From: Flavobacteriaceae bacterium
GTDB taxonomy: Bacteria; Bacteroidota; Bacteroidia; Flavobacteriales; Weeksellaceae
DNA: 64,000 nt
Assembly: GCA_012522185.1 (NCBI GenBank)
Contig: JAAYKY010000049.1
Span: 1 to 64,000 of the forward strand
Direction: 5' to 3'
Shown here: positions 1 to 64,000 of the stretch, one piece after another
Numbering within the stretch: the stretch's first letter is position 1
Layout of the letters: each line of letters opens with the position of its first letter
Program-made: the position numbers and the translations under genes
The notes under the pieces: generated by a model
Database searches by the model: none
What the model saw: the letters and a program-made list of their open reading frames with translations, nothing else
What the model was told of the DNA's origin: nothing

Positions 1-1
1 A

Positions 2-931
2 AAAACTGAAGATTTATACGGTTCGGTTTATCATCCCGAAAAAGAAGTAACCGTTACGGCCGGCGGTTCCGAAGCGATTTTCTCGGCGATTGCTTCCGTG
101 ATAAATCCGGGCGACGAAGTCATCATTTTTGAACCAGCTTATGATATTTATCGGCCTTCCATTGAATTGTTTGGTGGAATTCTGAAAGCCGTTCAGCTAA
201 AATCTCCCGATTTTCAAATCGATTGGCAGGAAGTCCGAAATTTGATTTCCGATAAAACCAGAATGATCGTTCTCAACAATCCGAACAATCCCGCGACTTC
301 GGTTTTGATGGAAAATGATTTCAGAGAATTAATTCAAATTGTTCAAAACACGGATATTCTGATTTTGAGTGATGAAGTGTATGAGCACATTGTTTTCGAT
401 GGAATTCAGCACCTCAGCATCAGTCAATTTCCTGAGTTGAAAGAAAGAAGTTTTCTGACGGCTTCCTTCGGGAAACTTTACCATATCACCGGTTGGAAAA
501 TCGGATATGTATTGGCGCCCGAGATTTTGACCAAAGAATTTCGTAAAGTGCATCAGTTCAATGCCTTTTGTGTGAATACGCCCATTCAGTATGCGATTGC
601 AGAATTCCTGAAACGTAAAGAAGAATACCTGAGTTTGTCAGCTTTTTTTCAACAGAAGCGCGACTTTTTTATGGATGGATTAAGTCAGACGAAATTCAAG
701 TTTTTAAAGCCCAAAGGCACTTATTTCCTTTTGGGTGATTATTCGGAGATTTCCAACGATAACGACGTCGAATTCTCTAAATTCTTGACGGAAAAATACA
801 AAGTAACCGTGGTTCCGGTTTCGGCTTTTTATGAAAATTCGCCTGATCAGAAACTGGTTCGTTTTTGTTTCGCCAAAAAAGAGGAAACTTTGGAAAAAGC
901 GATTGATTTACTTCGTCGAATTGAGGGTTAA
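2..931 (+). CDS. PLP-dependent aminotransferase, methionine/kynurenine aminotransferase type (5' end cut off)
   Basis: The reading frame is open from the window edge, so the N-terminus is missing and about 309 residues are visible. It is a fold-type I class I/II aminotransferase: a NNPNNPA segment, SDEVYEHIVFDG, and the PLP-lysine motif SFGKLYHITGWKIGY with the lysine codon at 473-475. The SFGK-YH-TGWKIGY wording is that of the YbdL/kynurenine aminotransferase group, which transaminates methionine and aromatic amino acids in the cytoplasm. Substrate choice is inferred from this motif only. The gene converges on the next one, overlapping it by 4 bp at the stop codons. Confidence 0.9.
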   Translation, partial: KTEDLYGSVYHPEKEVTVTAGGSEAIFSAIASVINPGDEVIIFEPAYDIYRPSIELFGGILKAVQLKSPDFQIDWQEVRNLISDKTRMIVLNNPNNPATSVLMENDFRELIQIVQNTDILILSDEVYEHIVFDGIQHLSISQFPELKERSFLTASFGKLYHITGWKIGYVLAPEILTKEFRKVHQFNAFCVNTPIQYAIAEFLKRKEEYLSLSAFFQQKRDFFMDGLSQTKFKFLKPKGTYFLLGDYSEISNDNDVEFSKFLTEKYKVTVVPVSAFYENSPDQKLVRFCFAKKEETLEKAIDLLRRIEG

Positions 932-1419
932 ATAGTTGATTTATAAGTTAGTGTGATAAATAACACCAATGATAAGCTCATTAGGTAGGCATAATCTAAA
1001 AACTTATAAAGCTTGAGTCTACTTACCTTAAGCAATCCAAAAAGCATTAATAAAAAGACAGTTAAAAAAATAATTGGAATTAAGTTGTCAGGCGAGTCCC
1101 ATCTATAAATATAAGGGTGTGAGTATTTAAATAGTTCAGAAACATAGAAAATAATCAAGGGAATAATTGTCGAAAAACCCATGATGTTTCCAAATTTTTT
1201 CCTTTGTTTTAAACCTTTATATGCTAAAAATGAATAGATTGAAACCAATATTAGAGGAGTAAAGGTTGAAAAAAAGTACTTTAAATACCCAAAATCAATT
1301 ATATAACTGTGCATGGTTACAGTGAAAAGAAATCCAAACAATAGTAGTGTAACTGAAACAATTGTCATTAAAAGAAATAACAACTTCAGAAGCTTCTCTA
1401 TTTGATTGTTTCTAAACAT
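928..1419 (-). CDS. Small integral membrane protein, unknown function
   Basis: This is a protein of about 163 residues with four hydrophobic segments that look like membrane helices, and a short basic stretch (KGLKQRKKF) between the second and third. I do not recognise a family. I chose the internal ATG at 1417-1419 because the longer reading runs back into ychF. Even so the start overlaps the end of ychF by 8 bp, so the gene is probably read as the distal member of a ychF transcript. Base use is more AT-rich than in ychF. The product could be a lineage-specific inner-membrane protein; nothing indicates its role. Confidence 0.6.
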
Positions 1420-2503
1420 TGAAAAGGAAGTGCATGATATCGCCGTCCTGTACAATGTAATTCTTTCCTTCCACGCCTAATTTTCCGGCTTCACGGCATT
1501 TTGCTTCCGAACCATAGGTGATGAAATCTTCGTATTTAATTACTTCCGCACGGATGAATCCTTTTTCAAAATCGGTGTGAATCACTCCGGCTGCTTGAGG
1601 TGCGGTAAAACCTTTCTTAATGGTCCAAGCGCGTACTTCTTTTACACCTGCTGTGAAGTAAGTTTGCAATTTTAATAAATCATAAGCCGAACGAATCAAA
1701 CGGTTGACACCGGGTTCTTCCAAGCCCAATTCTTCCAAGAAAATTTGTCGTTCTTCATAGGTTTCCAATTCCATAATATCGGATTCGATTTGGGCAGCTA
1801 AAACCAAAACTTCGGCTTGTTCATTTTTAACGGCTTCTTTTACGGCATCCACATGTTCGTTTCCGTTTTTTACAGCGGCTTCGTCCACGTTGCAGAGATA
1901 AAGAACGGGTTTTAGTGTAATCGGATGAATTTCATTGAGGATTTCTTTTTCCTCGTCGGTCAAATCCATTTCGCGAAGGTTTTTACCTTGTTCCAAATGT
2001 TCTTTCGCAGCCGTCAATACTTCTAAAATGGCAATTTCTTTTTTATCACCTACTCTTGCCGCTTTTTTGGATTTTTCGATTCGTTTTTCAACCGTATCCA
2101 AATCTTTCAATTGCAACTCAGTATCGATGGTTTCTTTGTCGCGAACGGGATTGATGGAACCGTCCACATGGGTGATGTTGTCATTGTCAAAACAACGTAA
2201 AACATGGATAATCGCGTTACACTCGCGTATGTTGGCCAAGAATTGGTTCCCCAAACCTTCTCCTTTGCTTGCGCCTTTCACCAAACCGGCGATGTCCACA
2301 ATTTCCACCACTGCAGGCAAAACCCGTTCGGGTTTTACCAATTCCTCCAATTTATAAAGTCGGGGATCTGGCACGGAAACCGTTCCTACATTGGGTTCGA
2401 TGGTACAGAAAGGATAGTTGGCAGATTGCGCTTTTGCGTTCGATAAACAGTTAAAAAGCGTTGATTTTCCTACATTCGGTAAGCCGACAATTCCACATTT
2501 CAT
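1412..2503 (-). CDS. ychF: Redox-/ribosome-associated ATPase YchF (Obg-like, OLA1)
   Basis: This is a cytoplasmic P-loop NTPase of the Obg-HflX superfamily that prefers ATP and binds ribosomes. The 363 residues are the normal family length. Visible motifs are the G1 loop GLPNVGKST (residues 7-15), a [14 protein letters not shown] switch II region, and CNVDE in place of the usual NKxD. The last matches the relaxed nucleotide specificity of YchF. A TGS domain fills the C-terminus ([14 protein letters not shown] onward). The ATG at 2501-2503 gives the canonical [10 protein letters not shown] start; an in-frame extension of 11 residues upstream is unlikely to be translated. Confidence 0.96.
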
Positions 2504-2828
2504 TTGTAATAGTTTTATTTGATTTTTATAAGTCAAATGGAACTCCTTTCGGTCGTTTCATTTGCTAAAGTTTTTTTGTTTAGAGACCAATTGGCAAGCC
2601 TTTCAGTCGTTTCATATTTCTGTAATTCGAAAAAAATTTCGTGCAAAGATAATTCTAATTGTCTGATTTGGAAATTTGAACTCACCAAGTTTGACAAAGT
2701 TATTTTCATTGCGCAAAAATATGGTCAAAGTTTTGGAGCGAAAATGGCAATGGTTTGGGGTGAAATTATTTAAAATTTACTCAGAAGGTGTTTTTTTATG
2801 TATTTCGAGAATCGTATTTCGAAATTAA
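2504..2828. other. Intergenic spacer without a convincing gene
   Basis: This stretch of about 325 bp lies between the starts of ychF and the ends of the GldA-like gene. A short direct repeat (CTTTCGGTCGTTTCAT, then CTTTCAGTCGTTTCAT about 53 bp later) lies near 2538-2613. An 84-codon open frame on the plus strand has no recognisable domain and is probably chance. The ychF promoter should lie here, but I see no clean TTG plus TAnnTTTG pair. Confidence 0.4.
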
Positions 2829-3524
2829 TCAAACCGTTAACTGATGAAAAGCATCTTCCAAACTTTTGTATTGGCCTTTGAATTCTTCAATGGGACCATC
2901 TGAAACAACTTCTCCCTTATTTAATAGAATGACACGTGAACACAAAGCTTCTACTTCTTGCATAATGTGAGTTGAAAGAATGACCGTTTTGCTCTTTCCA
3001 ATTTCGCGAATAACTTCCCGGATTTCCAAAATTTGATTGGGGTCTAATCCATTGGTTGGTTCATCCAAAATTAAGATTTCGGGATTGGATAAAATGGCTT
3101 GAGCCAACCCGACGCGTTGTTTGAATCCTTTGGACAATTGTCCGATTTTCTTATGACTTTCGGGAGTTAATCCGACTTTTTCAATTACCTCTTCTATGCG
3201 TTCTTTCTTTTCCGTACGGATATCGGCTACGAATTTTAAATATTCGCGCACATACATTTCGTAGTACAAAGGATTGTTTTCAGGCAAAAACCCAATTCTT
3301 TTTTTGGTTTCGATGGGTTGGTTCAGAACTGAAAACTCATCGATTTTGATTTCGCCTGAATCGGGAAGGATGGCTCCGGTCACGCTTTTCATCAAGGTTG
3401 ATTTTCCGGCACCATTGGGACCTAAAAGTCCGACGACTTCTCCTTTTTTTATGGAGAATGAGACGGAGTCCAATGCTTTTTGGTTGCCGTAGCTTTTGGT
3501 CAGAGATGAAATCAGAATGCCCAT
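2829..3524 (-). CDS. ABC transporter ATP-binding protein, GldA-like
   Basis: This is a 231-residue ABC ATPase. Walker A is GPNGAGKST (residues 35-43), the signature LSKGFKQR is near residue 130, Walker B plus D-loop LILDEPTNGLDP is near 155, and the switch STHIM is near 190. The segment GFLPENNPLYYEMYVREYL is very close to GldA, the ATPase of the GldAFG exporter linked to gliding and type IX secretion. GldA homologues are usually near 300 residues, and this one ends in LEDAFHQLTV like ordinary ABC-2 ATPases. No permease gene is adjacent. A drug- or polysaccharide-type ABC-2 ATPase is the alternative. Confidence 0.8.
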   Translation of the reverse strand: MGILISSLTKSYGNQKALDSVSFSIKKGEVVGLLGPNGAGKSTLMKSVTGAILPDSGEIKIDEFSVLNQPIETKKRIGFLPENNPLYYEMYVREYLKFVADIRTEKKERIEEVIEKVGLTPESHKKIGQLSKGFKQRVGLAQAILSNPEILILDEPTNGLDPNQILEIREVIREIGKSKTVILSTHIMQEVEALCSRVILLNKGEVVSDGPIEEFKGQYKSLEDAFHQLTV

Positions 3525-3595
3525 TTTTTGATTTTAGGTAACAAAAATAGGGAATATGTTTTACCTATTGTATGCTTAGATATCAGATTTTAAAG

Positions 3596-3615
3596 CCCAC
3601 GGTTGAAACCGTGGG
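3596..3615. repeat. REP-like hairpin (CCCACGGTT/AACCGTGGG)
   Basis: A perfect 9-bp stem with a 2-nt centre is followed by GTTAGAAATAT. The CCCAC...GTGGGTTAGA layout matches the hairpin at 44268-44288 beside the RAYT transposase, whose tail is GTGGGTTAGAGATA. This suggests a solitary member of the same REP family. Confidence 0.6.
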
Positions 3616-3685
3616 TTAGAAATATCTACCTGTCGGCAGACAGTTATCACTCTTTCGGAGTTTTTCTTTACAAAAAATTGAATTG

Positions 3686-3825
3686 GATTTCTGTGAGATT
3701 TGATATTATGAATTTGATATTAAGAGGAGAACCGCAGGTTCGGTAAAATAGTTGTGATTTCTGTGAGATTTGATATTAAGAGGAGAACCGCGGGTTCGGT
3801 AAAATAGTTGTGATTTCTGTGAGGG
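3686..3825. repeat. Tandem repeat, about 56-bp unit, two copies plus a partial third
   Basis: Copies begin with GATTTCTGTGAG at 3686, 3756 and 3812. Each full unit carries a GAGGAGAACCGC(A/G)GGTTCGG core that folds on itself (ACCGC.GGT). The first unit has a 14-bp internal duplication (TGAATTTGATATTA), so the spacing is 70 bp and then 56 bp. There is no coding potential. The small hairpin in each unit may be the repeating functional element. Confidence 0.75.
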
Positions 3826-3994
3826 ATGGAGACATTTGTTTGAGCTCTTTTTATTTGTTGCCTGAGGTTCTCGAAGGCAAGAAATAGAAAAGCGAGTGGC
3901 GAGAGCCCGACCTCGTTGCGGTAAAATTGTAAATTATTTTCGTTTTTTGAATGGCAACGGGGGCACAGCCAAAAAAATAGCCATTATGGCAGTA

Positions 3995-4024
3995 TTTGGG
4001 ATTGGCATTTAATTTGTACTTTTG
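3995..4024 (+). promoter_or_regulatory. Probable ssrA promoter (TTTG-N18-TAnnTTTG)
   Basis: TTTG at 3995-3998 and TACTTTTG at 4017-4024 match the Bacteroidota -33/-7 promoter pattern recognised by the housekeeping sigma ABfA. Transcription would start near 4030, leaving a leader of about 40 nt to be removed from the pre-tmRNA by RNase P. Confidence 0.6.
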
Positions 4025-4071
4025 CCTCCCGATAATTTCTGAGAAATTTCGGATTCGTTTTTTGAAATTAT

Positions 4072-4470
4072 GGGGCTGACTGGTTTTGACAGCAAGGTCA
4101 ATGGATGAAGTAAGCATGTCGTGGAATGTTGTGTACCCACGTAAATCAGACACTTCACATTTTTAACTGGCAACAACAATTACGCTTTAGCTGCCTAATT
4201 GACTGAATTATAGTAAGTCTTGGCGCATCTCTACAAGGTAGGGAAGCTAAATGTCTCTCAAAGGCCTTTCCTTACGGCGTTTGATCAAGAGGCACAGAAA
4301 TGTGAGGATAGGCAGAAGGGAGTTCCGGAATTCTGCCGAAATTTAAGGAACTAAGTTGCAGATAGGGTGTTTGTTTTCGGTCTGCAATCGAAAATCAATG
4401 ACAAACTAAACATGTAGAAAGCTCATAGGTTGCTTGTTTGGACGCGGGTTCGAATCCCGCCAGCTCCACC
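4072..4470 (+). ncRNA. ssrA: tmRNA (transfer-messenger RNA)
   Basis: The 5' end GGGGCTG (4072-4078) pairs with CAGCTCC (4461-4467) to form the acceptor stem, and the T-arm GCGGGTTCGAATCCCGC is just before it. The tag frame at 4169-4195 reads GNNNYALAA and ends in TAA (4196-4198); with the charged alanine the tag is A-GNNNYALAA. The RNA rescues stalled ribosomes together with SmpB. The encoded 3' end is ACC followed by T, so the terminal A of CCA must be added after transcription. The 3' end is a common integration site, and the accessory island begins directly behind it. Confidence 0.97.
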
Positions 4471-4562
4471 TCTAGGGACAGGTCTAAAAAAGGAAGACTT
4501 GTCTCTTTATTTTTTTCTCTGCAACTTATTGTTATTCTGATAGGTAAGAGCGATGGCGGAAT

Positions 4563-4739
4563 TTAGTCTCCGAGTTCGATGCTGTACACCGTCAAATTCA
4601 GATAGTAATTGTCGCTTATTTCTTTGGACAACATACCTGCGTTTATTTCCAAACCCTTTTGTTTGGGGAGCATACGCTGTGACTGTACTGCCGTCATGCT
4701 TAGCAGGGCAAGCACCACGGCAAAAATGTATCTCATCAT
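4563..4739 (-). pseudogene. traO: Truncated conjugative-transposon TraO (N-terminal 50 residues)
   Basis: The 58-codon minus-strand frame starts with a signal-like segment (MRYIFAVVLALLSMTAVQSQ) followed by RMLPKQKGLEINAGMLS and DNYYLNL. These are the opening features of TraO from CTnDOT-type conjugative transposons of Bacteroidota. Full TraO is close to 190 residues. Here homology stops near residue 50 and a stop follows eight codons later, so the gene was cut by a deletion. It marks the left part of the island as a conjugative-element remnant. Confidence 0.7.
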
Positions 4740-5068
4740 TGTTCGTTCCTTTTGGGTTATTTAATCTTTAGGTGTATAACCTTTACCGATGAACACGGCA
4801 ATGACAATATGAAGCAAGTCAAAACGGACGTTTTGCAGATTGTGGAAAGCGAAATGGAGCGGATTAAGAACGACCCCAATTTACAGCATTTGACACAGCA
4901 GGATTAGTTACAATCTAACATTGAGTGTTTTCATATTATAATATATTTCGTGTTATGTTTTTCTTTAAATTAGCACAAAACGCCTACGTATTTTTTGGTT
5001 AAGAATGTTCTCCGCCCGGTGCGGACGCCAAACTGTCACCAAACTTTGCATAGAGACTATAAAACAAA
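4740..5068. other. Junction region behind the traO remnant
   Basis: An open stretch on the plus strand, with an ATG at 4809 and a stop at 4905-4907, encodes a charged tail (TDVLQIVESEMERIKND) that looks like the C-terminus of a lost gene. I cannot assign it. From 4980 to 5068 a short GC-richer segment with a CCGCCCGGTGCGG hairpin leads into the histidine phosphatase gene. This may be another degenerate cassette boundary. Confidence 0.35.
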
Positions 5069-5692
5069 ATGACCGTATTGAAAAATATAATCACCATCCA
5101 ACATCCCGAATCAATTCATCATACTAATGGAATGATTGGTTCATGGACAGACTGGGAACTATCTGAAAAAGGAATTGAGCAAGCAGAAAATATAGCCTGT
5201 AATCTACAATTGGAGATTAAAAATAATGAATTTTCGCTCTTTACATCCTCTCTTAAAAGAGCAAAAGAAACTGCCGAAATCATTGGAGAAAAGTTGGATA
5301 TACAACCTCGGATAACAGATGCTTTAAAAGAAAGGAGTTTGGGTAAAGCAAACGGAAAATCTGTACAATGGCTAAAAGAAAACATCGAAAATGAGGAAAT
5401 AACAATTTACGATAAATGTTTTGGCGATGCAGAATCCAGATATGATGTTTGGCAAAGACTACTACCTTTCTACAACGAAATCATCAGCAATGATGACAAA
5501 AATATCATCATTGTTTCCCACGGAGATACATTGAGCATATTCAATGCGATGTGGTTGGGGCTGGAAGCTGAAATATTAAATAGAATTGACTTATACGGTG
5601 TAAGTGGAGGTGTCTCATTTTTACACCAAACAAGCACAGGAAAAAGGGTTATCAAAAGATTGAGCGACACCTCTTATATCAAATCTTGGTAA
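5069..5692 (+). CDS. Histidine phosphatase superfamily protein with QHP in place of RHG
   Basis: The 207-residue protein has the phosphoglycerate-mutase/phosphatase fold signature. The phosphate-accepting histidine is His12 in IQHPES, followed by the subfamily phrase NGMIGSWTDWELSEKG. SSLKRAKETAE supplies the second arginine, ERSLG the acidic residue, and VSHGDT the second catalytic histidine. The usual RHG is QHP, so one phosphate-binding arginine is missing. A subgroup with QHT/QHP is, to my recollection, otherwise intact. The substrate is unknown. The gene sits alone in the island. Confidence 0.8.
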   Translation: MTVLKNIITIQHPESIHHTNGMIGSWTDWELSEKGIEQAENIACNLQLEIKNNEFSLFTSSLKRAKETAEIIGEKLDIQPRITDALKERSLGKANGKSVQWLKENIENEEITIYDKCFGDAESRYDVWQRLLPFYNEIISNDDKNIIIVSHGDTLSIFNAMWLGLEAEILNRIDLYGVSGGVSFLHQTSTGKRVIKRLSDTSYIKSW

Positions 5693-5985
5693 GCCATTCC
5701 TTAACCAGTATCGGGCGGATTTAAAATATCTCCAATTGTATCTTGTTTAACGCAATTAGGTGGAGACATTTCATACGACTTTCATTAATAAGCTTAAAGA
5801 TAATTCATCCTTGTAATGGCCTGAAAAATTTTTCAGCTATTTTTGGGTATTGCTGAAAAATGTAAATTAGCAAATAAAAAAATGGGTTTGCTATGTTTAT
5901 GCAAAATTGAAAGTTTCTATTTTCTAATCCGCTCCTTAGTAAAGCTCTTTGCAGTTTGCCGTCATTATAAACAAACAACTACGAA
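5693..5985. other. Spacer with palindrome and cassette-boundary-like repeat
   Basis: No gene is visible. A perfect 16-bp palindrome CTGAAAAATTTTTCAG lies at 5821-5836, with half of it repeated about 20 bp on. The segment 5872-5945 is clearly related to 25097-25170 (see the repeat entries). The promoter of the next small genes is probably inside. Confidence 0.5.
5872..5945 (+). repeat. Dispersed spacer repeat, copy A (attC-like?)
   Basis: Shared landmarks with 25097-25170 are AAATA.AAAAATGG.TTTGCT, ATGTTT.TGC.AAATTGAAA, and TCCG.TCCTT. A third, shorter relative lies at 7585-7617 (GTTTGTGCAAAGTTGAAAGTTTC). In all three cases the repeat sits between small unrelated genes, as recombination spacers of gene cassettes do. 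Confidence 0.55.
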
Positions 5986-6276
5986 ATGAAACATATAACT
6001 TTAGGCATCCATTATCCAAAAAAAGAACATCAAGAAAGCATACTTGATGTAGCGAGAAAGGTGCACGCTATGGCCCAAACTTGCGAAGGACACATAGATT
6101 CTGGTGCTTTACTTGATGAAGAAAACGACAGAATCATTATGTTCTCACTTTGGCAAAATACAGAGTCGGCATTCGAAGCGAGTAAAATTCTAAGACCGAT
6201 AATTGCTGAGGCTAATTTTCAGGATTGGGAAAGAAAGCCAAGTGATAATATGATTAATATGAAAAGACTGGTTTAA
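5986..6276 (+). CDS. ABM-like (dimeric alpha-beta barrel) small protein
   Basis: This is a 96-residue soluble protein. The pattern fits the antibiotic-biosynthesis-monooxygenase/stress-responsive barrel superfamily: a first beta strand (KHITLGIHYP), a helix that begins after KKEHQESILD, GHIDSGALLDEE, and IIMFSLWQNTESAFEAS. Members range from quinol monooxygenases to proteins without catalysis, so no reaction is proposed. A second small gene follows after 13 bp and is probably co-transcribed. Confidence 0.55.
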   Translation: MKHITLGIHYPKKEHQESILDVARKVHAMAQTCEGHIDSGALLDEENDRIIMFSLWQNTESAFEASKILRPIIAEANFQDWERKPSDNMINMKRLV

Positions 6277-6289
6277 AACGGAGCGTATA

Positions 6290-6700
6290 ATGAAAGTCTA
6301 TACTACCAATTATTTTGACACTTTTATCGAAGTAGCAGAAGACACGAAAGCAAACTGCGGAACAAAACCTCCGGCTAAAGGCAAGAAGACTGTTGCCGAA
6401 ATGCAATATGAACTGATTGTAAAAAACCCATATAAATACACATCTGACGATATATTATTTCAGGTATTTGCCACCAAAAATGATTTGACTAAAGAAGAAT
6501 TTAAACAGGCAAGAGAACAATTTTTCTCAAAGGGACAACCCTGTTTAAGAACATCGCCTTTATCTAAAAACTATGGTTTTGGTATCCATTGCGACAGTAA
6601 CGGAAAAATTGCTATCTATGGAATGGAAACGAAGAAATACGAAAAGTTTATCTCCGACACAAATTTGAGAAAAGTGAAAGCAATGCGTTCGAAAAGATAA
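6290..6700 (+). CDS. DUF6157 family protein
   Basis: The 136-residue soluble protein matches the DUF6157 family by its phrases NYFDTFIEVAEDTKA, NPYKYTSDDILFQVFA, and FFSKGQPCLRTSPL followed by a glycine-rich Y-G-G-H-D segment and IAIYGMET. The function is unknown. These proteins occur singly in many soil bacteria and are often carried in accessory regions. It follows the ABM-like gene by 13 bp on the same strand. Confidence 0.75.
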   Translation: MKVYTTNYFDTFIEVAEDTKANCGTKPPAKGKKTVAEMQYELIVKNPYKYTSDDILFQVFATKNDLTKEEFKQAREQFFSKGQPCLRTSPLSKNYGFGIHCDSNGKIAIYGMETKKYEKFISDTNLRKVKAMRSKR

Positions 6701-6746
6701 CGAAAATAACAACTAATCGCTAATATCGTATTGGTAATGGGTGGAC

Positions 6747-6756
6747 GTTAGCTATC
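6747..6756 (+). repeat. Left core of a putative gene cassette (GTTAGCTATC)
   Basis: This 10-mer is the exact reverse complement of GATAGCTAAC at 7550-7559. The two enclose the SnoaL-like and VOC genes. Integron cassettes begin with GTTRRRY and end with its complement RYYYAAC, so the pair looks like cassette termini. GTTAGCT differs from the consensus at one position. Confidence 0.45.
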
Positions 6757-6788
6757 ATTGTATGAAAGCGAGTGCTAAAAATGAACTT

Positions 6789-7169
6789 ATGAGCGAAAAT
6801 CGAGAAAATATCATCCAGAACTATATAGAAGGTTACAATAAATTTGATGTTGAAAAAATGCTTCTTGATTTGGACAATGAAATCATATTCCAAAACATAC
6901 AAAACGGAGAGATCAATTTGACTTTAAATGGAATTAATGAGTTTAAAGATCAAGCTGAGAAATCCAAACTATATTTTGAAAAGAGGCAACAAAAAATAAC
7001 TTCAATAAAACACACGGAAGATAAAACAGAAATTGAAATTGATTATTTTGCAGTTTTAGGAATAGATTTTCCAAATGGACTTAAAAAAGGACAAAAACTG
7101 GAGCTGAAAGGAAAAACCATTTTCACATTTAAAAACAACAAAATAATTTCAATAAGCGACATTTCATAA
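6789..7169 (+). CDS. SnoaL-like / NTF2-fold protein
   Basis: The protein is about 126 residues from the ATG at 6789. The frame can be read from a GTG at 6741, but that start would lie inside the putative cassette core. IIQNYIEGYNKFDVEKML, then DNEIIFQNI, and the terminal beta strands (GKTIFTFKNNKIISISDIS) give the cone-shaped NTF2 fold of polyketide-cyclase and limonene-epoxide-hydrolase relatives. No catalytic residue can be assigned. It ends 4 bp before the next ORF, so the two form one unit. Confidence 0.65.
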   Translation: MSENRENIIQNYIEGYNKFDVEKMLLDLDNEIIFQNIQNGEINLTLNGINEFKDQAEKSKLYFEKRQQKITSIKHTEDKTEIEIDYFAVLGIDFPNGLKKGQKLELKGKTIFTFKNNKIISISDIS

Positions 7170-7173
7170 AAGT

Positions 7174-7542
7174 ATGGTAAGAACAGAACCTATTATTGCA
7201 GTAAAAGACGTACAAAAAAGCTCAAAATTTTATCAAAAATTATTTAACTGCAAAAGTGAACACGGCGGAGAAACTTTTGAAATTTTGACCAGCGAAAATG
7301 TGGTGATCCTTTGTTTGCATCAATGGGGAGATCACGAACATCCAACAATGCTGAATCCAGAAAAAGAAGTTGGAAATGGTTTAATACTATTCTTTAGAGT
7401 TGACAACCTAACTGAAATCTTTCAGAATGCAGAAAAACTAAATGCATATATTGAGAAAGAAATTCATTACAATGAAAACTCCTTGAAAAGTCAATTTATT
7501 CTAAGAGACTTGGACAAGTATTATTTAATAATCTCCGAATAA
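7174..7542 (+). CDS. VOC superfamily (glyoxalase/bleomycin-resistance-like) protein
   Basis: The 122-residue protein has a single VOC-type double beta-alpha-beta unit: an opening beta strand (EPIIAVKDVQKSSKFYQKL), an F-x-C region, the QWGDHEHP loop, and a closing strand (SQFILRDLDKYYLIISE). Such proteins bind metals or small ligands; resistance proteins of the family sequester drugs. The last strand has Y-L-I where metal-binding members carry a Glu, so enzyme activity is doubtful. It follows the SnoaL-like gene by 4 bp. Confidence 0.7.
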   Translation: MVRTEPIIAVKDVQKSSKFYQKLFNCKSEHGGETFEILTSENVVILCLHQWGDHEHPTMLNPEKEVGNGLILFFRVDNLTEIFQNAEKLNAYIEKEIHYNENSLKSQFILRDLDKYYLIISE

Positions 7543-7549
7543 AAACTAC

Positions 7550-7640
7550 GATAGCTAACAAGCAGTTCGGCAAAAGAGCGGAGTTTGTGCAAAGTTGAAA
7601 GTTTCGTCTTCATATGCCGCCAATGCTGTGAGCATTGGCT
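7550..7640 (+). repeat. attC-like cassette end (putative)
   Basis: It opens with GATAGCTAAC (7550-7559), complementary to the start core at 6747. AAGCAGTTCGGCA follows, then a spacer GTTTGTGCAAAGTTGAAAGTTTC, and then ATGCCGCCAATGCT with a GTGAGC that could serve as the degenerate right core. The outer arms AGCAGTTCGGCA and AGCATTGGCGGCA (complement strand) pair imperfectly. CCAATGCTgtgAGCATTGG is itself a tight hairpin. Confidence 0.4.
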
Positions 7641-7877
7641 TTTAATTATCAGCTCTTGGGTTATTGGCGATAAAGCGTTGACCTCTATAAGACCAAAATA
7701 ATTCTTAGCTTTTTGGATGGAGCGATGAAAATCGTCAGGAAAAATGGGTTTTACCAAATAATCTATAGCATTTACACGATAGCCTTCTAAAGCATATTGG
7801 GCATAAGCAGTTGTAAAAATTATCAGCGGTAGAAAACCGTCCAAAAGCTTTGCAACGTCATTTTCGCTATAACTCAT
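7640..7877 (-). pseudogene. LytTR-type response regulator remnant (receiver domain part)
   Basis: The minus strand encodes LPLIIFTTAYAQYALEGY followed by RVNAIDYLVKPIFPDDF and QKAKNYF. This is the second half of a CheY-like receiver typical of Bacteroidota LytTR regulators, with the conserved Lys in LVKP. The phospho-Asp half and the LytTR DNA-binding domain are absent. One end runs into the attC-like repeat and the other meets a CPBP remnant on the opposite strand, so both ends were cut. Confidence 0.7.
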
Positions 7878-8051
7878 ATTGATACGGGAATGAAAAACTT
7901 AGTAGGAGCATTTATTCTGGGTTTGGTGTTTAGCTTAGTTTACTACCTCACACAAAACATCTGGATTGTTATTGCCCTTCATATTTCAATTGATCTCCAT
8001 GCAGGAATGTTGGGATATAGAGTGCATCGGTTTAATACAAGGACGAAATAG
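7875..8051 (+). pseudogene. CPBP (Abi) intramembrane protease remnant, C-terminal part
   Basis: The frame reads GAFILGLVFSLVYYLTQNIW, then IVIALHISIDLHAG and a short tail ending in a stop. This is the final part of the CPBP/Abi (CAAX-processing) protease domain, including the last conserved histidine and acidic residue (H-I-S-I-D). The glutamate-containing first motifs are gone. An ATG at 7890 might allow a 53-residue peptide, but it could not be an active protease. Confidence 0.65.
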
Positions 8052-8348
8052 TCATTTAACGCAACACAAGGTGTAAAATCCTAAAAATAAGCTTATATTT
8101 GCACATAATTAGAATTACATAAGTATGTTTTTTCTTTCCGCATAAATACCATATCGCCATTTCGTTTCTCCATTCTTAGAGAAACCCAGATGCTGTTGTA
8201 GATACAAGATTATTTTAATTCCGTATCTCAAAATTCACAGTATCAGGATGCGGTATGGGCAATCTCAAATTAATCCTTTTACATTTTTTAAAAACAGTTG
8301 GTATTCAGATCCAATAGTCTGATTACTTGCTATTAAACATATTTTGAG
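8052..8348. other. Spacer upstream of the MutS2-like gene
   Basis: The 297-bp AT-rich spacer has no gene. TATATTTG at 8094-8101 resembles a -7 box, but I see no TTG at the right distance upstream. A TTCTTAGAGAA inverted repeat lies near 8173-8183. The promoter for the MutS2-like gene is presumably here. Confidence 0.35.
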
Positions 8349-10235
8349 ATGAATATTTATCCGGAAAATTTTGAACATAAAATAGATTTCGACGCTGTAC
8401 GTGAGTATATTAAAGAGAAGTGTCTAAGCCCCTTAGGCATCGACAAGGTAAACGCTATGCGTTTTTCAACTGATTTCGAAACAATCGAACGTTGGTTAAC
8501 ACAAACCCATGAGTTTTCTCAAATCATAAACAACAAAGAAAGTTTCCCTTCGGAACACTTTATTGATATCCGTGATGCCCTTAAACAGGTTGAAGGAGAC
8601 AATTCTTTTTGGCTATCTGAAAAGGAAATCCCTCAATTATCCGATTCGCTGGAAACTATTGTTCGGATTGTTGAATTTTTGAATGACGAATCGAGAAACC
8701 AACCCGGTAAGATAAAATACCCTGAACTCAAAAAACTGGCAGATGAAATAAAGACATTTCCATCAATCATCGAAAAGGCAAATTCAATCTTGGATAAGTC
8801 TGGACAGATAAAAGACAATGCCTCCAAGTTGCTAAACACCATCAGAAAAAATAAAATCGATGCGGAAAAAGATATTACCAAAGCTATGGCTGCCGCACTT
8901 CGTACGGCACAAGCACAGGGTATCGTAGGCAGAGATGTCCAAGCCGATATGAGAGGTGGGCATTATCTAATCCCGGTGACGGCTACCAACAAAAGAAAAA
9001 TCAAAGGGGTCGTTCGTGACAGCTCTGGCAGTGGAAAAACATTCTTTATAGAACCCGAGGCGGTAGTCGAGGCATCTAATCGCTTGAGGGAATTGCAAAA
9101 TGATGAACGAAAAGAGATTGCCCGAATATTGACAGAGTTTACGAATTTAATCAGACCCGAAGTGGATGAAATTCTAAAATCATACGACTTCCTCGGAACT
9201 ATTGATTTTATTCAGGCAAAAGCATCTTTTTCCATACGTATCAAAGCTATAAAGCCCGTATTGGAGAACAGACAGAATATTGAATGGACTAATGCTGTAC
9301 ATCCATTATTGGACATTGCACTGCGACAACAAAAACTACACGCACATCCACTGGATATTTTTCTGACTGAAAAAGATAGGATTTTAATCGTATCGGGAGT
9401 TAATGCCGGAGGAAAATCACTTTGCTTGAAAACGGTAGCTTTATTACAATATATGCTACAGTGCGGATTGTTAATTCCAGTAGATGAGGGTTCCAAAGCA
9501 GGTGTCTTCCAGAATATATTCATGGATATAGGCGACGGGCAAAGTATGGAGAATAGTTTGAGTACCTATACTTCGCATTTAACCAATATGAAGTTTTTTG
9601 TAGATCATAATGATGACAAAACGCTTCTTTTGATTGATGAGTTTGGAGGTGGAACAGAGCCTCAAATCGGAGGCGCAATTGCAGAAACACTTTTGGAGCG
9701 TTTCAATAACAAAAAAAGCTTTGGATTGATTACGACACATTTCCAAAATCTAAAGCATTTCGCCTATAAAACAGAGGGCGTAATCAATGGTGCGATGCTG
9801 TACGATTCCGAAAATAACCGCCCAATGTACAAACTTTCGATAGGAAATCCGGGAAGTTCTTTTGCAATTGAAGTAGCCCGAAGAATAGGTTTAGACGAGA
9901 GTATTATCGCTGACGCTTCCGGTAGAATAGGTGAAGAATTTATTAATATGGATAAATTTCTCCAATCCATTGCGAAAGACAAACTGTACTGGGAAAATAA
10001 GCGAAAGGAAGTGGAAAACGGTTTAGGTAAATCAAAACCCGTTATCGAGCCAGTTCACGTTGTGACTGATGATATTGTTCAGGAAAAAAATAACATACAA
10101 GTTGGCGATACAGTTCGTTTAACGGGACAATCGGCGGTCGGAACGATATCCGAGATAAAAGGAGATGAGGCTATCGTTTTCTTTGGTACACTCAAAAGTA
10201 AAGTAAAACTGGAACGTTTGATTTTAGAAAACTAG
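8349..10235 (+). CDS. MutS2-like ATPase lacking the Smr nuclease domain
   Basis: The 628-residue protein has a helical core and clamp as in MutS2. Its ATPase has Walker A VSGVNAGGKS (around residue 350), Walker B LLLIDEFGGGTEP (around 427) and an ITTHF switch. It ends with a short KOW-like barrel (IQVGDTVRLTGQSAVG). Housekeeping MutS2 proteins run to about 700-790 residues and finish with an Smr domain, which is absent here. MutS2 proteins bind branched DNA or collided ribosomes; without Smr, cleavage is unlikely. The island location points to an accessory paralogue. Confidence 0.85.
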   Translation: MNIYPENFEHKIDFDAVREYIKEKCLSPLGIDKVNAMRFSTDFETIERWLTQTHEFSQIINNKESFPSEHFIDIRDALKQVEGDNSFWLSEKEIPQLSDSLETIVRIVEFLNDESRNQPGKIKYPELKKLADEIKTFPSIIEKANSILDKSGQIKDNASKLLNTIRKNKIDAEKDITKAMAAALRTAQAQGIVGRDVQADMRGGHYLIPVTATNKRKIKGVVRDSSGSGKTFFIEPEAVVEASNRLRELQNDERKEIARILTEFTNLIRPEVDEILKSYDFLGTIDFIQAKASFSIRIKAIKPVLENRQNIEWTNAVHPLLDIALRQQKLHAHPLDIFLTEKDRILIVSGVNAGGKSLCLKTVALLQYMLQCGLLIPVDEGSKAGVFQNIFMDIGDGQSMENSLSTYTSHLTNMKFFVDHNDDKTLLLIDEFGGGTEPQIGGAIAETLLERFNNKKSFGLITTHFQNLKHFAYKTEGVINGAMLYDSENNRPMYKLSIGNPGSSFAIEVARRIGLDESIIADASGRIGEEFINMDKFLQSIAKDKLYWENKRKEVENGLGKSKPVIEPVHVVTDDIVQEKNNIQVGDTVRLTGQSAVGTISEIKGDEAIVFFGTLKSKVKLERLILEN

Positions 10236-10246
10236 TAACCAAGCAC

Positions 10247-10284
10247 AAGTAACTGTGTCAAAATCACGACACAGTTACTTTTCT
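10247..10284 (+). terminator. Rho-independent terminator after the MutS2-like gene
   Basis: AAGTAACTGTGTC (10247-10259) pairs perfectly with GACACAGTTACTT (10268-10280) around an 8-nt loop and is followed by TTCTTT. It lies 12 bp past the stop codon. Confidence 0.8.
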
Positions 10285-10532
10285 TTCCAATGGAAAAGCC
10301 ATTTTAAAAAAGGGTTCAGTTTGATTGGGGTGCAATGACCTCCTTCGTGTCCTCCAAACCTAGGACAAATTAGGGTCATATCCTTGCGCAGGATGCACCG
10401 CCTGATATATTCAGCCGCTATAGTGACCTTTGCCTATCAGGCGGTTTTGCGCAATTCACGCCCTTTCCCGTTCTTTTAGGAAATTGCTCAATCCAGCGCG
10501 ACAAAGTAACTTTAAAACACTAAACATTGTTT
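10285..10532. other. Spacer with long inverted repeat, possible mobile-element debris
   Basis: There is no intact gene. ACCGCCTGATA (10397-10407) is exactly inverted at 10435-10445 with a 27-bp centre, and TTGCGCA-type palindromes flank it. This is a layout seen in transfer-origin or recombination regions, though I cannot confirm either. On the minus strand a short tail, SNFLKERERA and a stop, looks like the end of a lost protein. Confidence 0.35.
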
Positions 10533-11408
10533 TCAATTACTTATTTGTGAAGTATAGGATATTTTCTGAATGCTTGGCAAATCGTTCAAATGCGGAAATT
10601 TTCCCTGACGAAAATCTCTGTACATCTGTGCGATGTCTTCCATTGTGTCTGCTACAAAAGGTCCGTGATGAACCACAGGAACATTATGCGGTTGTCCTGC
10701 ATACAACACAAAATGTGTATCGTTTACCAATGCTTCAAAATGTAATTCGCTCTCACCATTTTCTGTGATTTTTTCAAGCCAACCTGCCTGTTCGGCTTTG
10801 ATGATTTTGTCGCCTGCTTTAACACTGCCTTTTAATACATATACCAAACCATTATAGTGCGATGGAATTTCTTGTGTTACCACAGCTTTTTCTTCTAACC
10901 TAAAGTCCACCAAAGTAAATGGCGTATGGTTTTTTAATGGCGAAGTCAATCCGTTACTGCTTCCGCTATACACACGAATTTCGTATGTATCGGTTTTAAT
11001 TTTGGGTACGTCTTCCAATAGCATTCTTTGTAAGAAAGGTTGAGCGTATCGCTTTTCGGGCGGTAGTACCAACCACACTTGCAGCATACGAAGTTTTTGT
11101 TTGGAAGTGATTTCTTCGGTGTGGATAATGCCTTTTCCGGCGGTCATTAGTTCAAAACTTCCCGTTTTCCAATCTCTTTCATTGCCTTCCAAAACCAAGC
11201 TTAAGGTTTCAAACCCAGCGTTTGGATGTGCTCCTCCTACGGGTTCCCCACCAGGAAGGTTCAGGCTGTCGTCCATAAACAAAATAAAAGGGTCGCTGTC
11301 TTTGTAAGGTACACCGTCCAATACCGCCATTGCACGATGTCCTGTTCCCAAAAAACCATTATGCCAATGGTTTTGGGTTATTTTTGAAATATTTCTGCGT
11401 ATCATCAT
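10533..11408 (-). CDS. Pirin family protein
   Basis: The 291-residue bicupin has an N-terminal pirin domain and a C-terminal pirin_C domain (YNGLVYVLKGSVKAG). Iron ligands are visible as His61, His96 and Glu98 in GAHPNAGFETLS and IIHTEE. The usual HPH is HPN, so one of the four expected ligands is replaced by Asn63. Pirins act as quercetinases or redox-sensing proteins. The start overlaps the doxX stop by 4 bp (ATGA), so the two are translationally coupled. Both diverge from an HxlR regulator that probably controls them. Confidence 0.88.
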   Translation of the reverse strand: MMIRRNISKITQNHWHNGFLGTGHRAMAVLDGVPYKDSDPFILFMDDSLNLPGGEPVGGAHPNAGFETLSLVLEGNERDWKTGSFELMTAGKGIIHTEEITSKQKLRMLQVWLVLPPEKRYAQPFLQRMLLEDVPKIKTDTYEIRVYSGSSNGLTSPLKNHTPFTLVDFRLEEKAVVTQEIPSHYNGLVYVLKGSVKAGDKIIKAEQAGWLEKITENGESELHFEALVNDTHFVLYAGQPHNVPVVHHGPFVADTMEDIAQMYRDFRQGKFPHLNDLPSIQKISYTSQISN

Positions 11409-11788
11409 TGTTGTGCTTTATTAGTTTGAAAAATCCTTTGCTTCAGTTCGGGGAAACGAATAAACGCCGTAATCCAAAGTAGCGTCTGGAAAATAACCGC
11501 CATTGCTATCGGTTGTTGATGTTGCAAATGTGTGGCGATAGCTCCGCCCAAATAGGCTACTAACAGCATTGCTCCCAAAACTCCAGTTCTTGGAATAATG
11601 AAGAGTATCAGCGAGATGATTTCAATAACCCCAATAAACTGATACGTGGAAGCATCAAGGCCAATAGAAGAAGCTTGTTCCAAGGCCGTTTCGTTTTGCG
11701 TGAGTTTCATAAAAGCACTCATTGTAAACACAAGTGCTAAAACGATGGTCATTCCCCATCCCGTAATTTTGATTGCTTTTTGTGACAT
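11405..11788 (-). CDS. DoxX family membrane protein
   Basis: The protein is about 127 residues with four membrane helices, of the DoxX/SURF4-like family. It shows GWGMTIVLALVFTMSAFMKL, an IGVIEIISLILFIIPRTGVLG stretch, and an A-T-H-L-Q-H motif in the third loop. I chose the ATG at 11786-11788 (MSQKAIKITGW) over a start 10 codons upstream. DoxX proteins sit in membrane redox or thiosulfate systems; here the pairing with pirin and an HxlR regulator suggests an oxidant- or electrophile-responsive pair. Confidence 0.8.
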   Translation of the reverse strand: MSQKAIKITGWGMTIVLALVFTMSAFMKLTQNETALEQASSIGLDASTYQFIGVIEIISLILFIIPRTGVLGAMLLVAYLGGAIATHLQHQQPIAMAVIFQTLLWITAFIRFPELKQRIFQTNKAQQ

Positions 11789-11851
11789 AATTTTTAATAT
11801 TTTATTATTCTTCAGCAAAGTTCGGGATAAACACTATACATTTGTTATCTG

Positions 11852-11886
11852 TTACAAAAAGGATAGTACTTACAAAAAGAATAGTA
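11852..11886. promoter_or_regulatory. Direct-repeat operator between doxX and hxlR-like gene
   Basis: TTACAAAAAGGATAGTA (11852-11868) and TTACAAAAAGAATAGTA (11870-11886) differ at one base and lie 18 bp apart, directly against the HxlR start codon. TACATTTG at 11837-11844 is a candidate -7 box for the regulator gene. Binding by the divergent HxlR protein is inferred from position. Confidence 0.5.
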
Positions 11887-11887
11887 T

Positions 11888-12235
11888 ATGAAAGAACATA
11901 CGATAGAAAGTTGTGCAAAAGCTAATTTGGCAATACGTGATACACTTGATATAGTAGGCGGTAAATGGAAGTTAATCCTGATTTCGGTTTTACGAAGCGG
12001 TAAAAAAGGGTTTAATGAATTGTCGAGAGAAGCAGGAATTTCCCCTCGTATTTTGTCGAAAGAATTGCAAGAATTGGAAATGAACGGATTGGTCAGCCGA
12101 AAAGTCTGCGATACCAAACCTGTTACGGTGCAGTATGAATTGACACCTTATAGTGGAACGTTAAGCGAAGTCCTGTCTGCTATGGAAAAATGGGGTTATC
12201 AACACAGAAAAAGAATTGTTCAAGGGATTGAGTAA
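11888..12235 (+). CDS. HxlR/MarR-like winged-helix regulator
   Basis: The 115-residue protein is a single winged-helix domain with all HxlR hallmarks: Cys8 near the N-terminus, DIVGGKWKLILISVL, GFNELSREAGISPRILSKEL, and a wing with YELTP. HxlR proteins with the N-terminal cysteine sense electrophiles, quinones or oxidants. It diverges from doxX-pirin, and the shared 99-bp gap holds a direct-repeat operator, so it is the likely repressor of that pair and of itself. Confidence 0.9.
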   Translation: MKEHTIESCAKANLAIRDTLDIVGGKWKLILISVLRSGKKGFNELSREAGISPRILSKELQELEMNGLVSRKVCDTKPVTVQYELTPYSGTLSEVLSAMEKWGYQHRKRIVQGIE

Positions 12236-12454
12236 TTGGAAATCCATTTGTATAATGTCCAAGTTTCTAGTGCTGATCTTGTTGCATCATAAAAAATTGC
12301 TGTTAATTGCTTGAATATTAAAATTTTATTTCTAAGTTTGCCTTAGGTAATAAAAGGATGCCTGTACTCACAAAAGACAACGTCACCTTTTTTTTCGGTA
12401 TGCAAATTTTTCATAAATCCGCCAAATGTGAGTAATGGCAACTAAAAGGATATT

Positions 12455-12976
12455 ATGAAAGAATTACGCCCAATAAGGCTCAAACAACTAAAAGTTGAAG
12501 CCAAGTTACTACTAAAAAACTTTAAATCGAGCAGTGAAAGTTCGATAAAAGAATATTCCAATCAGCCAATCTTCCAAGATTTAACTGCTTCTGAAATTAA
12601 AAACTCTATAAAAGAGATTCGTCTAAAAGATATCTATCATCTTATTGCCTCAGAATACGGTTATAGCCGCTGGGAAGATTTAAAACTTCATATCGTAAAA
12701 AACGATTTGCTTTTTAGGAGTAATGGGATTGGCTTAATCCATAAATGGTTTAAAAACTATAACGAAGCGAGTAAATATCATCTTGAAAATGGAGGTTATT
12801 TGCTTCAGTTTTGGGAGGATTTTGTCATATGTGGAATTGAATATATTCGACTACTGAAATTAGACTCATTCACTGAAGAATGGCGTCTTATTGAGTACAA
12901 CTGGATTGAACCCAAAAATGAATATGCCTATCAAAGGCTTTATGATAAAGCAATCTTACAGTATTCCTTACTGTAG
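12455..12976 (+). CDS. Hypothetical protein with an EYGYSRWEDLK motif
   Basis: The 173-residue soluble protein has no assigned family. The segment LKDIYHLIASEYGYSRWEDL resembles the helical introduction found at the N-terminus of some ankyrin-type proteins (AREYGFxSWxxLK). The second half is rich in Trp and Tyr (KWFKNYNEA, LLQFWEDF, NWIEPKNEYAYQRLYD). The next gene, a VOC protein, starts 38 bp later and may share the transcript. No function can be proposed. Confidence 0.5.
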   Translation: MKELRPIRLKQLKVEAKLLLKNFKSSSESSIKEYSNQPIFQDLTASEIKNSIKEIRLKDIYHLIASEYGYSRWEDLKLHIVKNDLLFRSNGIGLIHKWFKNYNEASKYHLENGGYLLQFWEDFVICGIEYIRLLKLDSFTEEWRLIEYNWIEPKNEYAYQRLYDKAILQYSLL

Positions 12977-13014
12977 GTTTTCGAAATCTTATTAATTTTT
13001 TAATTTTTATTTTT

Positions 13015-13404
13015 ATGAGAAATTATTTAGGTAGAATAGTTCTCCTGGTAGAGGATTATGAGAAATCAGCCAATTTCTATGAAAAAAACTTTGGCTTTAC
13101 GCGATTTTTTGATGTAACTACAGATGTAGGACAACGATTCCTTCATATTGGAAGCGAACCATCTGATTCTTTAGGTATTTGGTTCTTAAAAGCTGATACA
13201 AAAAAGCAAAGAGAACGTGTAGGTAATCAAACCGCCGAACAACCTACAATGGTGATTTATACAGAAGAATTAGAAACTCTCTATGAGCGACTTAAAAAGA
13301 ACAACGTGAGGTTTAAAACTGATGTTATTAAAACTCCAGAATATTGCTTTTTTCATTGTTTCGATTTGGATGGAAATGAAATTATTGTGACGGAGTTACA
13401 GTAA
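13015..13404 (+). CDS. VOC superfamily protein (glyoxalase-like)
   Basis: The 129-residue protein is a vicinal-oxygen-chelate protein: LGRIVLLVEDYEKSANFYEK at the start, RFLHIGSEPSDSLGIWFLKA in the middle and YCFFHCFDLDGNEIIVTEL at the end. The last motif (DLDGN-I-x-x-x-E) contains the metal-ligand Glu typical of this family, unlike the VOC protein at 7174. It may be a lyase, dioxygenase or binding protein. Its neighbours do not say which. Confidence 0.75.
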   Translation: MRNYLGRIVLLVEDYEKSANFYEKNFGFTRFFDVTTDVGQRFLHIGSEPSDSLGIWFLKADTKKQRERVGNQTAEQPTMVIYTEELETLYERLKKNNVRFKTDVIKTPEYCFFHCFDLDGNEIIVTELQ

Positions 13405-13676
13405 TTATTCTTTGTTGCAAAGAGTGCTTAGAACAAAATACTACCCATCTCTACCTACAAGTTTGAAAACTACTTCTAGCAATAGTTAGTATCAATCGAT
13501 AGCGAGATGGGATAGTTTAATATTCAAATAAAATTATTTTCTCCATTTTAAAAGCATACCTTTTTTTATTAGACATAACTCCCCTAAAACGGATGTTTAA
13601 CTGCCTAAAAAACAGGTAACGTCAATGTATTGCTTTATCTATGAAGATGTGATAAAACCTGTAATCGAACAGTGCA

Positions 13677-14372
13677 TCATTTAGTTGCTAAGTCATTTAG
13701 GTTAAATTTTTCGCTTACATTAATATCCGCAGCATCCTCGACACTCATTTCAAGCACAAACTGCTCTTTAGATTTACGGTATTTCTTCATATTTATCAGC
13801 CAGTCATTATCAGCATCTCGATAACCCAAAGGAAGTATTACCGTGCTTTTGTAACCAATCTCTCTAAGTCTCAGAAGTTCGTCCAGCTTTTCGGAATCAA
13901 AACCTTCCATAGGTGTCGCGTCTACCTTCTGCTCAGCGGCGGCAGCTATTGCCATCCCAAATGAAATATAACTTTGTTTTGCCGCATGGTGTGCCTGCCA
14001 TTCTTTGCCTTCATGTTCGTAAAGTTCTAAAACTTTTTGACGATATGCATCCATTGTATCATGCGGCAAGTTACGTAAGTCCATCATCTCATTAAATACA
14101 TTAGAAATACGCTCATCACTATATCCATCCCAAGCTATCCATATTAGTAAATGAGAACAATCGGTTATTTGCTCTTGGCCATAGGCTATCGGTTTAATCT
14201 TTTCCAGCAAGGCCCGATCAGAGATTACAATCACTTTATATTGCTGTAATCCTGACGAAGATGGGGCAAGCCGTGCAGCTTCTAATATATAAGCCAATTT
14301 ATCCTCTGGGATAGACTGCCCGTTCATTTTCTTTGTGGCATAACGCCATTTTAAATTATCTAAAAGTGTCAT
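13677..14372 (-). CDS. Nitroreductase family flavoprotein (NAD(P)H oxidoreductase)
   Basis: The 231-residue protein has the NfsB-like fold: RYATKKMNG and a SIPEDKLAYILEAARLAPSS stretch form the FMN phosphate site. SYISFGMAIAAAAEQKVDATP with GFD follows, then a C-terminal LPLGYRDADNDWL loop. These homodimers reduce quinones, nitroaromatics or other electrophiles with NAD(P)H. The SnoaL-like gene upstream (27 bp away) is on the same strand, so the two likely form an operon read away from the HxlR regulator at 14869. Confidence 0.85.
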   Translation of the reverse strand: MTLLDNLKWRYATKKMNGQSIPEDKLAYILEAARLAPSSSGLQQYKVIVISDRALLEKIKPIAYGQEQITDCSHLLIWIAWDGYSDERISNVFNEMMDLRNLPHDTMDAYRQKVLELYEHEGKEWQAHHAAKQSYISFGMAIAAAAEQKVDATPMEGFDSEKLDELLRLREIGYKSTVILPLGYRDADNDWLINMKKYRKSKEQFVLEMSVEDAADINVSEKFNLNDLATK

Positions 14373-14399
14373 ATTCTTGTTGTTTTAAAATTTTAAATT

Positions 14400-14750
14400 T
14401 TACTTCTCATTCTTTAAGACAAAAGCTTTTAACTCAGCCATTTTTCCGTTTTCAAATCTCCATATATCGGAAGCGAGATAAGATTCAACTTCACCATTCT
14501 TATTCTCAAAACTAATTTCACCCACCTGCACAACAAAGTCATCTTCCTCTATCATTCGTTCAATTGTGAACTGTGTTGTTTCTGTATAAGCTTCTTCTAA
14601 ATACTGTTTAACAGCCTCTTTCCCTTTTAAAGTTTTTTCTCCGATGAACACCCATTCTGTGTCATCTGTGCAAAAAGATAAGAACCCATCTATATCTCCT
14701 TTCTCAAGTGCTTCATTGGCTGTTTTTAATAAGACTTTGTTTGTGACCAT
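14400..14750 (-). CDS. SnoaL-like / NTF2-fold protein
   Basis: The 116-residue protein has the ketosteroid-isomerase-like pattern: LLKTANEALEKGDIDGFLSF, CTDDTEWVFIGEKTLKGKEA, then FVVQVGEISFENKNGEV and DIWRFENGKMAELKAFVL. Aspartates sit where KSI-type enzymes place catalytic acids, but activity cannot be read off. It is the first gene of a two-gene unit with the nitroreductase. It starts about 62 bp from a large palindrome that is the likely HxlR binding site. Confidence 0.7.
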   Translation of the reverse strand: MVTNKVLLKTANEALEKGDIDGFLSFCTDDTEWVFIGEKTLKGKEAVKQYLEEAYTETTQFTIERMIEEDDFVVQVGEISFENKNGEVESYLASDIWRFENGKMAELKAFVLKNEK

Positions 14751-14812
14751 TTTTATAATGTTTGATTTAATTCAACATAAGAAATTCCAAAATTAGAAAA
14801 CCATTGTTTATT

Positions 14813-14858
14813 TTAGTTACTTAATTCCAAAAAGTAATTGTTACTTTTGGGTAACTAA
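14813..14858. promoter_or_regulatory. 46-bp nested palindrome, probable HxlR operator
   Basis: TTAGTTAC (14813-14820) pairs exactly with GTAACTAA (14851-14858), and inside it CCAAAAAGTAA (14827-14837) faces TTACTTTTGG (14841-14850). TACTTTTG at 14842-14849 is a -7-like box for the regulator gene, so a bound dimer would block it. It lies between divergent genes. Confidence 0.6.
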
Positions 14859-14868
14859 GTGAATAATC

Positions 14869-15231
14869 ATGGAAAATAATTTTAGAGAAGAGTGTAAAAA
14901 AGAGATAGTAGCTGTTCACGATGCTATGGATTTATTGAGCGGAAGATGGAAAATTTCAATTATTGCCAGCTTGTGTTATCATCCTTCCCGTCGATTTTCA
15001 GAAATATTGCGTGACGTTAATGGGATTTCCAATAAGATGCTGAGTAAGGAATTGAAAGACCTGGAAACAAATATGATTGTGAAAAGAACAGTCTTAGATA
15101 TTCAGCCAATAGCAGTAGCGTACTCTTTGACATCTCACGGCCAAAAATTACATGAAATGATAGAAAATTTATCAAAATGGGGCAAAGAGCACAGAAAACA
15201 ACTATTTGGTCAAACAGCTAATAAAGAATAA
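14869..15231 (+). CDS. HxlR family winged-helix regulator
   Basis: The 120-residue regulator has an N-terminal cysteine (Cys9, REECKKE), followed by DLLSGRWKISIIASL, RFSEILRDVNGISNKMLSKEL and a YSLTSHG wing. It is related to the regulator at 11888 but clearly distinct. Its gene starts 10 bp behind the nested palindrome, which suggests autoregulation and control of the divergent SnoaL-nitroreductase pair. The exporter and TrxR-like genes behind it, on the same strand, may be part of the regulon. Confidence 0.9.
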   Translation: MENNFREECKKEIVAVHDAMDLLSGRWKISIIASLCYHPSRRFSEILRDVNGISNKMLSKELKDLETNMIVKRTVLDIQPIAVAYSLTSHGQKLHEMIENLSKWGKEHRKQLFGQTANKE

Positions 15232-15259
15232 TTTCTTGCGTAAAAGCTGAAGGATAAGT

Positions 15260-16259
15260 TTCGTGCCTAATTCAGTGGAAAAAAGCAGCGACCGATTTGA
15301 TTTTGTAGGGTCACTACTTTCCATATTAGCTACTGTAGGTATCATCTATGCCTTACACGAAGCACCTACATTGGGATGGGATGCGCCCATTGGTCTTGGT
15401 AAGTTTGATTATGGGAATAACGGATGTTGTTGGATTTATACTGTGGGAAATAAAACATAATGCACCCTTGCTGGATATCAGGTTGTTCAGAGAAAGAGGA
15501 CTCACAAGTGGATCTGTCTCGCTACTTACGGTATTTGGCGTTCAGGCAGGTCTGTTCATTGTACTATTCCCATTTTTTCAAGGAGTATTGGGATGGTCCG
15601 GTCTGCGTTCAACATTGGGCATGATGCCAATGGCAATCTTGATGATGATCAGCTCGGGTCTGGCTCCTAAGTTGGCCCTTCGAATAGGTAGTAAATACAC
15701 GATGGCTTTGGGTATAACATTAGGAAGTATCGGGTCGATGTTGATGGCTATATTCGTTTCTGTTGAGACAGGATACCTATCCGTGTTACCAGGTTTAATC
15801 ATTATGGGCTTGGGTATGGGTTTCTCCATGAGACCTGCTACAGAAGCCATCACATCTTCTTTACCTGTTGACCGGCAAGGTGTCGCTTCTGCTTTGAACG
15901 ATATTACGAGAGAATTAGGAACAGCATTGGGAGTAGCATTACTGGGACCATTGGTAACTGCTGGATATAGTAGGTCGGTGGCAACAAAACTGCAAGATTT
16001 TTCCGATGATGTAATTGCTACTGCCAAAGAAGGACTCGCACACGCACAGGCAATAGCTCCAAGTATGGGAAATAAGGAGGAAGTATTGGTGCGTTTTGCA
16101 AGGGAATCTTTTGTGTCAGGTTGGCAACAAGCGATGTGGGTAGGTGTCGTTATTATGACAGCACTCTTGCTATGCATATTCTTTAAAGGCCCTCAAAACG
16201 GTTCAAATAAGGAACGATCAGCTTCAGTAGAATCCGATAAAAAATCACTCGATGGATAA
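15260..16259 (+). pseudogene. DHA2-type MFS drug exporter, N-terminal half lost and frameshifted
   Basis: A short frame (15263-15460) encoding EKSSDRFDFVGSLLSILATV and EAPTLGWDAPI continues in another frame from about 15390 (LVLVSLIMGITDVVGF). This points to a one-base indel near 15395. The later part carries transmembrane segments 7-14 of the EmrB/QacA family, including GMGFSMRPATEAITSSLP and DRQGVASALNDITRELG. The first six helices are missing because the homology starts behind the HxlR gene. The remainder cannot transport. The next gene starts inside its last codons. Confidence 0.8.
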
Positions 16260-17295
16260 AAATTTAAAAACTAATTCAAAGGATTTAGGACTATTAACGA
16301 GATCTGAATTTATCTCACTAGGTGGGTTGTCAGTCGCAGGAATCTTCTTATTTCCTTTTCTTTCATTCACAAAAAATAAAACTATGGAACAACAATCAAC
16401 ATTTGACGTCATCATTGTAGGCGGAAGTTACGCAGGTTTATCGGCGGCTATGTCATTAGGACGTTCATTAAGAAACGTATTAATCATCGATAGCGGCTCT
16501 CCTTGTAATAAACAAACACCACATTCTCATAATTTCATAACACAGGACGGAGAGAAGCCCGGCGTTATCGCAGCTAAAGGCAAGGCTCAGGTATTGAACT
16601 ATGAAACGGTAAAATTTTATAATGCACTTGTCGTTAGCGGAACAAAAACGGAAAAAGGTTTTGAAGTGGTTACGGATAGTGGTGAAAAGTTTACAGCAAA
16701 GAAACTGGTTTTTGCTACAGGGATAAAAGATATTATGCCGGATATTGGAGGTTTTTCGGAATGTTGGGGTATATCCGTCATCCATTGCCCTTATTGCCAC
16801 GGATACGAAGTGCGCAGCATGAAAACAGGACTTTTGGCAAATGGAGAGCGAGCTTTTCATTTGTCACCGATGATCCGCAACCTCACCCATGAACTCACGA
16901 TAATCACTAACGGTAAGGCTGACTTCACTAACGAGCAATTTAATCTGTTAGCTAAGCATCAGATTTCAGTTATTGAAAACGAGGTAAATGAAATTATTCA
17001 CGAAAACGGAAATATTAAAGCCGTTCTATTTAAAGATGGAAGCCAGCATAATTTTGAGGCTCTTTATGCGGTAGTGCCATTTGAACAGCACTGTGATCTT
17101 CCTGTGTCTTTGGGATGCGAGTTGACCGATTTTGGTCACATCAAAGTAGATGGTTTCTACCAAACAACAGTCGAAGGAGTGTATGCATGTGGCGATAATA
17201 CGGCTATGATGCGATCAGTAGCCAATGCTGTGTCAGCCGGAAATATGACCGGGGCAATGGTCAATAAGGCACTAACGGACGAACACTTTTTATAG
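16252..17295 (+). CDS. Thioredoxin-reductase-like FAD/NAD(P) oxidoreductase
   Basis: The 347-residue frame has an FAD site VIIVGGSYAGLSAA, a redox-like CPYCHGYEV motif (the Cys-x-x-Cys of TrxR-like proteins), an LLANGER pyridine nucleotide region with a degenerate GxGxxG, and a C-terminal YACGDNTAMM FAD loop. The first 44 residues (LLTRSEFISLGGLSVAGIF) resemble a Tat leader with RS instead of RR. A cytosolic start at Met45 (16384) is therefore equally possible. It overlaps the dead exporter by 8 bp and is 3 bp ahead of the methyltransferase. Confidence 0.85.
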   Translation: MDKNLKTNSKDLGLLTRSEFISLGGLSVAGIFLFPFLSFTKNKTMEQQSTFDVIIVGGSYAGLSAAMSLGRSLRNVLIIDSGSPCNKQTPHSHNFITQDGEKPGVIAAKGKAQVLNYETVKFYNALVVSGTKTEKGFEVVTDSGEKFTAKKLVFATGIKDIMPDIGGFSECWGISVIHCPYCHGYEVRSMKTGLLANGERAFHLSPMIRNLTHELTIITNGKADFTNEQFNLLAKHQISVIENEVNEIIHENGNIKAVLFKDGSQHNFEALYAVVPFEQHCDLPVSLGCELTDFGHIKVDGFYQTTVEGVYACGDNTAMMRSVANAVSAGNMTGAMVNKALTDEHFL

Positions 17296-17298
17296 ATT

Positions 17299-17910
17299 AT
17301 GGAATTTTGGGAAGAAGCATTTAAAAGCAAGCAGGAAATGTGGGGATTGCAACCCACAACCACTGCTGTTTTATCCGCTAAAGCATTTGCCAAAATGGAG
17401 TTTCAAAAAATACTAATACCCGGAATTGGCTATGGTCGAAATGCGGAGCCTTTCCTAAGCAAAGGAATGGAAGTGACCGGTATTGAAATCTCCAAGAAAG
17501 CTATTGAACTGGCCGCAAAACACCATGGCAATACGCTCAAAATTTATCACGGATCAGTAGCACAGATGCCTTTCGATAGTATACGTTACGATGGTATTTT
17601 CTGCCACGCGCTGATTCATTTGTTGGATGAATATGAAAGAGCAAAGTTTATTGAGGATTGTCACAATCAGTTAACTGAGGGTGGTTACATGATTTTTACA
17701 GCCATCACGAAAGAGGCCTCAACTTACGGTATGGGAAAATTAATCAGCAAAGACAGGTATGAGCAATTTGGAGGAGTGAGAATGTTTTTTTATGATGAGA
17801 AATCAATTCTGAAAGAATTTAGAAAGTATGGTCTTGTACAGACGGAAACAGTCATTGAGAATTATCCTTTTTATATGATCAAGTGCAAAAAAATGACAAA
17901 TAGTAAATAG
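17299..17910 (+). CDS. Class I SAM-dependent methyltransferase
   Basis: The 203-residue protein has the SAM-binding core: ILIPGIGYGRNAEPF (motif I), VTGIEISKKAIELA (motif II), then DGIFCHALIHLLDE and LTEGGYMIFTAITKE. The N-terminal FWEEAFKSKQEMWGLQPT is of the tellurite/thiopurine-methyltransferase sort, so a detoxifying role fits the drug- and oxidant-related cargo around it. It starts 3 bp behind the TrxR-like gene and is the last intact cargo gene. Confidence 0.8.
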   Translation: MEFWEEAFKSKQEMWGLQPTTTAVLSAKAFAKMEFQKILIPGIGYGRNAEPFLSKGMEVTGIEISKKAIELAAKHHGNTLKIYHGSVAQMPFDSIRYDGIFCHALIHLLDEYERAKFIEDCHNQLTEGGYMIFTAITKEASTYGMGKLISKDRYEQFGGVRMFFYDEKSILKEFRKYGLVQTETVIENYPFYMIKCKKMTNSK

Positions 17911-17924
17911 TAAAAGTAGGGTTT

Positions 17925-18031
17925 GGGCGTGCCACCGTCCGCATTTTTCCACCATGCCCATGCTATCGAAAAAATGCAGACGGGTCGGGCTATCCGCTGT
18001 ATCTTTTGCGGATCTGCGAGTACCGCAAAAG
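17925..18031. repeat. Two consecutive hairpins downstream of topB remnant
   Basis: GGGCGTGCCACCGTCCGCATTTTT (about 17925-17948) folds with AAAAATGCAGACGGGTCGGGC (about 17970-17990), imperfect but long. CTTTTGCGG (18003-18011) pairs exactly with CCGCAAAAG (18023-18031). Both lie beyond the 3' end of topB. They could be its terminator region or structured DNA of the conjugative element. Confidence 0.55.
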
Positions 18032-18080
18032 GATGTCGCTTCTATCCCTCACGCTGTATGCCGTTCAGAAACATTTACTT

Positions 18081-19174
18081 TTATTTGCGTTTTGGTTGCC
18101 TGTTGTCAAACTCAAAAGAGGTTTCGGCTTTATCATTCAGGACGATATAGGCATTGAATTTATTGCCCGAATTACTTTTCATGCCTTTAATAAGGTTGGT
18201 CTTTCCTTTGGTCACAAGGCTTTCTATATCGGTAAGGCTCAACGGTATTCCGCACACGGTGCGGAATTGAAGCCAACCGCATCCCTCATTTGGGCATTTT
18301 ACAACCTTATTCCATATCAATAATCGATGTCTCTTGCATTTGGGACAGGTCAGTTCGGGTTGTTTTTCTTTGGGAATTCTCATGTCCAAAAGTTCACGTG
18401 TAATGGAAGTGGCATAGGTTTCCATTTCACGGTGAAAAGCATCTGCATCTGCCTCGTTGTTCTCAATTTTCTGCAATGCCATTTCCCATTCGGCGGTCAT
18501 GGCTATATCGGCAATCTTTTTGTCCTTTACAGCCCCGTAAACCTGCAATCCCTTATGGGTAGGGATTAGGGTTTTCTTTTCACGCCGAATGTAATCCCTC
18601 TTAAAAAGCGTTTCTATAATGGATGCTCTTGTGGCAGGTGTACCGATACCGATGTCTTTTAGGGCTTTCCGTTCGTCCTCGTTGTCCACTTCTTTTCCGG
18701 CATTTTCCATTGCGGACAATAGACCTGAGTCAGTGTAAAGCACAGGCGGTGCGCAATCATATCATAGATCACATTTTCGTGCGCTGTTAATCCGGACGGG
18801 ATTTTCTCGGTAATCAGCAGACCGTGGTGGTCTGTTACTTTTACATCGTTCACGATGCGCTTATTGAAACGCCCCCATTTTACTTTTCCAACCGCTTTTT
18901 TGCAGGAAGCTTTCGCTTCTAAATTCCTTACCGATGGTTTGTAGTACAGCTTTCCGCTAATGGTGTAATACGGTAATTTGCCCTTGGAGCGGTATCGTTG
19001 CAGGGAACGGTGGCTGATTTTCAGCATAAGGAGCAGGTCTTGGTTGTCCAGTAATTCCTCGCCGTCTATGCTGTGCCGTTCTTTCTTGATGTTTAGGACG
19101 TATTCTTTCAAAATATCGAAACGCTCCATGATACGTTCCATCCATGCGATAAATTCCATTCTGTCGATGTTCAT
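18081..19174 (-). pseudogene. topB: Decayed HTH-DNA topoisomerase III fusion, conjugative-transposon remnant
   Basis: On the minus strand an N-terminal helix-turn-helix (DLLLMLKISHRSLQRYRSKGK) of the kind found in conjugative transposons runs in frame into an internal piece of TopB (VTDHHGLLITEKIPSGL). At about 18740 the frame shifts and roughly 100 TopB residues are missing. It resumes with TDSGLLSAMENAGKEV, GIGTPATRASIIETLFKRDY and a C-terminal zinc-finger part (CPKCKRHRLLIWN). Two deletions are needed to explain this. It forms the right part of the island. Confidence 0.8.
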
Positions 19175-19438
19175 AACAAATACTTTTAATGATTTCTAAC
19201 ACCACAAAATTGGAGCGATTGGCAGAGGCTGTCGTCCGATAAGTGTCTATCAAAAAGGCACTTTTTTCAATTTTTACTCAAAGAAAATCAGGAAACTCAA
19301 AACCAAAAAGACCGGAAGAAAATCGGGTTTAAAAACTAATTTAACAAACCTTTTAGAATTCTTAAATCCATTTTCAGAAAGTATTTTCTAATTTCGCTCG
19401 GTGAGTTCAAAGAGAGGAAGTTTTAATCAGAGAATATT

Positions 19439-19873
19439 TTGGGTATGCAAAGGTTTTTAATGGTGATTTTGGCTGGATTTTTTATTCTTTCTTTTGTGAA
19501 GAATTCCGATTTGGAAGATAAATACGAAATTTCACTGACGGCAAAAGGTTGTCACTTTCAGGTGATGGTCAATGAAAAAATGGTGATGGACGGGAAGTCT
19601 TATCAAATGGTGAGCGAAAGCTTGAACATCAATAAAGAGCTGACCGATAGTGGTGAGCAGAAAATCGATGTGAAAATGCTTCGCATCTCGCGGGAAATGC
19701 CGCTAAAAGCTACTCAGGCCTATGTCAATTTGAAGCTCGAGAAAATTTCTGGTGATACCACTATTCTTATCAAAGAAGTGAAACTTCCAACTTTCCCATA
19801 CGATGACGATGAAAGCCAGCCGCAATCCATCGGTGGTTCCATTGAGTTTGAAATCGAACCTAAATCAGAATAA
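19439..19873 (+). CDS. Hypothetical exported protein
   Basis: The 144-residue protein has an N-terminal hydrophobic stretch (FLMVILAGFFILSFVK) suggesting a signal peptide or anchor. A mostly beta mature part follows, and it ends with an acidic tail (PYDDDESQPQS, IEFEIEPKSE). There is no recognisable domain. The start may be the Met at 19445. It is the first gene past the island and precedes mfd by about 55 bp on the same strand, so the two could be co-transcribed. Confidence 0.55.
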   Translation: MGMQRFLMVILAGFFILSFVKNSDLEDKYEISLTAKGCHFQVMVNEKMVMDGKSYQMVSESLNINKELTDSGEQKIDVKMLRISREMPLKATQAYVNLKLEKISGDTTILIKEVKLPTFPYDDDESQPQSIGGSIEFEIEPKSE

Positions 19874-19928
19874 AACTTGGTTTTGAAGTATTAAAAACCA
19901 AATTCAAAATCTTACCTTTGCAAAAGTT

Positions 19929-22900
19929 TTGGAAACAAAAACCATTCATGATGTTGTGAAAAGATACGAATCTTCCGATTTCGTACAGAATTTCATTGCC
20001 CAAATTCAAAAAAACAATCAGTCAAAGATTCATGTAAACGGACAAGTCGGTTCGTCGATTTCTTTTTTAACAAGCCAAATTATGCAACAATCCGGCAACC
20101 CTGTTTTGCTGATTTTGGATGACAAAGAAGAAGCAGCTTATATTTTAAACGAACTCGAAACGATTTTTTCAAAAGAAGAGGTTCTTTTTCTTCCCGATTC
20201 TTATCGGCGACCCTATGAAATCGAGGAAACCAACAATGCCAATGTGGTTTTGCGAACTGAAGTTCTAAATTCCTTGAACGGCGCCAAAAAACCGAGGATT
20301 GTGGTAACTTATTCCGAAGGTTTATTTGAAAAAGTCGTTACCCGAAAGGTTTTGAGTAAGAACACGATGAAAGTTTCGGTGGGAGATTCTTTGGATATCG
20401 ATTTCTTGAATGAAGTTTTATTTTCTTATGAATTCCATCGGGTGGATTTTGTATCGGAGCCGGGCGAATTCTCCATTCGCGGAGGAATTGTCGATGTTTT
20501 TTCCTTTTCCGAAGAGAGACCATTTCGGATTTCGCTTTTTGGTGATGAGGTGGAAACCATTCGCAGTTTTGACATCGAAACCCAATTATCGGTCGAAAAA
20601 GTCAAAAATTTCACGGTTGTACCCAATTTGGAAAACAAATTCACATCCGAATCGCGTGAAAGTTTTTTGGAATACATTTCTGAGAAAACCATTGTGGTAG
20701 CCAGAAACCTGAACATCATTCAGTCGGCGATTTATCGGAATTTCAATCTGGCAGCCGAATCTTTCCAAAAACTTTCCGGCGAAATCAAACATGCTTCGCC
20801 CAAAGAATTATTTCTCGATGAAATTGAATTCAAATCGGGATTGAAGAGATTTCCGGTGATTGAATTTTCTATGTCGCCTTATTTTGACGATTCAATTGAA
20901 TTTAAAATCAACCAAAAACCTCAGCCATCGTTTAACAAACAATTTGATTTGTTGGCTGAAGAATTTAATTCAAAAACCGAAGAAGGTTATACGAATTATC
21001 TGTTTTGTTCGGGTGAAAAGCAAGTTCAGCGTTTCCAGGATATTTTTGAAGACATCGATAAAGAAGTCAAATTCGTTCCGGTCATCGGTTCGGTTCATCA
21101 GGGTTTTGTCGATGATGATTTGAAAATCACTTGTTTCACCGACCATCAGATTTTTGAGCGTTACCATAAATTTAATCTTCGGAATTCCTTTGCCAAAAAG
21201 GAAGCGATTACACTCAAGGAACTGACTTCGTTGCAGATCGGGGATTATGTGACGCACATCGATCACGGAGTCGGGAAATTTGCAGGATTGGTGAAAATTG
21301 ATGTGCAGGGAAGCAAACAGGAAGCGATTAAATTGGTGTATCGCGATAATGATATTTTGTACGTGAGTATTCATTCGCTGCATAAAATCGCAAAATTTAC
21401 CGGAAAGGACGGAGTCGAACCAAAAATCAATAAATTAGGTTCGCCAGCTTGGAAAAATTTAAAAAATAAGACCAAAACAAAGGTCAAAGAAGTGGCTTTT
21501 GATTTGATTAAATTATATGCGAAACGTCGAGCACAAAAGGGTTTTCAGTTTTCGCCGGACAGTTATTTGCAAAACGAATTAGAAGCTTCGTTTATTTATG
21601 AAGATACGCCCGATCAGTTGAAAGCGACCAATGATGTAAAGACCGATATGGAAAGTGAGCGTTCGATGGATCGATTGGTTTGTGGGGATGTTGGATTTGG
21701 GAAAACCGAAGTAGCCATTCGGGCGGCGTTCAAAGCCGCTGCCGATGGGAAACAAACCGCGGTTCTGGTTCCTACGACTATTCTGGCGTTTCAGCATTTC
21801 AAAACTTTTTCGGAACGACTGAAAGATATGCCGGTCAATGTGGCTTATTTGAACCGGTTTAAATCGGCAAAACAGAAAAAAGAGATACTTGAAAAATTAG
21901 CCGAAGGCAAGATTGATATCATCATCGGTACGCATCAATTGGTCAATAAAGATGTGAAATACAAAGATTTAGGATTGTTAATTGTTGATGAAGAACATAA
22001 ATTCGGAGTGGGTGTGAAGGATAAATTGAAGACGCTTCGCTCCAATGTGGATACGCTGACTTTGACGGCGACGCCGATTCCGAGAACTTTGCAGTTTTCA
22101 CTGATGGCGGCCCGTGATTTATCGATTATCAAAACACCGCCACCAAACCGTCAACCGATTGAAACAGAATTAATTGGATTTAACGAAGAGCAAATTCGCG
22201 ATGCGGTTTTCTATGAATTACAACGTGGCGGACAGGTTTTCTTTATTCACAATCGGATTGAAACCTTAAAAGAAATCGCCGGAATGGTTCAAAGATTGGT
22301 TCCCGATGCGAAAATTGCGACTGGTCATGGACAGATGAAAGGCGATGAACTCGAAAAAGTCATTCTGGATTTTATGGAAGGAAAGTTTGATGTTTTGGTT
22401 TCTACCACGATTGTGGAAAACGGATTGGACGTTCCGAATGCGAATACCATTCTGATTGGCGATGCGCAGAATTTCGGATTGGCCGATTTGCACCAAATGC
22501 GTGGACGTGTCGGACGAAGCAACCGAAAAGCTTTTTGCTATCTGATTTCGCCGCCTGTTTCGGCACTGACCAATGAAGCCCGAAAACGTTTGCAGGCCAT
22601 TGAGCAATTCTCCGATTTGGGTTCAGGATTTAACATAGCGATGAAGGATTTGGAGATCCGCGGCGCCGGAAATATGTTAGGCGCTGAACAGTCCGGGTTT
22701 ATATCGGAAATCGGATTTGATACCTATCAGAAAATTCTGAATGAAGCGATTGAAGAATTAAAAGAAACCGACTTCAAAGATTTATTTGAAGAACAAAATC
22801 CGGACGATAAAGTTTATGTTTCAGATATTCAGATTGATACCGATTTGCAGATTTTAATTCCGGATGATTATGTCAACAATGTAGAAGAACGTCTGTCACT

Positions 22901-23321
22901 TTACAACGAATTGGCTGGAATTGAAGATGCCATTGCGCTGAATCAGTTTGAAAATAATTTGATAGACCGATTTGGGGAATATCCCAAAGAAGTTTCCAAT
23001 TTGCTGGAAAGTATGCGACTGAAATGGATGGCAAAGGAATTAGGTTTTGAACGAATTGTTTTGAAAAAAGGCGTGATGCTGGCGTATTTCATCAGCAAAC
23101 CCCAATCCGATTATTTTCAGTCTTCTAAATTCCAAAATATCATTTCTACGTTGCACCAAAATCCGAGATTGGCGACTTTTAAAGAAAAACCGGCCAAAGG
23201 AAAAGACGAAGAAAATACTTTGATGCTTCGTTTTGAGGAAGTGAAATCGGTGGAAAGGGCTATGGAAAAACTCCGTGTTTTATTGCCACAAACAAAAGAG
23301 GAAGAAATTTCCTCCAACTGA
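19929..23321 (+). CDS. mfd: Transcription-repair coupling factor Mfd
   Basis: The 1130-residue translocase displaces stalled RNA polymerase and recruits UvrA. Domain order is a UvrB-like N-terminal module (EPGEFSIRGGIVDVFSF), the CarD-like RNA-polymerase interaction domain (LQIGDYVTHIDHGVGKFAGL), and SF2 helicase motifs (CGDVGFGKTEV, IVDEEHKFGV, TATPIPRTLQ, GLDVPNANTIL, QMRGRVGRS). The C-terminal TRCF domain that contacts UvrA follows. The start is TTG; TACCTTTG at 19913-19920 is only 8 bp upstream, so the leader would be extremely short if that is the -7 box. Confidence 0.97.
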   Translation: METKTIHDVVKRYESSDFVQNFIAQIQKNNQSKIHVNGQVGSSISFLTSQIMQQSGNPVLLILDDKEEAAYILNELETIFSKEEVLFLPDSYRRPYEIEETNNANVVLRTEVLNSLNGAKKPRIVVTYSEGLFEKVVTRKVLSKNTMKVSVGDSLDIDFLNEVLFSYEFHRVDFVSEPGEFSIRGGIVDVFSFSEERPFRISLFGDEVETIRSFDIETQLSVEKVKNFTVVPNLENKFTSESRESFLEYISEKTIVVARNLNIIQSAIYRNFNLAAESFQKLSGEIKHASPKELFLDEIEFKSGLKRFPVIEFSMSPYFDDSIEFKINQKPQPSFNKQFDLLAEEFNSKTEEGYTNYLFCSGEKQVQRFQDIFEDIDKEVKFVPVIGSVHQGFVDDDLKITCFTDHQIFERYHKFNLRNSFAKKEAITLKELTSLQIGDYVTHIDHGVGKFAGLVKIDVQGSKQEAIKLVYRDNDILYVSIHSLHKIAKFTGKDGVEPKINKLGSPAWKNLKNKTKTKVKEVAFDLIKLYAKRRAQKGFQFSPDSYLQNELEASFIYEDTPDQLKATNDVKTDMESERSMDRLVCGDVGFGKTEVAIRAAFKAAADGKQTAVLVPTTILAFQHFKTFSERLKDMPVNVAYLNRFKSAKQKKEILEKLAEGKIDIIIGTHQLVNKDVKYKDLGLLIVDEEHKFGVGVKDKLKTLRSNVDTLTLTATPIPRTLQFSLMAARDLSIIKTPPPNRQPIETELIGFNEEQIRDAVFYELQRGGQVFFIHNRIETLKEIAGMVQRLVPDAKIATGHGQMKGDELEKVILDFMEGKFDVLVSTTIVENGLDVPNANTILIGDAQNFGLADLHQMRGRVGRSNRKAFCYLISPPVSALTNEARKRLQAIEQFSDLGSGFNIAMKDLEIRGAGNMLGAEQSGFISEIGFDTYQKILNEAIEELKETDFKDLFEEQNPDDKVYVSDIQIDTDLQILIPDDYVNNVEERLSLYNELAGIEDAIALNQFENNLIDRFGEYPKEVSNLLESMRLKWMAKELGFERIVLKKGVMLAYFISKPQSDYFQSSKFQNIISTLHQNPRLATFKEKPAKGKDEENTLMLRFEEVKSVERAMEKLRVLLPQTKEEEISSN

Positions 23322-23327
23322 AATATT

Positions 23328-23344
23328 CCCCTCCTTCGGAGGGG
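23328..23344. terminator. Hairpin between convergent mfd and TonB_C-like gene
   Basis: CCCCTCC-TTC-GGAGGGG is a 7-bp perfect stem followed by TTAGGGGAGG. It sits in the 34-bp gap between two converging stop codons and probably ends transcription in both directions. The sequence belongs to a GC-rich hairpin style often repeated in Bacteroidota spacers. Confidence 0.55.
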
Positions 23345-23355
23345 TTAGGGGAGGC

Positions 23356-23733
23356 TTACTCCAACTCAAATTTCACCGGAATTCTGTACACTTCACTTTG
23401 TGCCAGCATCATTTTCCCTTCTGCATCGGCAAATTTTTCAATCGCTTTTTGTGCAGCTGCAGCCAAGTTTTCATCGGACTCGCCCAAAACACGAAGTGAT
23501 TTCAGATTTTGGTTTTCATCGGTTGCGAAACGAACGTAAACCGTTCCTTCGTTGAAGTTTTCTTTTGCTGTTTGTGGATATTCCACATAGTCTGAAATGA
23601 TGTGTGTAATCACATTGTCTTTACAAAGTTTTTGTTCAGTTTGTTCCAGTTTATTGCATTTTTCCATTTTATTTTGACCGAATGCGAAACCTGAAATAAG
23701 GATTAAAGTGAAAGCTAATATGTTAATTTTCAT
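23356..23733 (-). CDS. Secreted TonB_C-domain protein
   Basis: The 125-residue protein has a signal peptide (LILISGFAFGQ) and a TonB C-terminal-type domain (EYPQTAKENFNEGTVYVRFA, ENQNLKSLRVLGESDENLAA). The N-terminal membrane anchor and proline-rich bridge of a true TonB are absent. It therefore cannot couple ExbBD to a receptor and is more likely a small periplasmic binding module. It is related in architecture to the cluster at 33459-38175. Confidence 0.75.
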   Translation of the reverse strand: MKINILAFTLILISGFAFGQNKMEKCNKLEQTEQKLCKDNVITHIISDYVEYPQTAKENFNEGTVYVRFATDENQNLKSLRVLGESDENLAAAAQKAIEKFADAEGKMMLAQSEVYRIPVKFELE

Positions 23734-23859
23734 CTTGTTATATTTTAATGTTAATAATTTAATTACATTTAATTAATGTAAAATTAACATTAAGTTTACA
23801 TTGAAACAAGCCGAAACTGAAAACTTAACATTGGAAATACAATTCTTAACATTGGCTCA

Positions 23860-23892
23860 GCCCTAACAGGGTTTCAAACCCTGTTAGGGCTT
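23860..23892. repeat. Intergenic hairpin AGCCCTAACAGGG...CCCTGTTAGGGCT
   Basis: A 33-nt inverted repeat with a perfect outer stem, followed by TTTTGGG. A copy differing only at the centre lies at 30042-30074. It may act as a terminator, but the duplication says it is a dispersed element. Confidence 0.7.
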
Positions 23893-23955
23893 TTGGGTTT
23901 TTTAGAACTGTAACAATTTCAAATTTTCACCGTCTTTTTTTGAAATCAAATCTCA

Positions 23956-24987
23956 ATGAAAAAACTTTTTTGTTTTACTTTTTTAACTTTTCTTCAAGCT
24001 TTATTTGGTCAAAATCCGATTGAGGAAATTCTTCAGGAGGAATTTGAAAAGGGACGTTTCAATGGAAGCGTTTTATGGAGTGATAATGGAGAAGTTTTTC
24101 AATTCCACAAAGGATTTTCGAACATCCAATTTGAAGTTGAAATAAATGATGAAACCCGTTTTCCAATAGCTTCGATTAGCAAACTTTTTACTTCGATTGC
24201 TATTTTACAAATGATGGAAAAAGGAAAATTAGACTTTAACCATAGCATAGATAAATACATAGCTGATCTTCCTGAAAATTCTAAAAACATTCAAATTCAG
24301 GATCTGCTAATCCATCACTCGGGTTTAGCAAACGAACCTCTCAAAGCGGTTTCAGAAAAATTTAGTCTGGATGAATACATTCAAAACTTTGTCAACAAAT
24401 CGGAAGAAGAAGTTGTCTTTAATTATAATAATGTGGATTTTGTTTTGCTTTCCAAACTGATTGAAAATTCTACGGGCAAGAAATTTTCAATGGCTTTGGA
24501 AGACATAATTTTTCGTCCATTGAATTTAAATGATACTGGTTTTGTAGATGAGTCTGAGGTCATCAAAAATCTGGCGTATGGCTATCACAACTATTCGTTT
24601 GGCGAAGGCGAAAAAGATGATTCTCTTTTTAACGATAGCAGATACATCTCAAATTATTATGGTGCCGGTGCGATTTATTCGACACTTCAGGATTTGCATA
24701 AATTTTTATTTGCCCTAAAGAATAACGACTTGATTTCAGAAGAAACCAAATATCAATTCTTACTGAAACCCCAAACGGACGAATTTATAGATTGGCTTTC
24801 AGGAATTCCAACGATTGGATTTTATTATGACGAACCCAAATCAGTGTACCGAAGAAGTGGAAGTATTGATGGTTTTAATTCTGAAATCATTACAAATGCA
24901 GATTTCGACAAGATTTTAATCATTTTGTGCAATACGGATACAGCAGACTTAGAAAATTTAGCAAATAAAATCTACTTCAAAAAATAA
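23956..24987 (+). CDS. Serine hydrolase, beta-lactamase (class C)/penicillin-binding fold
   Basis: The 343-residue exported protein has a signal peptide (MKKLFCFTFLTFLQALFG). The active-site S-x-x-K is SISK in FPIASISKLF, and the Y-x-N is YNN in FNYNNVDFVLLSK. The third element could be the RSGSIDG near the C-terminus (a K-T-G replacement). Family members include esterases, D-aminopeptidases and beta-lactamases; the missing KTG argues against a lactamase. A spacer repeat of the cassette type follows (24988-25228). Confidence 0.85.
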   Translation: MKKLFCFTFLTFLQALFGQNPIEEILQEEFEKGRFNGSVLWSDNGEVFQFHKGFSNIQFEVEINDETRFPIASISKLFTSIAILQMMEKGKLDFNHSIDKYIADLPENSKNIQIQDLLIHHSGLANEPLKAVSEKFSLDEYIQNFVNKSEEEVVFNYNNVDFVLLSKLIENSTGKKFSMALEDIIFRPLNLNDTGFVDESEVIKNLAYGYHNYSFGEGEKDDSLFNDSRYISNYYGAGAIYSTLQDLHKFLFALKNNDLISEETKYQFLLKPQTDEFIDWLSGIPTIGFYYDEPKSVYRRSGSIDGFNSEIITNADFDKILIILCNTDTADLENLANKIYFKK

Positions 24988-25228
24988 AAACTACCGCTAA
25001 AATCAGATCGGTAAAAGATGGGTTAAGTACAAAATACAAAGTTTGTGCATTTAATCCGCAAAACCATTTTTATTGGCTTTTAAACTATAAACTAATAAAT
25101 AGAAAAATGGTTTTGCTTATGTTTGTGCTAAATTGAAACCTCTGTCTTTCAATTCCGTTCCTTCGCAAAGCCTTAAAAAATCACTATCAAGCCGTCCGCA
25201 CGTATCGTCCTAAAAATAAGTTGATAAA
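24988..25228 (+). repeat. Spacer with dispersed repeat copy B and an inverted repeat
   Basis: After the stop codon the text AAAAACTAC.G.TAA resembles 7543-7556. GCAAAACCATTTTT (25058-25071) is exactly inverted at 25103-25116. The stretch 25097-25170 matches 5872-5945 over most of its length. No gene is visible in these 241 bp. The layout resembles the boundaries of the island cassettes although it lies in core DNA. Confidence 0.55.
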
Positions 25229-26362
25229 ATGAAAAAAAAATTATTAATTATCACACTAATCCTAATAGCGTTTCAAGGATTTTCGCAAGAAGAACCTTTT
25301 TCTTTTCACTCATTAAAAGGTTCTAATTGGGGAGTATTTGATATAAAAACCGACAATCCGCTGTATAACCTGATTGGAAAAGAAGTGTTTGGAAAAGAAT
25401 CTTTTGACTTCACAAGTTCTTTAGGCATTCCAGAAACGGAATCTTTCCAAGACATCAGACATCTTCAGTATTTTGCCTCAGGTGTAGAAATCGTTTACAA
25501 AGCAAATGATGAAAAAATAGCATCTATATTTCTTCTGGCTCCAAATTACAGTAGTTGGTATGAAGCTTTCACAGGAAAATTGCCCTATGGATTGAATTGG
25601 AATATGACCAAAAGTGAAGTGGAAAATCGGATTGGGAACGGCGAAGAGTATCATCGAATGAGCGATGTTTTTTACCAATATAAATCACTTCAAATCGAAA
25701 TAACTTATTTTAAAGGCAGTGAAAATCCCTATTTGAAGTCCATTCAAATTCGGGATTTTGAAGAGAAAGATTTGTCCATAATGGATACAATTGGAGAAGA
25801 CAGCATCGACATGAGAATAGATTCAGAAATGCCCAATATAGCGATTCATGATTCCTCGCAATATGCACCAGAATTTATTAAAAACTTAAAAGACCTTACA
25901 ACTTACCGATCTTTTGAGCTAATTGAAGACAAGATTATTGTCGATAATAGAGAAACAATGGAATTTCCGTACTATCCTTTCCTTGGAGACACATTGTATT
26001 ACGCAAAAGAGGATGGTGACTCATCTGTTTATTTGACAGTCATGAGAATAAATCAAACCACAATTACTTACCAACTGCAAATGCTTAAATCTGGAAAAGA
26101 ATATAAGGAGGAAGATGGATGGGCGCATCTAAATCCTTATGACATAATAAATGGAGATGGGTTTTCAATAAGTGAAGATGAAGATGGCGAGATGTATTGG
26201 TCGGTTTTTTTTAGAAATCAAAAACCAGATGGTTGTTTTACAGATGTTTATGTTGGTTCGAATAGGGGGCTCGCAGCCATGGAAAACCATTGCGTTAGTG
26301 AATTTCGATATAATTCGGAGAAGAACTTCATAAATTTAGAACAAATAAATAAGGAAGAATAA
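25229..26362 (+). CDS. Hypothetical secreted protein
   Basis: The 377-residue protein begins with a signal peptide (LLIITLILIAFQGFSQ). Its mature part shows NWGVFDIKTDNPLYNLIG, GLNWNMTKSEVENRIG and a terminal half rich in Asp, Glu and Tyr with DEDGEMYWSVFF. I do not recognise a domain. The phrase NWNMTKSEVENRIGNGEE resembles short periplasmic modules that follow an L-x-W-x-M pattern, but this is only a resemblance. It follows the cassette-like spacer. Confidence 0.6.
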   Translation: MKKKLLIITLILIAFQGFSQEEPFSFHSLKGSNWGVFDIKTDNPLYNLIGKEVFGKESFDFTSSLGIPETESFQDIRHLQYFASGVEIVYKANDEKIASIFLLAPNYSSWYEAFTGKLPYGLNWNMTKSEVENRIGNGEEYHRMSDVFYQYKSLQIEITYFKGSENPYLKSIQIRDFEEKDLSIMDTIGEDSIDMRIDSEMPNIAIHDSSQYAPEFIKNLKDLTTYRSFELIEDKIIVDNRETMEFPYYPFLGDTLYYAKEDGDSSVYLTVMRINQTTITYQLQMLKSGKEYKEEDGWAHLNPYDIINGDGFSISEDEDGEMYWSVFFRNQKPDGCFTDVYVGSNRGLAAMENHCVSEFRYNSEKNFINLEQINKEE

Positions 26363-26483
26363 TGTATTTTGGATTTTCCGTTAAAATAGGATAATAAAGC
26401 TAATTACAAGCGTAAAAATAGGGATTAATCGACCAACCGGAAAAGAAATTACCCTCGTAAAATCTATTTTTATTGACGAAATA

Positions 26484-26528
26484 TTTGTTCAATTAAATTT
26501 ATATTCTACATTTGTAGAGTTAACTCTA
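26484..26528 (+). promoter_or_regulatory. Promoter and BlaI-type operator of the blaI/blaR1-like operon
   Basis: TTTG (26484-26487), 19 bp and TACATTTG (26507-26514) match the Bacteroidota promoter exactly. The same bases contain TACATTTGTA (26507-26516), the TACAnnTGTA half-site pair recognised by BlaI/MecI repressors. A second palindrome, TAGAGTTAACTCTA (26515-26528), covers the expected start point. Repressor binding would cover the -7 box and the transcription start. Confidence 0.8.
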
Positions 26529-26539
26529 AAGAAATAGAA

Positions 26540-26911
26540 GTGAGTTTATCTAAAAAGGAAGAAGAATTGATGGAAATCATCTGGAATGAAGGGAAGCCTT
26601 TCATGAAAGACATCATTGAGGCTTATCGCGAACCCAAGCCCGCAACGACGACAGTGGCGACTTTGCTAAAGCGAATTCAGGAAAAGGGTTTTGTGGATTA
26701 TGAAATCTTTGGGAATTCCAGAAGGTATTTTCCGCTGGTTAAGAAAGAGGATTATTTTTCGCGACAGATGAAAGGATTGATCAAAAATTTCTTTGGGAAT
26801 TCGCCTTTGCAGTTCGCGTCCTTTTTTACTTCGTCGGCAGATTTGTCGGAGAAGGAGTTAGAAGATTTGAAAAAAATTGTGGACAGTGAAATCCAAAAAC
26901 GTAAAAAATAA
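26540..26911 (+). CDS. BlaI/MecI/CopY-type transcriptional repressor
   Basis: The 123-residue winged-helix repressor starts with GTG. Features are LSKKEEELMEIIW, the recognition region KPATTTVATLLKRIQEKGFV, and a C-terminal dimerisation helix bundle (SEKELEDLKKIVDSEIQKR). BlaI-type proteins are cleaved by a BlaR1 protease after a signal. The stop overlaps the start of the BlaR1-like gene by 1 bp, which is the usual two-gene arrangement. The operator ends about 11 bp upstream. Confidence 0.92.
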   Translation: MSLSKKEEELMEIIWNEGKPFMKDIIEAYREPKPATTTVATLLKRIQEKGFVDYEIFGNSRRYFPLVKKEDYFSRQMKGLIKNFFGNSPLQFASFFTSSADLSEKELEDLKKIVDSEIQKRKK

Positions 26912-28836
26912 TGGAACTTATTTTTAAAATAATCTGTTGTTCGGCCGTGTTCATCGGATTTTATCATTTTGTATTGCAAAGAGAAAAAATGTTCCGGTTC
27001 AACCGTTTTTATCTTTTGGCAACCTTGGTGCTCTCCTTTAGCATTCCCTTTATGGAATTGGGAATAAGAGAATTTTACACTCCGAATTTTCAAGAATTCA
27101 TTCCGCTTATTCAACAAAGCCGAATTCATGAAATTCCCGAAAACTCAAGGGTTCATCTCGCTTCGGTTCCCATAGAAAACCTAGTCGAAACGCCGAAAAC
27201 AATTCCGACTTTTAGTTGGATTGAAATTTTGGGCGCAATCGGAGTGCTCATCAGCTTGGCGTTTTTGGTTCGATTTGTTCTAAACCTTTGGAAGATCAAT
27301 CGTTTGGCGAAAGAAAATGAAAAAGTTCAAAAAGAAGGATTTACGTTGGTGAAAATCAATCGGAATGTTTCTCCATTTAGTTTTTTTCATTATTTATTTG
27401 CTTCGAAACAAGAGGTGGAAAATGAAAATTTACGTTCCGAAATTTTCTATCACGAATTGGCACATATTCGTCAAAAACACAGCTGGGATGTGGTTTTCAT
27501 AGAGTTTCTTCTGATTTTTTTCTGGTTCAATCCCTTTTTGTACATCTATCGAAAATCCATTCGAACCAATCATGAATTTCTGGCCGATGAAGAAGTCTTG
27601 AACCATGATTTTGACACGCTGGCTTATCAGCAACTTTTGCTGGAAAAAATTCCGGTGAAATCTCAAACGAGCCTGTCGAGTTCCTTTAATTATTTAGTAA
27701 CCAAAAAAAGATTGATTATGATGACAAAACAAACATCCAAAATCAAAACCATCGCAATTAAATTTTTCAGCATTCCACTATTGGTAGCCGTAATGTTGGT
27801 TTTCAGCGAAAAAGTTTCCGCTCAGATTGAACCTGGAAAAGGTGTTTCCAAAGAATTGTTTCGTGAATATAAAAAACAAATTCGCAAAGCGACAGTAAAA
27901 GAGAAAGACGAAAATGGAAATAAAATCAAAAAAATCGATACTTCGAAATTGGATAAAGAACTCATGAGCGAGGTCTATGCGCAGATGTCGCCCGAACAAA
28001 AAATGAAAGTTCAGCCCATTCCAACTAAAAAGCAAATTGCTTTTGAATTTAACGGAGAAGATTTTCAAATGAATTTTGATGATTTTAAATTAGACGAAAT
28101 CGTAAAAATGGGATTGAATACCGCCGATTTGGGTTTGAAGATCAGTGAAGGTTTTGGGAATATAAATATCGATACAGAATACTTTAATTCCCCGGAATGG
28201 AAAGCTCAAATTGAAAAAATAGAAAAAAACGCCGCTGATATGGATGCGTATTACAATTCGCCGGAATGGAAAAAGTACATTGAGGAAATTGAAAAAAATG
28301 CCAAAAGAGTAGCGGAATATTACAATTCGCCAGAGTGGAAGAAATACATCGAAGGAATAGAAGCAAATGCAAAAAGAATAGAAGATTATTACAATTCCCC
28401 AGAATGGAAAGCTCAGGTTGAAAAAATAGAAAAAAGCGCAGCGGAACTTGAAGAATATTTTAACTCGCCTGAGTGGAAAAACAAACAAGAAGAAATTAAG
28501 AAAACCGTTGAGAAATTCAACAATCCACAAGCCATAAATTTAAGAAATGAGGCATTTGAGTTTCGAAACAAAGCACTGGAATGGAGAGATGAAGCCTTTC
28601 AATTTAGAAACAAGGCCATGGAGATCAGAAACAAAGCGACGAAAATTCGAAGTGAAGCTTCGAAGTTACCTTTTGACTCAAAAGAACGTAGGTTGTTGAT
28701 GGGTCAATACGACGAGGAAATGCGAAAATACAATGTCGAAATGGAAAAGTACAATCGGGAAATGGGTAAATACAATGCCGAAATGGCTCGGTACAATGAA
28801 AAAATGAATTTGTATCAAGCTTCGCTCAATAGCTAA
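26911..28836 (+). CDS. BlaR1/M56-family membrane metallopeptidase with long helical-repeat tail
   Basis: The 641-residue protein has four membrane helices with a HELAH zinc-protease motif in FYHELAHIRQKHSWD and NHEFLADEEVL behind it, as in BlaR1/MecR1. After the last helix (SIPLLVAVMLVFSEKVSAQ) no penicillin-binding domain follows. Instead there are five 23-residue repeats beginning Y(Y/F)NSPEWK (codons from 28180, 28249, 28318, 28387 and 28456). Next come heptads of the type RNKA-E-, and then YNxEMxK heptads. A long rod-like sensor is inferred. Confidence 0.88.
   Translation: MELIFKIICCSAVFIGFYHFVLQREKMFRFNRFYLLATLVLSFSIPFMELGIREFYTPNFQEFIPLIQQSRIHEIPENSRVHLASVPIENLVETPKTIPTFSWIEILGAIGVLISLAFLVRFVLNLWKINRLAKENEKVQKEGFTLVKINRNVSPFSFFHYLFASKQEVENENLRSEIFYHELAHIRQKHSWDVVFIEFLLIFFWFNPFLYIYRKSIRTNHEFLADEEVLNHDFDTLAYQQLLLEKIPVKSQTSLSSSFNYLVTKKRLIMMTKQTSKIKTIAIKFFSIPLLVAVMLVFSEKVSAQIEPGKGVSKELFREYKKQIRKATVKEKDENGNKIKKIDTSKLDKELMSEVYAQMSPEQKMKVQPIPTKKQIAFEFNGEDFQMNFDDFKLDEIVKMGLNTADLGLKISEGFGNINIDTEYFNSPEWKAQIEKIEKNAADMDAYYNSPEWKKYIEEIEKNAKRVAEYYNSPEWKKYIEGIEANAKRIEDYYNSPEWKAQVEKIEKSAAELEEYFNSPEWKNKQEEIKKTVEKFNNPQAINLRNEAFEFRNKALEWRDEAFQFRNKAMEIRNKATKIRSEASKLPFDSKERRLLMGQYDEEMRKYNVEMEKYNREMGKYNAEMARYNEKMNLYQASLNS
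28180..28524 (+). repeat. Five 69-bp in-frame tandem repeats inside the BlaR1-like gene
   Basis: Each unit encodes 23 residues starting Y(Y/F)NSPEWK and ending in charged helix (IEKNAKR and similar). The starts 28180, 28249, 28318, 28387 and 28456 are exactly 69 bp apart. Synonymous changes between units show they are not a very recent duplication. Confidence 0.85.
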
Positions 28837-28855
28837 ATCACATTATCATTAAGAA

Positions 28856-28889
28856 AAAATGTCATTCTGAACTTTCCGAATGACATTTT
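28856..28889. terminator. Bidirectional terminator hairpin
   Basis: AAAATGTCATTC (28856-28867) pairs exactly with GAATGACATTTT (28878-28889). A-rich DNA precedes it and TATTTTA follows, so it can terminate both the BlaR1-like gene and the converging DUF4136 gene. Confidence 0.7.
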
Positions 28890-28927
28890 ATTTTACTCAA
28901 TCACTCATCCACTGAATCACTCGTCCA

Positions 28928-29446
28928 CTATTTGACCGGCGGATATTTCTTAAAAAGTTTCTGAACGCCTTTCAGAACGTTGGCATCAACGGTCGAAGGG
29001 CTTGCATTGGCCGGCATTTGGATGTCCAATCGACCGTCCCAAACCAATTGATTTTCTGCATTAAAAATAGAAACCAAATATTGCTGATTGAGTTTTTCGG
29101 AATTAATCGGAATGCTCATCCCAACTGAAGTTCCGAAACCATAGCTCCCGCCGCCCACACCAATTCCGACATTGGAATCGCGGGTTTCGGAAATGTATTC
29201 TTCGGGTACGATTTTAATTTTTACTGCCGAATTTTCGTTAAAAGTCATTCCTTTTAAACTCAATTCCTGATTAATGGCATTCTGAATGCGGTTGATATCC
29301 AGTTCGCTCATTGAATTTTCCACCAATTCATATCGGAAATCTTTCAACTGCGAGAAATCCTGATTGCGGTCGTAATCCACGGCGACCGTTTGGGTGCTGC
29401 AGGAAAAAATCAAAAACCCGATAAAAACGAAAGCTAAATTTTTCAT
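28928..29446 (-). CDS. DUF4136 lipoprotein
   Basis: The 172-residue lipoprotein has the lipobox FLIFSC with the cysteine at residue 16. The DUF4136 body follows: VDYDRNQDFSQLKDFRYE, then IQNAINQELSLKGMTF, a glycine-rich VGIGVGGGSYGFG, and a final GVQKLFKKYPP. Proteins of this family sit in the periplasm, possibly at the outer membrane, with unknown role. The gene stands alone between a hairpin terminator and a NUDIX gene. Confidence 0.88.
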   Translation of the reverse strand: MKNLAFVFIGFLIFSCSTQTVAVDYDRNQDFSQLKDFRYELVENSMSELDINRIQNAINQELSLKGMTFNENSAVKIKIVPEEYISETRDSNVGIGVGGGSYGFGTSVGMSIPINSEKLNQQYLVSIFNAENQLVWDGRLDIQMPANASPSTVDANVLKGVQKLFKKYPPVK

Positions 29447-29485
29447 GATTTGAAGTTAACAAAAATTATTCCTTTATAACGAGAA

Positions 29486-29502
29486 TCGAAACTCGAACTT
29501 CG
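29486..29502. repeat. 17-bp sequence repeated in inverse orientation at 58315-58331
   Basis: TCGAAACTCGAACTTCG is the exact complement of 58315-58331. Both copies lie in spacers, here between DUF4136 and NUDIX and there between trpB and trpA. It forms weak self-complementary TCGA steps. Confidence 0.5.
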
Positions 29503-29515
29503 AACTTCGAGAAAC

Positions 29516-30028
29516 CTAAGACCTCAAATAATCGGCAACAGCTTTTCTCAAGGAATCAAACCCAATTTCGTTTAAATGAATTTCTTCTTTTTTAATCCAT
29601 CTTATTTCTGAAATCTCGCTTTCTTCCAGATTGAAATTTACATTTTCGGGAAGCCGGGCTGTGAAAACAAAATCTTCGGTTTTATAGGGAATTCCTTTGT
29701 AGAGATAATCATTGGGCTGTGATTTAAAATATTTGAAATGAGCTGGAGAAATATCCAAATTTAGTTCTTCTTTCAGTTCTCGGGCACAAGTTTCTTCCGA
29801 GGTTTCGTCGGGATCGGTAAATCCGCCGGGGAGATCGAGCATGTCCATTTTTGGTTCTCGATTTCTCACGGTAAACAAGATTTTACCGTCTTTTTCGATG
29901 ATGACCGCGACGGCTGCAGCGACATTTTGAAAATAAACCATTCCGCAATCAAAACATTCAAACCTTCGGTGATTGATAAATTCGATATTTTGGGAAGCGC
30001 AATTCGGGCAAAATTTAAAGTAACTCAT
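29516..30028 (-). CDS. NUDIX hydrolase with N-terminal zinc ribbon
   Basis: The 170-residue protein begins with a four-cysteine ribbon (FCPNCASQN and FECFDCGMVY), followed by a NUDIX domain. The NUDIX box is G-G-FTDPDETSEETCARELKEEL, matching G-x5-E-x7-REUxEE. Zinc-ribbon NUDIX enzymes include NAD pyrophosphatase relatives, but the substrate here is not evident. The start lies 2 bp from the plus-strand frame of bcp and faces it divergently. Confidence 0.88.
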   Translation of the reverse strand: MSYFKFCPNCASQNIEFINHRRFECFDCGMVYFQNVAAAVAVIIEKDGKILFTVRNREPKMDMLDLPGGFTDPDETSEETCARELKEELNLDISPAHFKYFKSQPNDYLYKGIPYKTEDFVFTARLPENVNFNLEESEISEIRWIKKEEIHLNEIGFDSLRKAVADYLRS

Positions 30029-30041
30029 AATTGAATTTTAT

Positions 30042-30074
30042 AGCCCTAACAGGGTTTATAACCCTGTTAGGGCT
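30042..30074. repeat. Intergenic hairpin AGCCCTAACAGGG...CCCTGTTAGGGCT
   Basis: Same element as 23860-23892 apart from the central bases (TATA in place of TCAA). It sits between two divergent genes, where a terminator is not needed. That argues for a dispersed repeat or attenuating structure rather than a simple terminator. Confidence 0.7.
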
Positions 30075-30117
30075 TGTGAGGTTTAGCAAATTTAAACTAT
30101 ATTTATCATTTAATTTA

Positions 30118-30582
30118 ATGAAAAGAAAAATGCTGAAAAAAGGAGACAAAGCCCCGGAATTTGAAGGGGTCGATCAGGACGGAAACCCGATTAAATCATC
30201 GGATTACAAAGGGAAAAAATACGTGGTTTTCTTTTATCCGAAAGCCAGTACGCCTGGTTGCACCGCTCAGGCCTGCGATTTGCGTGACAATGAAGACGCC
30301 TTAAAATCGAAAGGATATGAAATCATCGGGGTGAGTGCAGATTCCGTCCGAAGACAGAAAAACTTCGCGACAAAAAATGACCTGAATTACCCGCTCATTG
30401 CCGACGAAGAACGGAAAATCATCGAGGCTTTTGGCGTTTGGGGACCTAAAAAATTCATGGGAAGAGAATTTGATGGGATTCATCGTACGACTTTCATCAT
30501 CAATGAAAAAGGTTTGATTGAGAACGTAATCGAAAAAGTGAAAACCAAAGAACATGCAAATCAAATTCTTGAAATCGAATGA
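30118..30582 (+). CDS. bcp: Thioredoxin-dependent thiol peroxidase (Bcp/PrxQ)
   Basis: The protein is a peroxiredoxin of the BCP family: KAPEFEGVDQDGN, the peroxidatic cysteine in PKASTPGCTAQACDLRD, and resolving cysteine five residues later, then GVSADSVRRQKNF and FIINEKGLIENVIEKV. It reduces peroxides with thioredoxin as electron donor in the cytoplasm. I used ATG at 30118; ATG at 30130 (MLKKGDKAP) is the other good choice. The frame upstream runs through the hairpin repeat and is not coding. Next is recA, 108 bp downstream on the same strand. Confidence 0.92.
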   Translation: MKRKMLKKGDKAPEFEGVDQDGNPIKSSDYKGKKYVVFFYPKASTPGCTAQACDLRDNEDALKSKGYEIIGVSADSVRRQKNFATKNDLNYPLIADEERKIIEAFGVWGPKKFMGREFDGIHRTTFIINEKGLIENVIEKVKTKEHANQILEIE

Positions 30583-30690
30583 ATTAATTTGTGAATAAAT
30601 AATTTTTCCGCGACGTATTTTGTCATTATTAAACCTTAATTTTGGATACCTAACAATAGGAAATAGCATATTTAATAAAAAAATACAGAA

Positions 30691-31689
30691 ATGAGCGATT
30701 TAGACAATAAAAAGAAAGCATTGCAATTGGTTTTGGACAAAATGGACAAAACCTATGGAAAAGGAACGGTGATGCGAATGGGCGACAGCGCAGTGGAAGA
30801 TGGAATTGGTGTCATTCCTTCCGGTTCACTCGGATTGGACATTGCCTTGGGGATTGGCGGATATCCGCGCGGGCGTGTGATTGAAATTTACGGACCCGAA
30901 TCTTCCGGTAAAACAACTTTGACTTTACACGCCATTGCAGAAGCACAAAAAGCAGGCGGAATCGCTGCATTCATCGATGCTGAACACGCCTTTGACCGAT
31001 TCTATGCAGAAAAACTCGGAGTAGATGTAGAAAACTTAATCATATCACAACCCGACAACGGGGAACAAGCATTGGAAATTGCAGATAATTTAATTCGTTC
31101 AGGTGCTATTGATATTATTGTCATTGACTCTGTAGCAGCTCTGACGCCAAAAGCTGAAATCGAAGGCGAAATGGGTGACTCCAAAATGGGATTGCAAGCA
31201 CGTTTGATGTCGCAGGCATTGAGGAAGTTGACAGCGACAATTAATAAAACCAAATGTACTTGTATATTTATTAATCAATTACGTGAGAAGATTGGGATCA
31301 TGTTCGGGAATCCGGAAACCACTACGGGTGGAAATGCATTGAAGTTCTATGCTTCGGTTCGTTTGGACATTCGACGTGTTTCTCAAATCAAAACTGGAGA
31401 CGAAGCAAGCGGAAACCACGTTCGAGTAAAAGTTGTGAAAAACAAAGTAGCGCCTCCGTTCCGTCAAGCTGAATTTGATATCATGTTTGGGGAAGGGATT
31501 TCCAAAGTCGGAGAAATTCTGGATGTAGGTGTGGAAAAAGGAATTGTTCAGAAAAGCGGTTCTTGGTACAGCTACAACGAAAGCCGATTGGGGCAGGGTC
31601 GTGATGCCGTGAAAGAAGTATTGAAGGACAATCCCGAATTGGCGGAAGAATTGGAAGAAGCCATTAAAAATGCCATAAAAGAAGGATAA
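30691..31689 (+). CDS. recA: Recombinase A
   Basis: The 332-residue DNA recombinase carries all RecA motifs: [20 protein letters not shown], the P-loop [10 protein letters not shown], the [17 protein letters not shown] segment, [20 protein letters not shown] and [19 protein letters not shown] (loop L2 region). It drives homologous recombination and the SOS response. Length and residues are normal. TAATTTTG at 30637-30644 could be its -7 box, although the -33 partner is poorly spaced. No SOS-box call is made for this phylum. Confidence 0.98.
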
Positions 31690-31853
31690 AATTCATCAAA
31701 ATATAACTTTGTCAAAACTCTTTCATCTAGAAATAGCTTTGACAAAGTTTTTAATTTAACGGCTTAGCTTATATTTTAATTTTCTGAATTAGTTAACCAA
31801 CAGAGATCGTTCGAAAAGCAAATTAACTTATATTGCAAAATAATTCAGAATAA

Positions 31854-33428
31854 ATGCTGACCACAGATGTTTTAGTAATCGGCTCGGGTATTTCCGGGTT
31901 GTCGTATGCGATAAAAGTTGCCCAAAAATTACCCGAAACCCGTATCACAATTGTTACAAAAGCCAACGGCGAAGAATCCAATACCAAATACGCTCAAGGC
32001 GGTGTAGCCGTCGTAACCGATTTTGAAAACGACAGTTTCGACAAACACATCGAAGATACACTACGTGCCGGCGATGGACTTTGCAAAAGAGAAGCTGTGG
32101 AAATTGTGGTAAAAGAAGGGCCGCAACGTTTCCGTGAAATCGTTTCCTGGGGTGCGCAATTCGACAAAAGCGACGTCGGAACTTATGATTTGGGACGAGA
32201 AGGCGGACATACGGAAAACCGTGTGGTGCATCACAAAGACATAACCGGATATGAAATCGAACGGGCCTTGTTGGCGGTGGTCGAGAAAACACCCAATATT
32301 GAATTGCTTACCCATCATTACGTCATTGACCTGATTACCGAACACCATATTCCCGGCGAAGAATTCGACCGTGATAAGCTGAATTGTTACGGCGCTTATG
32401 TGCTGGATTTGAAATCGGAAAAAATCAAAAGAATTACTTCCAAAATTACTTTGATGGCGACGGGAGGTTGCGGTCATGTTTATAAGAACACGACCAATCC
32501 GGTGATTGCAACCGGGGATGGAATCGGACTGGCGCATCGGGCGAAAGCGAAAATTTCACATATGGAATTCATTCAGTTTCATCCGACGGCTTTGTACAGC
32601 AGTATTTCAGGGCAATTATTTCTGATTTCTGAAGCGGTCAGAGGTTTCGGAGCCAAATTATTGACCCGTGACGGAAATCCTTTTATGCATAAATACGATG
32701 AACGAGAAGAATTGGCTTCACGCGACATTGTGGCTCGTGCGATTGACAATGAAATGAAATTGCGCGGTGATGATTATGTCTGTCTGGATTGTCGTCATCT
32801 AGACAAAGAAAAATTTCTGGAACACTTCCCGAATATTTACGAAAAATGTCAGGAAGAAGGATTTGATATGTTCCGGGATTTAATTCCGGTGGTGCCGGCG
32901 GCGCATTATCTCTGCGGCGGAATCGATGTGGATTTGGACGGCCAATCGAGCATCAAAAATATGTTTGCGGTGGGCGAATGTACCAATACCGGATTGCATG
33001 GCGCGAATCGTCTGGCATCGAATTCCTTGTTGGAAGCCATGGTTTTCGGACACCGTGCTGCACTTAAAACCGTAGAATTGGTCGAAAAAAATAATTTTCA
33101 TTTGGAGAAAATAAATTTGGTGCCCGAATGGGATGACGAAGGTTTGGGCGTGACCAAAGAAATGGTTTTGCTGAATTACCTGAAAAAACAACTTCAAATT
33201 ATGATGAGTGATCTGGTTTCTATCGTGCGTTCCAACGAAAGACTGGAATTGGCCAAATGGCAGGAAGAAGAAATTTACCGTTCGGTCAAAGAAATCTATA
33301 AAATGAATTTGCTATCGCCTCAACTTTCCGAATTGCGAAATCTGGTTTCGGTTGCCTGGCTGATTATTACACAAAGCCAGGAAAGAATGGAAAATCGAGG
33401 TGCGTTTTTTAATAAGGATTTGGAGTAA
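31854..33428 (+). CDS. nadB: L-aspartate oxidase
   Basis: The 524-residue flavoprotein converts L-aspartate to iminoaspartate, the first step of NAD biosynthesis. FAD site TDVLVIGSGISGLSYA is at the N-terminus, then NTKYAQGGVAVV, GREGGHTENRVVHHKD, the active-site region HMEFIQFHPTALY, and GECTNTGLHGANRLASNSLLE. A C-terminal helical domain as in succinate dehydrogenase flavoproteins follows. nadA and nadC are not next to it. The following exported gene starts 30 bp downstream. Confidence 0.96.
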   Translation: MLTTDVLVIGSGISGLSYAIKVAQKLPETRITIVTKANGEESNTKYAQGGVAVVTDFENDSFDKHIEDTLRAGDGLCKREAVEIVVKEGPQRFREIVSWGAQFDKSDVGTYDLGREGGHTENRVVHHKDITGYEIERALLAVVEKTPNIELLTHHYVIDLITEHHIPGEEFDRDKLNCYGAYVLDLKSEKIKRITSKITLMATGGCGHVYKNTTNPVIATGDGIGLAHRAKAKISHMEFIQFHPTALYSSISGQLFLISEAVRGFGAKLLTRDGNPFMHKYDEREELASRDIVARAIDNEMKLRGDDYVCLDCRHLDKEKFLEHFPNIYEKCQEEGFDMFRDLIPVVPAAHYLCGGIDVDLDGQSSIKNMFAVGECTNTGLHGANRLASNSLLEAMVFGHRAALKTVELVEKNNFHLEKINLVPEWDDEGLGVTKEMVLLNYLKKQLQIMMSDLVSIVRSNERLELAKWQEEEIYRSVKEIYKMNLLSPQLSELRNLVSVAWLIITQSQERMENRGAFFNKDLE

Positions 33429-33458
33429 TTATTTTAAATTAAAAATGTTGAATTAAAA

Positions 33459-33959
33459 ATGAAAAATTTACTTACAATATTATGTTTAATTGCCTCGCTG
33501 TTTGCATATACGCAAGAGAGAGAAGTATGGGGAACTGAAGTCCCTAAAAGCCTTGACAAAAAACCACATTCCGGCAGATATACACCAAGAGAAGTGGAGA
33601 AAATGGCAATTCTGAAAGAATGTAAATCTGTAGATGAAAATAATAAAAGTGAATTGCAATTATGCTTAGCAGATGAGTTTAGGAATAAGATTTCTCAAAA
33701 ATTTTCTGAATTTGATAAAATAGCTGATGGCCTTCAATTAAGTGAAAGTACAATTAAAATTTTCTTTGTATTAAGTAAAGAAGGTGAAATTAAAGACATA
33801 AAAACGTATGATTTCGGTTCAAAAGAACTTTCAGCTTTTTGCGCAGAGGCTTTGGAGAATTTAAATTCTAAAATTCAATTTGAACCAGCGCAAATTGATG
33901 GTGAAAAAGTGGATTTAGTGTTTCAACTTCCGGTAAAGTACATTCGAAATCGAGAATAA
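33459..33959 (+). CDS. Secreted TonB_C-like protein (cluster member 1)
   Basis: The 166-residue protein has a signal peptide (LLTILCLIASLFAYTQ), a linker with PREVEKMAILKECKS and a TonB_C-type domain with IKIFFVLSKEGEIKDIKTY and KIQFEPAQIDGEKVDLVFQL. Two cysteines (KECKS and LQLCLA) are placed as in the FPGCE...C pattern of flavobacterial TonB-like proteins. No membrane anchor is present, so it is not a classical TonB. It may be co-transcribed with its relative 23 bp downstream. Confidence 0.7.
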   Translation: MKNLLTILCLIASLFAYTQEREVWGTEVPKSLDKKPHSGRYTPREVEKMAILKECKSVDENNKSELQLCLADEFRNKISQKFSEFDKIADGLQLSESTIKIFFVLSKEGEIKDIKTYDFGSKELSAFCAEALENLNSKIQFEPAQIDGEKVDLVFQLPVKYIRNRE

Positions 33960-33982
33960 TATTTAAATCATAGATCAACTAA

Positions 33983-34471
33983 ATGAAACTTAAACTTCAT
34001 TTTATTTCATTATTATTTCCAATCACTTTATTCACTCAGGACCAACCTTGTATAGACCCTAAGCGACCTAAATATGCTACAGGTCCTCATCCGAAAGCTT
34101 CTCCTATTTTTCCGGGCTGTGAGTCTTTCAAAGAAAATAATGATTCTTTGAATAGCTGTTTCGGAAGAAAAATTAGTCAGTTGATTGCTGAAAAATTAGA
34201 TAAAAAATATGGTGTTGGTGAGATTTCTGATAGTTTGAGTTATTATCAAAACAAGGTTAGGATTTACATAACCCAAAATGGAAGTATGAAATTGAATTTG
34301 GTCAATAAATTTCACACTCAATTTGAAAATATTTTAGTTCAAAAACTCAATGAAGTCTCGAATGAAATTATAGGAATTATTCCTGCTAAATACGAAGGGA
34401 ATTATTGCGCTCCTCTTTATTACACTTTACCTTTGACAATTGAATTATCTGAAGTTGAAACTTCCCAATAA
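33983..34471 (+). CDS. Secreted TonB_C-like protein (cluster member 2, diverged)
   Basis: The 162-residue protein has a signal peptide (FISLLFPITLFTQ) and the characteristic PIFPGCESFKENNDSLNSC motif, which spaces two cysteines like in its paralogues. The remainder is more diverged (RKISQLIAEKL, VRIYITQNGSMKLN, YYTLPLTIELSE). Its TonB_C core lacks the Gly-rich turn of member 1. It starts 23 bp after member 1 and ends 29 bp before the WG-repeat gene. Confidence 0.65.
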   Translation: MKLKLHFISLLFPITLFTQDQPCIDPKRPKYATGPHPKASPIFPGCESFKENNDSLNSCFGRKISQLIAEKLDKKYGVGEISDSLSYYQNKVRIYITQNGSMKLNLVNKFHTQFENILVQKLNEVSNEIIGIIPAKYEGNYCAPLYYTLPLTIELSEVETSQ

Positions 34472-34500
34472 ATTTATCAATCATTAAGCAAAATCAATAC

Positions 34501-36183
34501 ATGAAATTATATTTTATACTCTTTACAATTATTCTAACCTTCGGACAATCAATTGCTCAAAAGCCATTTAAAATCAATTCGGAAGGAGAATTGTCCAAAT
34601 CCCAATACGAAAAATTGCTGAAATCCAAAGGGTATGACGCCGTTTCCAACTTTGATACGGTTAATGTCAATCCTTTGCTGATCTATGCGGTGTATGTAAA
34701 AAAGGGAAAATTGGGTATTTTAGACCATACAGGAAAGGAAATAACGGAAGCTAAATACGATCGAATTTGGGGATTGCAAAAAGATGCTGTTTTGGGCGTG
34801 AATTATTATCCAGATCATTACATTGTTCAGATTCATGAAAAAGCGGGCGTGCTTAAAAATACTGGAAAAGAGGTAATTCCGATGGAGTATTTTTTTATAA
34901 CTTATGGTAAACGTTTAAGTGAAAAGTTTGAAAAAGTTCAATTTTTTGTAGCAAAATCGGAATCAGGCGATAAATATTTGAATATCCAAGGCAATGAAAT
35001 TTCTAAACCCGAAGAATCCAAAGAACAAATCCGCAATTCAACTCAAAGTTCGCCTACTCCCAAAGCAAAAACATATACCGATGAAAATCCTTATGGAAAT
35101 GTCATCAGGAAATGGGGGAAATTTGGCGTTGTGGAAGCACAAATAGATGGGAAATACCAACAGGGCGTTGTCAATTTAGAAACCAAGAAAGTTCTCATTC
35201 CCATTGAATATGGATATGTAATCATCGATCGGTTTCAACGTTTTATTGCAGGGAACTATACAAAGGATAACTTTGCATTGTATGATACAATTGGTGTAGC
35301 ATTGAAAAAAGATTTCGAAAAAATTGAAGAATCCAATGGAATTTATTTTCTCACCAAAGATTCGAAAATTGCGTATTTCGATGAAGATTTAAAGCAATTA
35401 TCAGATTTTGAATTTGAAAAGTATGCCTTTCATTCCAAAAATCGAATTCTGACATACAAAGGAGGTAAAAAAGGAATGATTGATTTGTCGGGTAAAACGA
35501 TCATCCCCTTTGAGTATGATAACTTGAATTTCATCACCTATCAAGTCGGCTCCAAATTAGATCTTGACCCTTTGATTCGAGCGACCAAGGGCAAAAAATA
35601 CGGAATCATAGATTTCAATGGAGAGATTTTAATTCCTGTGGAATTTGACAGAGTGGATACCCAGATTGCTACAAGAGAGAAAGAACGAAGATACATGGGC
35701 TCAGGTGAACGAATGCCCGTTGACCATACTATTACCGAAAACAATCAATATTTTCTCGTTCAGAAAGATGGATTGCAGGGTTTGTTTGGAAAGGACTTTT
35801 CTATTTTGTTGCCTGTTGAATTTAGCGAAATACTCAAAGCTGACAATGGTAAATTTGTACATGTTGTACAGCGCGATAAGATGAAAAACAGAAGTGAAGG
35901 ATTGTTTAACGTTATGAAAAAAGAGTATTTATTTGAAATAGCACCGGGTGCAGATTATTCCTTTAAATACGGTCGTCATATCCTTTCGAAAAAAGAAGGG
36001 AAATTTGCTTTGTACAATTTGGAAGGAGAGCAAATCATTCCTTACCAAGAAAATGAAATTTCTGGAATAAACTCAATCTATAATGGACTGACACAGATTT
36101 ACAGTTATAGCCCAGAAAACGCTGTGTTATACATAGGTCAACATGGTATTTCAAGTGAATTTGTAGAAGTAGATTCATTTTAG
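34501..36183 (+). CDS. WG repeat-containing exported protein
   Basis: The 560-residue protein has a signal peptide (ILFTIILTFGQSIAQ) and repeated WG-type units: KGKLGILDHTGKEITEAKYD, KAGVLKNTGKEVIPMEY, GKFGVVEAQ, KKGMIDLSGKTIIPFEYDNL, KKYGIIDFNGEILIPVEFD and GLQGLFGKDFSILLPVEF. WG (KWG) repeats form beta-propeller-like arrays for binding proteins or glycans. At least seven units are visible. Between them is a disordered stretch (STQSSPTPKAKTYTD). It is on the same strand as the TonB_C-like genes on either side. Confidence 0.85.
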   Translation: MKLYFILFTIILTFGQSIAQKPFKINSEGELSKSQYEKLLKSKGYDAVSNFDTVNVNPLLIYAVYVKKGKLGILDHTGKEITEAKYDRIWGLQKDAVLGVNYYPDHYIVQIHEKAGVLKNTGKEVIPMEYFFITYGKRLSEKFEKVQFFVAKSESGDKYLNIQGNEISKPEESKEQIRNSTQSSPTPKAKTYTDENPYGNVIRKWGKFGVVEAQIDGKYQQGVVNLETKKVLIPIEYGYVIIDRFQRFIAGNYTKDNFALYDTIGVALKKDFEKIEESNGIYFLTKDSKIAYFDEDLKQLSDFEFEKYAFHSKNRILTYKGGKKGMIDLSGKTIIPFEYDNLNFITYQVGSKLDLDPLIRATKGKKYGIIDFNGEILIPVEFDRVDTQIATREKERRYMGSGERMPVDHTITENNQYFLVQKDGLQGLFGKDFSILLPVEFSEILKADNGKFVHVVQRDKMKNRSEGLFNVMKKEYLFEIAPGADYSFKYGRHILSKKEGKFALYNLEGEQIIPYQENEISGINSIYNGLTQIYSYSPENAVLYIGQHGISSEFVEVDSF

Positions 36184-36357
36184 ATGATTTCTGGGCTCAA
36201 CTGCACAAAACGAATTATGAAATCGCAATTCTCTATTTTTTTGTTAGAATTTGTTCAAATAAAATAAATCTAAAAAGGGTGAAGAATAATTATTTTAGTA
36301 AATTTAAAATTCACCTTATCTGAAATTATAATTCAGATAATAATTAAATCTAATTGA

Positions 36358-37242
36358 ATGAGAAAAATATTATTCGCTTTATTTTTAGTTCTCCCGTTTT
36401 CGTTTGCATTTGCTCAAGTCGAAAAGCCTGAAATCAGCCAATCCAAAAGCGATTCAGCCAATTTCACGGCAAGAGAAGTAAAGGAAATGGCCGTTTTTCC
36501 AGGTTGCGAATCGGAAACTGAAAAGACGGCACTTGTCAGATGCTTTCAACAAAGAATCAGTGAATTGTTGATTGGGAAACTATGGGATTTCTCCGAGGAA
36601 ATGGAAAGATTAAACAAGGAGGAGGCAATTGCAAGAATTCAGTTTGTGGTAGATAAAAATGGCAAATTGATCCAAATAAAGGCTTTGGAAGGTGGGATGC
36701 CAGAGTTGGCTGCAGCTTCGTCAAAAGCTATTGAAGAAATTGCGGCAGAAATTCAGCCCATTCGTCCGGCGACGCTTGAAGACGGTTCGCCGGTTAATCT
36801 GGTTTTTCAGCTTCCGGTAAAGTATAGAATTGAATTGAATGAAACTACGGATGAGCCCGATGAGCCGGAATATGAATGGGACGAAGTGGTTTTGGCGACT
36901 TTGACCGATGGTGAAATCCGATACGAAATTCGGGCATCCAAACTTCATAATTTCTCCGTTTATGAAGTGCGTCCCAACCCAAGTATTTTTCTTGGAAACT
37001 TTGCGACGATGGATGAAATTGCAATCACCGAACCTTATCGATCCATTTTTCAGAACAATAAAAAAATCCTGATTACAGAAGGAATGAAGGACGAAATTCT
37101 TTATACATTCTACAACAAGGAAGAAGATCCTTCCAATGTCTATATTTATCAATTAAAAGAAGGAGAAGAAGTTTTGCTGGAGAAAATGAGTTATTATGAT
37201 TTCTATATGAGTTCAAAATATTCTGAATTTTTTCTGAGATAA
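36358..37242 (+). CDS. Secreted TonB_C-like protein (cluster member 3)
   Basis: The 294-residue protein has a signal peptide, the REVKEMAVFPGCESETEKTA motif, a TonB_C domain (ARIQFVVDKNGKLIQIKALE, AEIQPIRPATLEDGSPVNL, VFQLPVKYRIEL) and an extra C-terminal half of about 130 residues. That half carries IRYEIRASKLHNFSVYEVRP and FLGNFATMDEI. The second half recurs in the next gene, so it is a real domain without a name that I know. The gene begins after a 174-bp gap and is likely expressed separately from the WG gene. Confidence 0.75.
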   Translation: MRKILFALFLVLPFSFAFAQVEKPEISQSKSDSANFTAREVKEMAVFPGCESETEKTALVRCFQQRISELLIGKLWDFSEEMERLNKEEAIARIQFVVDKNGKLIQIKALEGGMPELAAASSKAIEEIAAEIQPIRPATLEDGSPVNLVFQLPVKYRIELNETTDEPDEPEYEWDEVVLATLTDGEIRYEIRASKLHNFSVYEVRPNPSIFLGNFATMDEIAITEPYRSIFQNNKKILITEGMKDEILYTFYNKEEDPSNVYIYQLKEGEEVLLEKMSYYDFYMSSKYSEFFLR

Positions 37243-37287
37243 ATCGATGGATTTAAGGAATCTACTTAGATTTGTATAAATCTGATT

Positions 37288-38175
37288 TTGAAACAATTAT
37301 TTACATATCTACTTATTATTCTTTTGGCTTGCTTGGGTCAGGCTCAGGAACAGCAATTGTATCAGATGAATCAAATTGCGGAAATGGCTGTTTTTCCTGG
37401 TTGTGGAAAAATTAAAACATCGTCCAAAAAGAAACTTTCTGATTGCTTTTCTGAACAAATTTCCTATCGATTGATAAATCAACTCAGTGATATCGATGAA
37501 ACACTTTCAAAAAGCGGAATTGATGAGGCTCATGCTGTTCTTCAGTTCGTTATATCGCGCGAAGGAATTCTAATAGGTCTCGAGGAATTGGAAGGAAGCA
37601 ACCCCATTTTGGCGGAAGCGGCTATGATTGCTTTGGAGAAAATCTCCAGCGAAGTGCCGCCCATTCGCCCGGCAAAACTTAAAAACGGTGAAGCCGTTAA
37701 TTTACTATTCCAATTGCCACTTAGTTTTCAAGTGGAATCCAAATATGTCGAGTCGGCTTTGCCGGATTATCCGGTCGATGAAATAGTTTTGTTTACACTT
37801 TTACCTGAAAATGAAAACCTTCGCTACGAAGTTCGTTTGTTCCAAAACAAAGATTTGAAGATTTATGAAGTAAAAGAAAATCAAAGCCTTTTTTTGGGTA
37901 AATTTCTGACTCTGGGAGAAGTAGGGTCCTCGGAGCCCTATAAAACACTGATGGAAAAATACCGTCTAAAGGATAAGATTTTGGTGACGGACGGTTATCT
38001 GGACGAAGATTTTTTTGAAATTTATATTTACAACCTATTTGATTCGGCAACGAGAAAACCGGTTTATGTGGAAGTGGTTCAAATTAAAAATCAGAAAACC
38101 GAATCGGTATTCAAATTTAAAAATGAAGCCGAATTCGTGAATTCGAGATTTGTTTCCTTGATTTACAGAGATTAA
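37288..38175 (+). CDS. Secreted TonB_C-like protein (cluster member 4, paralogue of member 3)
   Basis: The 295-residue protein starts at TTG and is a full-length paralogue of member 3. It shares a signal peptide (YLLIILLACLGQAQ), QIAEMAVFPGCGKIKTSSKK, AVLQFVISREGILIGLEELEG, VPPIRPAKLKNGEAVNLLFQ and a second domain with LRYEVRLFQNKDLKIYEVKE and FLGKFLTLGEVGSS. Gene duplication is evident. ndk follows 72 bp downstream, with no terminator that I can see between them. Confidence 0.75.
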   Translation: MKQLFTYLLIILLACLGQAQEQQLYQMNQIAEMAVFPGCGKIKTSSKKKLSDCFSEQISYRLINQLSDIDETLSKSGIDEAHAVLQFVISREGILIGLEELEGSNPILAEAAMIALEKISSEVPPIRPAKLKNGEAVNLLFQLPLSFQVESKYVESALPDYPVDEIVLFTLLPENENLRYEVRLFQNKDLKIYEVKENQSLFLGKFLTLGEVGSSEPYKTLMEKYRLKDKILVTDGYLDEDFFEIYIYNLFDSATRKPVYVEVVQIKNQKTESVFKFKNEAEFVNSRFVSLIYRD

Positions 38176-38247
38176 CATTCTTTTCACGCGGAAGTCTTTC
38201 GCCTTCTCCAAAATTCTGACTATTTTTGCCGCTCAAAATTAAAATAA

Positions 38248-38673
38248 ATGTCAGGAAAGATTACACTCACGATGATTAAGCCCGATGCCGTAAAAAACGG
38301 ACACATCGGAAATATTTTGGCAGATATCACCCATGCCGGTTTTAAAATCAAAGCCATGAAACTAACTCAGCTTTCAAGAAGAGATGCCGAAATGTTTTAT
38401 GCAGTTCACAAAGAACGTCCTTTTTTCAAAGATTTGGTGGATTTCATGATTTCAGGTCCTATTGTTGCAGCGGTTTTGGAAAAAGACAATGCGATTGAGG
38501 ATTTCCGAACGCTGATTGGTGCTACCAATCCCAAAGAAGCAGCGGAAGGAACGATCCGTAATAAATACGCTGAATCGATTGATGCCAACGCAGTTCATGG
38601 TTCGGATAGTGATGAAAACGCAATCATCGAAGCTGGATTTCATTTTTCCGACAGAGAAATTTATAGTTATTAA
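38248..38673 (+). CDS. ndk: Nucleoside diphosphate kinase
   Basis: The 141-residue enzyme transfers gamma-phosphate between nucleotides by a phosphohistidine. [13 protein letters not shown] opens the fold, [17 protein letters not shown] and [12 protein letters not shown] follow, with His117 as the catalytic residue in the latter. Length and motif order are typical. A strong hairpin terminator lies 22 bp after the stop, so the gene ends its transcript here. Confidence 0.98.
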
Positions 38674-38694
38674 TTTGTTGAAGAAATAGATAAG

Positions 38695-38720
38695 ACCGCA
38701 TCAAAAGATGCGGTTTTTTT
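38695..38720 (+). terminator. Rho-independent terminator after ndk
   Basis: ACCGCATC (38695-38702) pairs with GATGCGGT (38707-38714) around AAAA, followed by seven T. Confidence 0.88.
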
Positions 38721-38755
38721 GTTTAAATAAGTTAAATTAGTCCAATAAAATTTTT

Positions 38756-39319
38756 ATGAATAAATCAGGCTGTGGCTGGGAAGGTAAAGAAGAAATCTAC
38801 GTGAAATACCACGATGAGGAATGGGGAGTTCCCGTACGGGACGATGCACGACAATTTGAATTTCTCATTCTGGAAACCTTTCAGGCAGGGCTGAGTTGGA
38901 TTACGATTTTGCGAAAACGGGAAAATTTCAGAAAGGCTTTGGATAATTTTGACTACAAAAAAATTGCTTTGTACAATGAAGAGAAGATTCAATCGTTATT
39001 AAAAGACGAAGGAATCATCCGAAACCGTTTGAAAATACGGGCAACTGTAAGTAATGCCCAGGCTTTTATGAAAGTTCAGGAAGAATTCGGTTCTTTTACA
39101 GATTACATTTGGGGATTTGTCAATCACAAACCTATAAATGAGAAAAGAAAAACCTTGAAAGAGATTCCGGCTACATCTGAATTGTCGGACAAACTGAGTA
39201 AAGATTTGAAAAAAAGAGGATTTAAATTTGTAGGAAGTACAGTAGTTTATGCACATTTGCAAGCAACAGGTATAATAAATGATCACCTTGTGGATTGTTT
39301 CAGACATTCAGAAGTTTGA
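38756..39319 (+). CDS. tag: DNA-3-methyladenine glycosylase I
   Basis: The 187-residue base-excision enzyme removes 3-methyladenine. Zinc ligands of the family are recognisable: Cys6 in KSGCGWEG, His19 in KYHDEEWGVP, and the C-terminal His and Cys in NDHLVDCFRH. The pocket sequence QFEFLILETFQAGLSW is typical. It sits 36 bp past the ndk terminator with no obvious promoter box in the gap. Confidence 0.96.
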   Translation: MNKSGCGWEGKEEIYVKYHDEEWGVPVRDDARQFEFLILETFQAGLSWITILRKRENFRKALDNFDYKKIALYNEEKIQSLLKDEGIIRNRLKIRATVSNAQAFMKVQEEFGSFTDYIWGFVNHKPINEKRKTLKEIPATSELSDKLSKDLKKRGFKFVGSTVVYAHLQATGIINDHLVDCFRHSEV

Positions 39320-39374
39320 ACGCAACCCAAGATTGAGTTAAACGTCAAATTATAATAAAATAGGAATTTTTAAT

Positions 39375-40343
39375 ATGAAAAAGATGAACCCAATAGCCAT
39401 GGCAGTTGTTTTGATTGTTTCCATGGTTAGTTTTTATCAGTGTACACACGATGAAGAGTTGTTTGCAGGATTTCCAGTAGTGCATGATTTTCAAAACCTT
39501 CAGCAGTTACACGATACCTTAACGTTAAATGATACGGTAGGATTGAGTATATCGGATCCTACCATTGAAAATATAATTCAGGGAACTCAAGGCACCAAAT
39601 TAATTATCCCTGCAAACTCATTGACCCTTCCCGGTGGTGGAGAAGCAACCCCTCCCTTTTCGGTTTCAATGCTTGAAATTTTTAAACGAGGCGATATGAT
39701 TCGACACAATGTACAGACTTTTGCAGGTCAAAGTCCATTGGTTTCGGGAGGAGTTCTTTGGCTTCAAATAAAAGATGCAAACGGTGCTACTCTAGCGCTG
39801 AACGGAGTTCAGGCGGTATTGCCTTATCGAACCAATGCCTCTGGATACGAGAACGATATGCAACATTATACAGGAACCAATCAATCCGCACCATCGGGTT
39901 CGCAAATTGTTTCGTGGGGAGCCGGAAGCTCGGAAGTAACTTATAATGCAGGGGCAGGTGTAAGCGGAGAATTTACCATCGCAACTGTTTCAAACGGTTG
40001 GAATCACGCAGCCTCCCCGCTTCAAATTCCTGACGGACAAGCCACACAATTTTCAGTAAGAGTGCCTAATTCTTCTGATTTTTCACAAACCGAAGTATTT
40101 TTTACGATGAATGAATTTACAACGGTTGCCGCTTTGACTTCAGTTCAGGGCGATGCCATTTCAACCTTTACAGGAACTGTTCCCACAGGAGCTCAAGGTA
40201 AATTAGTAGCTATTTCTTTGGTAGAAGGTGCTTTGCATTTTGGAGTTTTGGATGTGACGGTTTCAGGGGATGATGAATTCAGTGTGAGTGTTCAGCCCGG
40301 AACTGTGCCGGAATTTCAGTCTTTGCTTTCTGCAATGAATTAA
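39375..40343 (+). CDS. Hypothetical lipoprotein
   Basis: The 322-residue protein begins with a lipoprotein signal (MVSFYQC with Cys23). The mature part is rich in small residues and beta strands: GTKLIIPANSLTLPGGGEAT, GGVLWLQIKDANGATLALNG and AVLPYRTNASGYENDMQHY. It resembles the beta-sandwich lipoproteins that flavobacteria place on the cell surface, but the family is not known to me. The gene is monocistronic, between tag and a converging DUF1275 gene. Confidence 0.65.
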   Translation: MKKMNPIAMAVVLIVSMVSFYQCTHDEELFAGFPVVHDFQNLQQLHDTLTLNDTVGLSISDPTIENIIQGTQGTKLIIPANSLTLPGGGEATPPFSVSMLEIFKRGDMIRHNVQTFAGQSPLVSGGVLWLQIKDANGATLALNGVQAVLPYRTNASGYENDMQHYTGTNQSAPSGSQIVSWGAGSSEVTYNAGAGVSGEFTIATVSNGWNHAASPLQIPDGQATQFSVRVPNSSDFSQTEVFFTMNEFTTVAALTSVQGDAISTFTGTVPTGAQGKLVAISLVEGALHFGVLDVTVSGDDEFSVSVQPGTVPEFQSLLSAMN

Positions 40344-40380
40344 ATCAATTCAAAAAATAATTAGAAAATCCGGTGAGCTT

Positions 40381-41112
40381 TCATCGGATTTTTTGTTGAA
40401 ATCTTCTTTGAACCATTTTCAATCGGACTCTCATCTGGTCGTAAATCAATCCGATAAATAAAATGAATGCCGATACAATAAGAAGTTTCAGTCCGAAATA
40501 AGAATAAGTCAGCGAACTCAAAGTTCCACCCAAAAAGAAAAATAGGATGATAGTGGCTCTTAGTTTAATCGAAGCCTGTAATTTTGTTTTTTGACGGAAA
40601 CCTTTGTAGAAAAACAATTGCGCGATTTCAATTCCTAAATCTGTAAATAATCCAGTCAGGTGAGTGGTTCTGACGACCGAATTGGAAATCATCGTCACCA
40701 ACGCATTTTGTAATCCCATGGCAAACAATAAACTATAAGCGACGTAGGTAATGGATCTTTCCAGCATGATTTCACCGAAAATTCCCGTGAATAATAAAAC
40801 CAGTGCTTCTAAAATAACCGGAATGATGAAAATATAGCGCTCGTTTTTTCGGTTCATATATTCAATGAGGATTCCGGAGGTGAAAGAACCCAAAAAAAAG
40901 AAAACGACAAAGAGAAAATAAACCAGTCCGCGCCAAGTGTTTAAGCTGTAAACTTCATCCACAAAAAACGCAAAATGCCCGGTGACATTTGTGGTGAGCT
41001 GATGAATCGCAAGGAAACCTATGATGTTCACCATTCCCGCCACAAATGACAAAAGCGAAGCAATCCGAAGATTATGCTTCAGCGTTCTGTATTTACCCTT
41101 GTGCCTGAACAT
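40381..41112 (-). CDS. DUF1275 (YoaK) family membrane protein
   Basis: The 243-residue protein has six predicted membrane helices and the YoaK/DUF1275 signature: SLLSFVAGMVNIIGFLAIHQ, TTNVTGHFAFF, FVVFFFLGSFTSGILIEY, and AMGLQNALVTMISNSVVRTTHLTG (TGLFTDLG). Its function is unknown. Related E. coli YoaK and YpjA-like proteins are not characterised in detail. It converges with the lipoprotein gene and lies 70 bp downstream of glnS on the same strand. Confidence 0.88.
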   Translation of the reverse strand: MFRHKGKYRTLKHNLRIASLLSFVAGMVNIIGFLAIHQLTTNVTGHFAFFVDEVYSLNTWRGLVYFLFVVFFFLGSFTSGILIEYMNRKNERYIFIIPVILEALVLLFTGIFGEIMLERSITYVAYSLLFAMGLQNALVTMISNSVVRTTHLTGLFTDLGIEIAQLFFYKGFRQKTKLQASIKLRATIILFFFLGGTLSSLTYSYFGLKLLIVSAFILFIGLIYDQMRVRLKMVQRRFQQKIR

Positions 41113-41182
41113 TCCTCATAAAATAAGCAATTAAAGCTGGAAAGCAAATGAAAAGATCAGACGCCCGAAATGGAGTTGCGTC

Positions 41183-42868
41183 TTATTTTTTCTGTTCTTT
41201 CGCCCAAGTATCGCGCAATCCTACCGTTCGGTTGAAAACCCATTTTTCGTCGGTGGAATCCCGATCCATTGCAAAATATCCGATTCGCTGAAATTGGAAT
41301 TTATCTTCCGGTTGGGCATTTTTCAACGAAGGTTCCGCAAAACCCTGAACGACTTTCATCGAATCGGGATTTACGAATTGCAAGAAGTCACCGTCGCCGG
41401 CTTCGTCCGGAGATTCCACTGTAAACAATCGGTCGTACAATCGAACTTCAATCGGAATGTTCTCCGTTGCCGAAACCCAATGCAAAGTTCCTTTTACCTT
41501 TCGCATACTGGCTTCAGAACCTGAGCCTGATTTGGACTCCGGATCATATTCCGCAAAAATCGTGGTGATATTTCCATTGTCATCTTTCTCAACTCGTGTG
41601 GCTTTCACGATGTAAGCTCCTTTCAGTCGAACTTCATTTCCGATGGATAGACGGAAGAACTTCTTAGGTGCTTCTTCCATGAAATCATCACGCTCGATGT
41701 AAAGTTCTCGCGTAAATGGAACCTCTCTCATTCCCGCCGACTCATCCTCCGGATTATTTTCAACGGTTAAATTTTCAACTTTTCCTTCGGGATAATTTTC
41801 GATGACGAGTTTTACTGGATTAATTACGGCAAAAACACGCGGAGCAATTTTATTTAGATGGTCACGAATGCTGAATTCCAAAAGAGAAATATCGATCAGA
41901 TTGTCACGTTTTGCAACCCCGGCTTTGTCCCAAAATTCACGAATGGATTCGGGCGTATAACCTCTTCTTCTCAAACCGGAAATCGTCGGCATTCGCGGGT
42001 CATCCCAACCGGTTACAACACCTTCGTCCACCAATAATTTCAGTTTGCGTTTGGACGTAATCATATAGCTGACGTTTCCACGGGCGAATTCTCTTTGTTT
42101 GGGTTTAAAAGGATGTTCAGGTATTTCCACCTGCTCCAAATACCATTCGTACAAAGGACGGTGGTTTTCAAATTCGAGCGAACAAAGCGAATGAGAAATT
42201 CCTTCGACATAATCCGATTCGCCGTGTGCCCAATCATACATCGGATAGATTTTCCATTTGTCACCCGTTCTATGGTGTTCTTTGTGCAAAACACGGTACA
42301 TCACCGGGTCGCGCATATTCATATTGGGCGAAGCCATATCGACTTTTGCACGCAAAACGTGGGAACCTTCCGGGAATTCACCGTTTTTCATTTTTTCGAA
42401 CAATTCCAAATTTTCTTCTACAGAACGTTGTCTGCAAGGCGATTCAATTCCGGGTTCGAAAGGTGTTTTCCGCTGTTCATTGATCACTTCAGATGGTTGA
42501 TCATCGACATAAGCTTTTCCATCTTTGATCATTTGAATGGCCCAATTGTAAAGGGTTTCGAAATAATCCGAAGCAAATCTCTCTTCGTCCCATTGAAATC
42601 CAAGCCATTTTACATCTTCGCGGATGGAATCCACAAATTCCTGTTCCTCTTTGGCGGGATTGGTGTCGTCAAAACGCAGATTGACGGGCGCACCGTATTT
42701 TTCGCCTAATCCGAAGTTGATGCAAATCGCTTTGGCGTGACCAATGTGCAGATAACCATTGGGTTCAGGCGGAAAGCGGAAACGGAGATTTTCTCGAGAA
42801 TAATCTTTGGCTAAATCTTCTTCTATAATTTGTTCAATAAAATTGAGTGGTTTTTTTTCTTCTTCCAT
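41183..42868 (-). CDS. glnS: Glutaminyl-tRNA synthetase
   Basis: The 561-residue class I synthetase carries RFPPEPNGYLHIGHAKAI with HIGH at residues 41-44, LRFDDTNPAKEEQEFVD, YDWAHGESDYVEGISHS and the KMSKS equivalent ITSKRKLKLL. After them comes the anticodon-binding beta-barrel pair. The ERDDFMEEAPKKFFRLSIGN segment is also standard. It separates this lineage from bacteria that make Gln-tRNA through GatCAB only. TAAATTTG lies upstream in the promoter gap (about 42894). Confidence 0.97.
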   Translation of the reverse strand: MEEEKKPLNFIEQIIEEDLAKDYSRENLRFRFPPEPNGYLHIGHAKAICINFGLGEKYGAPVNLRFDDTNPAKEEQEFVDSIREDVKWLGFQWDEERFASDYFETLYNWAIQMIKDGKAYVDDQPSEVINEQRKTPFEPGIESPCRQRSVEENLELFEKMKNGEFPEGSHVLRAKVDMASPNMNMRDPVMYRVLHKEHHRTGDKWKIYPMYDWAHGESDYVEGISHSLCSLEFENHRPLYEWYLEQVEIPEHPFKPKQREFARGNVSYMITSKRKLKLLVDEGVVTGWDDPRMPTISGLRRRGYTPESIREFWDKAGVAKRDNLIDISLLEFSIRDHLNKIAPRVFAVINPVKLVIENYPEGKVENLTVENNPEDESAGMREVPFTRELYIERDDFMEEAPKKFFRLSIGNEVRLKGAYIVKATRVEKDDNGNITTIFAEYDPESKSGSGSEASMRKVKGTLHWVSATENIPIEVRLYDRLFTVESPDEAGDGDFLQFVNPDSMKVVQGFAEPSLKNAQPEDKFQFQRIGYFAMDRDSTDEKWVFNRTVGLRDTWAKEQKK

Positions 42869-42987
42869 TGTGATGCTGAATAGAAGTGCAAATTTAGGTT
42901 TTTTTAACTATAATTGTAGGAAGTATTGGGTACAAAGTATTTTGAACTAGGACTTAATTTAATTTTAATTATCTTAAACATAGATTT

Positions 42988-43689
42988 ATGAAAAATCGAC
43001 TGCTTTTTTTGTGGATTTCAATTTTATTTGGAACTTTTTTGTTTGGGCAGGAAAAATTGAAAGTTACGTATGAGGAAGTAAGTGACCTCGAGGTGTTGAG
43101 AGAACTCGGAATTGAAATTTCAGGAAGAACCTTTCATTTAATTGTTGCTAATGAAGAATCGGATTATTCTAGCATTGAAAAGATTAATAATTCCCAAAAT
43201 CTTTCAGGAAATAGAATAATAGATTTACCCAAATCCGCTATTTATAAAAACACAAAAGAGCTTTTTTCGCTTCAATCTGATAAAATTGGCAATGAAAATT
43301 ATTTAGTTCAAGACTCTTTGACGCAATTTAATTGGGAATTAACTCGAGAAGCTAAAACAATTTTAGGATTTCCCGTTCGAAAGGCAATGACAACTAATAA
43401 AAACGCTATGGTAACTGCTTGGTTTTCGCCTCAATTAAAATTTAATACCGGGCCAGATCAATTTTGGGGATTGCCGGGATTAATTTTGGAGATAGAATCC
43501 AGAGTAAATGTTGATGATAAAGAGTCAGTCAGAGCTTTTATAGCCGTTGAGGTTGAAGTTATTTCTGATAGCCAAAAGCTAAGGCCATCAAATGGAAAAC
43601 TCATTTCAAAAGAAAAATTCAATGAGAAAGTCAAGGTTTACAGAGAAAAAAGAGACGAGATGTACAGCGGCGGCGTAGATAAAGATTAA
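42988..43689 (+). CDS. GLPGLI family secreted protein
   Basis: The 233-residue protein has a signal peptide (LLFLWISILFGTFLFGQ) and the family-defining phrase GPDQFWGLPGLILEIE. The pattern TREAKTILGFPVRKAMTTN and AWFSPQLKFNTGP is typical. GLPGLI proteins are abundant in Bacteroidota, often in repeated clusters; the function is unknown but exported. It lies next to the REP/RAYT element, which follows directly. Confidence 0.88.
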   Translation: MKNRLLFLWISILFGTFLFGQEKLKVTYEEVSDLEVLRELGIEISGRTFHLIVANEESDYSSIEKINNSQNLSGNRIIDLPKSAIYKNTKELFSLQSDKIGNENYLVQDSLTQFNWELTREAKTILGFPVRKAMTTNKNAMVTAWFSPQLKFNTGPDQFWGLPGLILEIESRVNVDDKESVRAFIAVEVEVISDSQKLRPSNGKLISKEKFNEKVKVYREKRDEMYSGGVDKD

Positions 43690-43690
43690 G

Positions 43691-43731
43691 CCCACGAATT
43701 CATTCGTGGGTGATAAGAATTCATTCGTGGG
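43691..43731. repeat. REP hairpins left of the RAYT gene
   Basis: CCCACGAATTCATTCGTGGG (43691-43710) is a perfect hairpin. A second half, GAATTCATTCGTGGG, occurs at 43717-43731. It begins next to the stop of the GLPGLI gene. A further T-rich hairpin AAACCATTTTAATGGTTTT lies at about 43745-43763 upstream of the transposase. Confidence 0.8.
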
Positions 43732-43796
43732 AAACAAATTGTTGAAACCATTTTAATGGTTTTTTTTGTAATTTTCACATACAAAACCAACAATCT

Positions 43797-44231
43797 ATGT
43801 CACATTCTTTCAATAAAGTATGGATTCACGCCATTTGGTCGACCAAAAACAGAATGCCCTTAATTTCGGATTCGCTTGAAGCGAAGCTTTATCCAATGAT
43901 GAAAAATGAATTTCAAGAATTAGAATGCCCACTCTTGATCATAAATGGCTGGACAGATCACGTTCATTGTTTATTTTTATTGAATTCCAAAAAGTCAATC
44001 GCAGAAATTCTGAAACAGATAAAAGGAAGTAGCTCACACTTTGTGAATGGTCAAAATCTTATATCGGAAAAGTTTTCTTGGCAGGTCGGGTATGCCGCAT
44101 TTTCAGTGAGTGAATCAGTGAAATCTAAAGTTTTCAACTATATCCAAAATCAAAAAGAACATCATCAAAGAAAAGATTTTCAACAAGAACTAAATGATTA
44201 TATAGAGTTGCATAAAATTGAAAATGGTTGA
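43797..44231 (+). CDS. REP-associated tyrosine transposase (RAYT, IS200-like)
   Basis: The 144-residue Y1 transposase of the IS200/IS605 superfamily has an HxH pair in GWTDHVHCLFLL, the opening HAIWSTKNRMPLI and the catalytic tyrosine in VFNYIQNQKEHHQRKDFQ. It is flanked by hairpins with the same CCCACGA...TCGTGGG stem on both sides. RAYTs spread REP sequences by single-stranded DNA transposition. Both genes that flank the element (GLPGLI and rimM) are intact, so insertion was harmless. Confidence 0.88.
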   Translation: MSHSFNKVWIHAIWSTKNRMPLISDSLEAKLYPMMKNEFQELECPLLIINGWTDHVHCLFLLNSKKSIAEILKQIKGSSSHFVNGQNLISEKFSWQVGYAAFSVSESVKSKVFNYIQNQKEHHQRKDFQQELNDYIELHKIENG

Positions 44232-44267
44232 AACCATTTCGTAAAAATACCCTCAATGAATTTCGAT

Positions 44268-44288
44268 CCCCACGAGTGAATTCGTGGG
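44268..44288. repeat. REP hairpin right of the RAYT gene
   Basis: CCCACGA (44268-44274) pairs with TCGTGGG (44282-44288) and the flank is GTTAGAGATA on the right. It abuts the rimM stop codon at 44289. It pairs with the left hairpins to form a typical REP-RAYT-REP arrangement. Confidence 0.75.
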
Positions 44289-44810
44289 TTAGAGATACAA
44301 CTCAATCAAACCTTCGGGGACCTTCACTAAAATCGCTTTGTGCTCGCGGTTTACTTCCAAAATCCATTCATCTACAATGGGAATAAGGATTTCCTTTCCG
44401 TTGATTTCGACTTCAAATAAAGCCTGAGCCGTCGTATCGTTTACATTTTTGATCACACCAATTTCGGTGTTCGTTTGGTCGTAAATCGTAAATCCGATGA
44501 TTTCGTGGTAATAAAAATCGGTGCCTTCCAACTCAGGAAGGGTTTCAAGTGGTAAGTAAAGATTTTTATTGATGAGCTTTTCTGCTTCATCGGGTGAAAC
44601 ATCTTCAAATTTCACCAACATTTTTCCGCCGGAGTGGGGTTGAATGAATTCCAAAAAAAATGGAACCAGCATTCCGTTTGTTTCTACGAATACTGATTCC
44701 ATATTTTGGTATAATTCTGGTTCGTCTGTATCAAGATGCAGGATTAAGTTTCCTTTGAAACCATGAAGTTTGGTGATTTTACCTAAGTAATAACAATCTT
44801 CTTTCTGCAT
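44289..44810 (-). CDS. rimM: Ribosome maturation factor RimM
   Basis: The 173-residue protein binds S19 and aids 30S maturation. I chose the ATG at 44808-44810 (MQKEDCYYLGKITKLHG) because the upstream open frame is only a low-complexity Lys/Leu shadow of the rpsP tail. Motifs are GKITKLHGFKGNLILHLDTD for the N-terminal beta-barrel and YHEIIGFTIYDQTNTEIG in the PRC-barrel. It lies 13 bp downstream of rpsP on the same strand, as in most bacteria. Confidence 0.93.
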   Translation of the reverse strand: MQKEDCYYLGKITKLHGFKGNLILHLDTDEPELYQNMESVFVETNGMLVPFFLEFIQPHSGGKMLVKFEDVSPDEAEKLINKNLYLPLETLPELEGTDFYYHEIIGFTIYDQTNTEIGVIKNVNDTTAQALFEVEINGKEILIPIVDEWILEVNREHKAILVKVPEGLIELYL

Positions 44811-44823
44811 CAGACGAATTGAA

Positions 44824-45414
44824 TTATTCTTCTGTTTTTTCTTCTTCAGAACTTGCTTCAGCAGCCGGCTCTTCAGTAGCTTCTGTTTCAGCAACAACTT
44901 CTTCAGTCGTTTCTTCTGCTGCAACTTCAGCGTTTTCTTCAGTTGCTTCCACTTCTTCAGCAGGAGCTTCTTCTTCCACTGCTATACGAGCTTCTGATTT
45001 TTTCTTTTCAGCCTCCAAAGCAGCCGATTTAGCTTCCGCTTTTGCTTGTGCCAAACCATCTTTTTTCGCCTGAACCGCATTGGCTCTTTCTTCCAACCAA
45101 GCTTCAAATCTCTTTTCTGCTTCTTCTTCGCTGAAAGCACCTTTTGCTACACCGCCCAATAAGTGTTTTTTCATCAAAGCACCTTTGTAAGAAAGAATGT
45201 TTCTCGCTGTGTTGGTAGGCTCTGCACCTACTTGCAACCAATGAACAGCTCTGTCCAAATCCAACTCGATTTGTGCAGGGTTAGTCACAGGGTTGTAAGT
45301 TCCGATTTTCTCGATGAAACGTCCGTCTCTTTTCGCTCTCGAGTCCGCGATAACGATGTGAAAGAAAGCTTTTCCTTTTCTACCGTGTCTTTGCAATCTG
45401 ATTTTTGTTGCCAT
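44824..45414 (-). CDS. rpsP: 30S ribosomal protein S16 with long acidic/alanine-rich tail
   Basis: The 196-residue protein has the conserved S16 domain in the first 80 residues ([52 protein letters not shown]). A flavobacterial C-terminal extension of about 110 residues with Ala, Glu, Thr and Lys follows, ending in a Glu-rich stretch. Extended S16 proteins are usual for Bacteroidota, though this one is at the longer end. rimM follows directly downstream on the same strand. Confidence 0.93.
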
Positions 45415-45466
45415 TTTATATGTATTGTGGGAACTCTGTCCCGGTTAAATTACATTTTTGAGGGTG

Positions 45467-45499
45467 CAAATTTAAAATAAATATTCAAATATCGGGCAA
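45467..45499 (-). promoter_or_regulatory. Probable rpsP-rimM promoter
   Basis: Read on the minus strand, TTG (45499-45497) and TAAATTTG (45474-45467) are separated by 22 bp, close to the Bacteroidota -33/-7 spacing. A leader of about 45 nt would follow to the rpsP start codon at 45414. Confidence 0.4.
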
Positions 45500-45584
45500 T
45501 TAATTGGTGAATAATTAATTATGTGCGGAATATGTCTTTTGAAAAATGATTATTTCCTAACTTTAAGAAATTAAAACAATCATT

Positions 45585-47324
45585 ATGAAGAAAATCTTTA
45601 CGTTCATTACCAACTTAACGTTAATTGGATTTGTTTCCGCCCAAGCCTCTTTTATGATGGCAAAGGTAAACGAAAACGGAGAATTTTCAGTAGAAGAAAT
45701 TCAGGCACCGGAAGTGCTCTTGTATCCAAATGAGATTTCCCCGGATCCATTTATGACCTTTGAAGCTCCTGCATTTCAGTATTCAAAAAATACCAGAGGA
45801 CTGACATTGGCCGATTTGGATAATGATGGAGTGGATGAACTTCTAATTGGAATCGACCAGAAATTTTATGCTATCAAAGGTGATGGATCAATTCTATTTG
45901 AAGTAGACGTCGAAGGTCCCATTCTTTATCCGCCGGCCGTTGCTGACATGGATGGAGACGGTGACTTGGAAATCGTTTTCAATTTCGGGTTTTCAACTTT
46001 AACAAATGGAACTTACGTTCTTGATCATCAGGGAAATGCCTTGGATGGTTGGCCAAGAACGCACTCCACGCTTATTTCAAATGCGCCTGCGCTTGCTGAT
46101 TTGGACGATGATGGGATTATGGAAATCATCACGGCGGAAAGAATCAGCGGAACTTCTGCATATATCCATGTTTTTAAATTGGATGGAACCGAATTGAACG
46201 CCAATTGGCCTTATGATATTGGTTCCGTGTCTTGTTTCACTCCGTCTGTCGGTGACATAAATAATGATGGAATAAAGGAAGTTATTGTCGCAGGATACAA
46301 TACCGGAATTTTTGCCATCCAACCCGACGGAACAATATTGTCCGGATTCCCAGTTTACGATCCTTCAGTTGCTTATTCCTACCAATCTCCCGTTTTAGTG
46401 GATTTGGATGGAGATGACGAACTGGAAATCGTAGGAGCCAACCACGGAGATGCTTCGGCATACTACGTCATGAATAATGATGGAACTTATGCAGACGGAT
46501 GGCCGTATGCGATTGGAAATTGGACCTATGCACCACCAACTGTAGTCGATTTGGACGGAGATGAAGTCTATGAAATTTTTGTTGGCAACCCGAATTTTTC
46601 TGAAGGAAATTCGCTCCCTACCATTTATGGAATGTCGCCCGATGGAAGTGATCTCGCCAACTTTCCTATTAATAAAATAGGAGGCAATGAAGGAGTGATT
46701 ACAGTCGCAGATATTAACAATGATGGAGTGATGGAAATAATTTTTGGAAGTAATATTACAGATTCCGAAGGTTATGGATATCTTCATGCTTATTCTGTGG
46801 ATGGTTCAGGGGAAATTGATGGATTTCCGTTACGCCCGAGAGGGTTTACCTATCTGAACGGAGCGGTTGTGGGGGATATTGATAATGACGGAATGATGGA
46901 TATTTCGCTCAATTCCTATACGCTCAATTTCGGAGCTTCAACTGACTCTCTTTTCATCAGTTCTTATAATTTGAACGTCCCTTATGATGAAAGTAAAATT
47001 CTTTGGAATGGTTACAAAGGAAATAACACAAGGGACGGGTTATTAGTTGAAGAAATTATCATGGGAACCGAAGACATGACTCAAAACCCCATTTCAGTTT
47101 ACCCAAATCCTTCTTCCGGAATTCTGAATATCCAATTAAAAGAAGAAGTTTCTGATTTCAAGATAAATATCTTTGATTTAAACGGCCGAAATGTATTTAC
47201 TCAAAAAGATACTGTATCCAAATCCTTGAGAACCTATAATTTATCTCATCTTCCGCCAGGAACATATGTTGTACAACTCATAGTTGATAATCAAAGGAAG
47301 AATTTGAAGTGGATTAAAAAATAA
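45585..47324 (+). CDS. FG-GAP/VCBS repeat protein with T9SS type A sorting domain
   Basis: The 579-residue exported protein has a signal peptide (ITNLTLIGFVSAQ) and at least seven repeats with calcium-binding D-x-D-x-DG centres (ADLDNDGVDELLIG, ADMDGDGDLEIVFN, GDINNDGIKEVIVAG, VDLDGDDELEIVGA and more). These form an integrin-alpha-like beta-propeller. A C-terminal sorting domain follows (ISVYPNPSSGILNIQL, IFDLNGRNVF, LPPGTYVVQLIVD). It is exported by the T9SS and is probably anchored or released at the surface. Confidence 0.9.
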   Translation: MKKIFTFITNLTLIGFVSAQASFMMAKVNENGEFSVEEIQAPEVLLYPNEISPDPFMTFEAPAFQYSKNTRGLTLADLDNDGVDELLIGIDQKFYAIKGDGSILFEVDVEGPILYPPAVADMDGDGDLEIVFNFGFSTLTNGTYVLDHQGNALDGWPRTHSTLISNAPALADLDDDGIMEIITAERISGTSAYIHVFKLDGTELNANWPYDIGSVSCFTPSVGDINNDGIKEVIVAGYNTGIFAIQPDGTILSGFPVYDPSVAYSYQSPVLVDLDGDDELEIVGANHGDASAYYVMNNDGTYADGWPYAIGNWTYAPPTVVDLDGDEVYEIFVGNPNFSEGNSLPTIYGMSPDGSDLANFPINKIGGNEGVITVADINNDGVMEIIFGSNITDSEGYGYLHAYSVDGSGEIDGFPLRPRGFTYLNGAVVGDIDNDGMMDISLNSYTLNFGASTDSLFISSYNLNVPYDESKILWNGYKGNNTRDGLLVEEIIMGTEDMTQNPISVYPNPSSGILNIQLKEEVSDFKINIFDLNGRNVFTQKDTVSKSLRTYNLSHLPPGTYVVQLIVDNQRKNLKWIKK

Positions 47325-47329
47325 ATCTA

Positions 47330-47353
47330 AGCCCGAACTAATTCGGGCTTTTT
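47330..47353 (+). terminator. Rho-independent terminator after the T9SS protein gene
   Basis: AGCCCGAA (47330-47337) pairs with TTCGGGCT (47342-47349) around a 4-nt loop and runs into TTTTT. Confidence 0.85.
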
Positions 47354-47383
47354 TCTTCAATCAACAGCAACTATTTTTGTCAG

Positions 47384-47980
47384 ATGAACAAACAAGAAAT
47401 TCTAATCGCAGCCGGAAACTATATCAAAAAAGGATTTACCGGCGAAACCACCGGACACGATTTTTACCACATTCAACGCGTGGTGAAAACAGCTCGAAAA
47501 ATTGCTTCAGAAGAAAATGCCGATTTATTTTTAGTCGAATTGGCGGCTTGGCTTCATGATGTAGGTGATTATAAATTACACGACGGAATGGATAAATCGG
47601 AAGAATTAATTTCCGAATTTTTATTCGAATTAAATCTTCCCAAAGAAACGATTTCCAAAATCATCGAAATTGTTTCCCAGGTTTCCTTCAGCAAAGGAAA
47701 TGCCCCCACAAGTTTGGAAGCCAAAATCGTTCAGGACGCTGACCGATTGGATGCTTTGGGCGCCATCGGACTCGCCCGGACTTTTGCCTATGGCGGAAGC
47801 AAACAGCGAGAAATCTACAATCCCGAAAACCCAGAAGAAACTTCCATTCAACATTTCTACGACAAACTTCTCAAATTAAAAGGTTTGATGAATACTAATT
47901 CAGCAAAGAAAATCGCCGAAGAACGTCATCAATTTTTAGAAGAATTTTTGGAGAGGTTTTATGAGGAATGGGAGAGTTGA
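47384..47980 (+). CDS. HD-domain phosphohydrolase
   Basis: The 198-residue protein has an HD domain: the first histidine in GHDFYHIQRVVKTARKIA, the metal pair in LAAWLHDVGDYK, and the acidic end in VQDADRLDALGAIGLARTF. YedJ/YfbR-like hydrolases of this type act on nucleotides or other phosphates. The GGSKQREIYNP segment is typical of the family. The gene stands alone between the terminator at 47330 and the hairpin at 47981. Confidence 0.88.
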   Translation: MNKQEILIAAGNYIKKGFTGETTGHDFYHIQRVVKTARKIASEENADLFLVELAAWLHDVGDYKLHDGMDKSEELISEFLFELNLPKETISKIIEIVSQVSFSKGNAPTSLEAKIVQDADRLDALGAIGLARTFAYGGSKQREIYNPENPEETSIQHFYDKLLKLKGLMNTNSAKKIAEERHQFLEEFLERFYEEWES

Positions 47981-48011
47981 GACCTGTCAGGTTTTTGAAA
48001 CCTGACAGGTC
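47981..48011. repeat. Intergenic hairpin GACCTGTCAGG...CCTGACAGGTC
   Basis: A 31-nt inverted repeat with a 14-bp perfect stem and a 3-nt loop starts right behind the stop of the HD gene and is followed by TTTAC. It is of the same kind as the CCCTAACAGGG hairpins but of different sequence. It probably doubles as a terminator. Confidence 0.7.
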
Positions 48012-48096
48012 TTTACAAGTCTTTTTGATTTTTCCTTGTGGTGAAAATTTTAATTTCATTAATTTTAGCTTTTAAAAAAAAATAACGAACCACAAA

Positions 48097-50565
48097 ATGC
48101 ATAAACAATATTTTATTGCACTCATTTTTTTATTGTCCCAATTTAATTTTGCTCAGGCACCTAAAAAACCAAGTTCTGCCGAGATTTACGAATCCATCCA
48201 AAAACTGAATTTCCTCGGTTCGGTTTTGTATGTAGCAGCGCATCCCGACGATGAAAACACCCATTTGATTTCCTATTTTGCCAATGATGTTCACGCCCAA
48301 ACGGCCTATATTTCCCTGACGCGCGGTGATGGCGGACAAAATTTAATCGGATCGGAATTGCGGGAGCTCTTAGGTGTAATTCGTACGCAGGAACTAGTTC
48401 AAGCGCGGAAAATCGACGGTGGAATTCAATATTTTTCTCGTGCCAACGATTTTGGTTATTCCAAACATCCGGATGAAACTTTCGAAATCTGGGACAAAGA
48501 AGAAGTTTTAAGCGATTTGGTGTATGTCATCCGCAAATTTCAACCCGATGTCATCATCAACCGATTTGACCATCGCACACCCGGAACCACGCACGGACAC
48601 CATACCGCATCTGCGATGTTGAGCGTGGAAGCCTTTGATTTGGCCGCAAATTCATCAGCCTTTCCGGAACAATTAAAAAAGTTTTCGACCTGGCAACCTA
48701 AAAGGCTTTTCTGGAACCAATCCTGGTTTTTCTATGGAAGTCAGGAGAAATTTGAAAAGGCCGATAAAACCAATCTTTTTGTAATGGACATCGGGTCTTA
48801 TTATCCCACTTTGGGATTGAGCAATTCCGAAATTGCAGCCAAAAGCCGAAGCCAACACAGTTCACAAGGATTTGGAGCGACGGCGGTTCGCGGAAGCGCA
48901 ATGGAATATTTGGAACCCATAAAGGGAGGAAAACCTCAAAATAATGTGTTTGAAGGAATTGATACCAGTTGGAACCGTGTAAAAGGCGGAAAGGCAATCG
49001 GAGAGATTTTATCAAAAGTTGAAAAGGAATTTGATTTTACAAATCCGTCCAAATCCGTTCCTGAACTCATAAAAGCCTACCAATTGATTTTAAAATTGGA
49101 AGACAAACATTGGCGAAAAATTAAATTAGAAGAAATAAAAAACATCATTTACCATTGCTCTGGATTATTTTTGGAAGCGGTTGCCAAAGAACCTTATACG
49201 ACGGTTGGTAGGAATGCCGATGTGAAAATTGAAGCGATTAACCGAAGTGATCTTTCGATCAAATTAAATGAAATTCAACTCGAAAAACTAAATAAAGATT
49301 TAAAACCCAATCAAGCTTATCATTCCGATAGAACTTTGGTCAGTTCCGCCTTTTTGAAACCGACTTCGCCTTATTGGCTCGAAGAAAAAGGAAGTTTGGG
49401 AATGTACAAAGTGAGCGATGAGAAATTGATTGGATTGCCGGAAGCGCCGCCACCATACAGCGTTTTGTTCAACTTAAATATTTTGGGACAGGATTTTCAT
49501 CTCGAAAAACCGGTAGTTTATAAATACAATGATCCGGCAAAAGGCGAAACCTATAAACCTTTTGTGGTTTTGCCTGAAGTTTCGGTCAATGTCGAAGAAA
49601 AAGTTTTGATTTTTGGTAATGAAAATACGCAGCGAATTCCGGTGAAAATAAAATCATTTGTTGAGAATTTAAATGGAAATTTAAGTTTGAAAGCACCGGA
49701 TGGTTGGAAGATTTCACCTGAAAATCAGGAAGTAATTTTGAATGCAAAAGGAGAAGAGAAAACCTTTTGGTTTGAAGTTAATCCACCGAAAAATCAGTCC
49801 GAAGGAGAATTAATCCCACAACTGAAAGTTGGGATTGGAACTTATGAAAATCAATTGATTGAAATCAATTACGATCATATTCCTGAACAGAAAGTTTTAT
49901 TGCCCGGATCGGCCAAATTGGTCAAAATAGACATCGAGAAGAAAGGTGAAAAAATCGGATACATCATGGGCGCAGGCGACTCCGTTCCTGAAAATCTACG
50001 TCAAATAGGATATCAAGTGGAAATCATTTCGCCTCAAAATATTACGGCCGAAAACTTGGATAGATTGGATGCCGTTGTTTTGGGAATTCGTGCATTTAAC
50101 GTAATTCCGGAATTAAAATTCAAAAATAAAATCTTGTTTGAGTATGTGAAAAACGGTGGAAATTTAGTAGTTCAGTACAATACTTCGCGAGATGTTTTGA
50201 CAGAGGAAGTTGCACCGTTTCCATTGACACTCTCGCGCGATCGTGTGACCGATGAAAATTCGGAAGTGAAGTTTTTGGATAAAAATCATCCGGTTTTGAA
50301 TGTTCCGAACAAAATTACTTCGAAAGATTTCGAAGGTTGGGTGCAGGAAAGAGGATTGTATTTTCCCGACAACTGGAGCAAAGAATTTACGCCTATTTTA
50401 TCGATGCACGACAAAGGCGAAGCACCGATGAAAGGCAGTTTGCTCGTGGCGAAATACGGAAAGGGCTATTATGTTTACACCGGATTGAGTTTCTTCCGCG
50501 AATTGCCGGAAGGCGTACCGGGCGCTTATCGATTGTTGGCAAATATTTTATCTTTAGGGAAATAA
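48097..50565 (+). CDS. PIG-L family deacetylase-like exported protein
   Basis: The 822-residue protein has a signal peptide (YFIALIFLLSQFNFAQ) and the zinc-binding LYVAAHPDDENTHLISYF, TRGDGGQNLIGSELRELLGV and HGHHTASA motifs of the PIG-L/LmbE fold. A large beta-sandwich and a C-terminal Rossmann-like domain (VVLGIRAFNVI, GGNLVVQYNTSRDVL) follow. It probably deacetylates an N-acetyl amino sugar in the periplasm. A small membrane protein and a solute:sodium symporter follow directly, which suggests uptake of the product. Confidence 0.85.
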   Translation: MHKQYFIALIFLLSQFNFAQAPKKPSSAEIYESIQKLNFLGSVLYVAAHPDDENTHLISYFANDVHAQTAYISLTRGDGGQNLIGSELRELLGVIRTQELVQARKIDGGIQYFSRANDFGYSKHPDETFEIWDKEEVLSDLVYVIRKFQPDVIINRFDHRTPGTTHGHHTASAMLSVEAFDLAANSSAFPEQLKKFSTWQPKRLFWNQSWFFYGSQEKFEKADKTNLFVMDIGSYYPTLGLSNSEIAAKSRSQHSSQGFGATAVRGSAMEYLEPIKGGKPQNNVFEGIDTSWNRVKGGKAIGEILSKVEKEFDFTNPSKSVPELIKAYQLILKLEDKHWRKIKLEEIKNIIYHCSGLFLEAVAKEPYTTVGRNADVKIEAINRSDLSIKLNEIQLEKLNKDLKPNQAYHSDRTLVSSAFLKPTSPYWLEEKGSLGMYKVSDEKLIGLPEAPPPYSVLFNLNILGQDFHLEKPVVYKYNDPAKGETYKPFVVLPEVSVNVEEKVLIFGNENTQRIPVKIKSFVENLNGNLSLKAPDGWKISPENQEVILNAKGEEKTFWFEVNPPKNQSEGELIPQLKVGIGTYENQLIEINYDHIPEQKVLLPGSAKLVKIDIEKKGEKIGYIMGAGDSVPENLRQIGYQVEIISPQNITAENLDRLDAVVLGIRAFNVIPELKFKNKILFEYVKNGGNLVVQYNTSRDVLTEEVAPFPLTLSRDRVTDENSEVKFLDKNHPVLNVPNKITSKDFEGWVQERGLYFPDNWSKEFTPILSMHDKGEAPMKGSLLVAKYGKGYYVYTGLSFFRELPEGVPGAYRLLANILSLGK

Positions 50566-50633
50566 AATGAATAATAGATTCTTCGCTCCGCTACGCTTTG
50601 CTCTGAATGACATCCGTTATTAAAAATAATAAA

Positions 50634-50750
50634 ATGAAAGAAAAAGAAACACTCATTAAAAAGTCCTGGCGCGAATCCTACACCTGGGTTTTGCTCGCCA
50701 ATGCCGGATACATTCTCGTGTTTTACATTCTGATGAAAATTTTTAGCTGA
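50634..50750 (+). CDS. 38-residue single-pass membrane protein ahead of the symporter
   Basis: This short ORF begins with a basic cytoplasmic part (KEKETLIKKSWRESYTW) and continues with one hydrophobic helix (VLLANAGYILVFYILM). Its last base is the A of the symporter ATG (TGATG), so translation is coupled. It looks like a small accessory subunit to a solute:sodium symporter. It is not a shadow of a larger frame, because it fills the gap between two genes exactly. Confidence 0.75.
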   Translation: MKEKETLIKKSWRESYTWVLLANAGYILVFYILMKIFS

Positions 50751-52453
50751 TGCACGGAATTGACTGGATTATATTGATTGGTTCGATGTTGTTCATCGTG
50801 GTTTACGGTGTTTGGAAGACGCGTGGTCAAAGCAGTGTGCAGGATTTTCTGAAAGGAAATGACTCAAATTGGTTTACCGTGGGATTGTCCGTAATGGCGA
50901 CTCAGGCCAGTGCGATCACCTTTCTTTCCACACCCGGACAAGCCTTTCACGACGGGATGGGTTTTGTACAATTTTACTTCGGATTGCCGATTGCGATGGT
51001 CATCATCTGTCTGGTTTTCATTCCTTTGTATCATAAATTAAATGTTTATACGGCTTACGAATTTTTGGAAAGTCGTTTTGATCTGAAAACCAGAACTTTA
51101 ACGGCTTCTTTGTTTTTAATTCAAAGAGGTTTATCGGCTGGAATTACCATTTTTGCGCCTTCGATAATTTTGTCTGCAGTTTTGGGTTGGGATCTGACTT
51201 GGTTGAACATCATCATCGGTTCGTTGGTCATTATTTATACTGTTTCGGGCGGAACCAAAGCGGTAAATGTCACCCAGAAACAGCAAATGTCGATTATGAT
51301 GGGCGGAATGGCGGTGGCATTTGTCATTTTGGTTTATTCGCTTCCCGATGGAATTAATTTCTCCAATGCCTTGGAAATTGCGGGCGCAAGCGGTAAAATG
51401 GACATTCTGGATTTTTCATTTGATTTTGATAACCGATACACGATTTGGAGCGGAATCATAGGCGGAACTTTCCTTTCACTGAGTTATTTCGGAACGGATC
51501 AAAGTCAGGTTCAGCGCTATCTGAGCGGAAAATCGGTGAAGCAAAGTCAGATGGGAATGATCATGAACGGATTTCTCAAAGTGCCGATGCAGTTTTTCAT
51601 TTTGCTCGTGGGCGTGATGGTTTTTGTGTTTTATCAATTCAATCCTTCTCCCTTGAATTTTAATCCGGTGGCTCAGAAATCCATTGAAAATTCAACCTAT
51701 TTTGAGCAATATTCAGAATTGGAAAATGAGAATTCAAAGAATTTCGAAGCGAAAAAAGATTTGATTTTTAATTATGTAAGTGCGGAAGAAACTGAAAAAA
51801 TAGCTTTGAAAAAAGCCATTATTTCTGCTGAAAACAAAGACAAAGAATTGCGCGAAGAAGCACGTCAAATCATTTCCCAAGCCGATTCCACGGTTGAAAC
51901 CAACGATAAAGACTATGTTTTCATTCATTTCATCCTGAATCATCTCCCGAAAGGCATTATCGGCTTGTTGCTGGCCATGGCATTGTGCGCGGCGATGTCT
52001 TCTACGGCTTCAGAATTAAATGCTTTGGCAACCACCACAACCATGGATTTGTACAAACGCAACAATGACGGAGAAACGGACGGGCATTATCTGAAAGCTT
52101 CGAAATGGTTTACGCTTATGTGGGGTGTGCTGGCGATTTTATTTGCCTGCGTTGCGGATTTGTTTGACAATTTAATTCAGTTGGTAAACATCATCGGATC
52201 GATATTTTACGGGAATGTTTTGGGGATTTTTCTGCTGGCATTTTTCTTCCGTTTTGTCCGAGGAAATTCGGTATTCATTGCGGCGATCATTACGCAAATT
52301 ATTGTGATCATCGGATGGAAATTTGACTGGATGCCGTATTTATGGTTGAATTTGTTTGGATGTGCTTTGGTGATTTTGATTGCGGTTTTCATTCAGACGA
52401 TTTGGAACAAACCGGATAACGAATTAGATGAATTGGAAGAAATAGGAAAATAA
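50750..52453 (+). CDS. Sodium:solute symporter (SSS family)
   Basis: The 567-residue protein has about 13-14 membrane helices with SSS hallmarks: VGLSVMATQASAITFLSTPGQ, AYEFLESRFDLKTRTLTA, YTVSGGTKAVNVTQKQQ, and a GTFLSLSYFGTDQSQVQRYL helix. Between helices near residues 305-380 lies an insertion of about 80 charged residues (ELENENSKNFEAKKDLIF, ISAENKDKELREEARQII). A sugar or amino-sugar substrate is suggested by the PIG-L gene. It is coupled to the 38-residue gene. Confidence 0.9.
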   Translation: MHGIDWIILIGSMLFIVVYGVWKTRGQSSVQDFLKGNDSNWFTVGLSVMATQASAITFLSTPGQAFHDGMGFVQFYFGLPIAMVIICLVFIPLYHKLNVYTAYEFLESRFDLKTRTLTASLFLIQRGLSAGITIFAPSIILSAVLGWDLTWLNIIIGSLVIIYTVSGGTKAVNVTQKQQMSIMMGGMAVAFVILVYSLPDGINFSNALEIAGASGKMDILDFSFDFDNRYTIWSGIIGGTFLSLSYFGTDQSQVQRYLSGKSVKQSQMGMIMNGFLKVPMQFFILLVGVMVFVFYQFNPSPLNFNPVAQKSIENSTYFEQYSELENENSKNFEAKKDLIFNYVSAEETEKIALKKAIISAENKDKELREEARQIISQADSTVETNDKDYVFIHFILNHLPKGIIGLLLAMALCAAMSSTASELNALATTTTMDLYKRNNDGETDGHYLKASKWFTLMWGVLAILFACVADLFDNLIQLVNIIGSIFYGNVLGIFLLAFFFRFVRGNSVFIAAIITQIIVIIGWKFDWMPYLWLNLFGCALVILIAVFIQTIWNKPDNELDELEEIGK

Positions 52454-52456
52454 AAA

Positions 52457-52487
52457 TTGGCAAATTCAAAATCAATTTCTAAATTTG
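52457..52487 (+). promoter_or_regulatory. trp operon promoter
   Basis: TTG (52457-52459), 20 bp and TAAATTTG (52480-52487) match the Bacteroidota consensus. It begins 4 bp past the symporter stop codon. The expected start near 52493 would leave only a few bases before the leader ATG. Confidence 0.7.
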
Positions 52488-52499
52488 AAAAATCAAAAC

Positions 52500-52556
52500 A
52501 TGAAAAATTTAGAATTAAATAACAATTGGTGGTGGACTTCGCAACTTCGAAAGTAG
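52500..52556 (+). CDS. trpL: trp leader peptide with three consecutive Trp codons
   Basis: The 18-residue ORF MKNLELNNNWWWTSQLRK ends with TAG. Three TGG codons in a row lie at 52527-52535. A terminator hairpin starts 31 bp behind the stop, and trpE begins 83 bp behind it. This arrangement is the standard leader-peptide attenuation design, where ribosome stalling at Trp codons lets polymerase pass the terminator. Confidence 0.85.
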   Translation: MKNLELNNNWWWTSQLRK

Positions 52557-52587
52557 TGAAGCTATACCTCTTGGAATAAAATCAAAG

Positions 52588-52613
52588 GCCCGTCTTCACG
52601 ACGGGCTTTTTTT
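52588..52613 (+). terminator. trp attenuator (terminator hairpin in the trp leader)
   Basis: GCCCGTC (52588-52594) pairs with GACGGGC (52600-52606) and a run of seven T follows. The loop contains TTCAC. CTTCAC (52594-52599) is complementary to GTGAAG (52556-52561), which overlaps the leader stop, so a weak antiterminator of 6 bp is possible. Confidence 0.8.
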
Positions 52614-52639
52614 GTATCCGAAATTCTGAAACTTTAAAA

Positions 52640-54037
52640 ATGAAATATAAATTACATACCAAATCACGAAAATTTCTGGCTGATACCATCACGCCGGTAT
52701 CGGTCTATCTCAGATTGCGCGACAAATTTCCTCACTCCATTTTGTTGGAAAGTTCTGATTATCATGCCAATGAGAATGCATTCAGCTATATTTGTTTTCA
52801 ACCGATGGCTTCCATAAAAGTGCAGAATGAAGAATTGCTCAAAGAATTTCCCGATGGGAAGACAGAACGAGTTTCTTTGAATGATTCGGTGAATTTAGTG
52901 GCTGAAATTCAGGGTTTTGCTTCTAATTTTGAAGCCAATCCAAGTTCGGAGAAATTCATCCAAAACGGATTATTTGGTTACATGAGCTATGATGCGGTAC
53001 GCTATTTTGAAGATTTAAAAATCAAAAAAAAGGATGGAGATTTGCAAATTCCCGATTTGTATTATGCCGTTTACCGAAACATTATCGCCATCAATCATTT
53101 CAACAATGAAGCCTATGTTTTCAGTCATAGTACAGACGGTTCAGACAATTTGGATGAAATTTCAAGTTTGTTGAAAGTCAAATCTTTTGCGGAATTTGAA
53201 TTCAAAAAACAGGGAACACCTCAAACCAATATTTCTGATGAGGAATATAAGGAACTGGTGCAGAAATGCAAAGACCATTGTCAGCGGGGTGACGTATTTC
53301 AGATTGTACCTTCCAAACGGTTCATTCAGAAGTTTTCGGGTGATGAATTCAATGTTTACCGCACATTGCGGAGTGTAAATCCTTCGCCTTATTTGTTTTA
53401 TTTTGATTATGGTGATTTTAAAATATTCGGAAGTTCACCTGAAGCTCAGTTGGTAATCAATAATAGAATAGTAGAAATACATCCGATTGCCGGAACGGTT
53501 AAAAGAACCGGAAATGATGAGGAGGATGCGGTTTTGGCTAAAAAATTAAGCAATGACCAAAAGGAAAAATCGGAACATGTGATGCTGGTGGATCTGGCGC
53601 GAAATGATTTAAGTCGAAATGCACGGAATGTTCGGGTGGAGGTGTTTCGGGAGGTTCAATATTTCTCACATGTGATTCATCTGGTGAGTAAAGTGACAGG
53701 TGAAATCCAAAAAGAAATCCATCCGTTTCAGGTCGTTGCCGATAATTTTCCGGCCGGAACTTTGAGCGGCGCTCCCAAATACAAAGCCATGTCGCTTTTG
53801 GAAAAATACGAAAATGTCAATCGTGATTTCTATGGTGGCGCCATTGGTTTTATGGGATTTGACGGAAGCTTTAACCATGCGATTATCATCCGTTCGTTTG
53901 TAAGTAAAAATCATCATTTGTATTATCAGGCGGGAGCAGGAGTGGTTTCTGGAAGTGTTCCGGAAAATGAATTGCAGGAAGTTTATAACAAATTGGGCGC
54001 TTTAAACAAAGCTTTGGAATTAGCAGAACAAATATAA
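52640..54037 (+). CDS. trpE: Anthranilate synthase component I
   Basis: The 465-residue chorismate-using subunit starts the tryptophan pathway. Motifs are QIVPSKRFIQKFSGDEFNVY, FYFDYGDFKIFGSSPEAQ, IHPIAGTVKRTGNDEEDAV, HVMLVDLARNDLSRNARNV and FPAGTLSGAPKYKAMSLLEK. LLESSDYHANENAFSYICF near the N-terminus covers the tryptophan feedback site region. It is the first structural gene behind the attenuator; trpG starts 5 bp after it. Confidence 0.97.
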   Translation: MKYKLHTKSRKFLADTITPVSVYLRLRDKFPHSILLESSDYHANENAFSYICFQPMASIKVQNEELLKEFPDGKTERVSLNDSVNLVAEIQGFASNFEANPSSEKFIQNGLFGYMSYDAVRYFEDLKIKKKDGDLQIPDLYYAVYRNIIAINHFNNEAYVFSHSTDGSDNLDEISSLLKVKSFAEFEFKKQGTPQTNISDEEYKELVQKCKDHCQRGDVFQIVPSKRFIQKFSGDEFNVYRTLRSVNPSPYLFYFDYGDFKIFGSSPEAQLVINNRIVEIHPIAGTVKRTGNDEEDAVLAKKLSNDQKEKSEHVMLVDLARNDLSRNARNVRVEVFREVQYFSHVIHLVSKVTGEIQKEIHPFQVVADNFPAGTLSGAPKYKAMSLLEKYENVNRDFYGGAIGFMGFDGSFNHAIIIRSFVSKNHHLYYQAGAGVVSGSVPENELQEVYNKLGALNKALELAEQI

Positions 54038-54042
54038 AATTC

Positions 54043-54612
54043 ATGAAAAAAATATTAGTCATTGACAATTACGACTCTTTTGTGTACAATTTGGTGCATT
54101 ATTTAGAGGAATTTGACTGTGAAGTAACGGTGCGTCGCAACAATCAGATTGAACTTTCAGAAGTGGAAAGTTTTGATAAAATTTTACTGTCGCCCGGCCC
54201 GGGAATACCATCCGAAGCCGGTAAAATGATGGAAATCATCAGAGAATTAGCTCCGACCAAGAGCATTTTGGGTGTTTGTCTTGGCCAACAAGCCATCGGC
54301 GAAGTATTTGGCGGAAAACTGGAAAATCTGGATGATGTATTTCATGGCGTCGCTACTTTTTCTATCGTCAAAGTATCCGACGAACCTTTATTTCAGAACA
54401 TTCCGAGTCATTTTGAAATCGGAAGATATCATTCCTGGGTTGTTTCCCGTGAAAATTTTCCGGATGAATTGGAAATCACATCGGTAGATGAAAACGGACA
54501 AATTATGGCGCTTCGCCACAGAAATTATGATGTGCGCGGCGTTCAATTTCACCCTGAAAGCATCTTGACACCCAATGGAAAAAAGATAATTGAAAACTGG
54601 GTGAAACTTTAA
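54043..54612 (+). CDS. trpG: Anthranilate synthase component II (glutamine amidotransferase)
   Basis: The 189-residue class I glutaminase supplies ammonia to TrpE. It shows IDNYDSFVYNLVHYLEEF, the LSPGPGIPSEAG motif, the nucleophile cysteine in LGVCLGQQAIGEVFGG and the catalytic His-Glu in QFHPESILT. It is not fused to TrpD, in contrast to enteric bacteria. The spacing to trpE is 5 bp, and trpD starts 55 bp after it. Confidence 0.97.
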   Translation: MKKILVIDNYDSFVYNLVHYLEEFDCEVTVRRNNQIELSEVESFDKILLSPGPGIPSEAGKMMEIIRELAPTKSILGVCLGQQAIGEVFGGKLENLDDVFHGVATFSIVKVSDEPLFQNIPSHFEIGRYHSWVVSRENFPDELEITSVDENGQIMALRHRNYDVRGVQFHPESILTPNGKKIIENWVKL

Positions 54613-54667
54613 AATATTACAACTCCCTCAGAGAAACCTGACCCGATTCGCCAACAAATCAAACGCC

Positions 54668-55663
54668 ATGAAAAGCATAATACAAAGACTAACACACTAC
54701 GAACAATTGAGCAAAGAAGAAGCCCGAAATCTTTTGGTGGATATTTCCGAAGGAAAATACAATCCGGGTTCCATTGCGGTTTTGCTCACGGTATTTATGA
54801 TGCGTCCGATTACGATTGTCGAATTGGAAGGGTTTCGAAATGCGCTGCTCGAACTCTGTAAAAAAGTGGATTTGGGAGATATTGAAACCATCGATTTATG
54901 TGGAACGGGTGGTGACGGAAAAAATACTTTCAATATTTCCACGTTGGCGTCTTTTGTCGTCGCCGGTGCCGGAATTCCGGTTACAAAACATGGAAATTAT
55001 GGCGTTTCCTCGGTGAGCGGAAGCAGTAATGTGTTGGAATCTTTGGGTGTGAAATTCAGTTCCGATGATGATTTTTTGAAGCGAAGTCTAAATGAAGCCG
55101 GAATTTGTTTTTTGCATGCGCCTTTGTTTCATCCGACCATGAAAAATGTCGCGCCCGTCCGAAAGGAATTGGGGCTGAAAACCTTTTTCAATATGTTGGG
55201 TCCGATGATCAATCCGGCCTTTCCCAAACATCAATTGGTTGGGGTTTTTGATTTGGAATTGATGCGTATGTATGGTTATCTGTATCAAAAAGGTGATAAG
55301 AATTATACGATTCTGCATTCGCTGTCCGGACATGATGAAGTCTCTCTGACGGCGGATTGTAAATTCATTACGAATGAAAAAACAGGGATTTTTTCTGCTC
55401 CGGAATTGGGCATTTCAAAAATTCAGGAGGAAGAAATTTTCGGTGGCAAATCTTTGGAAAATGCTTCGCGGATTTTTCGACAAATTATATCAGGCAAAGG
55501 AACCGAAGCCCAAAACAATGTAGTTGCAGCCAATGCAGGAATCGCCATTTCTATGGTTAAAAATATTCCGGTGAAAGATGGATTCGAACTAGCAAAAGAG
55601 AATTTGCTGAATGGAAATGCCGAAAAATCTTTGAATAAATTAATTAAACTGAGTAGAAATTGA
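54668..55663 (+). CDS. trpD: Anthranilate phosphoribosyltransferase
   Basis: The 331-residue enzyme attaches phosphoribose to anthranilate. The PRPP site is DLCGTGGDGKNTFNIST, followed by KHGNYGVSSVSGSSNVLESL and the RKELGLKTFFNMLGPMINP segment. Length and order are typical. The operon continues with trpC, starting at TTG 54 bp downstream. Confidence 0.96.
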   Translation: MKSIIQRLTHYEQLSKEEARNLLVDISEGKYNPGSIAVLLTVFMMRPITIVELEGFRNALLELCKKVDLGDIETIDLCGTGGDGKNTFNISTLASFVVAGAGIPVTKHGNYGVSSVSGSSNVLESLGVKFSSDDDFLKRSLNEAGICFLHAPLFHPTMKNVAPVRKELGLKTFFNMLGPMINPAFPKHQLVGVFDLELMRMYGYLYQKGDKNYTILHSLSGHDEVSLTADCKFITNEKTGIFSAPELGISKIQEEEIFGGKSLENASRIFRQIISGKGTEAQNNVVAANAGIAISMVKNIPVKDGFELAKENLLNGNAEKSLNKLIKLSRN

Positions 55664-55717
55664 ACTTAGTGTCCATTGTGAAAATCATTGTGCACTTTGT
55701 GGTTAAAAATTATAAAA

Positions 55718-56503
55718 TTGAACATTTTAGATAAAATAATTACCGATAAAAAAAAGGAAGTTGAATTGAAAAAATCAATTATTCCGGCTTCGCAATTGGA
55801 GAATTCCGTTTTATTTCAGCGGGAAACGATTTCATTAAAAGAAAAACTGAAAAATTCTTCTACCGGAATTATAGCCGAATTTAAAAGACGTTCGCCTTCC
55901 AAATCCCAAATCAATCAATCCGCCAATGTGGGCGATGTTGCCAAAGGCTACGAAAAAGCTGGCGTTTGTGGAATGTCGGTTTTGACCGATATCAAATATT
56001 TTGGCGGTTCTTTAGAGGACTTGTTATTGGCGCGGGCTAGTTGTGATTTGCCATTGCTCAGAAAAGAATTCATCGTGGACGAATTTCAGATTTTGGAAGC
56101 CAAAGCTTTCGGAGCCGACTTGATTTTGCTGATTGCGGCTGTTTTGAGTCGGAATGAAATCGAAAAGCTTTCAAAATTCGCGAAGAGTCTGGGATTGGAA
56201 GTTTTGCTGGAGGTTCATGATCTCGAAGAATTGGAAAAATCGATTATGGCCAGTCTGGATTTAATCGGTGTCAATAACCGCGACCTCAAAACTTTTGAAG
56301 TGAACTTGGACAATAGTAAAAATCTGGCTCCGCATATTCCCGATGAATTTTTAAAAGTTTCTGAAAGTGGAATTAGTAATCCTGATTCGATTAGGGAGTT
56401 GCAATCATTTGGTTATCAGGGATTTTTGGTTGGCGAAAATTTCATGAAAACGGAAAATGCAGGAAAATCTGCTAATGAATTCATTCAAAACTTAAACCGA
56501 TGA
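55718..56503 (+). CDS. trpC: Indole-3-glycerol-phosphate synthase
   Basis: The 261-residue TIM-barrel enzyme has MNILDKIITDKKKEV at the chosen TTG start (55718); an in-frame TTG at 55688 would add 10 residues but is less likely. Motifs are IIAEFKRRSPSKSQIN, AGVCGMSVLTDIKYFGGSL, LPLLRKEFIVDEFQILEAKA and IGVNNRDLKTFEVNLD. It is not fused to TrpF; the two overlap by 4 bp. Confidence 0.95.
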   Translation: MNILDKIITDKKKEVELKKSIIPASQLENSVLFQRETISLKEKLKNSSTGIIAEFKRRSPSKSQINQSANVGDVAKGYEKAGVCGMSVLTDIKYFGGSLEDLLLARASCDLPLLRKEFIVDEFQILEAKAFGADLILLIAAVLSRNEIEKLSKFAKSLGLEVLLEVHDLEELEKSIMASLDLIGVNNRDLKTFEVNLDNSKNLAPHIPDEFLKVSESGISNPDSIRELQSFGYQGFLVGENFMKTENAGKSANEFIQNLNR

Positions 56504-57123
56504 AACTCAAAGTTTGTGGGATGAAATATCCTGAAAATATAAAATCCATTTCGGACTTAAAACCCGATTTTTTAGGTTTTATCTTTTATGAGAAATCGGC
56601 GCGGTTATTTGAGGAAAAAGCGATTGAAGTTTCCCCGCAAGTTCAAAAAGTGGGGGTTTTTGTAAATGAAAGTCCGGAAAAAATTACCCAAAAAATTCAG
56701 GAATTTCAATTGGATATTGTTCAGTTGCACGGGGATGAAACACCTAAAGATTGTGAAAAATTGAAACAATTAAATCCTGAAATTAAAATCTGGAAAGCTT
56801 TTGCAATCAATGAAGAATTCGATTTTGGAGAATTAGAAAATTATGAAGTGGTCGATGCTTTTTTATTGGACACAAAAGGAAAAAATTATGGTGGAAACGG
56901 TGTGAAATTCAATTGGGAAATTTTAAAAAATTACAATTCAGAGAAAGAAATCATTTTGAGCGGAGGAATTTCGGAGGAGGATATTCCACGTATTGTTGAA
57001 ATACAAAAAGAAATTCCCCAAATCCAAACCGTTGACATCAACAGTCGGTTTGAAACTCAGCCGGGTTTGAAAAACGTGGAATTGGTAAAGAAATTTTATC
57101 AAAAATTAAAACTATTGAAATGA
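56500..57123 (+). CDS. trpF: Phosphoribosylanthranilate isomerase
   Basis: The 207-residue TIM barrel has the general-acid cysteine in [13 protein letters not shown], then [25 protein letters not shown] and [20 protein letters not shown]. The aspartate that pairs with the cysteine is in FLLDTKG. The ATG overlaps the trpC stop (ATGA), as does trpB with the end of trpF. Confidence 0.95.
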
Positions 57124-58301
57124 ATTATCAAGTAGATAAAAAAGGATATTACGGCAAATTTGGCGGAGCTTTCATTCCTGAAATGTTATATCCGAATGTG
57201 GAAGAACTGAAATCGGTTTATTTGGAAATAATCGAATCGGAGCCTTTTCAAAAAGAATTTCAGAAATTGTTGAAAGACTATGTGGGACGGCCAACGCCTC
57301 TGTATTTCGCACAAAGATTATCGGAAAAATACGGAACCAAAATTTATTTGAAACGGGAAGATTTATGCCACACCGGAGCGCATAAAATCAACAATACACT
57401 TGGACAAATTATTCTCGCCAAAAAGTTGGGGAAGAAACGCATCATTGCAGAAACCGGAGCCGGACAGCACGGGGTTGCGACGGCGACTGCCTGTGCTTTG
57501 ATGGGCTTGGAATGCATTGTTTATATGGGCGAAATTGACATCGCGCGACAAGCGCCAAATGTCGCCCGAATGAAAATGTTGGGCGCAACCGTAATTCCGG
57601 CAAAATCGGGAAGCAGAACGCTGAAAGACGCCACAAACGAAGCCATTCGCGATTGGATAAATAATCCGGTGGATACATATTACATCATCGGTTCGGTGGT
57701 AGGTCCGCATCCTTATCCCGATATGGTGGCGAGATTTCAGTCGGTGATTTCGGAAGAAATAAAATCCCAGTTAAAAGAAGCCGAAGGCAAAGAAAATCCG
57801 GATTATGTGATTGCCTGTGTAGGTGGTGGAAGCAATGCTGCCGGCGCATTTTATCATTTTCTGGACGAAGAAAAAGTGAATTTAATTGCGGTAGAGGCAG
57901 CAGGAAAAGGCATTCATTCGGGCGAAACGGCGGCGACTTCCGTTTTGGGTCGGGAAGGAATTATCCATGGAAGCAAAACACTGTTGATGCAAACCGAAGA
58001 CGGACAAATCACGGAACCTTATTCGATTTCGGCGGGACTGGATTATCCGGGAGTCGGACCGATGCATGCGCATCTGTGTGAAAGCGGAAGAGCCGAATTT
58101 TTATCGGTCACGGACGATGAAGCCATGCAAGCCGGAATTCAATTAACCCAAATGGAAGGCATCATTCCGGCGATTGAGAGCGCTCATGCATTTGCAGCTT
58201 TAGAAAAGAAAAACTTCAGTCCGGAAGAAATTGTGGTCATTAATCTTTCCGGTCGGGGAGATAAGGATTTGAGTACCTATATTAAATATTTTGCCATATA
58301 A
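57120..58301 (+). CDS. trpB: Tryptophan synthase beta chain
   Basis: The 393-residue PLP enzyme condenses indole with serine. Landmarks are [20 protein letters not shown], the PLP lysine in [39 protein letters not shown] and [36 protein letters not shown] and [13 protein letters not shown] follow. It is standard TrpB1 type. It overlaps trpF by 4 bp. A 44-bp gap with the repeated 17-mer separates it from trpA. Confidence 0.98.
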
Positions 58302-58314
58302 GAATTACGAAATT

Positions 58315-58331
58315 CGAAGTTCGAGTTTCGA
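58315..58331. repeat. 17-bp sequence, inverse copy of 29486-29502
   Basis: CGAAGTTCGAGTTTCGA lies in the trpB-trpA gap and is complementary to the spacer sequence at 29486-29502. The surrounding AAATTCGAAGTTCGAG is self-complementary. Confidence 0.5.
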
Positions 58332-58345
58332 CAAACGAATTAAAA

Positions 58346-59110
58346 ATGAATCGAATTCAACAAAAATTAGCAGAAAACAAAAAAATACTATCTATTTATT
58401 TCACGGCTGGATTTTCGGAGTTGAATGACACCCAATCCATCATTGAAGCACTCGAAAAATCGGGTGTGGATATGATTGAAATCGGATTGCCGTTTAGCGA
58501 TCCTTTGGCCGATGGTCCGACCATTCAGGCGAGTTCCACAAAAGCACTTGAAAACGGAATGACGACAGAAATTTTGTTTGAACAATTGAAAGACATCCGA
58601 AAAACCGTTTCCATTCCGTTGATAATTATGGGTTATTTCAATCCGATTTTACAATATGGAGTGGAAGAATTTTGTGCAAAATCTGCCGAAATAGGCATCG
58701 ATGGTTTGATCATTCCCGATTTGCCGGTGGACGTTTATCATGAAAATTACCAATCCATTTTTAAGAAATATAATTTGACCAATGTCTTTCTGATTACGCC
58801 TCAAACGAGCGAAGAAAGAATCCGTTACATCGACAGTCTTTCGGATGGATTTATTTATATGGTGAGTTCGGCGAGTGTGACCGGCGCAAGGAATTCGTTT
58901 GGAAGCGAAGAATTGGATTATTTCAAAAGAATTCATGAAATGAACTTGAAAAATCCGCAAATCGTTGGATTTGGAATCAGTAATAAGGAAACTTTTGAAT
59001 CGGCAACCGTCTATGCAAAAGGAGCGATCATCGGATCGGCATTTGTGAAATTCATCGCGAAAAATCCGATAGAAAAGATTTCGGAATTCATTCAAAGGAT
59101 TAGAAAATAA
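58346..59110 (+). CDS. trpA: Tryptophan synthase alpha chain
   Basis: The 254-residue TIM barrel cleaves indole-3-glycerol phosphate. MIEIGLPFSDPLADGPTIQA contains the catalytic Glu, GIDGLIIPDLPVD the Asp. IYMVSSASVTGARNSF and VGFGISNKETFESA form the phosphate site. It is the last gene of trpEGDCFBA and is followed directly by a terminator hairpin. All seven enzymes for chorismate to tryptophan are therefore present in one transcriptional unit. Confidence 0.97.
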   Translation: MNRIQQKLAENKKILSIYFTAGFSELNDTQSIIEALEKSGVDMIEIGLPFSDPLADGPTIQASSTKALENGMTTEILFEQLKDIRKTVSIPLIIMGYFNPILQYGVEEFCAKSAEIGIDGLIIPDLPVDVYHENYQSIFKKYNLTNVFLITPQTSEERIRYIDSLSDGFIYMVSSASVTGARNSFGSEELDYFKRIHEMNLKNPQIVGFGISNKETFESATVYAKGAIIGSAFVKFIAKNPIEKISEFIQRIRK

Positions 59111-59152
59111 AAAGGTGGCTATCCGACATTTGGGGATAGAAGCCACCTTTTT
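59111..59152. terminator. Bidirectional terminator between trpA and DUF2911 gene
   Basis: AAAGGTGGCTATCC (59111-59124) pairs with GGATAGAAGCCACCTTT (about 59134-59150), with one bulged A, followed by TT and preceded by A-rich sequence. It serves trpA on one side and the converging gene on the other. Confidence 0.8.
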
Positions 59153-59169
59153 CGATATTTTAATTCAAC

Positions 59170-60018
59170 TTATTTTTTCGACCATTCTTTGATAGAGTCC
59201 TGGTTCATTTTGATGTAATCTTCGTTTCCAGCTTGTTTGGCCGCGTCCAAAGATTTTTGAGCCAATGAAATCGCTCCTTTGATATCGCCAGCTTTTGCGT
59301 AAATCAAGGATTGCTGTCGCAATTGCCAGAATCTTGGTTCTTTGTTGTCTTTCATTCCTTCATCAATCCATTTTTTGGCTTGCTGAATGTCCTTTCCGGT
59401 TGTGTAATAATAATTAGCGGCGGCCAAATAATCCTGAGGCGTCGGATTTCCTTTCATAGTTTCTGCGATAGATGCCATCACTTTTTTATCGGTTGGAACT
59501 TCGATTTTTGTTTCCACATAAATATTGTCCCACAGGAAATTCAATTTGGCTGAATCATGTGTCAGTTCATCGATTGAAATTGAAAAAGTTTCCACGTCCA
59601 AAGGAATTTTATTGGCTTTAGCTGTGGTTTTGGCGGCGATTTTTGATTCCTCCCATTTCTCCGGATTTCCCCAGTTTTCGGTGTCGGTATAGAAATAAAT
59701 TTCCCAACTCTCCTTTTCCGGTTTTGTGTAAATGGCATATTTACCAGCTTTCAAAGTTTGTCCATCGATGATTACATCGTCAGAAAATGAGATGGTTGTG
59801 TTTTTGTTGGCACCTGTTCTCCAAATTTTTCCATAAGGAACCAGATTGCCAAAAATCTCTCGGTCATTTTTGTTGGGTCTTGAATATTCGAGTTCAATTT
59901 TGGTCAGACCCACTGTTATTTCCATTTCAGTTGGCGCACTGGCAGCGGGCGTTGTCACTTGAGCTTGAGAAAACGCCATCAGTCCGGCTAAACTTAAAAT
60001 TGTCAATACTTTTTTCAT
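59170..60018 (-). CDS. DUF2911 exported protein with TPR-like tail
   Basis: The 282-residue protein has a signal peptide (LTILSLAGLMAFSQAQ) and a DUF2911 domain: ITVGLTKIELEYSRPNKNDR, FGNLVPYGKIWRTGANKNTT, AGKYAIYTKPEKESWEIYF. The last 90 residues look like two TPR hairpins (QDYLAAANYYYTTGKDIQQ, RFWQLRQQSLIYAKAGDIKG). DUF2911 is abundant in Bacteroidota; the function is unknown. It converges with trpA. Confidence 0.88.
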   Translation of the reverse strand: MKKVLTILSLAGLMAFSQAQVTTPAASAPTEMEITVGLTKIELEYSRPNKNDREIFGNLVPYGKIWRTGANKNTTISFSDDVIIDGQTLKAGKYAIYTKPEKESWEIYFYTDTENWGNPEKWEESKIAAKTTAKANKIPLDVETFSISIDELTHDSAKLNFLWDNIYVETKIEVPTDKKVMASIAETMKGNPTPQDYLAAANYYYTTGKDIQQAKKWIDEGMKDNKEPRFWQLRQQSLIYAKAGDIKGAISLAQKSLDAAKQAGNEDYIKMNQDSIKEWSKK

Positions 60019-60129
60019 GTCTTTTTTGAATTTAAGTCCTAAAAATAGACAAAATTATTGCATCCTTATTTTATTTAACGTGAAAATTCATTCAAATTAT
60101 TCTATTTTTACTCCCTTTAGTTATTTATA

Positions 60130-61581
60130 ATGAGAAATAAATTCACAATTCTACTGCTTTTAGCAGTTTTTCCGATGGGTGTTTGGGCGCAAAGTCCGGT
60201 TTGGAGGTATGCCACGATGGAAAACCAATTGGCCGATAAAATAAAAGCGCAGAGCTCTCAAGATATACAGGTTTTAGAAACTCATGAAGGTTTGTCAGCC
60301 GTTTATTTGAACTTAAATCATGGGTTGACATTGGAAAACAGAGGAAGTCGTGGCCCTGGATTTATCATTAGAAAAGATGAGATTTCGGCGATTGAGTCGC
60401 TTTATAAATTTCCTTCGGTGAATAAATCGGTTTTGGATTTTACCATAACAGAGGATGCATATGTTCAGGAAGCTTTATCGATCGTGGAAGCGGAAAGAAT
60501 TGGTGATCTGATTATTTTATTGGAGAATTATGGAACTCGGTTTCACGATAAACCACAAGGAATTCAGGCAGCCAATGATTTAAAAGAAATTTGGCAAACC
60601 ATGGCAAATGATGCGGGACGGACCGATGTGAGTGTCGAGTTTTATGAGCACAATTTTACCGATCAGAAATCGGTGATTTTCACATTTCCGGGTGTTGAAG
60701 ACAATAATGAAGTCGCTATTTTGGGTGCGCATTTGGACAGTGGAGATTATTGGAATCCGGACAATGCACCGGGTGCAGATGATAATGCTTCGGGTGTAGC
60801 TACGATTACAGAAGTATTGTATGTGCTATTGGCCAATGATTTTCGACCGTTGAAAACAGTTCAGATTATGGCATTTGCGGCCGAGGAAATCGGATTGATG
60901 GGTGCGGCCGATATTGCTGAAACCTATATGTGGGAAAATAAAAATGTGCTGGGAATGATGAATTTGGATATGGTCAATTACCATGGTTCTCAAGACGATG
61001 TTTTTCTGGTGAGCGACCCGAATTATGTAAGTCCGGAATTGAATTTATTTGTGGTTGAACTTTTGGAACATTATAATTCATCGGGAGTTCATGCCTTGAC
61101 TTATCAACACTCAGAATGCGGTTATGCTTGTAGCGATCATGCGGCCTGGAGCGATTTTGGATTTATGGCGGTTTATCCGTTTGAAGCTTCGGAAGATGAG
61201 TACAATCCGTATTATCACTCGCCTCAAGACACTTATGCCAATATGGGAAATGATGCTTCGCATGCGGCTAAGTTTGCCAAATTAGGCCTTGAATTTATCA
61301 TCGAACTTGCCAAAACCAGCACGATGGGAATCAAGGAATTCAATGCCGTTGATTTGAATTTAACAGTACAAAATAACCAATTGGTTTATCGTTTTGGAAA
61401 TCTAAATTCAAAAATTCATTCATTGGATATCGTAGATGTTTCGGCTCGAAAACTTATTCACAAAGAAAATCTGTCGAATTCGGGAAGCATTTACATTCAA
61501 ACTTTGCCCAAAGGTGTTTATGTGGCGATTTTCAAGGATGTGAACGGAAAAGTTTATACAAGAAAATTTATGAAGAAATAA
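60130..61581 (+). CDS. M28-family zinc metallopeptidase with T9SS sorting domain
   Basis: The 483-residue exported aminopeptidase-like enzyme has zinc-binding LGAHLDSGDYWNPDNAPGAD, DDNASGVATITEVL, the catalytic Glu pair in MAFAAEEIGLMGAADIAE, a later Asp in MNLDMVNYHG, and His in the DHAAWSDFGF and SPQDTYANMG region. After the peptidase comes a 70-residue T9SS type A domain (DLNLTVQNNQLVYRFGN, YIQTLPKGVYVAIFKD). It is probably exported to the cell surface to degrade peptides. Confidence 0.9.
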   Translation: MRNKFTILLLLAVFPMGVWAQSPVWRYATMENQLADKIKAQSSQDIQVLETHEGLSAVYLNLNHGLTLENRGSRGPGFIIRKDEISAIESLYKFPSVNKSVLDFTITEDAYVQEALSIVEAERIGDLIILLENYGTRFHDKPQGIQAANDLKEIWQTMANDAGRTDVSVEFYEHNFTDQKSVIFTFPGVEDNNEVAILGAHLDSGDYWNPDNAPGADDNASGVATITEVLYVLLANDFRPLKTVQIMAFAAEEIGLMGAADIAETYMWENKNVLGMMNLDMVNYHGSQDDVFLVSDPNYVSPELNLFVVELLEHYNSSGVHALTYQHSECGYACSDHAAWSDFGFMAVYPFEASEDEYNPYYHSPQDTYANMGNDASHAAKFAKLGLEFIIELAKTSTMGIKEFNAVDLNLTVQNNQLVYRFGNLNSKIHSLDIVDVSARKLIHKENLSNSGSIYIQTLPKGVYVAIFKDVNGKVYTRKFMKK

Positions 61582-61662
61582 TTTGGCGTAATTTCTGTTG
61601 GCATTCAAATCTCAAATTCAATTCTATCTTTCAGTTGAGTTGAATTATATTTGTACAACTAT

Positions 61663-62874
61663 ATGTTAGAAAAGAAAGAAGCATACTATGAAAAAGTTGT
61701 TCTCGTAGGATTGATTACACGTGAACAACCCGAAGATAAACTGGAAGAATACATGGATGAACTTGAGTTTCTTGCCTATACGGCGGGAGCTGAAGTGGCA
61801 AAGCGTTTTACCCAGAAAATGGACAAACCCGATCCGAAATACTTCGTGGGTTCAGGTAAATTAGAAGAAATCATACAGTTTGTGGAAGAAAATGAGATTG
61901 ATACTGTGGTTTTTGATGACGAACTAACTCCTTCCCAGTTAAAGAACATTGAAAAAGCAGTCGAACGGAAAATCATCGATCGAACGCAGTTAATCCTTGA
62001 TATTTTTGCGCAACGCGCCCAAACTTCTTATGCGAGAACCCAAGTAGAATTGGCGCAATACGAATACCTATTGCCTCGACTGACCCGAATGTGGACGCAT
62101 TTGGAGCGTCAGCGAGGAGGAATCGGGATGCGCGGTCCGGGTGAAACCGAAATCGAAACCGACCGACGAATCATTCGTGACCGGATTACTTTGCTCAAAG
62201 ATAAATTAAAGGCGATTGACAAACAGATGGCGACCCAAAGAAGCAATCGAGGTGCGCTTGTGCGTGCGGCTTTGGTTGGTTACACAAACGTTGGGAAATC
62301 TACACTGATGAACGTTTTGAGCAAATCGGAAGTTTTTGCGGAAGACAAATTATTTGCGACGCTCGACACAACGGTTCGGAAAGTGGTCATCGGAAATCTT
62401 CCTTTTTTATTGACCGACACGGTTGGGTTCATCCGAAAGTTGCCGACGCAATTAGTGGAGTCTTTTAAATCTACTTTGGATGAAGTTCGCGAAGCGGATT
62501 TATTGGTGCACGTAGTGGATATTTCGCATCCGAGTTTCGAAGATCACATTCATTCGGTCAATGAAATTCTAAATGAAATCGGAAGTAAGGATAAGCCTAC
62601 GGTTTTGGTTTTCAATAAGATTGATAATTTTTCCTACATCAAAAAGGACGAGGATGATTTGACCGAAGTTCGTCGTGAAAATATTTCTTTGGAAGAATGG
62701 AAACGTACTTGGATGGCCAAAAGTGGAAATCCGACTTTGTTTATTTCGGCAACCGAAAAGGAAAATATGGTCGAATTGCGAAAAACGATTTATGAAGAAG
62801 TGAGAAAAATCCACATTACTCGTTTCCCGTATAATGTTTTTTTGTTTGAATATTTTGAGGAGGAACAAGATTGA
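61663..62874 (+). CDS. hflX: GTPase HflX
   Basis: The protein is about 403 residues from the ATG at 61663 (MLEKKEAYYEK); an in-frame TTG lies 4 codons upstream. The HflX N-terminal domain includes TAGAEVAKRFTQKMDKPDPK and FVGSGKLEEI. A coiled coil with RGGIGMRGPGETEIETDRR comes next, then the G domain (VGYTNVGKSTLMN, DTVGFIRKLPTQLVESF, VFNKID). HflX releases stalled ribosomes after stress. The Fic gene starts 32 bp downstream. Confidence 0.96.
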   Translation: MLEKKEAYYEKVVLVGLITREQPEDKLEEYMDELEFLAYTAGAEVAKRFTQKMDKPDPKYFVGSGKLEEIIQFVEENEIDTVVFDDELTPSQLKNIEKAVERKIIDRTQLILDIFAQRAQTSYARTQVELAQYEYLLPRLTRMWTHLERQRGGIGMRGPGETEIETDRRIIRDRITLLKDKLKAIDKQMATQRSNRGALVRAALVGYTNVGKSTLMNVLSKSEVFAEDKLFATLDTTVRKVVIGNLPFLLTDTVGFIRKLPTQLVESFKSTLDEVREADLLVHVVDISHPSFEDHIHSVNEILNEIGSKDKPTVLVFNKIDNFSYIKKDEDDLTEVRRENISLEEWKRTWMAKSGNPTLFISATEKENMVELRKTIYEEVRKIHITRFPYNVFLFEYFEEEQD

Positions 62875-62906
62875 TGAAATTCCATCGAATTGTTTAAATT
62901 TAGACA

Positions 62907-63686
62907 ATGAATCTTCAGTTAATTTCAGATAAGCTTTTAGATCCTTATTTACGGGATTTTCCAGGTGGTGTATTTGCTGCTTTCAGTCGATTGAGAAACT
63001 CGGAAATCTCGACGGAGGAATTTGATTTTCATACGGCATCTTCTTCGGTTTACAGTTGCAGGATTGAAGGGGAGGATACCGATTTGAAGTCATATATGCA
63101 ATATAGAAAATCGGGTAAATTAGATAATGTTTCTAAGGTTGATGATTTGTACAGTGCGTATGAATTTGCACAAGAAAATCGCATCAGTGCAAGAAATATT
63201 TCGGAAGTGCATATTTTATTGAGTAAGAGTTTCCTTGAAGAACAATGGCGTGGCAAGCTTCGGATACAGAGTGTAGAGGTTTCAGCGCCGGATGAAATTG
63301 GTAATTTAAAATATACAACTGCCAGTCCTTTTGGTTTGGAAAAAGAAGTAAGGAAATTATATGCGGATATCAAGACTTTGTTGGATGCGCATTTAAGTTT
63401 CGAGGAAGTTTTTTATTATGCTTCCTTTATTCATTTGAGTTTTTTGAAAATTCATCCTTGGCTGGATGGTAACGGTCGAACGGCACGATTACTTGAAAAA
63501 TGGTTTATCGCTGAAAAACTGGGCGAAAAAGCTTGGTTTTTAGAGAGTGAAAAGATGTATTTTGAACATCAAAAAGCTTATTACCAAACTTTGAAGGACG
63601 TTGGTTTGGAATATGAAAACTTAAATTATGACAATGCACTTCCTTTTTTGGAAATATTACCTCAATCTGTATTGGCGGGAATTTGA
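62907..63686 (+). CDS. Fic family protein, class II with N-terminal inhibitory motif
   Basis: The 259-residue protein carries the FIC core HPWLDGNGRTAR (near residues 183-194) with catalytic His, Asp, Gly and Arg intact. The inhibitory helix motif S-x-x-x-E-G is S50-CRI-E54-G55 near the N-terminus. That gives a class II, self-inhibited AMP-transferase. Its target is unknown. No antitoxin is next to it because the inhibitory helix is in the same chain. Its gene follows hflX by 32 bp. Confidence 0.85.
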   Translation: MNLQLISDKLLDPYLRDFPGGVFAAFSRLRNSEISTEEFDFHTASSSVYSCRIEGEDTDLKSYMQYRKSGKLDNVSKVDDLYSAYEFAQENRISARNISEVHILLSKSFLEEQWRGKLRIQSVEVSAPDEIGNLKYTTASPFGLEKEVRKLYADIKTLLDAHLSFEEVFYYASFIHLSFLKIHPWLDGNGRTARLLEKWFIAEKLGEKAWFLESEKMYFEHQKAYYQTLKDVGLEYENLNYDNALPFLEILPQSVLAGI

Positions 63687-64000
63687 TTCAAATTAATTAA
63701 CCTATTCTAATTTGTCTCATGGATATTGAGTTTTCTTAAGATTTTGTAACTCAGGTTTAATAAATATTCTGAATCATATTTTGGATCTAAAGAAAATCTA
63801 CCATCCATTAGAGTTTGGTTAAAATGCTTAAAAATTACCGAGTCATTTTTGAAATAATAACTGGAGTTGTTTGTGATGTCCCAACTGAACTGAGAATTTA
63901 ATTCTGTGATTTCAGTTTTTATTAGTTGGTGATTTTGGAAGTAAAAGTAGAACTTTAAAATCTTTCTTGAATTGGGTCAAAATAAGTGGTTGATACGAAG
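63687..64000 (-). other. Window end: 90-codon open stretch on the minus strand, unassigned
   Basis: On the minus strand a frame is open from 63976 down to the stop at 63707-63709, encoding TELNSQFSWDITNNSSYYF, RFSLDPKYDSEYL and LSYKILRKL. No start codon is obvious and a stop lies immediately upstream. It may be the end of a frameshifted gene that continues beyond the window. No family was recognised. The remaining bases hold nothing I can name. Confidence 0.3.

Follow-up and report, generated by a model that had tools for sequence, protein, structure and literature searches.

The leader of the trp operon in the 64,000-nucleotide stretch of DNA analysed here (the window) is, judging from its sequence and from modelled folds, a ribosome-mediated transcription attenuator of the Bacteroid-trp family (RF01692), an assignment that we hold with high confidence, and it very probably turns the trp genes on only under tryptophan shortage. 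The trp leader RNA of Bacteroidota was already known (2010); what is new is the 5' end of this leader. From the promoter sequences we think it fairly likely that most of the Flavobacteriales sampled translate the trp leader peptide from a message that is leaderless or almost so, a trait that would be conserved in a group that is rarely leaderless and initiates without Shine-Dalgarno sequences.

A sequence-only reading of the window had proposed a promoter, an 18-codon ORF with three TGG codons and a terminator ahead of trpE. All of the elements that it listed are present in the sequence exactly where it had put them, and the locus is laid out as follows:

52457..52459, + strand: -33 element TTG, 20 nt ahead of the -7 box (sequence)
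52480..52487, + strand: -7 element TAAATTTG (TAnnTTTG) (sequence; matched exactly by 98 of 104 homologous leaders)
52492, + strand: predicted transcription start, from the box position in F. psychrophilum (-12 to -5), giving a 5' UTR of 8 nt
52500..52556, + strand: leader peptide ORF trpL, MKNLELNNNWWWTSQLRK, 18 codons, stop codon TAG at 52554-52556 (sequence)
52527..52535, + strand: three consecutive Trp codons TGG TGG TGG, the proposed stall site (sequence; WWW conserved)
52537..52542, + strand: region 1 (CTTCGC), partner of region 2 if the RNA is ribosome-free (fold; comparative support weak)
52553..52561, + strand: region 2 (GTAGTGAAG), overlapping the leader stop codon, with 6 contiguous bp and 8/9 in total with region 3
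52594..52602, + strand: region 3 (CTTCACGAC), made up of the final base of the terminator 5' arm, the loop and 3 nt of the 3' arm (region 2:region 3 pairing counts; ribosome-masked folds)
52556-52561 and 52594-52599, + strand: antiterminator core, GTGAAG and CTTCAC (sequence)
52584..52613, + strand: intrinsic terminator hairpin and T run (terminator scan, conservation, alignment)
52640..54037, + strand: trpE (ORF; NCBIfam TIGR00564, E 1.3e-130)
54043..59110, + strand: trpG, trpD, trpC, trpF, trpB and trpA (ORFs and NCBIfam matches; gene order trpEGDCFBA)

The terminator stem (52584-52594 with 52600-52610) has 11 pairs around the loop TTCAC, with seven T at 52607-52613, and the segment 52488-52618, which includes it, folds at -35.5 kcal/mol (z -5.1, equalled by 0 of 200 shuffles). 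The leader stop lies 83 nt from trpE, whose match to TIGR00564 scores 436.5 bits, under the curated cut-off of 517.7. TGGTGGTGG was found once in the 64 kb with both strands counted, at the leader. Just 3' of trpA and ahead of a convergent gene, an inverted repeat at 59109-59152 (AAAAAGGTGGCT...AGCCACCTTTTT) looks like a bidirectional terminator.

The leader-peptide logic proposed from the window recurs across related trpE loci. We compared 110 such loci, namely the best 80 of 424 confirmed named genomes and 30 of the 39 matching family genomes from a family search that covered 60 genomes; the set includes one repeat, L033 and L114, which have identical TrpE. A short ORF with WWW lies at most 700 bp upstream of trpE in 104 of the 110, and among 1266 control tiles of the window the six positives are all the leader itself. 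By script, a terminator follows the WWW leader in 103 of the 104, and L117 shows an inverted repeat and a T run in its sequence, so that the hairpin, too, proved to be conserved. The WWW motif is invariant in our alignments A1 and A2 by selection and was therefore not used as evidence. Six trpE loci are without WWW. L128 has an FWW leader, and L133 and L136 have only doubtful WW ORFs; the other three, L120, L122 and L139, are all from genus g16, where G020 and G044 have their RF01692 match some 1.2-1.4 kb upstream of trpE. In G020 (locus L020) the order is leader, trpB, trpE, with the attenuator keeping the head of the operon and the gene order altered.

The nearest named relative, among the best 80 of 424, is Moheibacter lacus, whose TrpE is 81% identical to that of the window, which comes from a Moheibacter-like genome. 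The other 79 named loci of those best 80, mostly Flavobacteriaceae, have 65-71% TrpE identity to the window, and matches in its own family outside the genus have 46-59%. In its terminator type, too, the window matches the named, mostly Flavobacteriaceae loci. A horizontally acquired trp operon would account for this, as would a family-boundary issue.

The antiterminator was examined on alignment A1, which holds 36 diverse sequences drawn from 85 of the window's terminator type and pruned at 85% identity. The pairing of regions 2 and 3 is kept in 84.9% of cells, with four pairs altered on both sides; 0 of 500 shuffles reach as high on either measure, and the register is the best of all slides. 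The pairing seen in the window is thus conserved in relatives, with its outer pairs less regular (one unpaired in 17 of 36 sequences, another in 22 of 32). On the same alignment the terminator is 99.7% paired and the hairpin of regions 1 and 2 is paired in 63.3% of cells, with slid registers scoring higher on several covariation measures; this hairpin is present in the window's own fold. Two terminator types were found, that of the window (79 distinct loci) and a GACTT type (16 distinct loci), and region 2 overlaps the leader stop codon in 79/79 of the former and 5/16 of the latter. In GACTT-type loci region 2 pairs mainly with the terminator 5' arm. Loci of the window's type have on average 5.0 pairs on the 5' arm, 5.5 on the loop and 2.3 on the 3' arm, and the window itself has 1, 6 and 2, respectively. 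The antiterminator would capture not just the 5' arm of the terminator but its loop and 3' arm.

Exchanging terminators between loci gave a mixed picture. Region 2 forms a duplex with its own terminator at a mean of -14.3 and -14.1 kcal/mol in the two types and with other-type terminators at -9.5 and -11.7 kcal/mol, and the native terminator is better than every other-type terminator in 62 of 95 loci. In the other 33, some other-type terminator pairs equally well or better; the number of loci in which more than 5% of shuffles pair as well as the native sequence is likewise 33 of 95. Swaps within the window's type cost little (-13.8 versus -14.3), which is what conservation would give and is therefore no independent proof, and swaps within the GACTT type cost as much as those between types.

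Folding the RNA with a ribosome masking part of it separates three states. If the ribosome sits on any of the Trp codons and the RNA has grown to 52599 or 52602, the best fold consists of the GUGAAG:CUUCAC helix and an inner helix (-8.2 and -9.4 kcal/mol). With no ribosome, the best fold of the window is the hairpin of regions 1 and 2 and the GUGAAG:CUUCAC helix is absent, and with the ribosome on the stop codon neither forms. The folding that the earlier reading had called for thus yields its antiterminator helix when the Trp codons are occupied. When 96 distinct loci were folded with a mask up to the second Trp codon, all 96 formed at least nine pairs between region 2 and the terminator, compared with 1380 of 3840 shuffles; the median energy z is -2.55, and just 54 of the 96 have a native fold lower in energy than every one of 40 shuffles. 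Under a looser five-pair criterion, 32 of the 96 loci pair without a ribosome. Eight do so with the ribosome on the stop codon, including M. lacus (9 pairs) and the window (5). A count of antiterminators with at least five pairs had been tried as the test and was replaced by the version with at least nine, as 1202 of 1920 shuffles passed it too.

In none of the ribosome states tested does another structure surpass the finished terminator in stability. Its thermodynamic advantage persists when the ribosome is stalled, so that antitermination would need to act kinetically. The contiguous antiterminator of 6 bp, which leaves the terminator 5' arm nearly untouched (1 of 9 pairs), also speaks against attenuation. 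The sequence-only reading had correctly described this 6-bp helix and had taken its shortness as a hint that the mechanism may differ from the E. coli form; the helix stands, and the hint does not follow from its shortness alone. When the E. coli K-12 trp leader was put through the same procedure, it formed a nascent antiterminator with the stalled ribosome and a stronger finished terminator, and a short antiterminator is therefore compatible with the usual kinetic scheme.

The stability of the finished hairpin in all ribosome states tested would suit a constitutive partial terminator behind a translated, non-regulatory leader ORF, in which the hairpin merely sets basal trp expression. We consider this very improbable, as neither a WWW leader at 104 of 110 loci nor co-changing pairing of regions 2 and 3 around the stop codon would be expected without control by stalling. 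It is a little less likely still that the leader works mainly through translational coupling or in trans, as a small RNA or peptide, with attenuation secondary. The precedent is peTrpL of Sinorhizobium meliloti, where the attenuator RNA also begins at the trpL ATG and the peptide is reported to be trans-acting (PMC7298713). In the loci compared here, however, the residues of the leader peptide outside WWW vary and the RNA complementarity is retained, and the 83 nt between leader stop and trpE are far from the leader-gene peak of 11-14 bp in Bacteroidetes (PMC4833913).

Ribosome-mediated attenuation therefore remains our preferred reading. The ORF and its codons, the promoter boxes, the terminator, their conservation, the co-changing pairing of regions 2 and 3 and the ribosome-masked folds are all results of this analysis, and the course of events that we propose is built on them. 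RNA polymerase would start at about 52492, and a ribosome would load on the nearly leaderless leader ATG at 52500, which has no Shine-Dalgarno sequence. When Trp-tRNA is scarce, the ribosome would stall on the three Trp codons and mask region 1, leaving region 2 free to pair with the emerging terminator loop and the first bases of the 3' arm; this pairing would hinder nucleation of the terminator, and trpEGDCFBA would be transcribed. When Trp-tRNA is ample, the ribosome would reach the stop codon and mask region 2, and the terminator would form. We infer both termination and its dependence on tryptophan. The scheme gives an RNA family first detected computationally a concrete mechanism of three states, with base pairs that can be tested.

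The predicted 5' end comes from the promoter. In 98 of the 104 homologous leaders an exact -7 box lies 20-75 nt upstream of WWW and is followed by an in-frame start; the box by itself turns up in 36 of 839 control stretches and in 254 of 5200 shuffles. TTG ends 19 or 20 nt ahead of the box in 74 of the 98. Measured to the first in-frame ATG after the box, the spacing is 4-8 nt in 80 of these 98 leaders, 10-12 nt in five (12 in the window, which is among the 98) and at least 16 nt in 13. A sigma-70 style promoter match at 52457-52485 was rejected, since one was found where 1.0 was expected and the Bacteroidota boxes fit better. In F. psychrophilum the -7 box spans -12 to -5 (PMC9723704), and in F. 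johnsoniae candidates were accepted as probable promoters if 4 or 5 nt separated the box from the start (PMC6847099). From the box position in these two species we take the UTR to be about 4 nt shorter than the spacing; on this basis it would measure 0-4 nt in 80 of the 98 leaders, with 8 nt predicted for the window. The unusually short 5' UTR that the sequence-only reading had remarked on thus appears shorter still in most relatives, and the predicted start near 52492 lies upstream of 52540, as that reading requires. These spacings suggest that the trp leader message of the relatives usually begins almost exactly at the first codon. A second state, with a predicted UTR of about 12-15 nt, is found in Aquimarina, Aureibaculum, Lacinutrix and genus g34. 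On a quick TrpE tree, which carries a long-branch warning, there are at minimum three switches between spacings of at most 8 and at least 16 nt, with mid-spacing rows left out and the direction of switching left unassigned.

Leaderless messages make up 5.5% of the mapped mRNAs of F. psychrophilum (PMC9723704), and in F. johnsoniae leaders exceed 10 nt for 87% of the transcripts with a probable promoter (PMC6847099). In a control set of 350 ORFs of at least 200 aa from the window and the 80 named loci, a box stands 4-8 nt before the first ATG in one and within 70 nt in 16; this control is crude, since the first ATG is frequently not the true start and the ORFs include spurious ones. Leaderless messages being reported as rare in flavobacteria, leaderlessness of the trp attenuator would seem a conserved and fairly specific trait.

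As far as tested, short box spacing is not a general habit of attenuators, and short spacings do occur ahead of his leaders. Among 27 HisG loci of the family, 21 have a leader with a His run and 19 of these 21 have the box, at spacings of 13-23 and none of 8 or less. Five genomes picked by eye (G047, G025, G030, G051 and G014) have both leaders, with a trp spacing of 5 and a his spacing of 18-19. At the order level, 24 HisG matches were listed and 20 tested, after removal of two that the family set contained and two that were partial; a leader was found in 13 of the 20, with the box in nine of these and a spacing of 6-7 in two of the nine. The spacings of the His-run leaders upstream of hisG (L143-L217) are mostly not leaderless. 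Genome G000 (99.6% complete) has no HisG match and a complete trp operon, and histidine biosynthesis may be missing in it.

A second trp set was drawn from RF01692 matches in the family and phylum (29 of 36 earlier matches and all 28 new ones, with the window's own match left out). A leader was found by script in 56 of the 57 examined; the script found none in L020, which is without an in-frame ATG. The box is present in 56 of 56, at spacings of 4-7 in 33, 16-22 in 21, and 1 and 10 once each. This set is not independent, since the model includes about 20 upstream bases and the set overlaps with the first.

A literature search by title and abstract opening returned no report of a leaderless trp leader in Bacteroidota, although one may be published elsewhere. 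Bacteroidota messages are without Shine-Dalgarno sequences, and in E. coli a pause hairpin supplies the coupling of transcription and translation. If true, a start at the 5' end would let the ribosome load once the RNA leaves the polymerase and would replace the coupling given by that hairpin. A conserved trp attenuator that starts at its start codon or a few bases before it would be a compact natural reporter for how ribosomes load quickly enough to match the pace of polymerase without a Shine-Dalgarno sequence.

With regard to its family, the window leader matches RF01692 over the full length (1-131 of 131) at 48.1 bits with a cut-off of 49 (E 6.2e-5 in a 321-base search), and genome-wide it is the sole match at E of at most 0.001 (E 1.2e-4). 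Model R1, for which 33 relatives were used and both the window and M. lacus were left out, places the leader as the genome's best match (76.4 bits, E 3.5e-15), with a runner-up at 28.9 bits. The best R1 match in the same genome outside the window (L222) was rejected as a terminator only; weak phylum-wide matches have E of about 1e-3, and R1 rewards any similar terminator. In a rescan of nine related loci with RF01692, the window's own copy and E. coli aside, five pass the cut-off and M. lacus L033, L034, L077 and L119 fall below it; the same-genus relative G002 scores 66.7 bits. By R1 homology, position and anatomy we file the leader under Bacteroid-trp, whose Rfam cut-off it narrowly misses.

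At gathering cut-offs, an Rfam scan of the window returned only tmRNA (4072-4471, + strand, 169.8 bits) and a Flavo-1 RNA (17979-18059, - strand, 52.6 bits), both above their Rfam cut-offs. A relaxed scan of 52400-52720 gave 25 matches with no T-box among them, headed by Bacteroid-trp and Trp_leader; the remaining matches, with E above 0.01 and far under cut-offs, were taken as chance. Another kind of sensor (a T-box, a TRAP-type protein or a tryptophan riboswitch, systems that likewise have a terminator before trp genes) with the ORF incidental is the least likely reading of all, given these scans and a predicted RNA of about 8 nt before the ATG, too short for a sensor domain.

The sequence-only reading had cited trp attenuation from several other phyla; a trp leader RNA of Bacteroidota was in print as well: Bacteroid-trp, the 'Bacteroidete tryptophan peptide leader RNA' (RF01692), is a table row in Weinberg et al. 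2010 (PMC2864571) and has been described ahead of the F. psychrophilum trp operon (PMC6414381). For F. psychrophilum, strong clues for leader-peptide attenuation before amino-acid operons have also been reported, in a paper whose text, in the portion we draw on, mentions neither the trp leader nor how long its 5' UTR is (PMC9723704). Like Bacteroid-trp, the window leader stands before trp biosynthesis genes in Bacteroidota and has a Trp-rich leader ORF. We take the family to have a short ORF with at least two Trp codons, which WWW fits. The Rfam structure line has a long helix of the region 1:region 2 type and stops at the terminator 5' arm, so that the antiterminator of regions 2 and 3 is absent from it. 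The transcript of the S. meliloti trpL attenuator begins at the leader ATG (PMC7298713), and that of the window is predicted to begin near it; S. meliloti belongs to another phylum, and the likeness is one of start position. With the trp attenuator of E. coli, the window leader shares tandem Trp codons, mutually exclusive pairings and an intrinsic terminator, although it is no member of RF00513 (Trp_leader), against which it scores 30.3 bits with a cut-off of 41 and the E. coli leader itself scores 93.1. It differs from the E. coli attenuator in having three Trp codons rather than two, a predicted 5' UTR of about 8 nt in a phylum without Shine-Dalgarno sequences, and a region 2 whose partners are mostly in the loop and 3' arm of the terminator.
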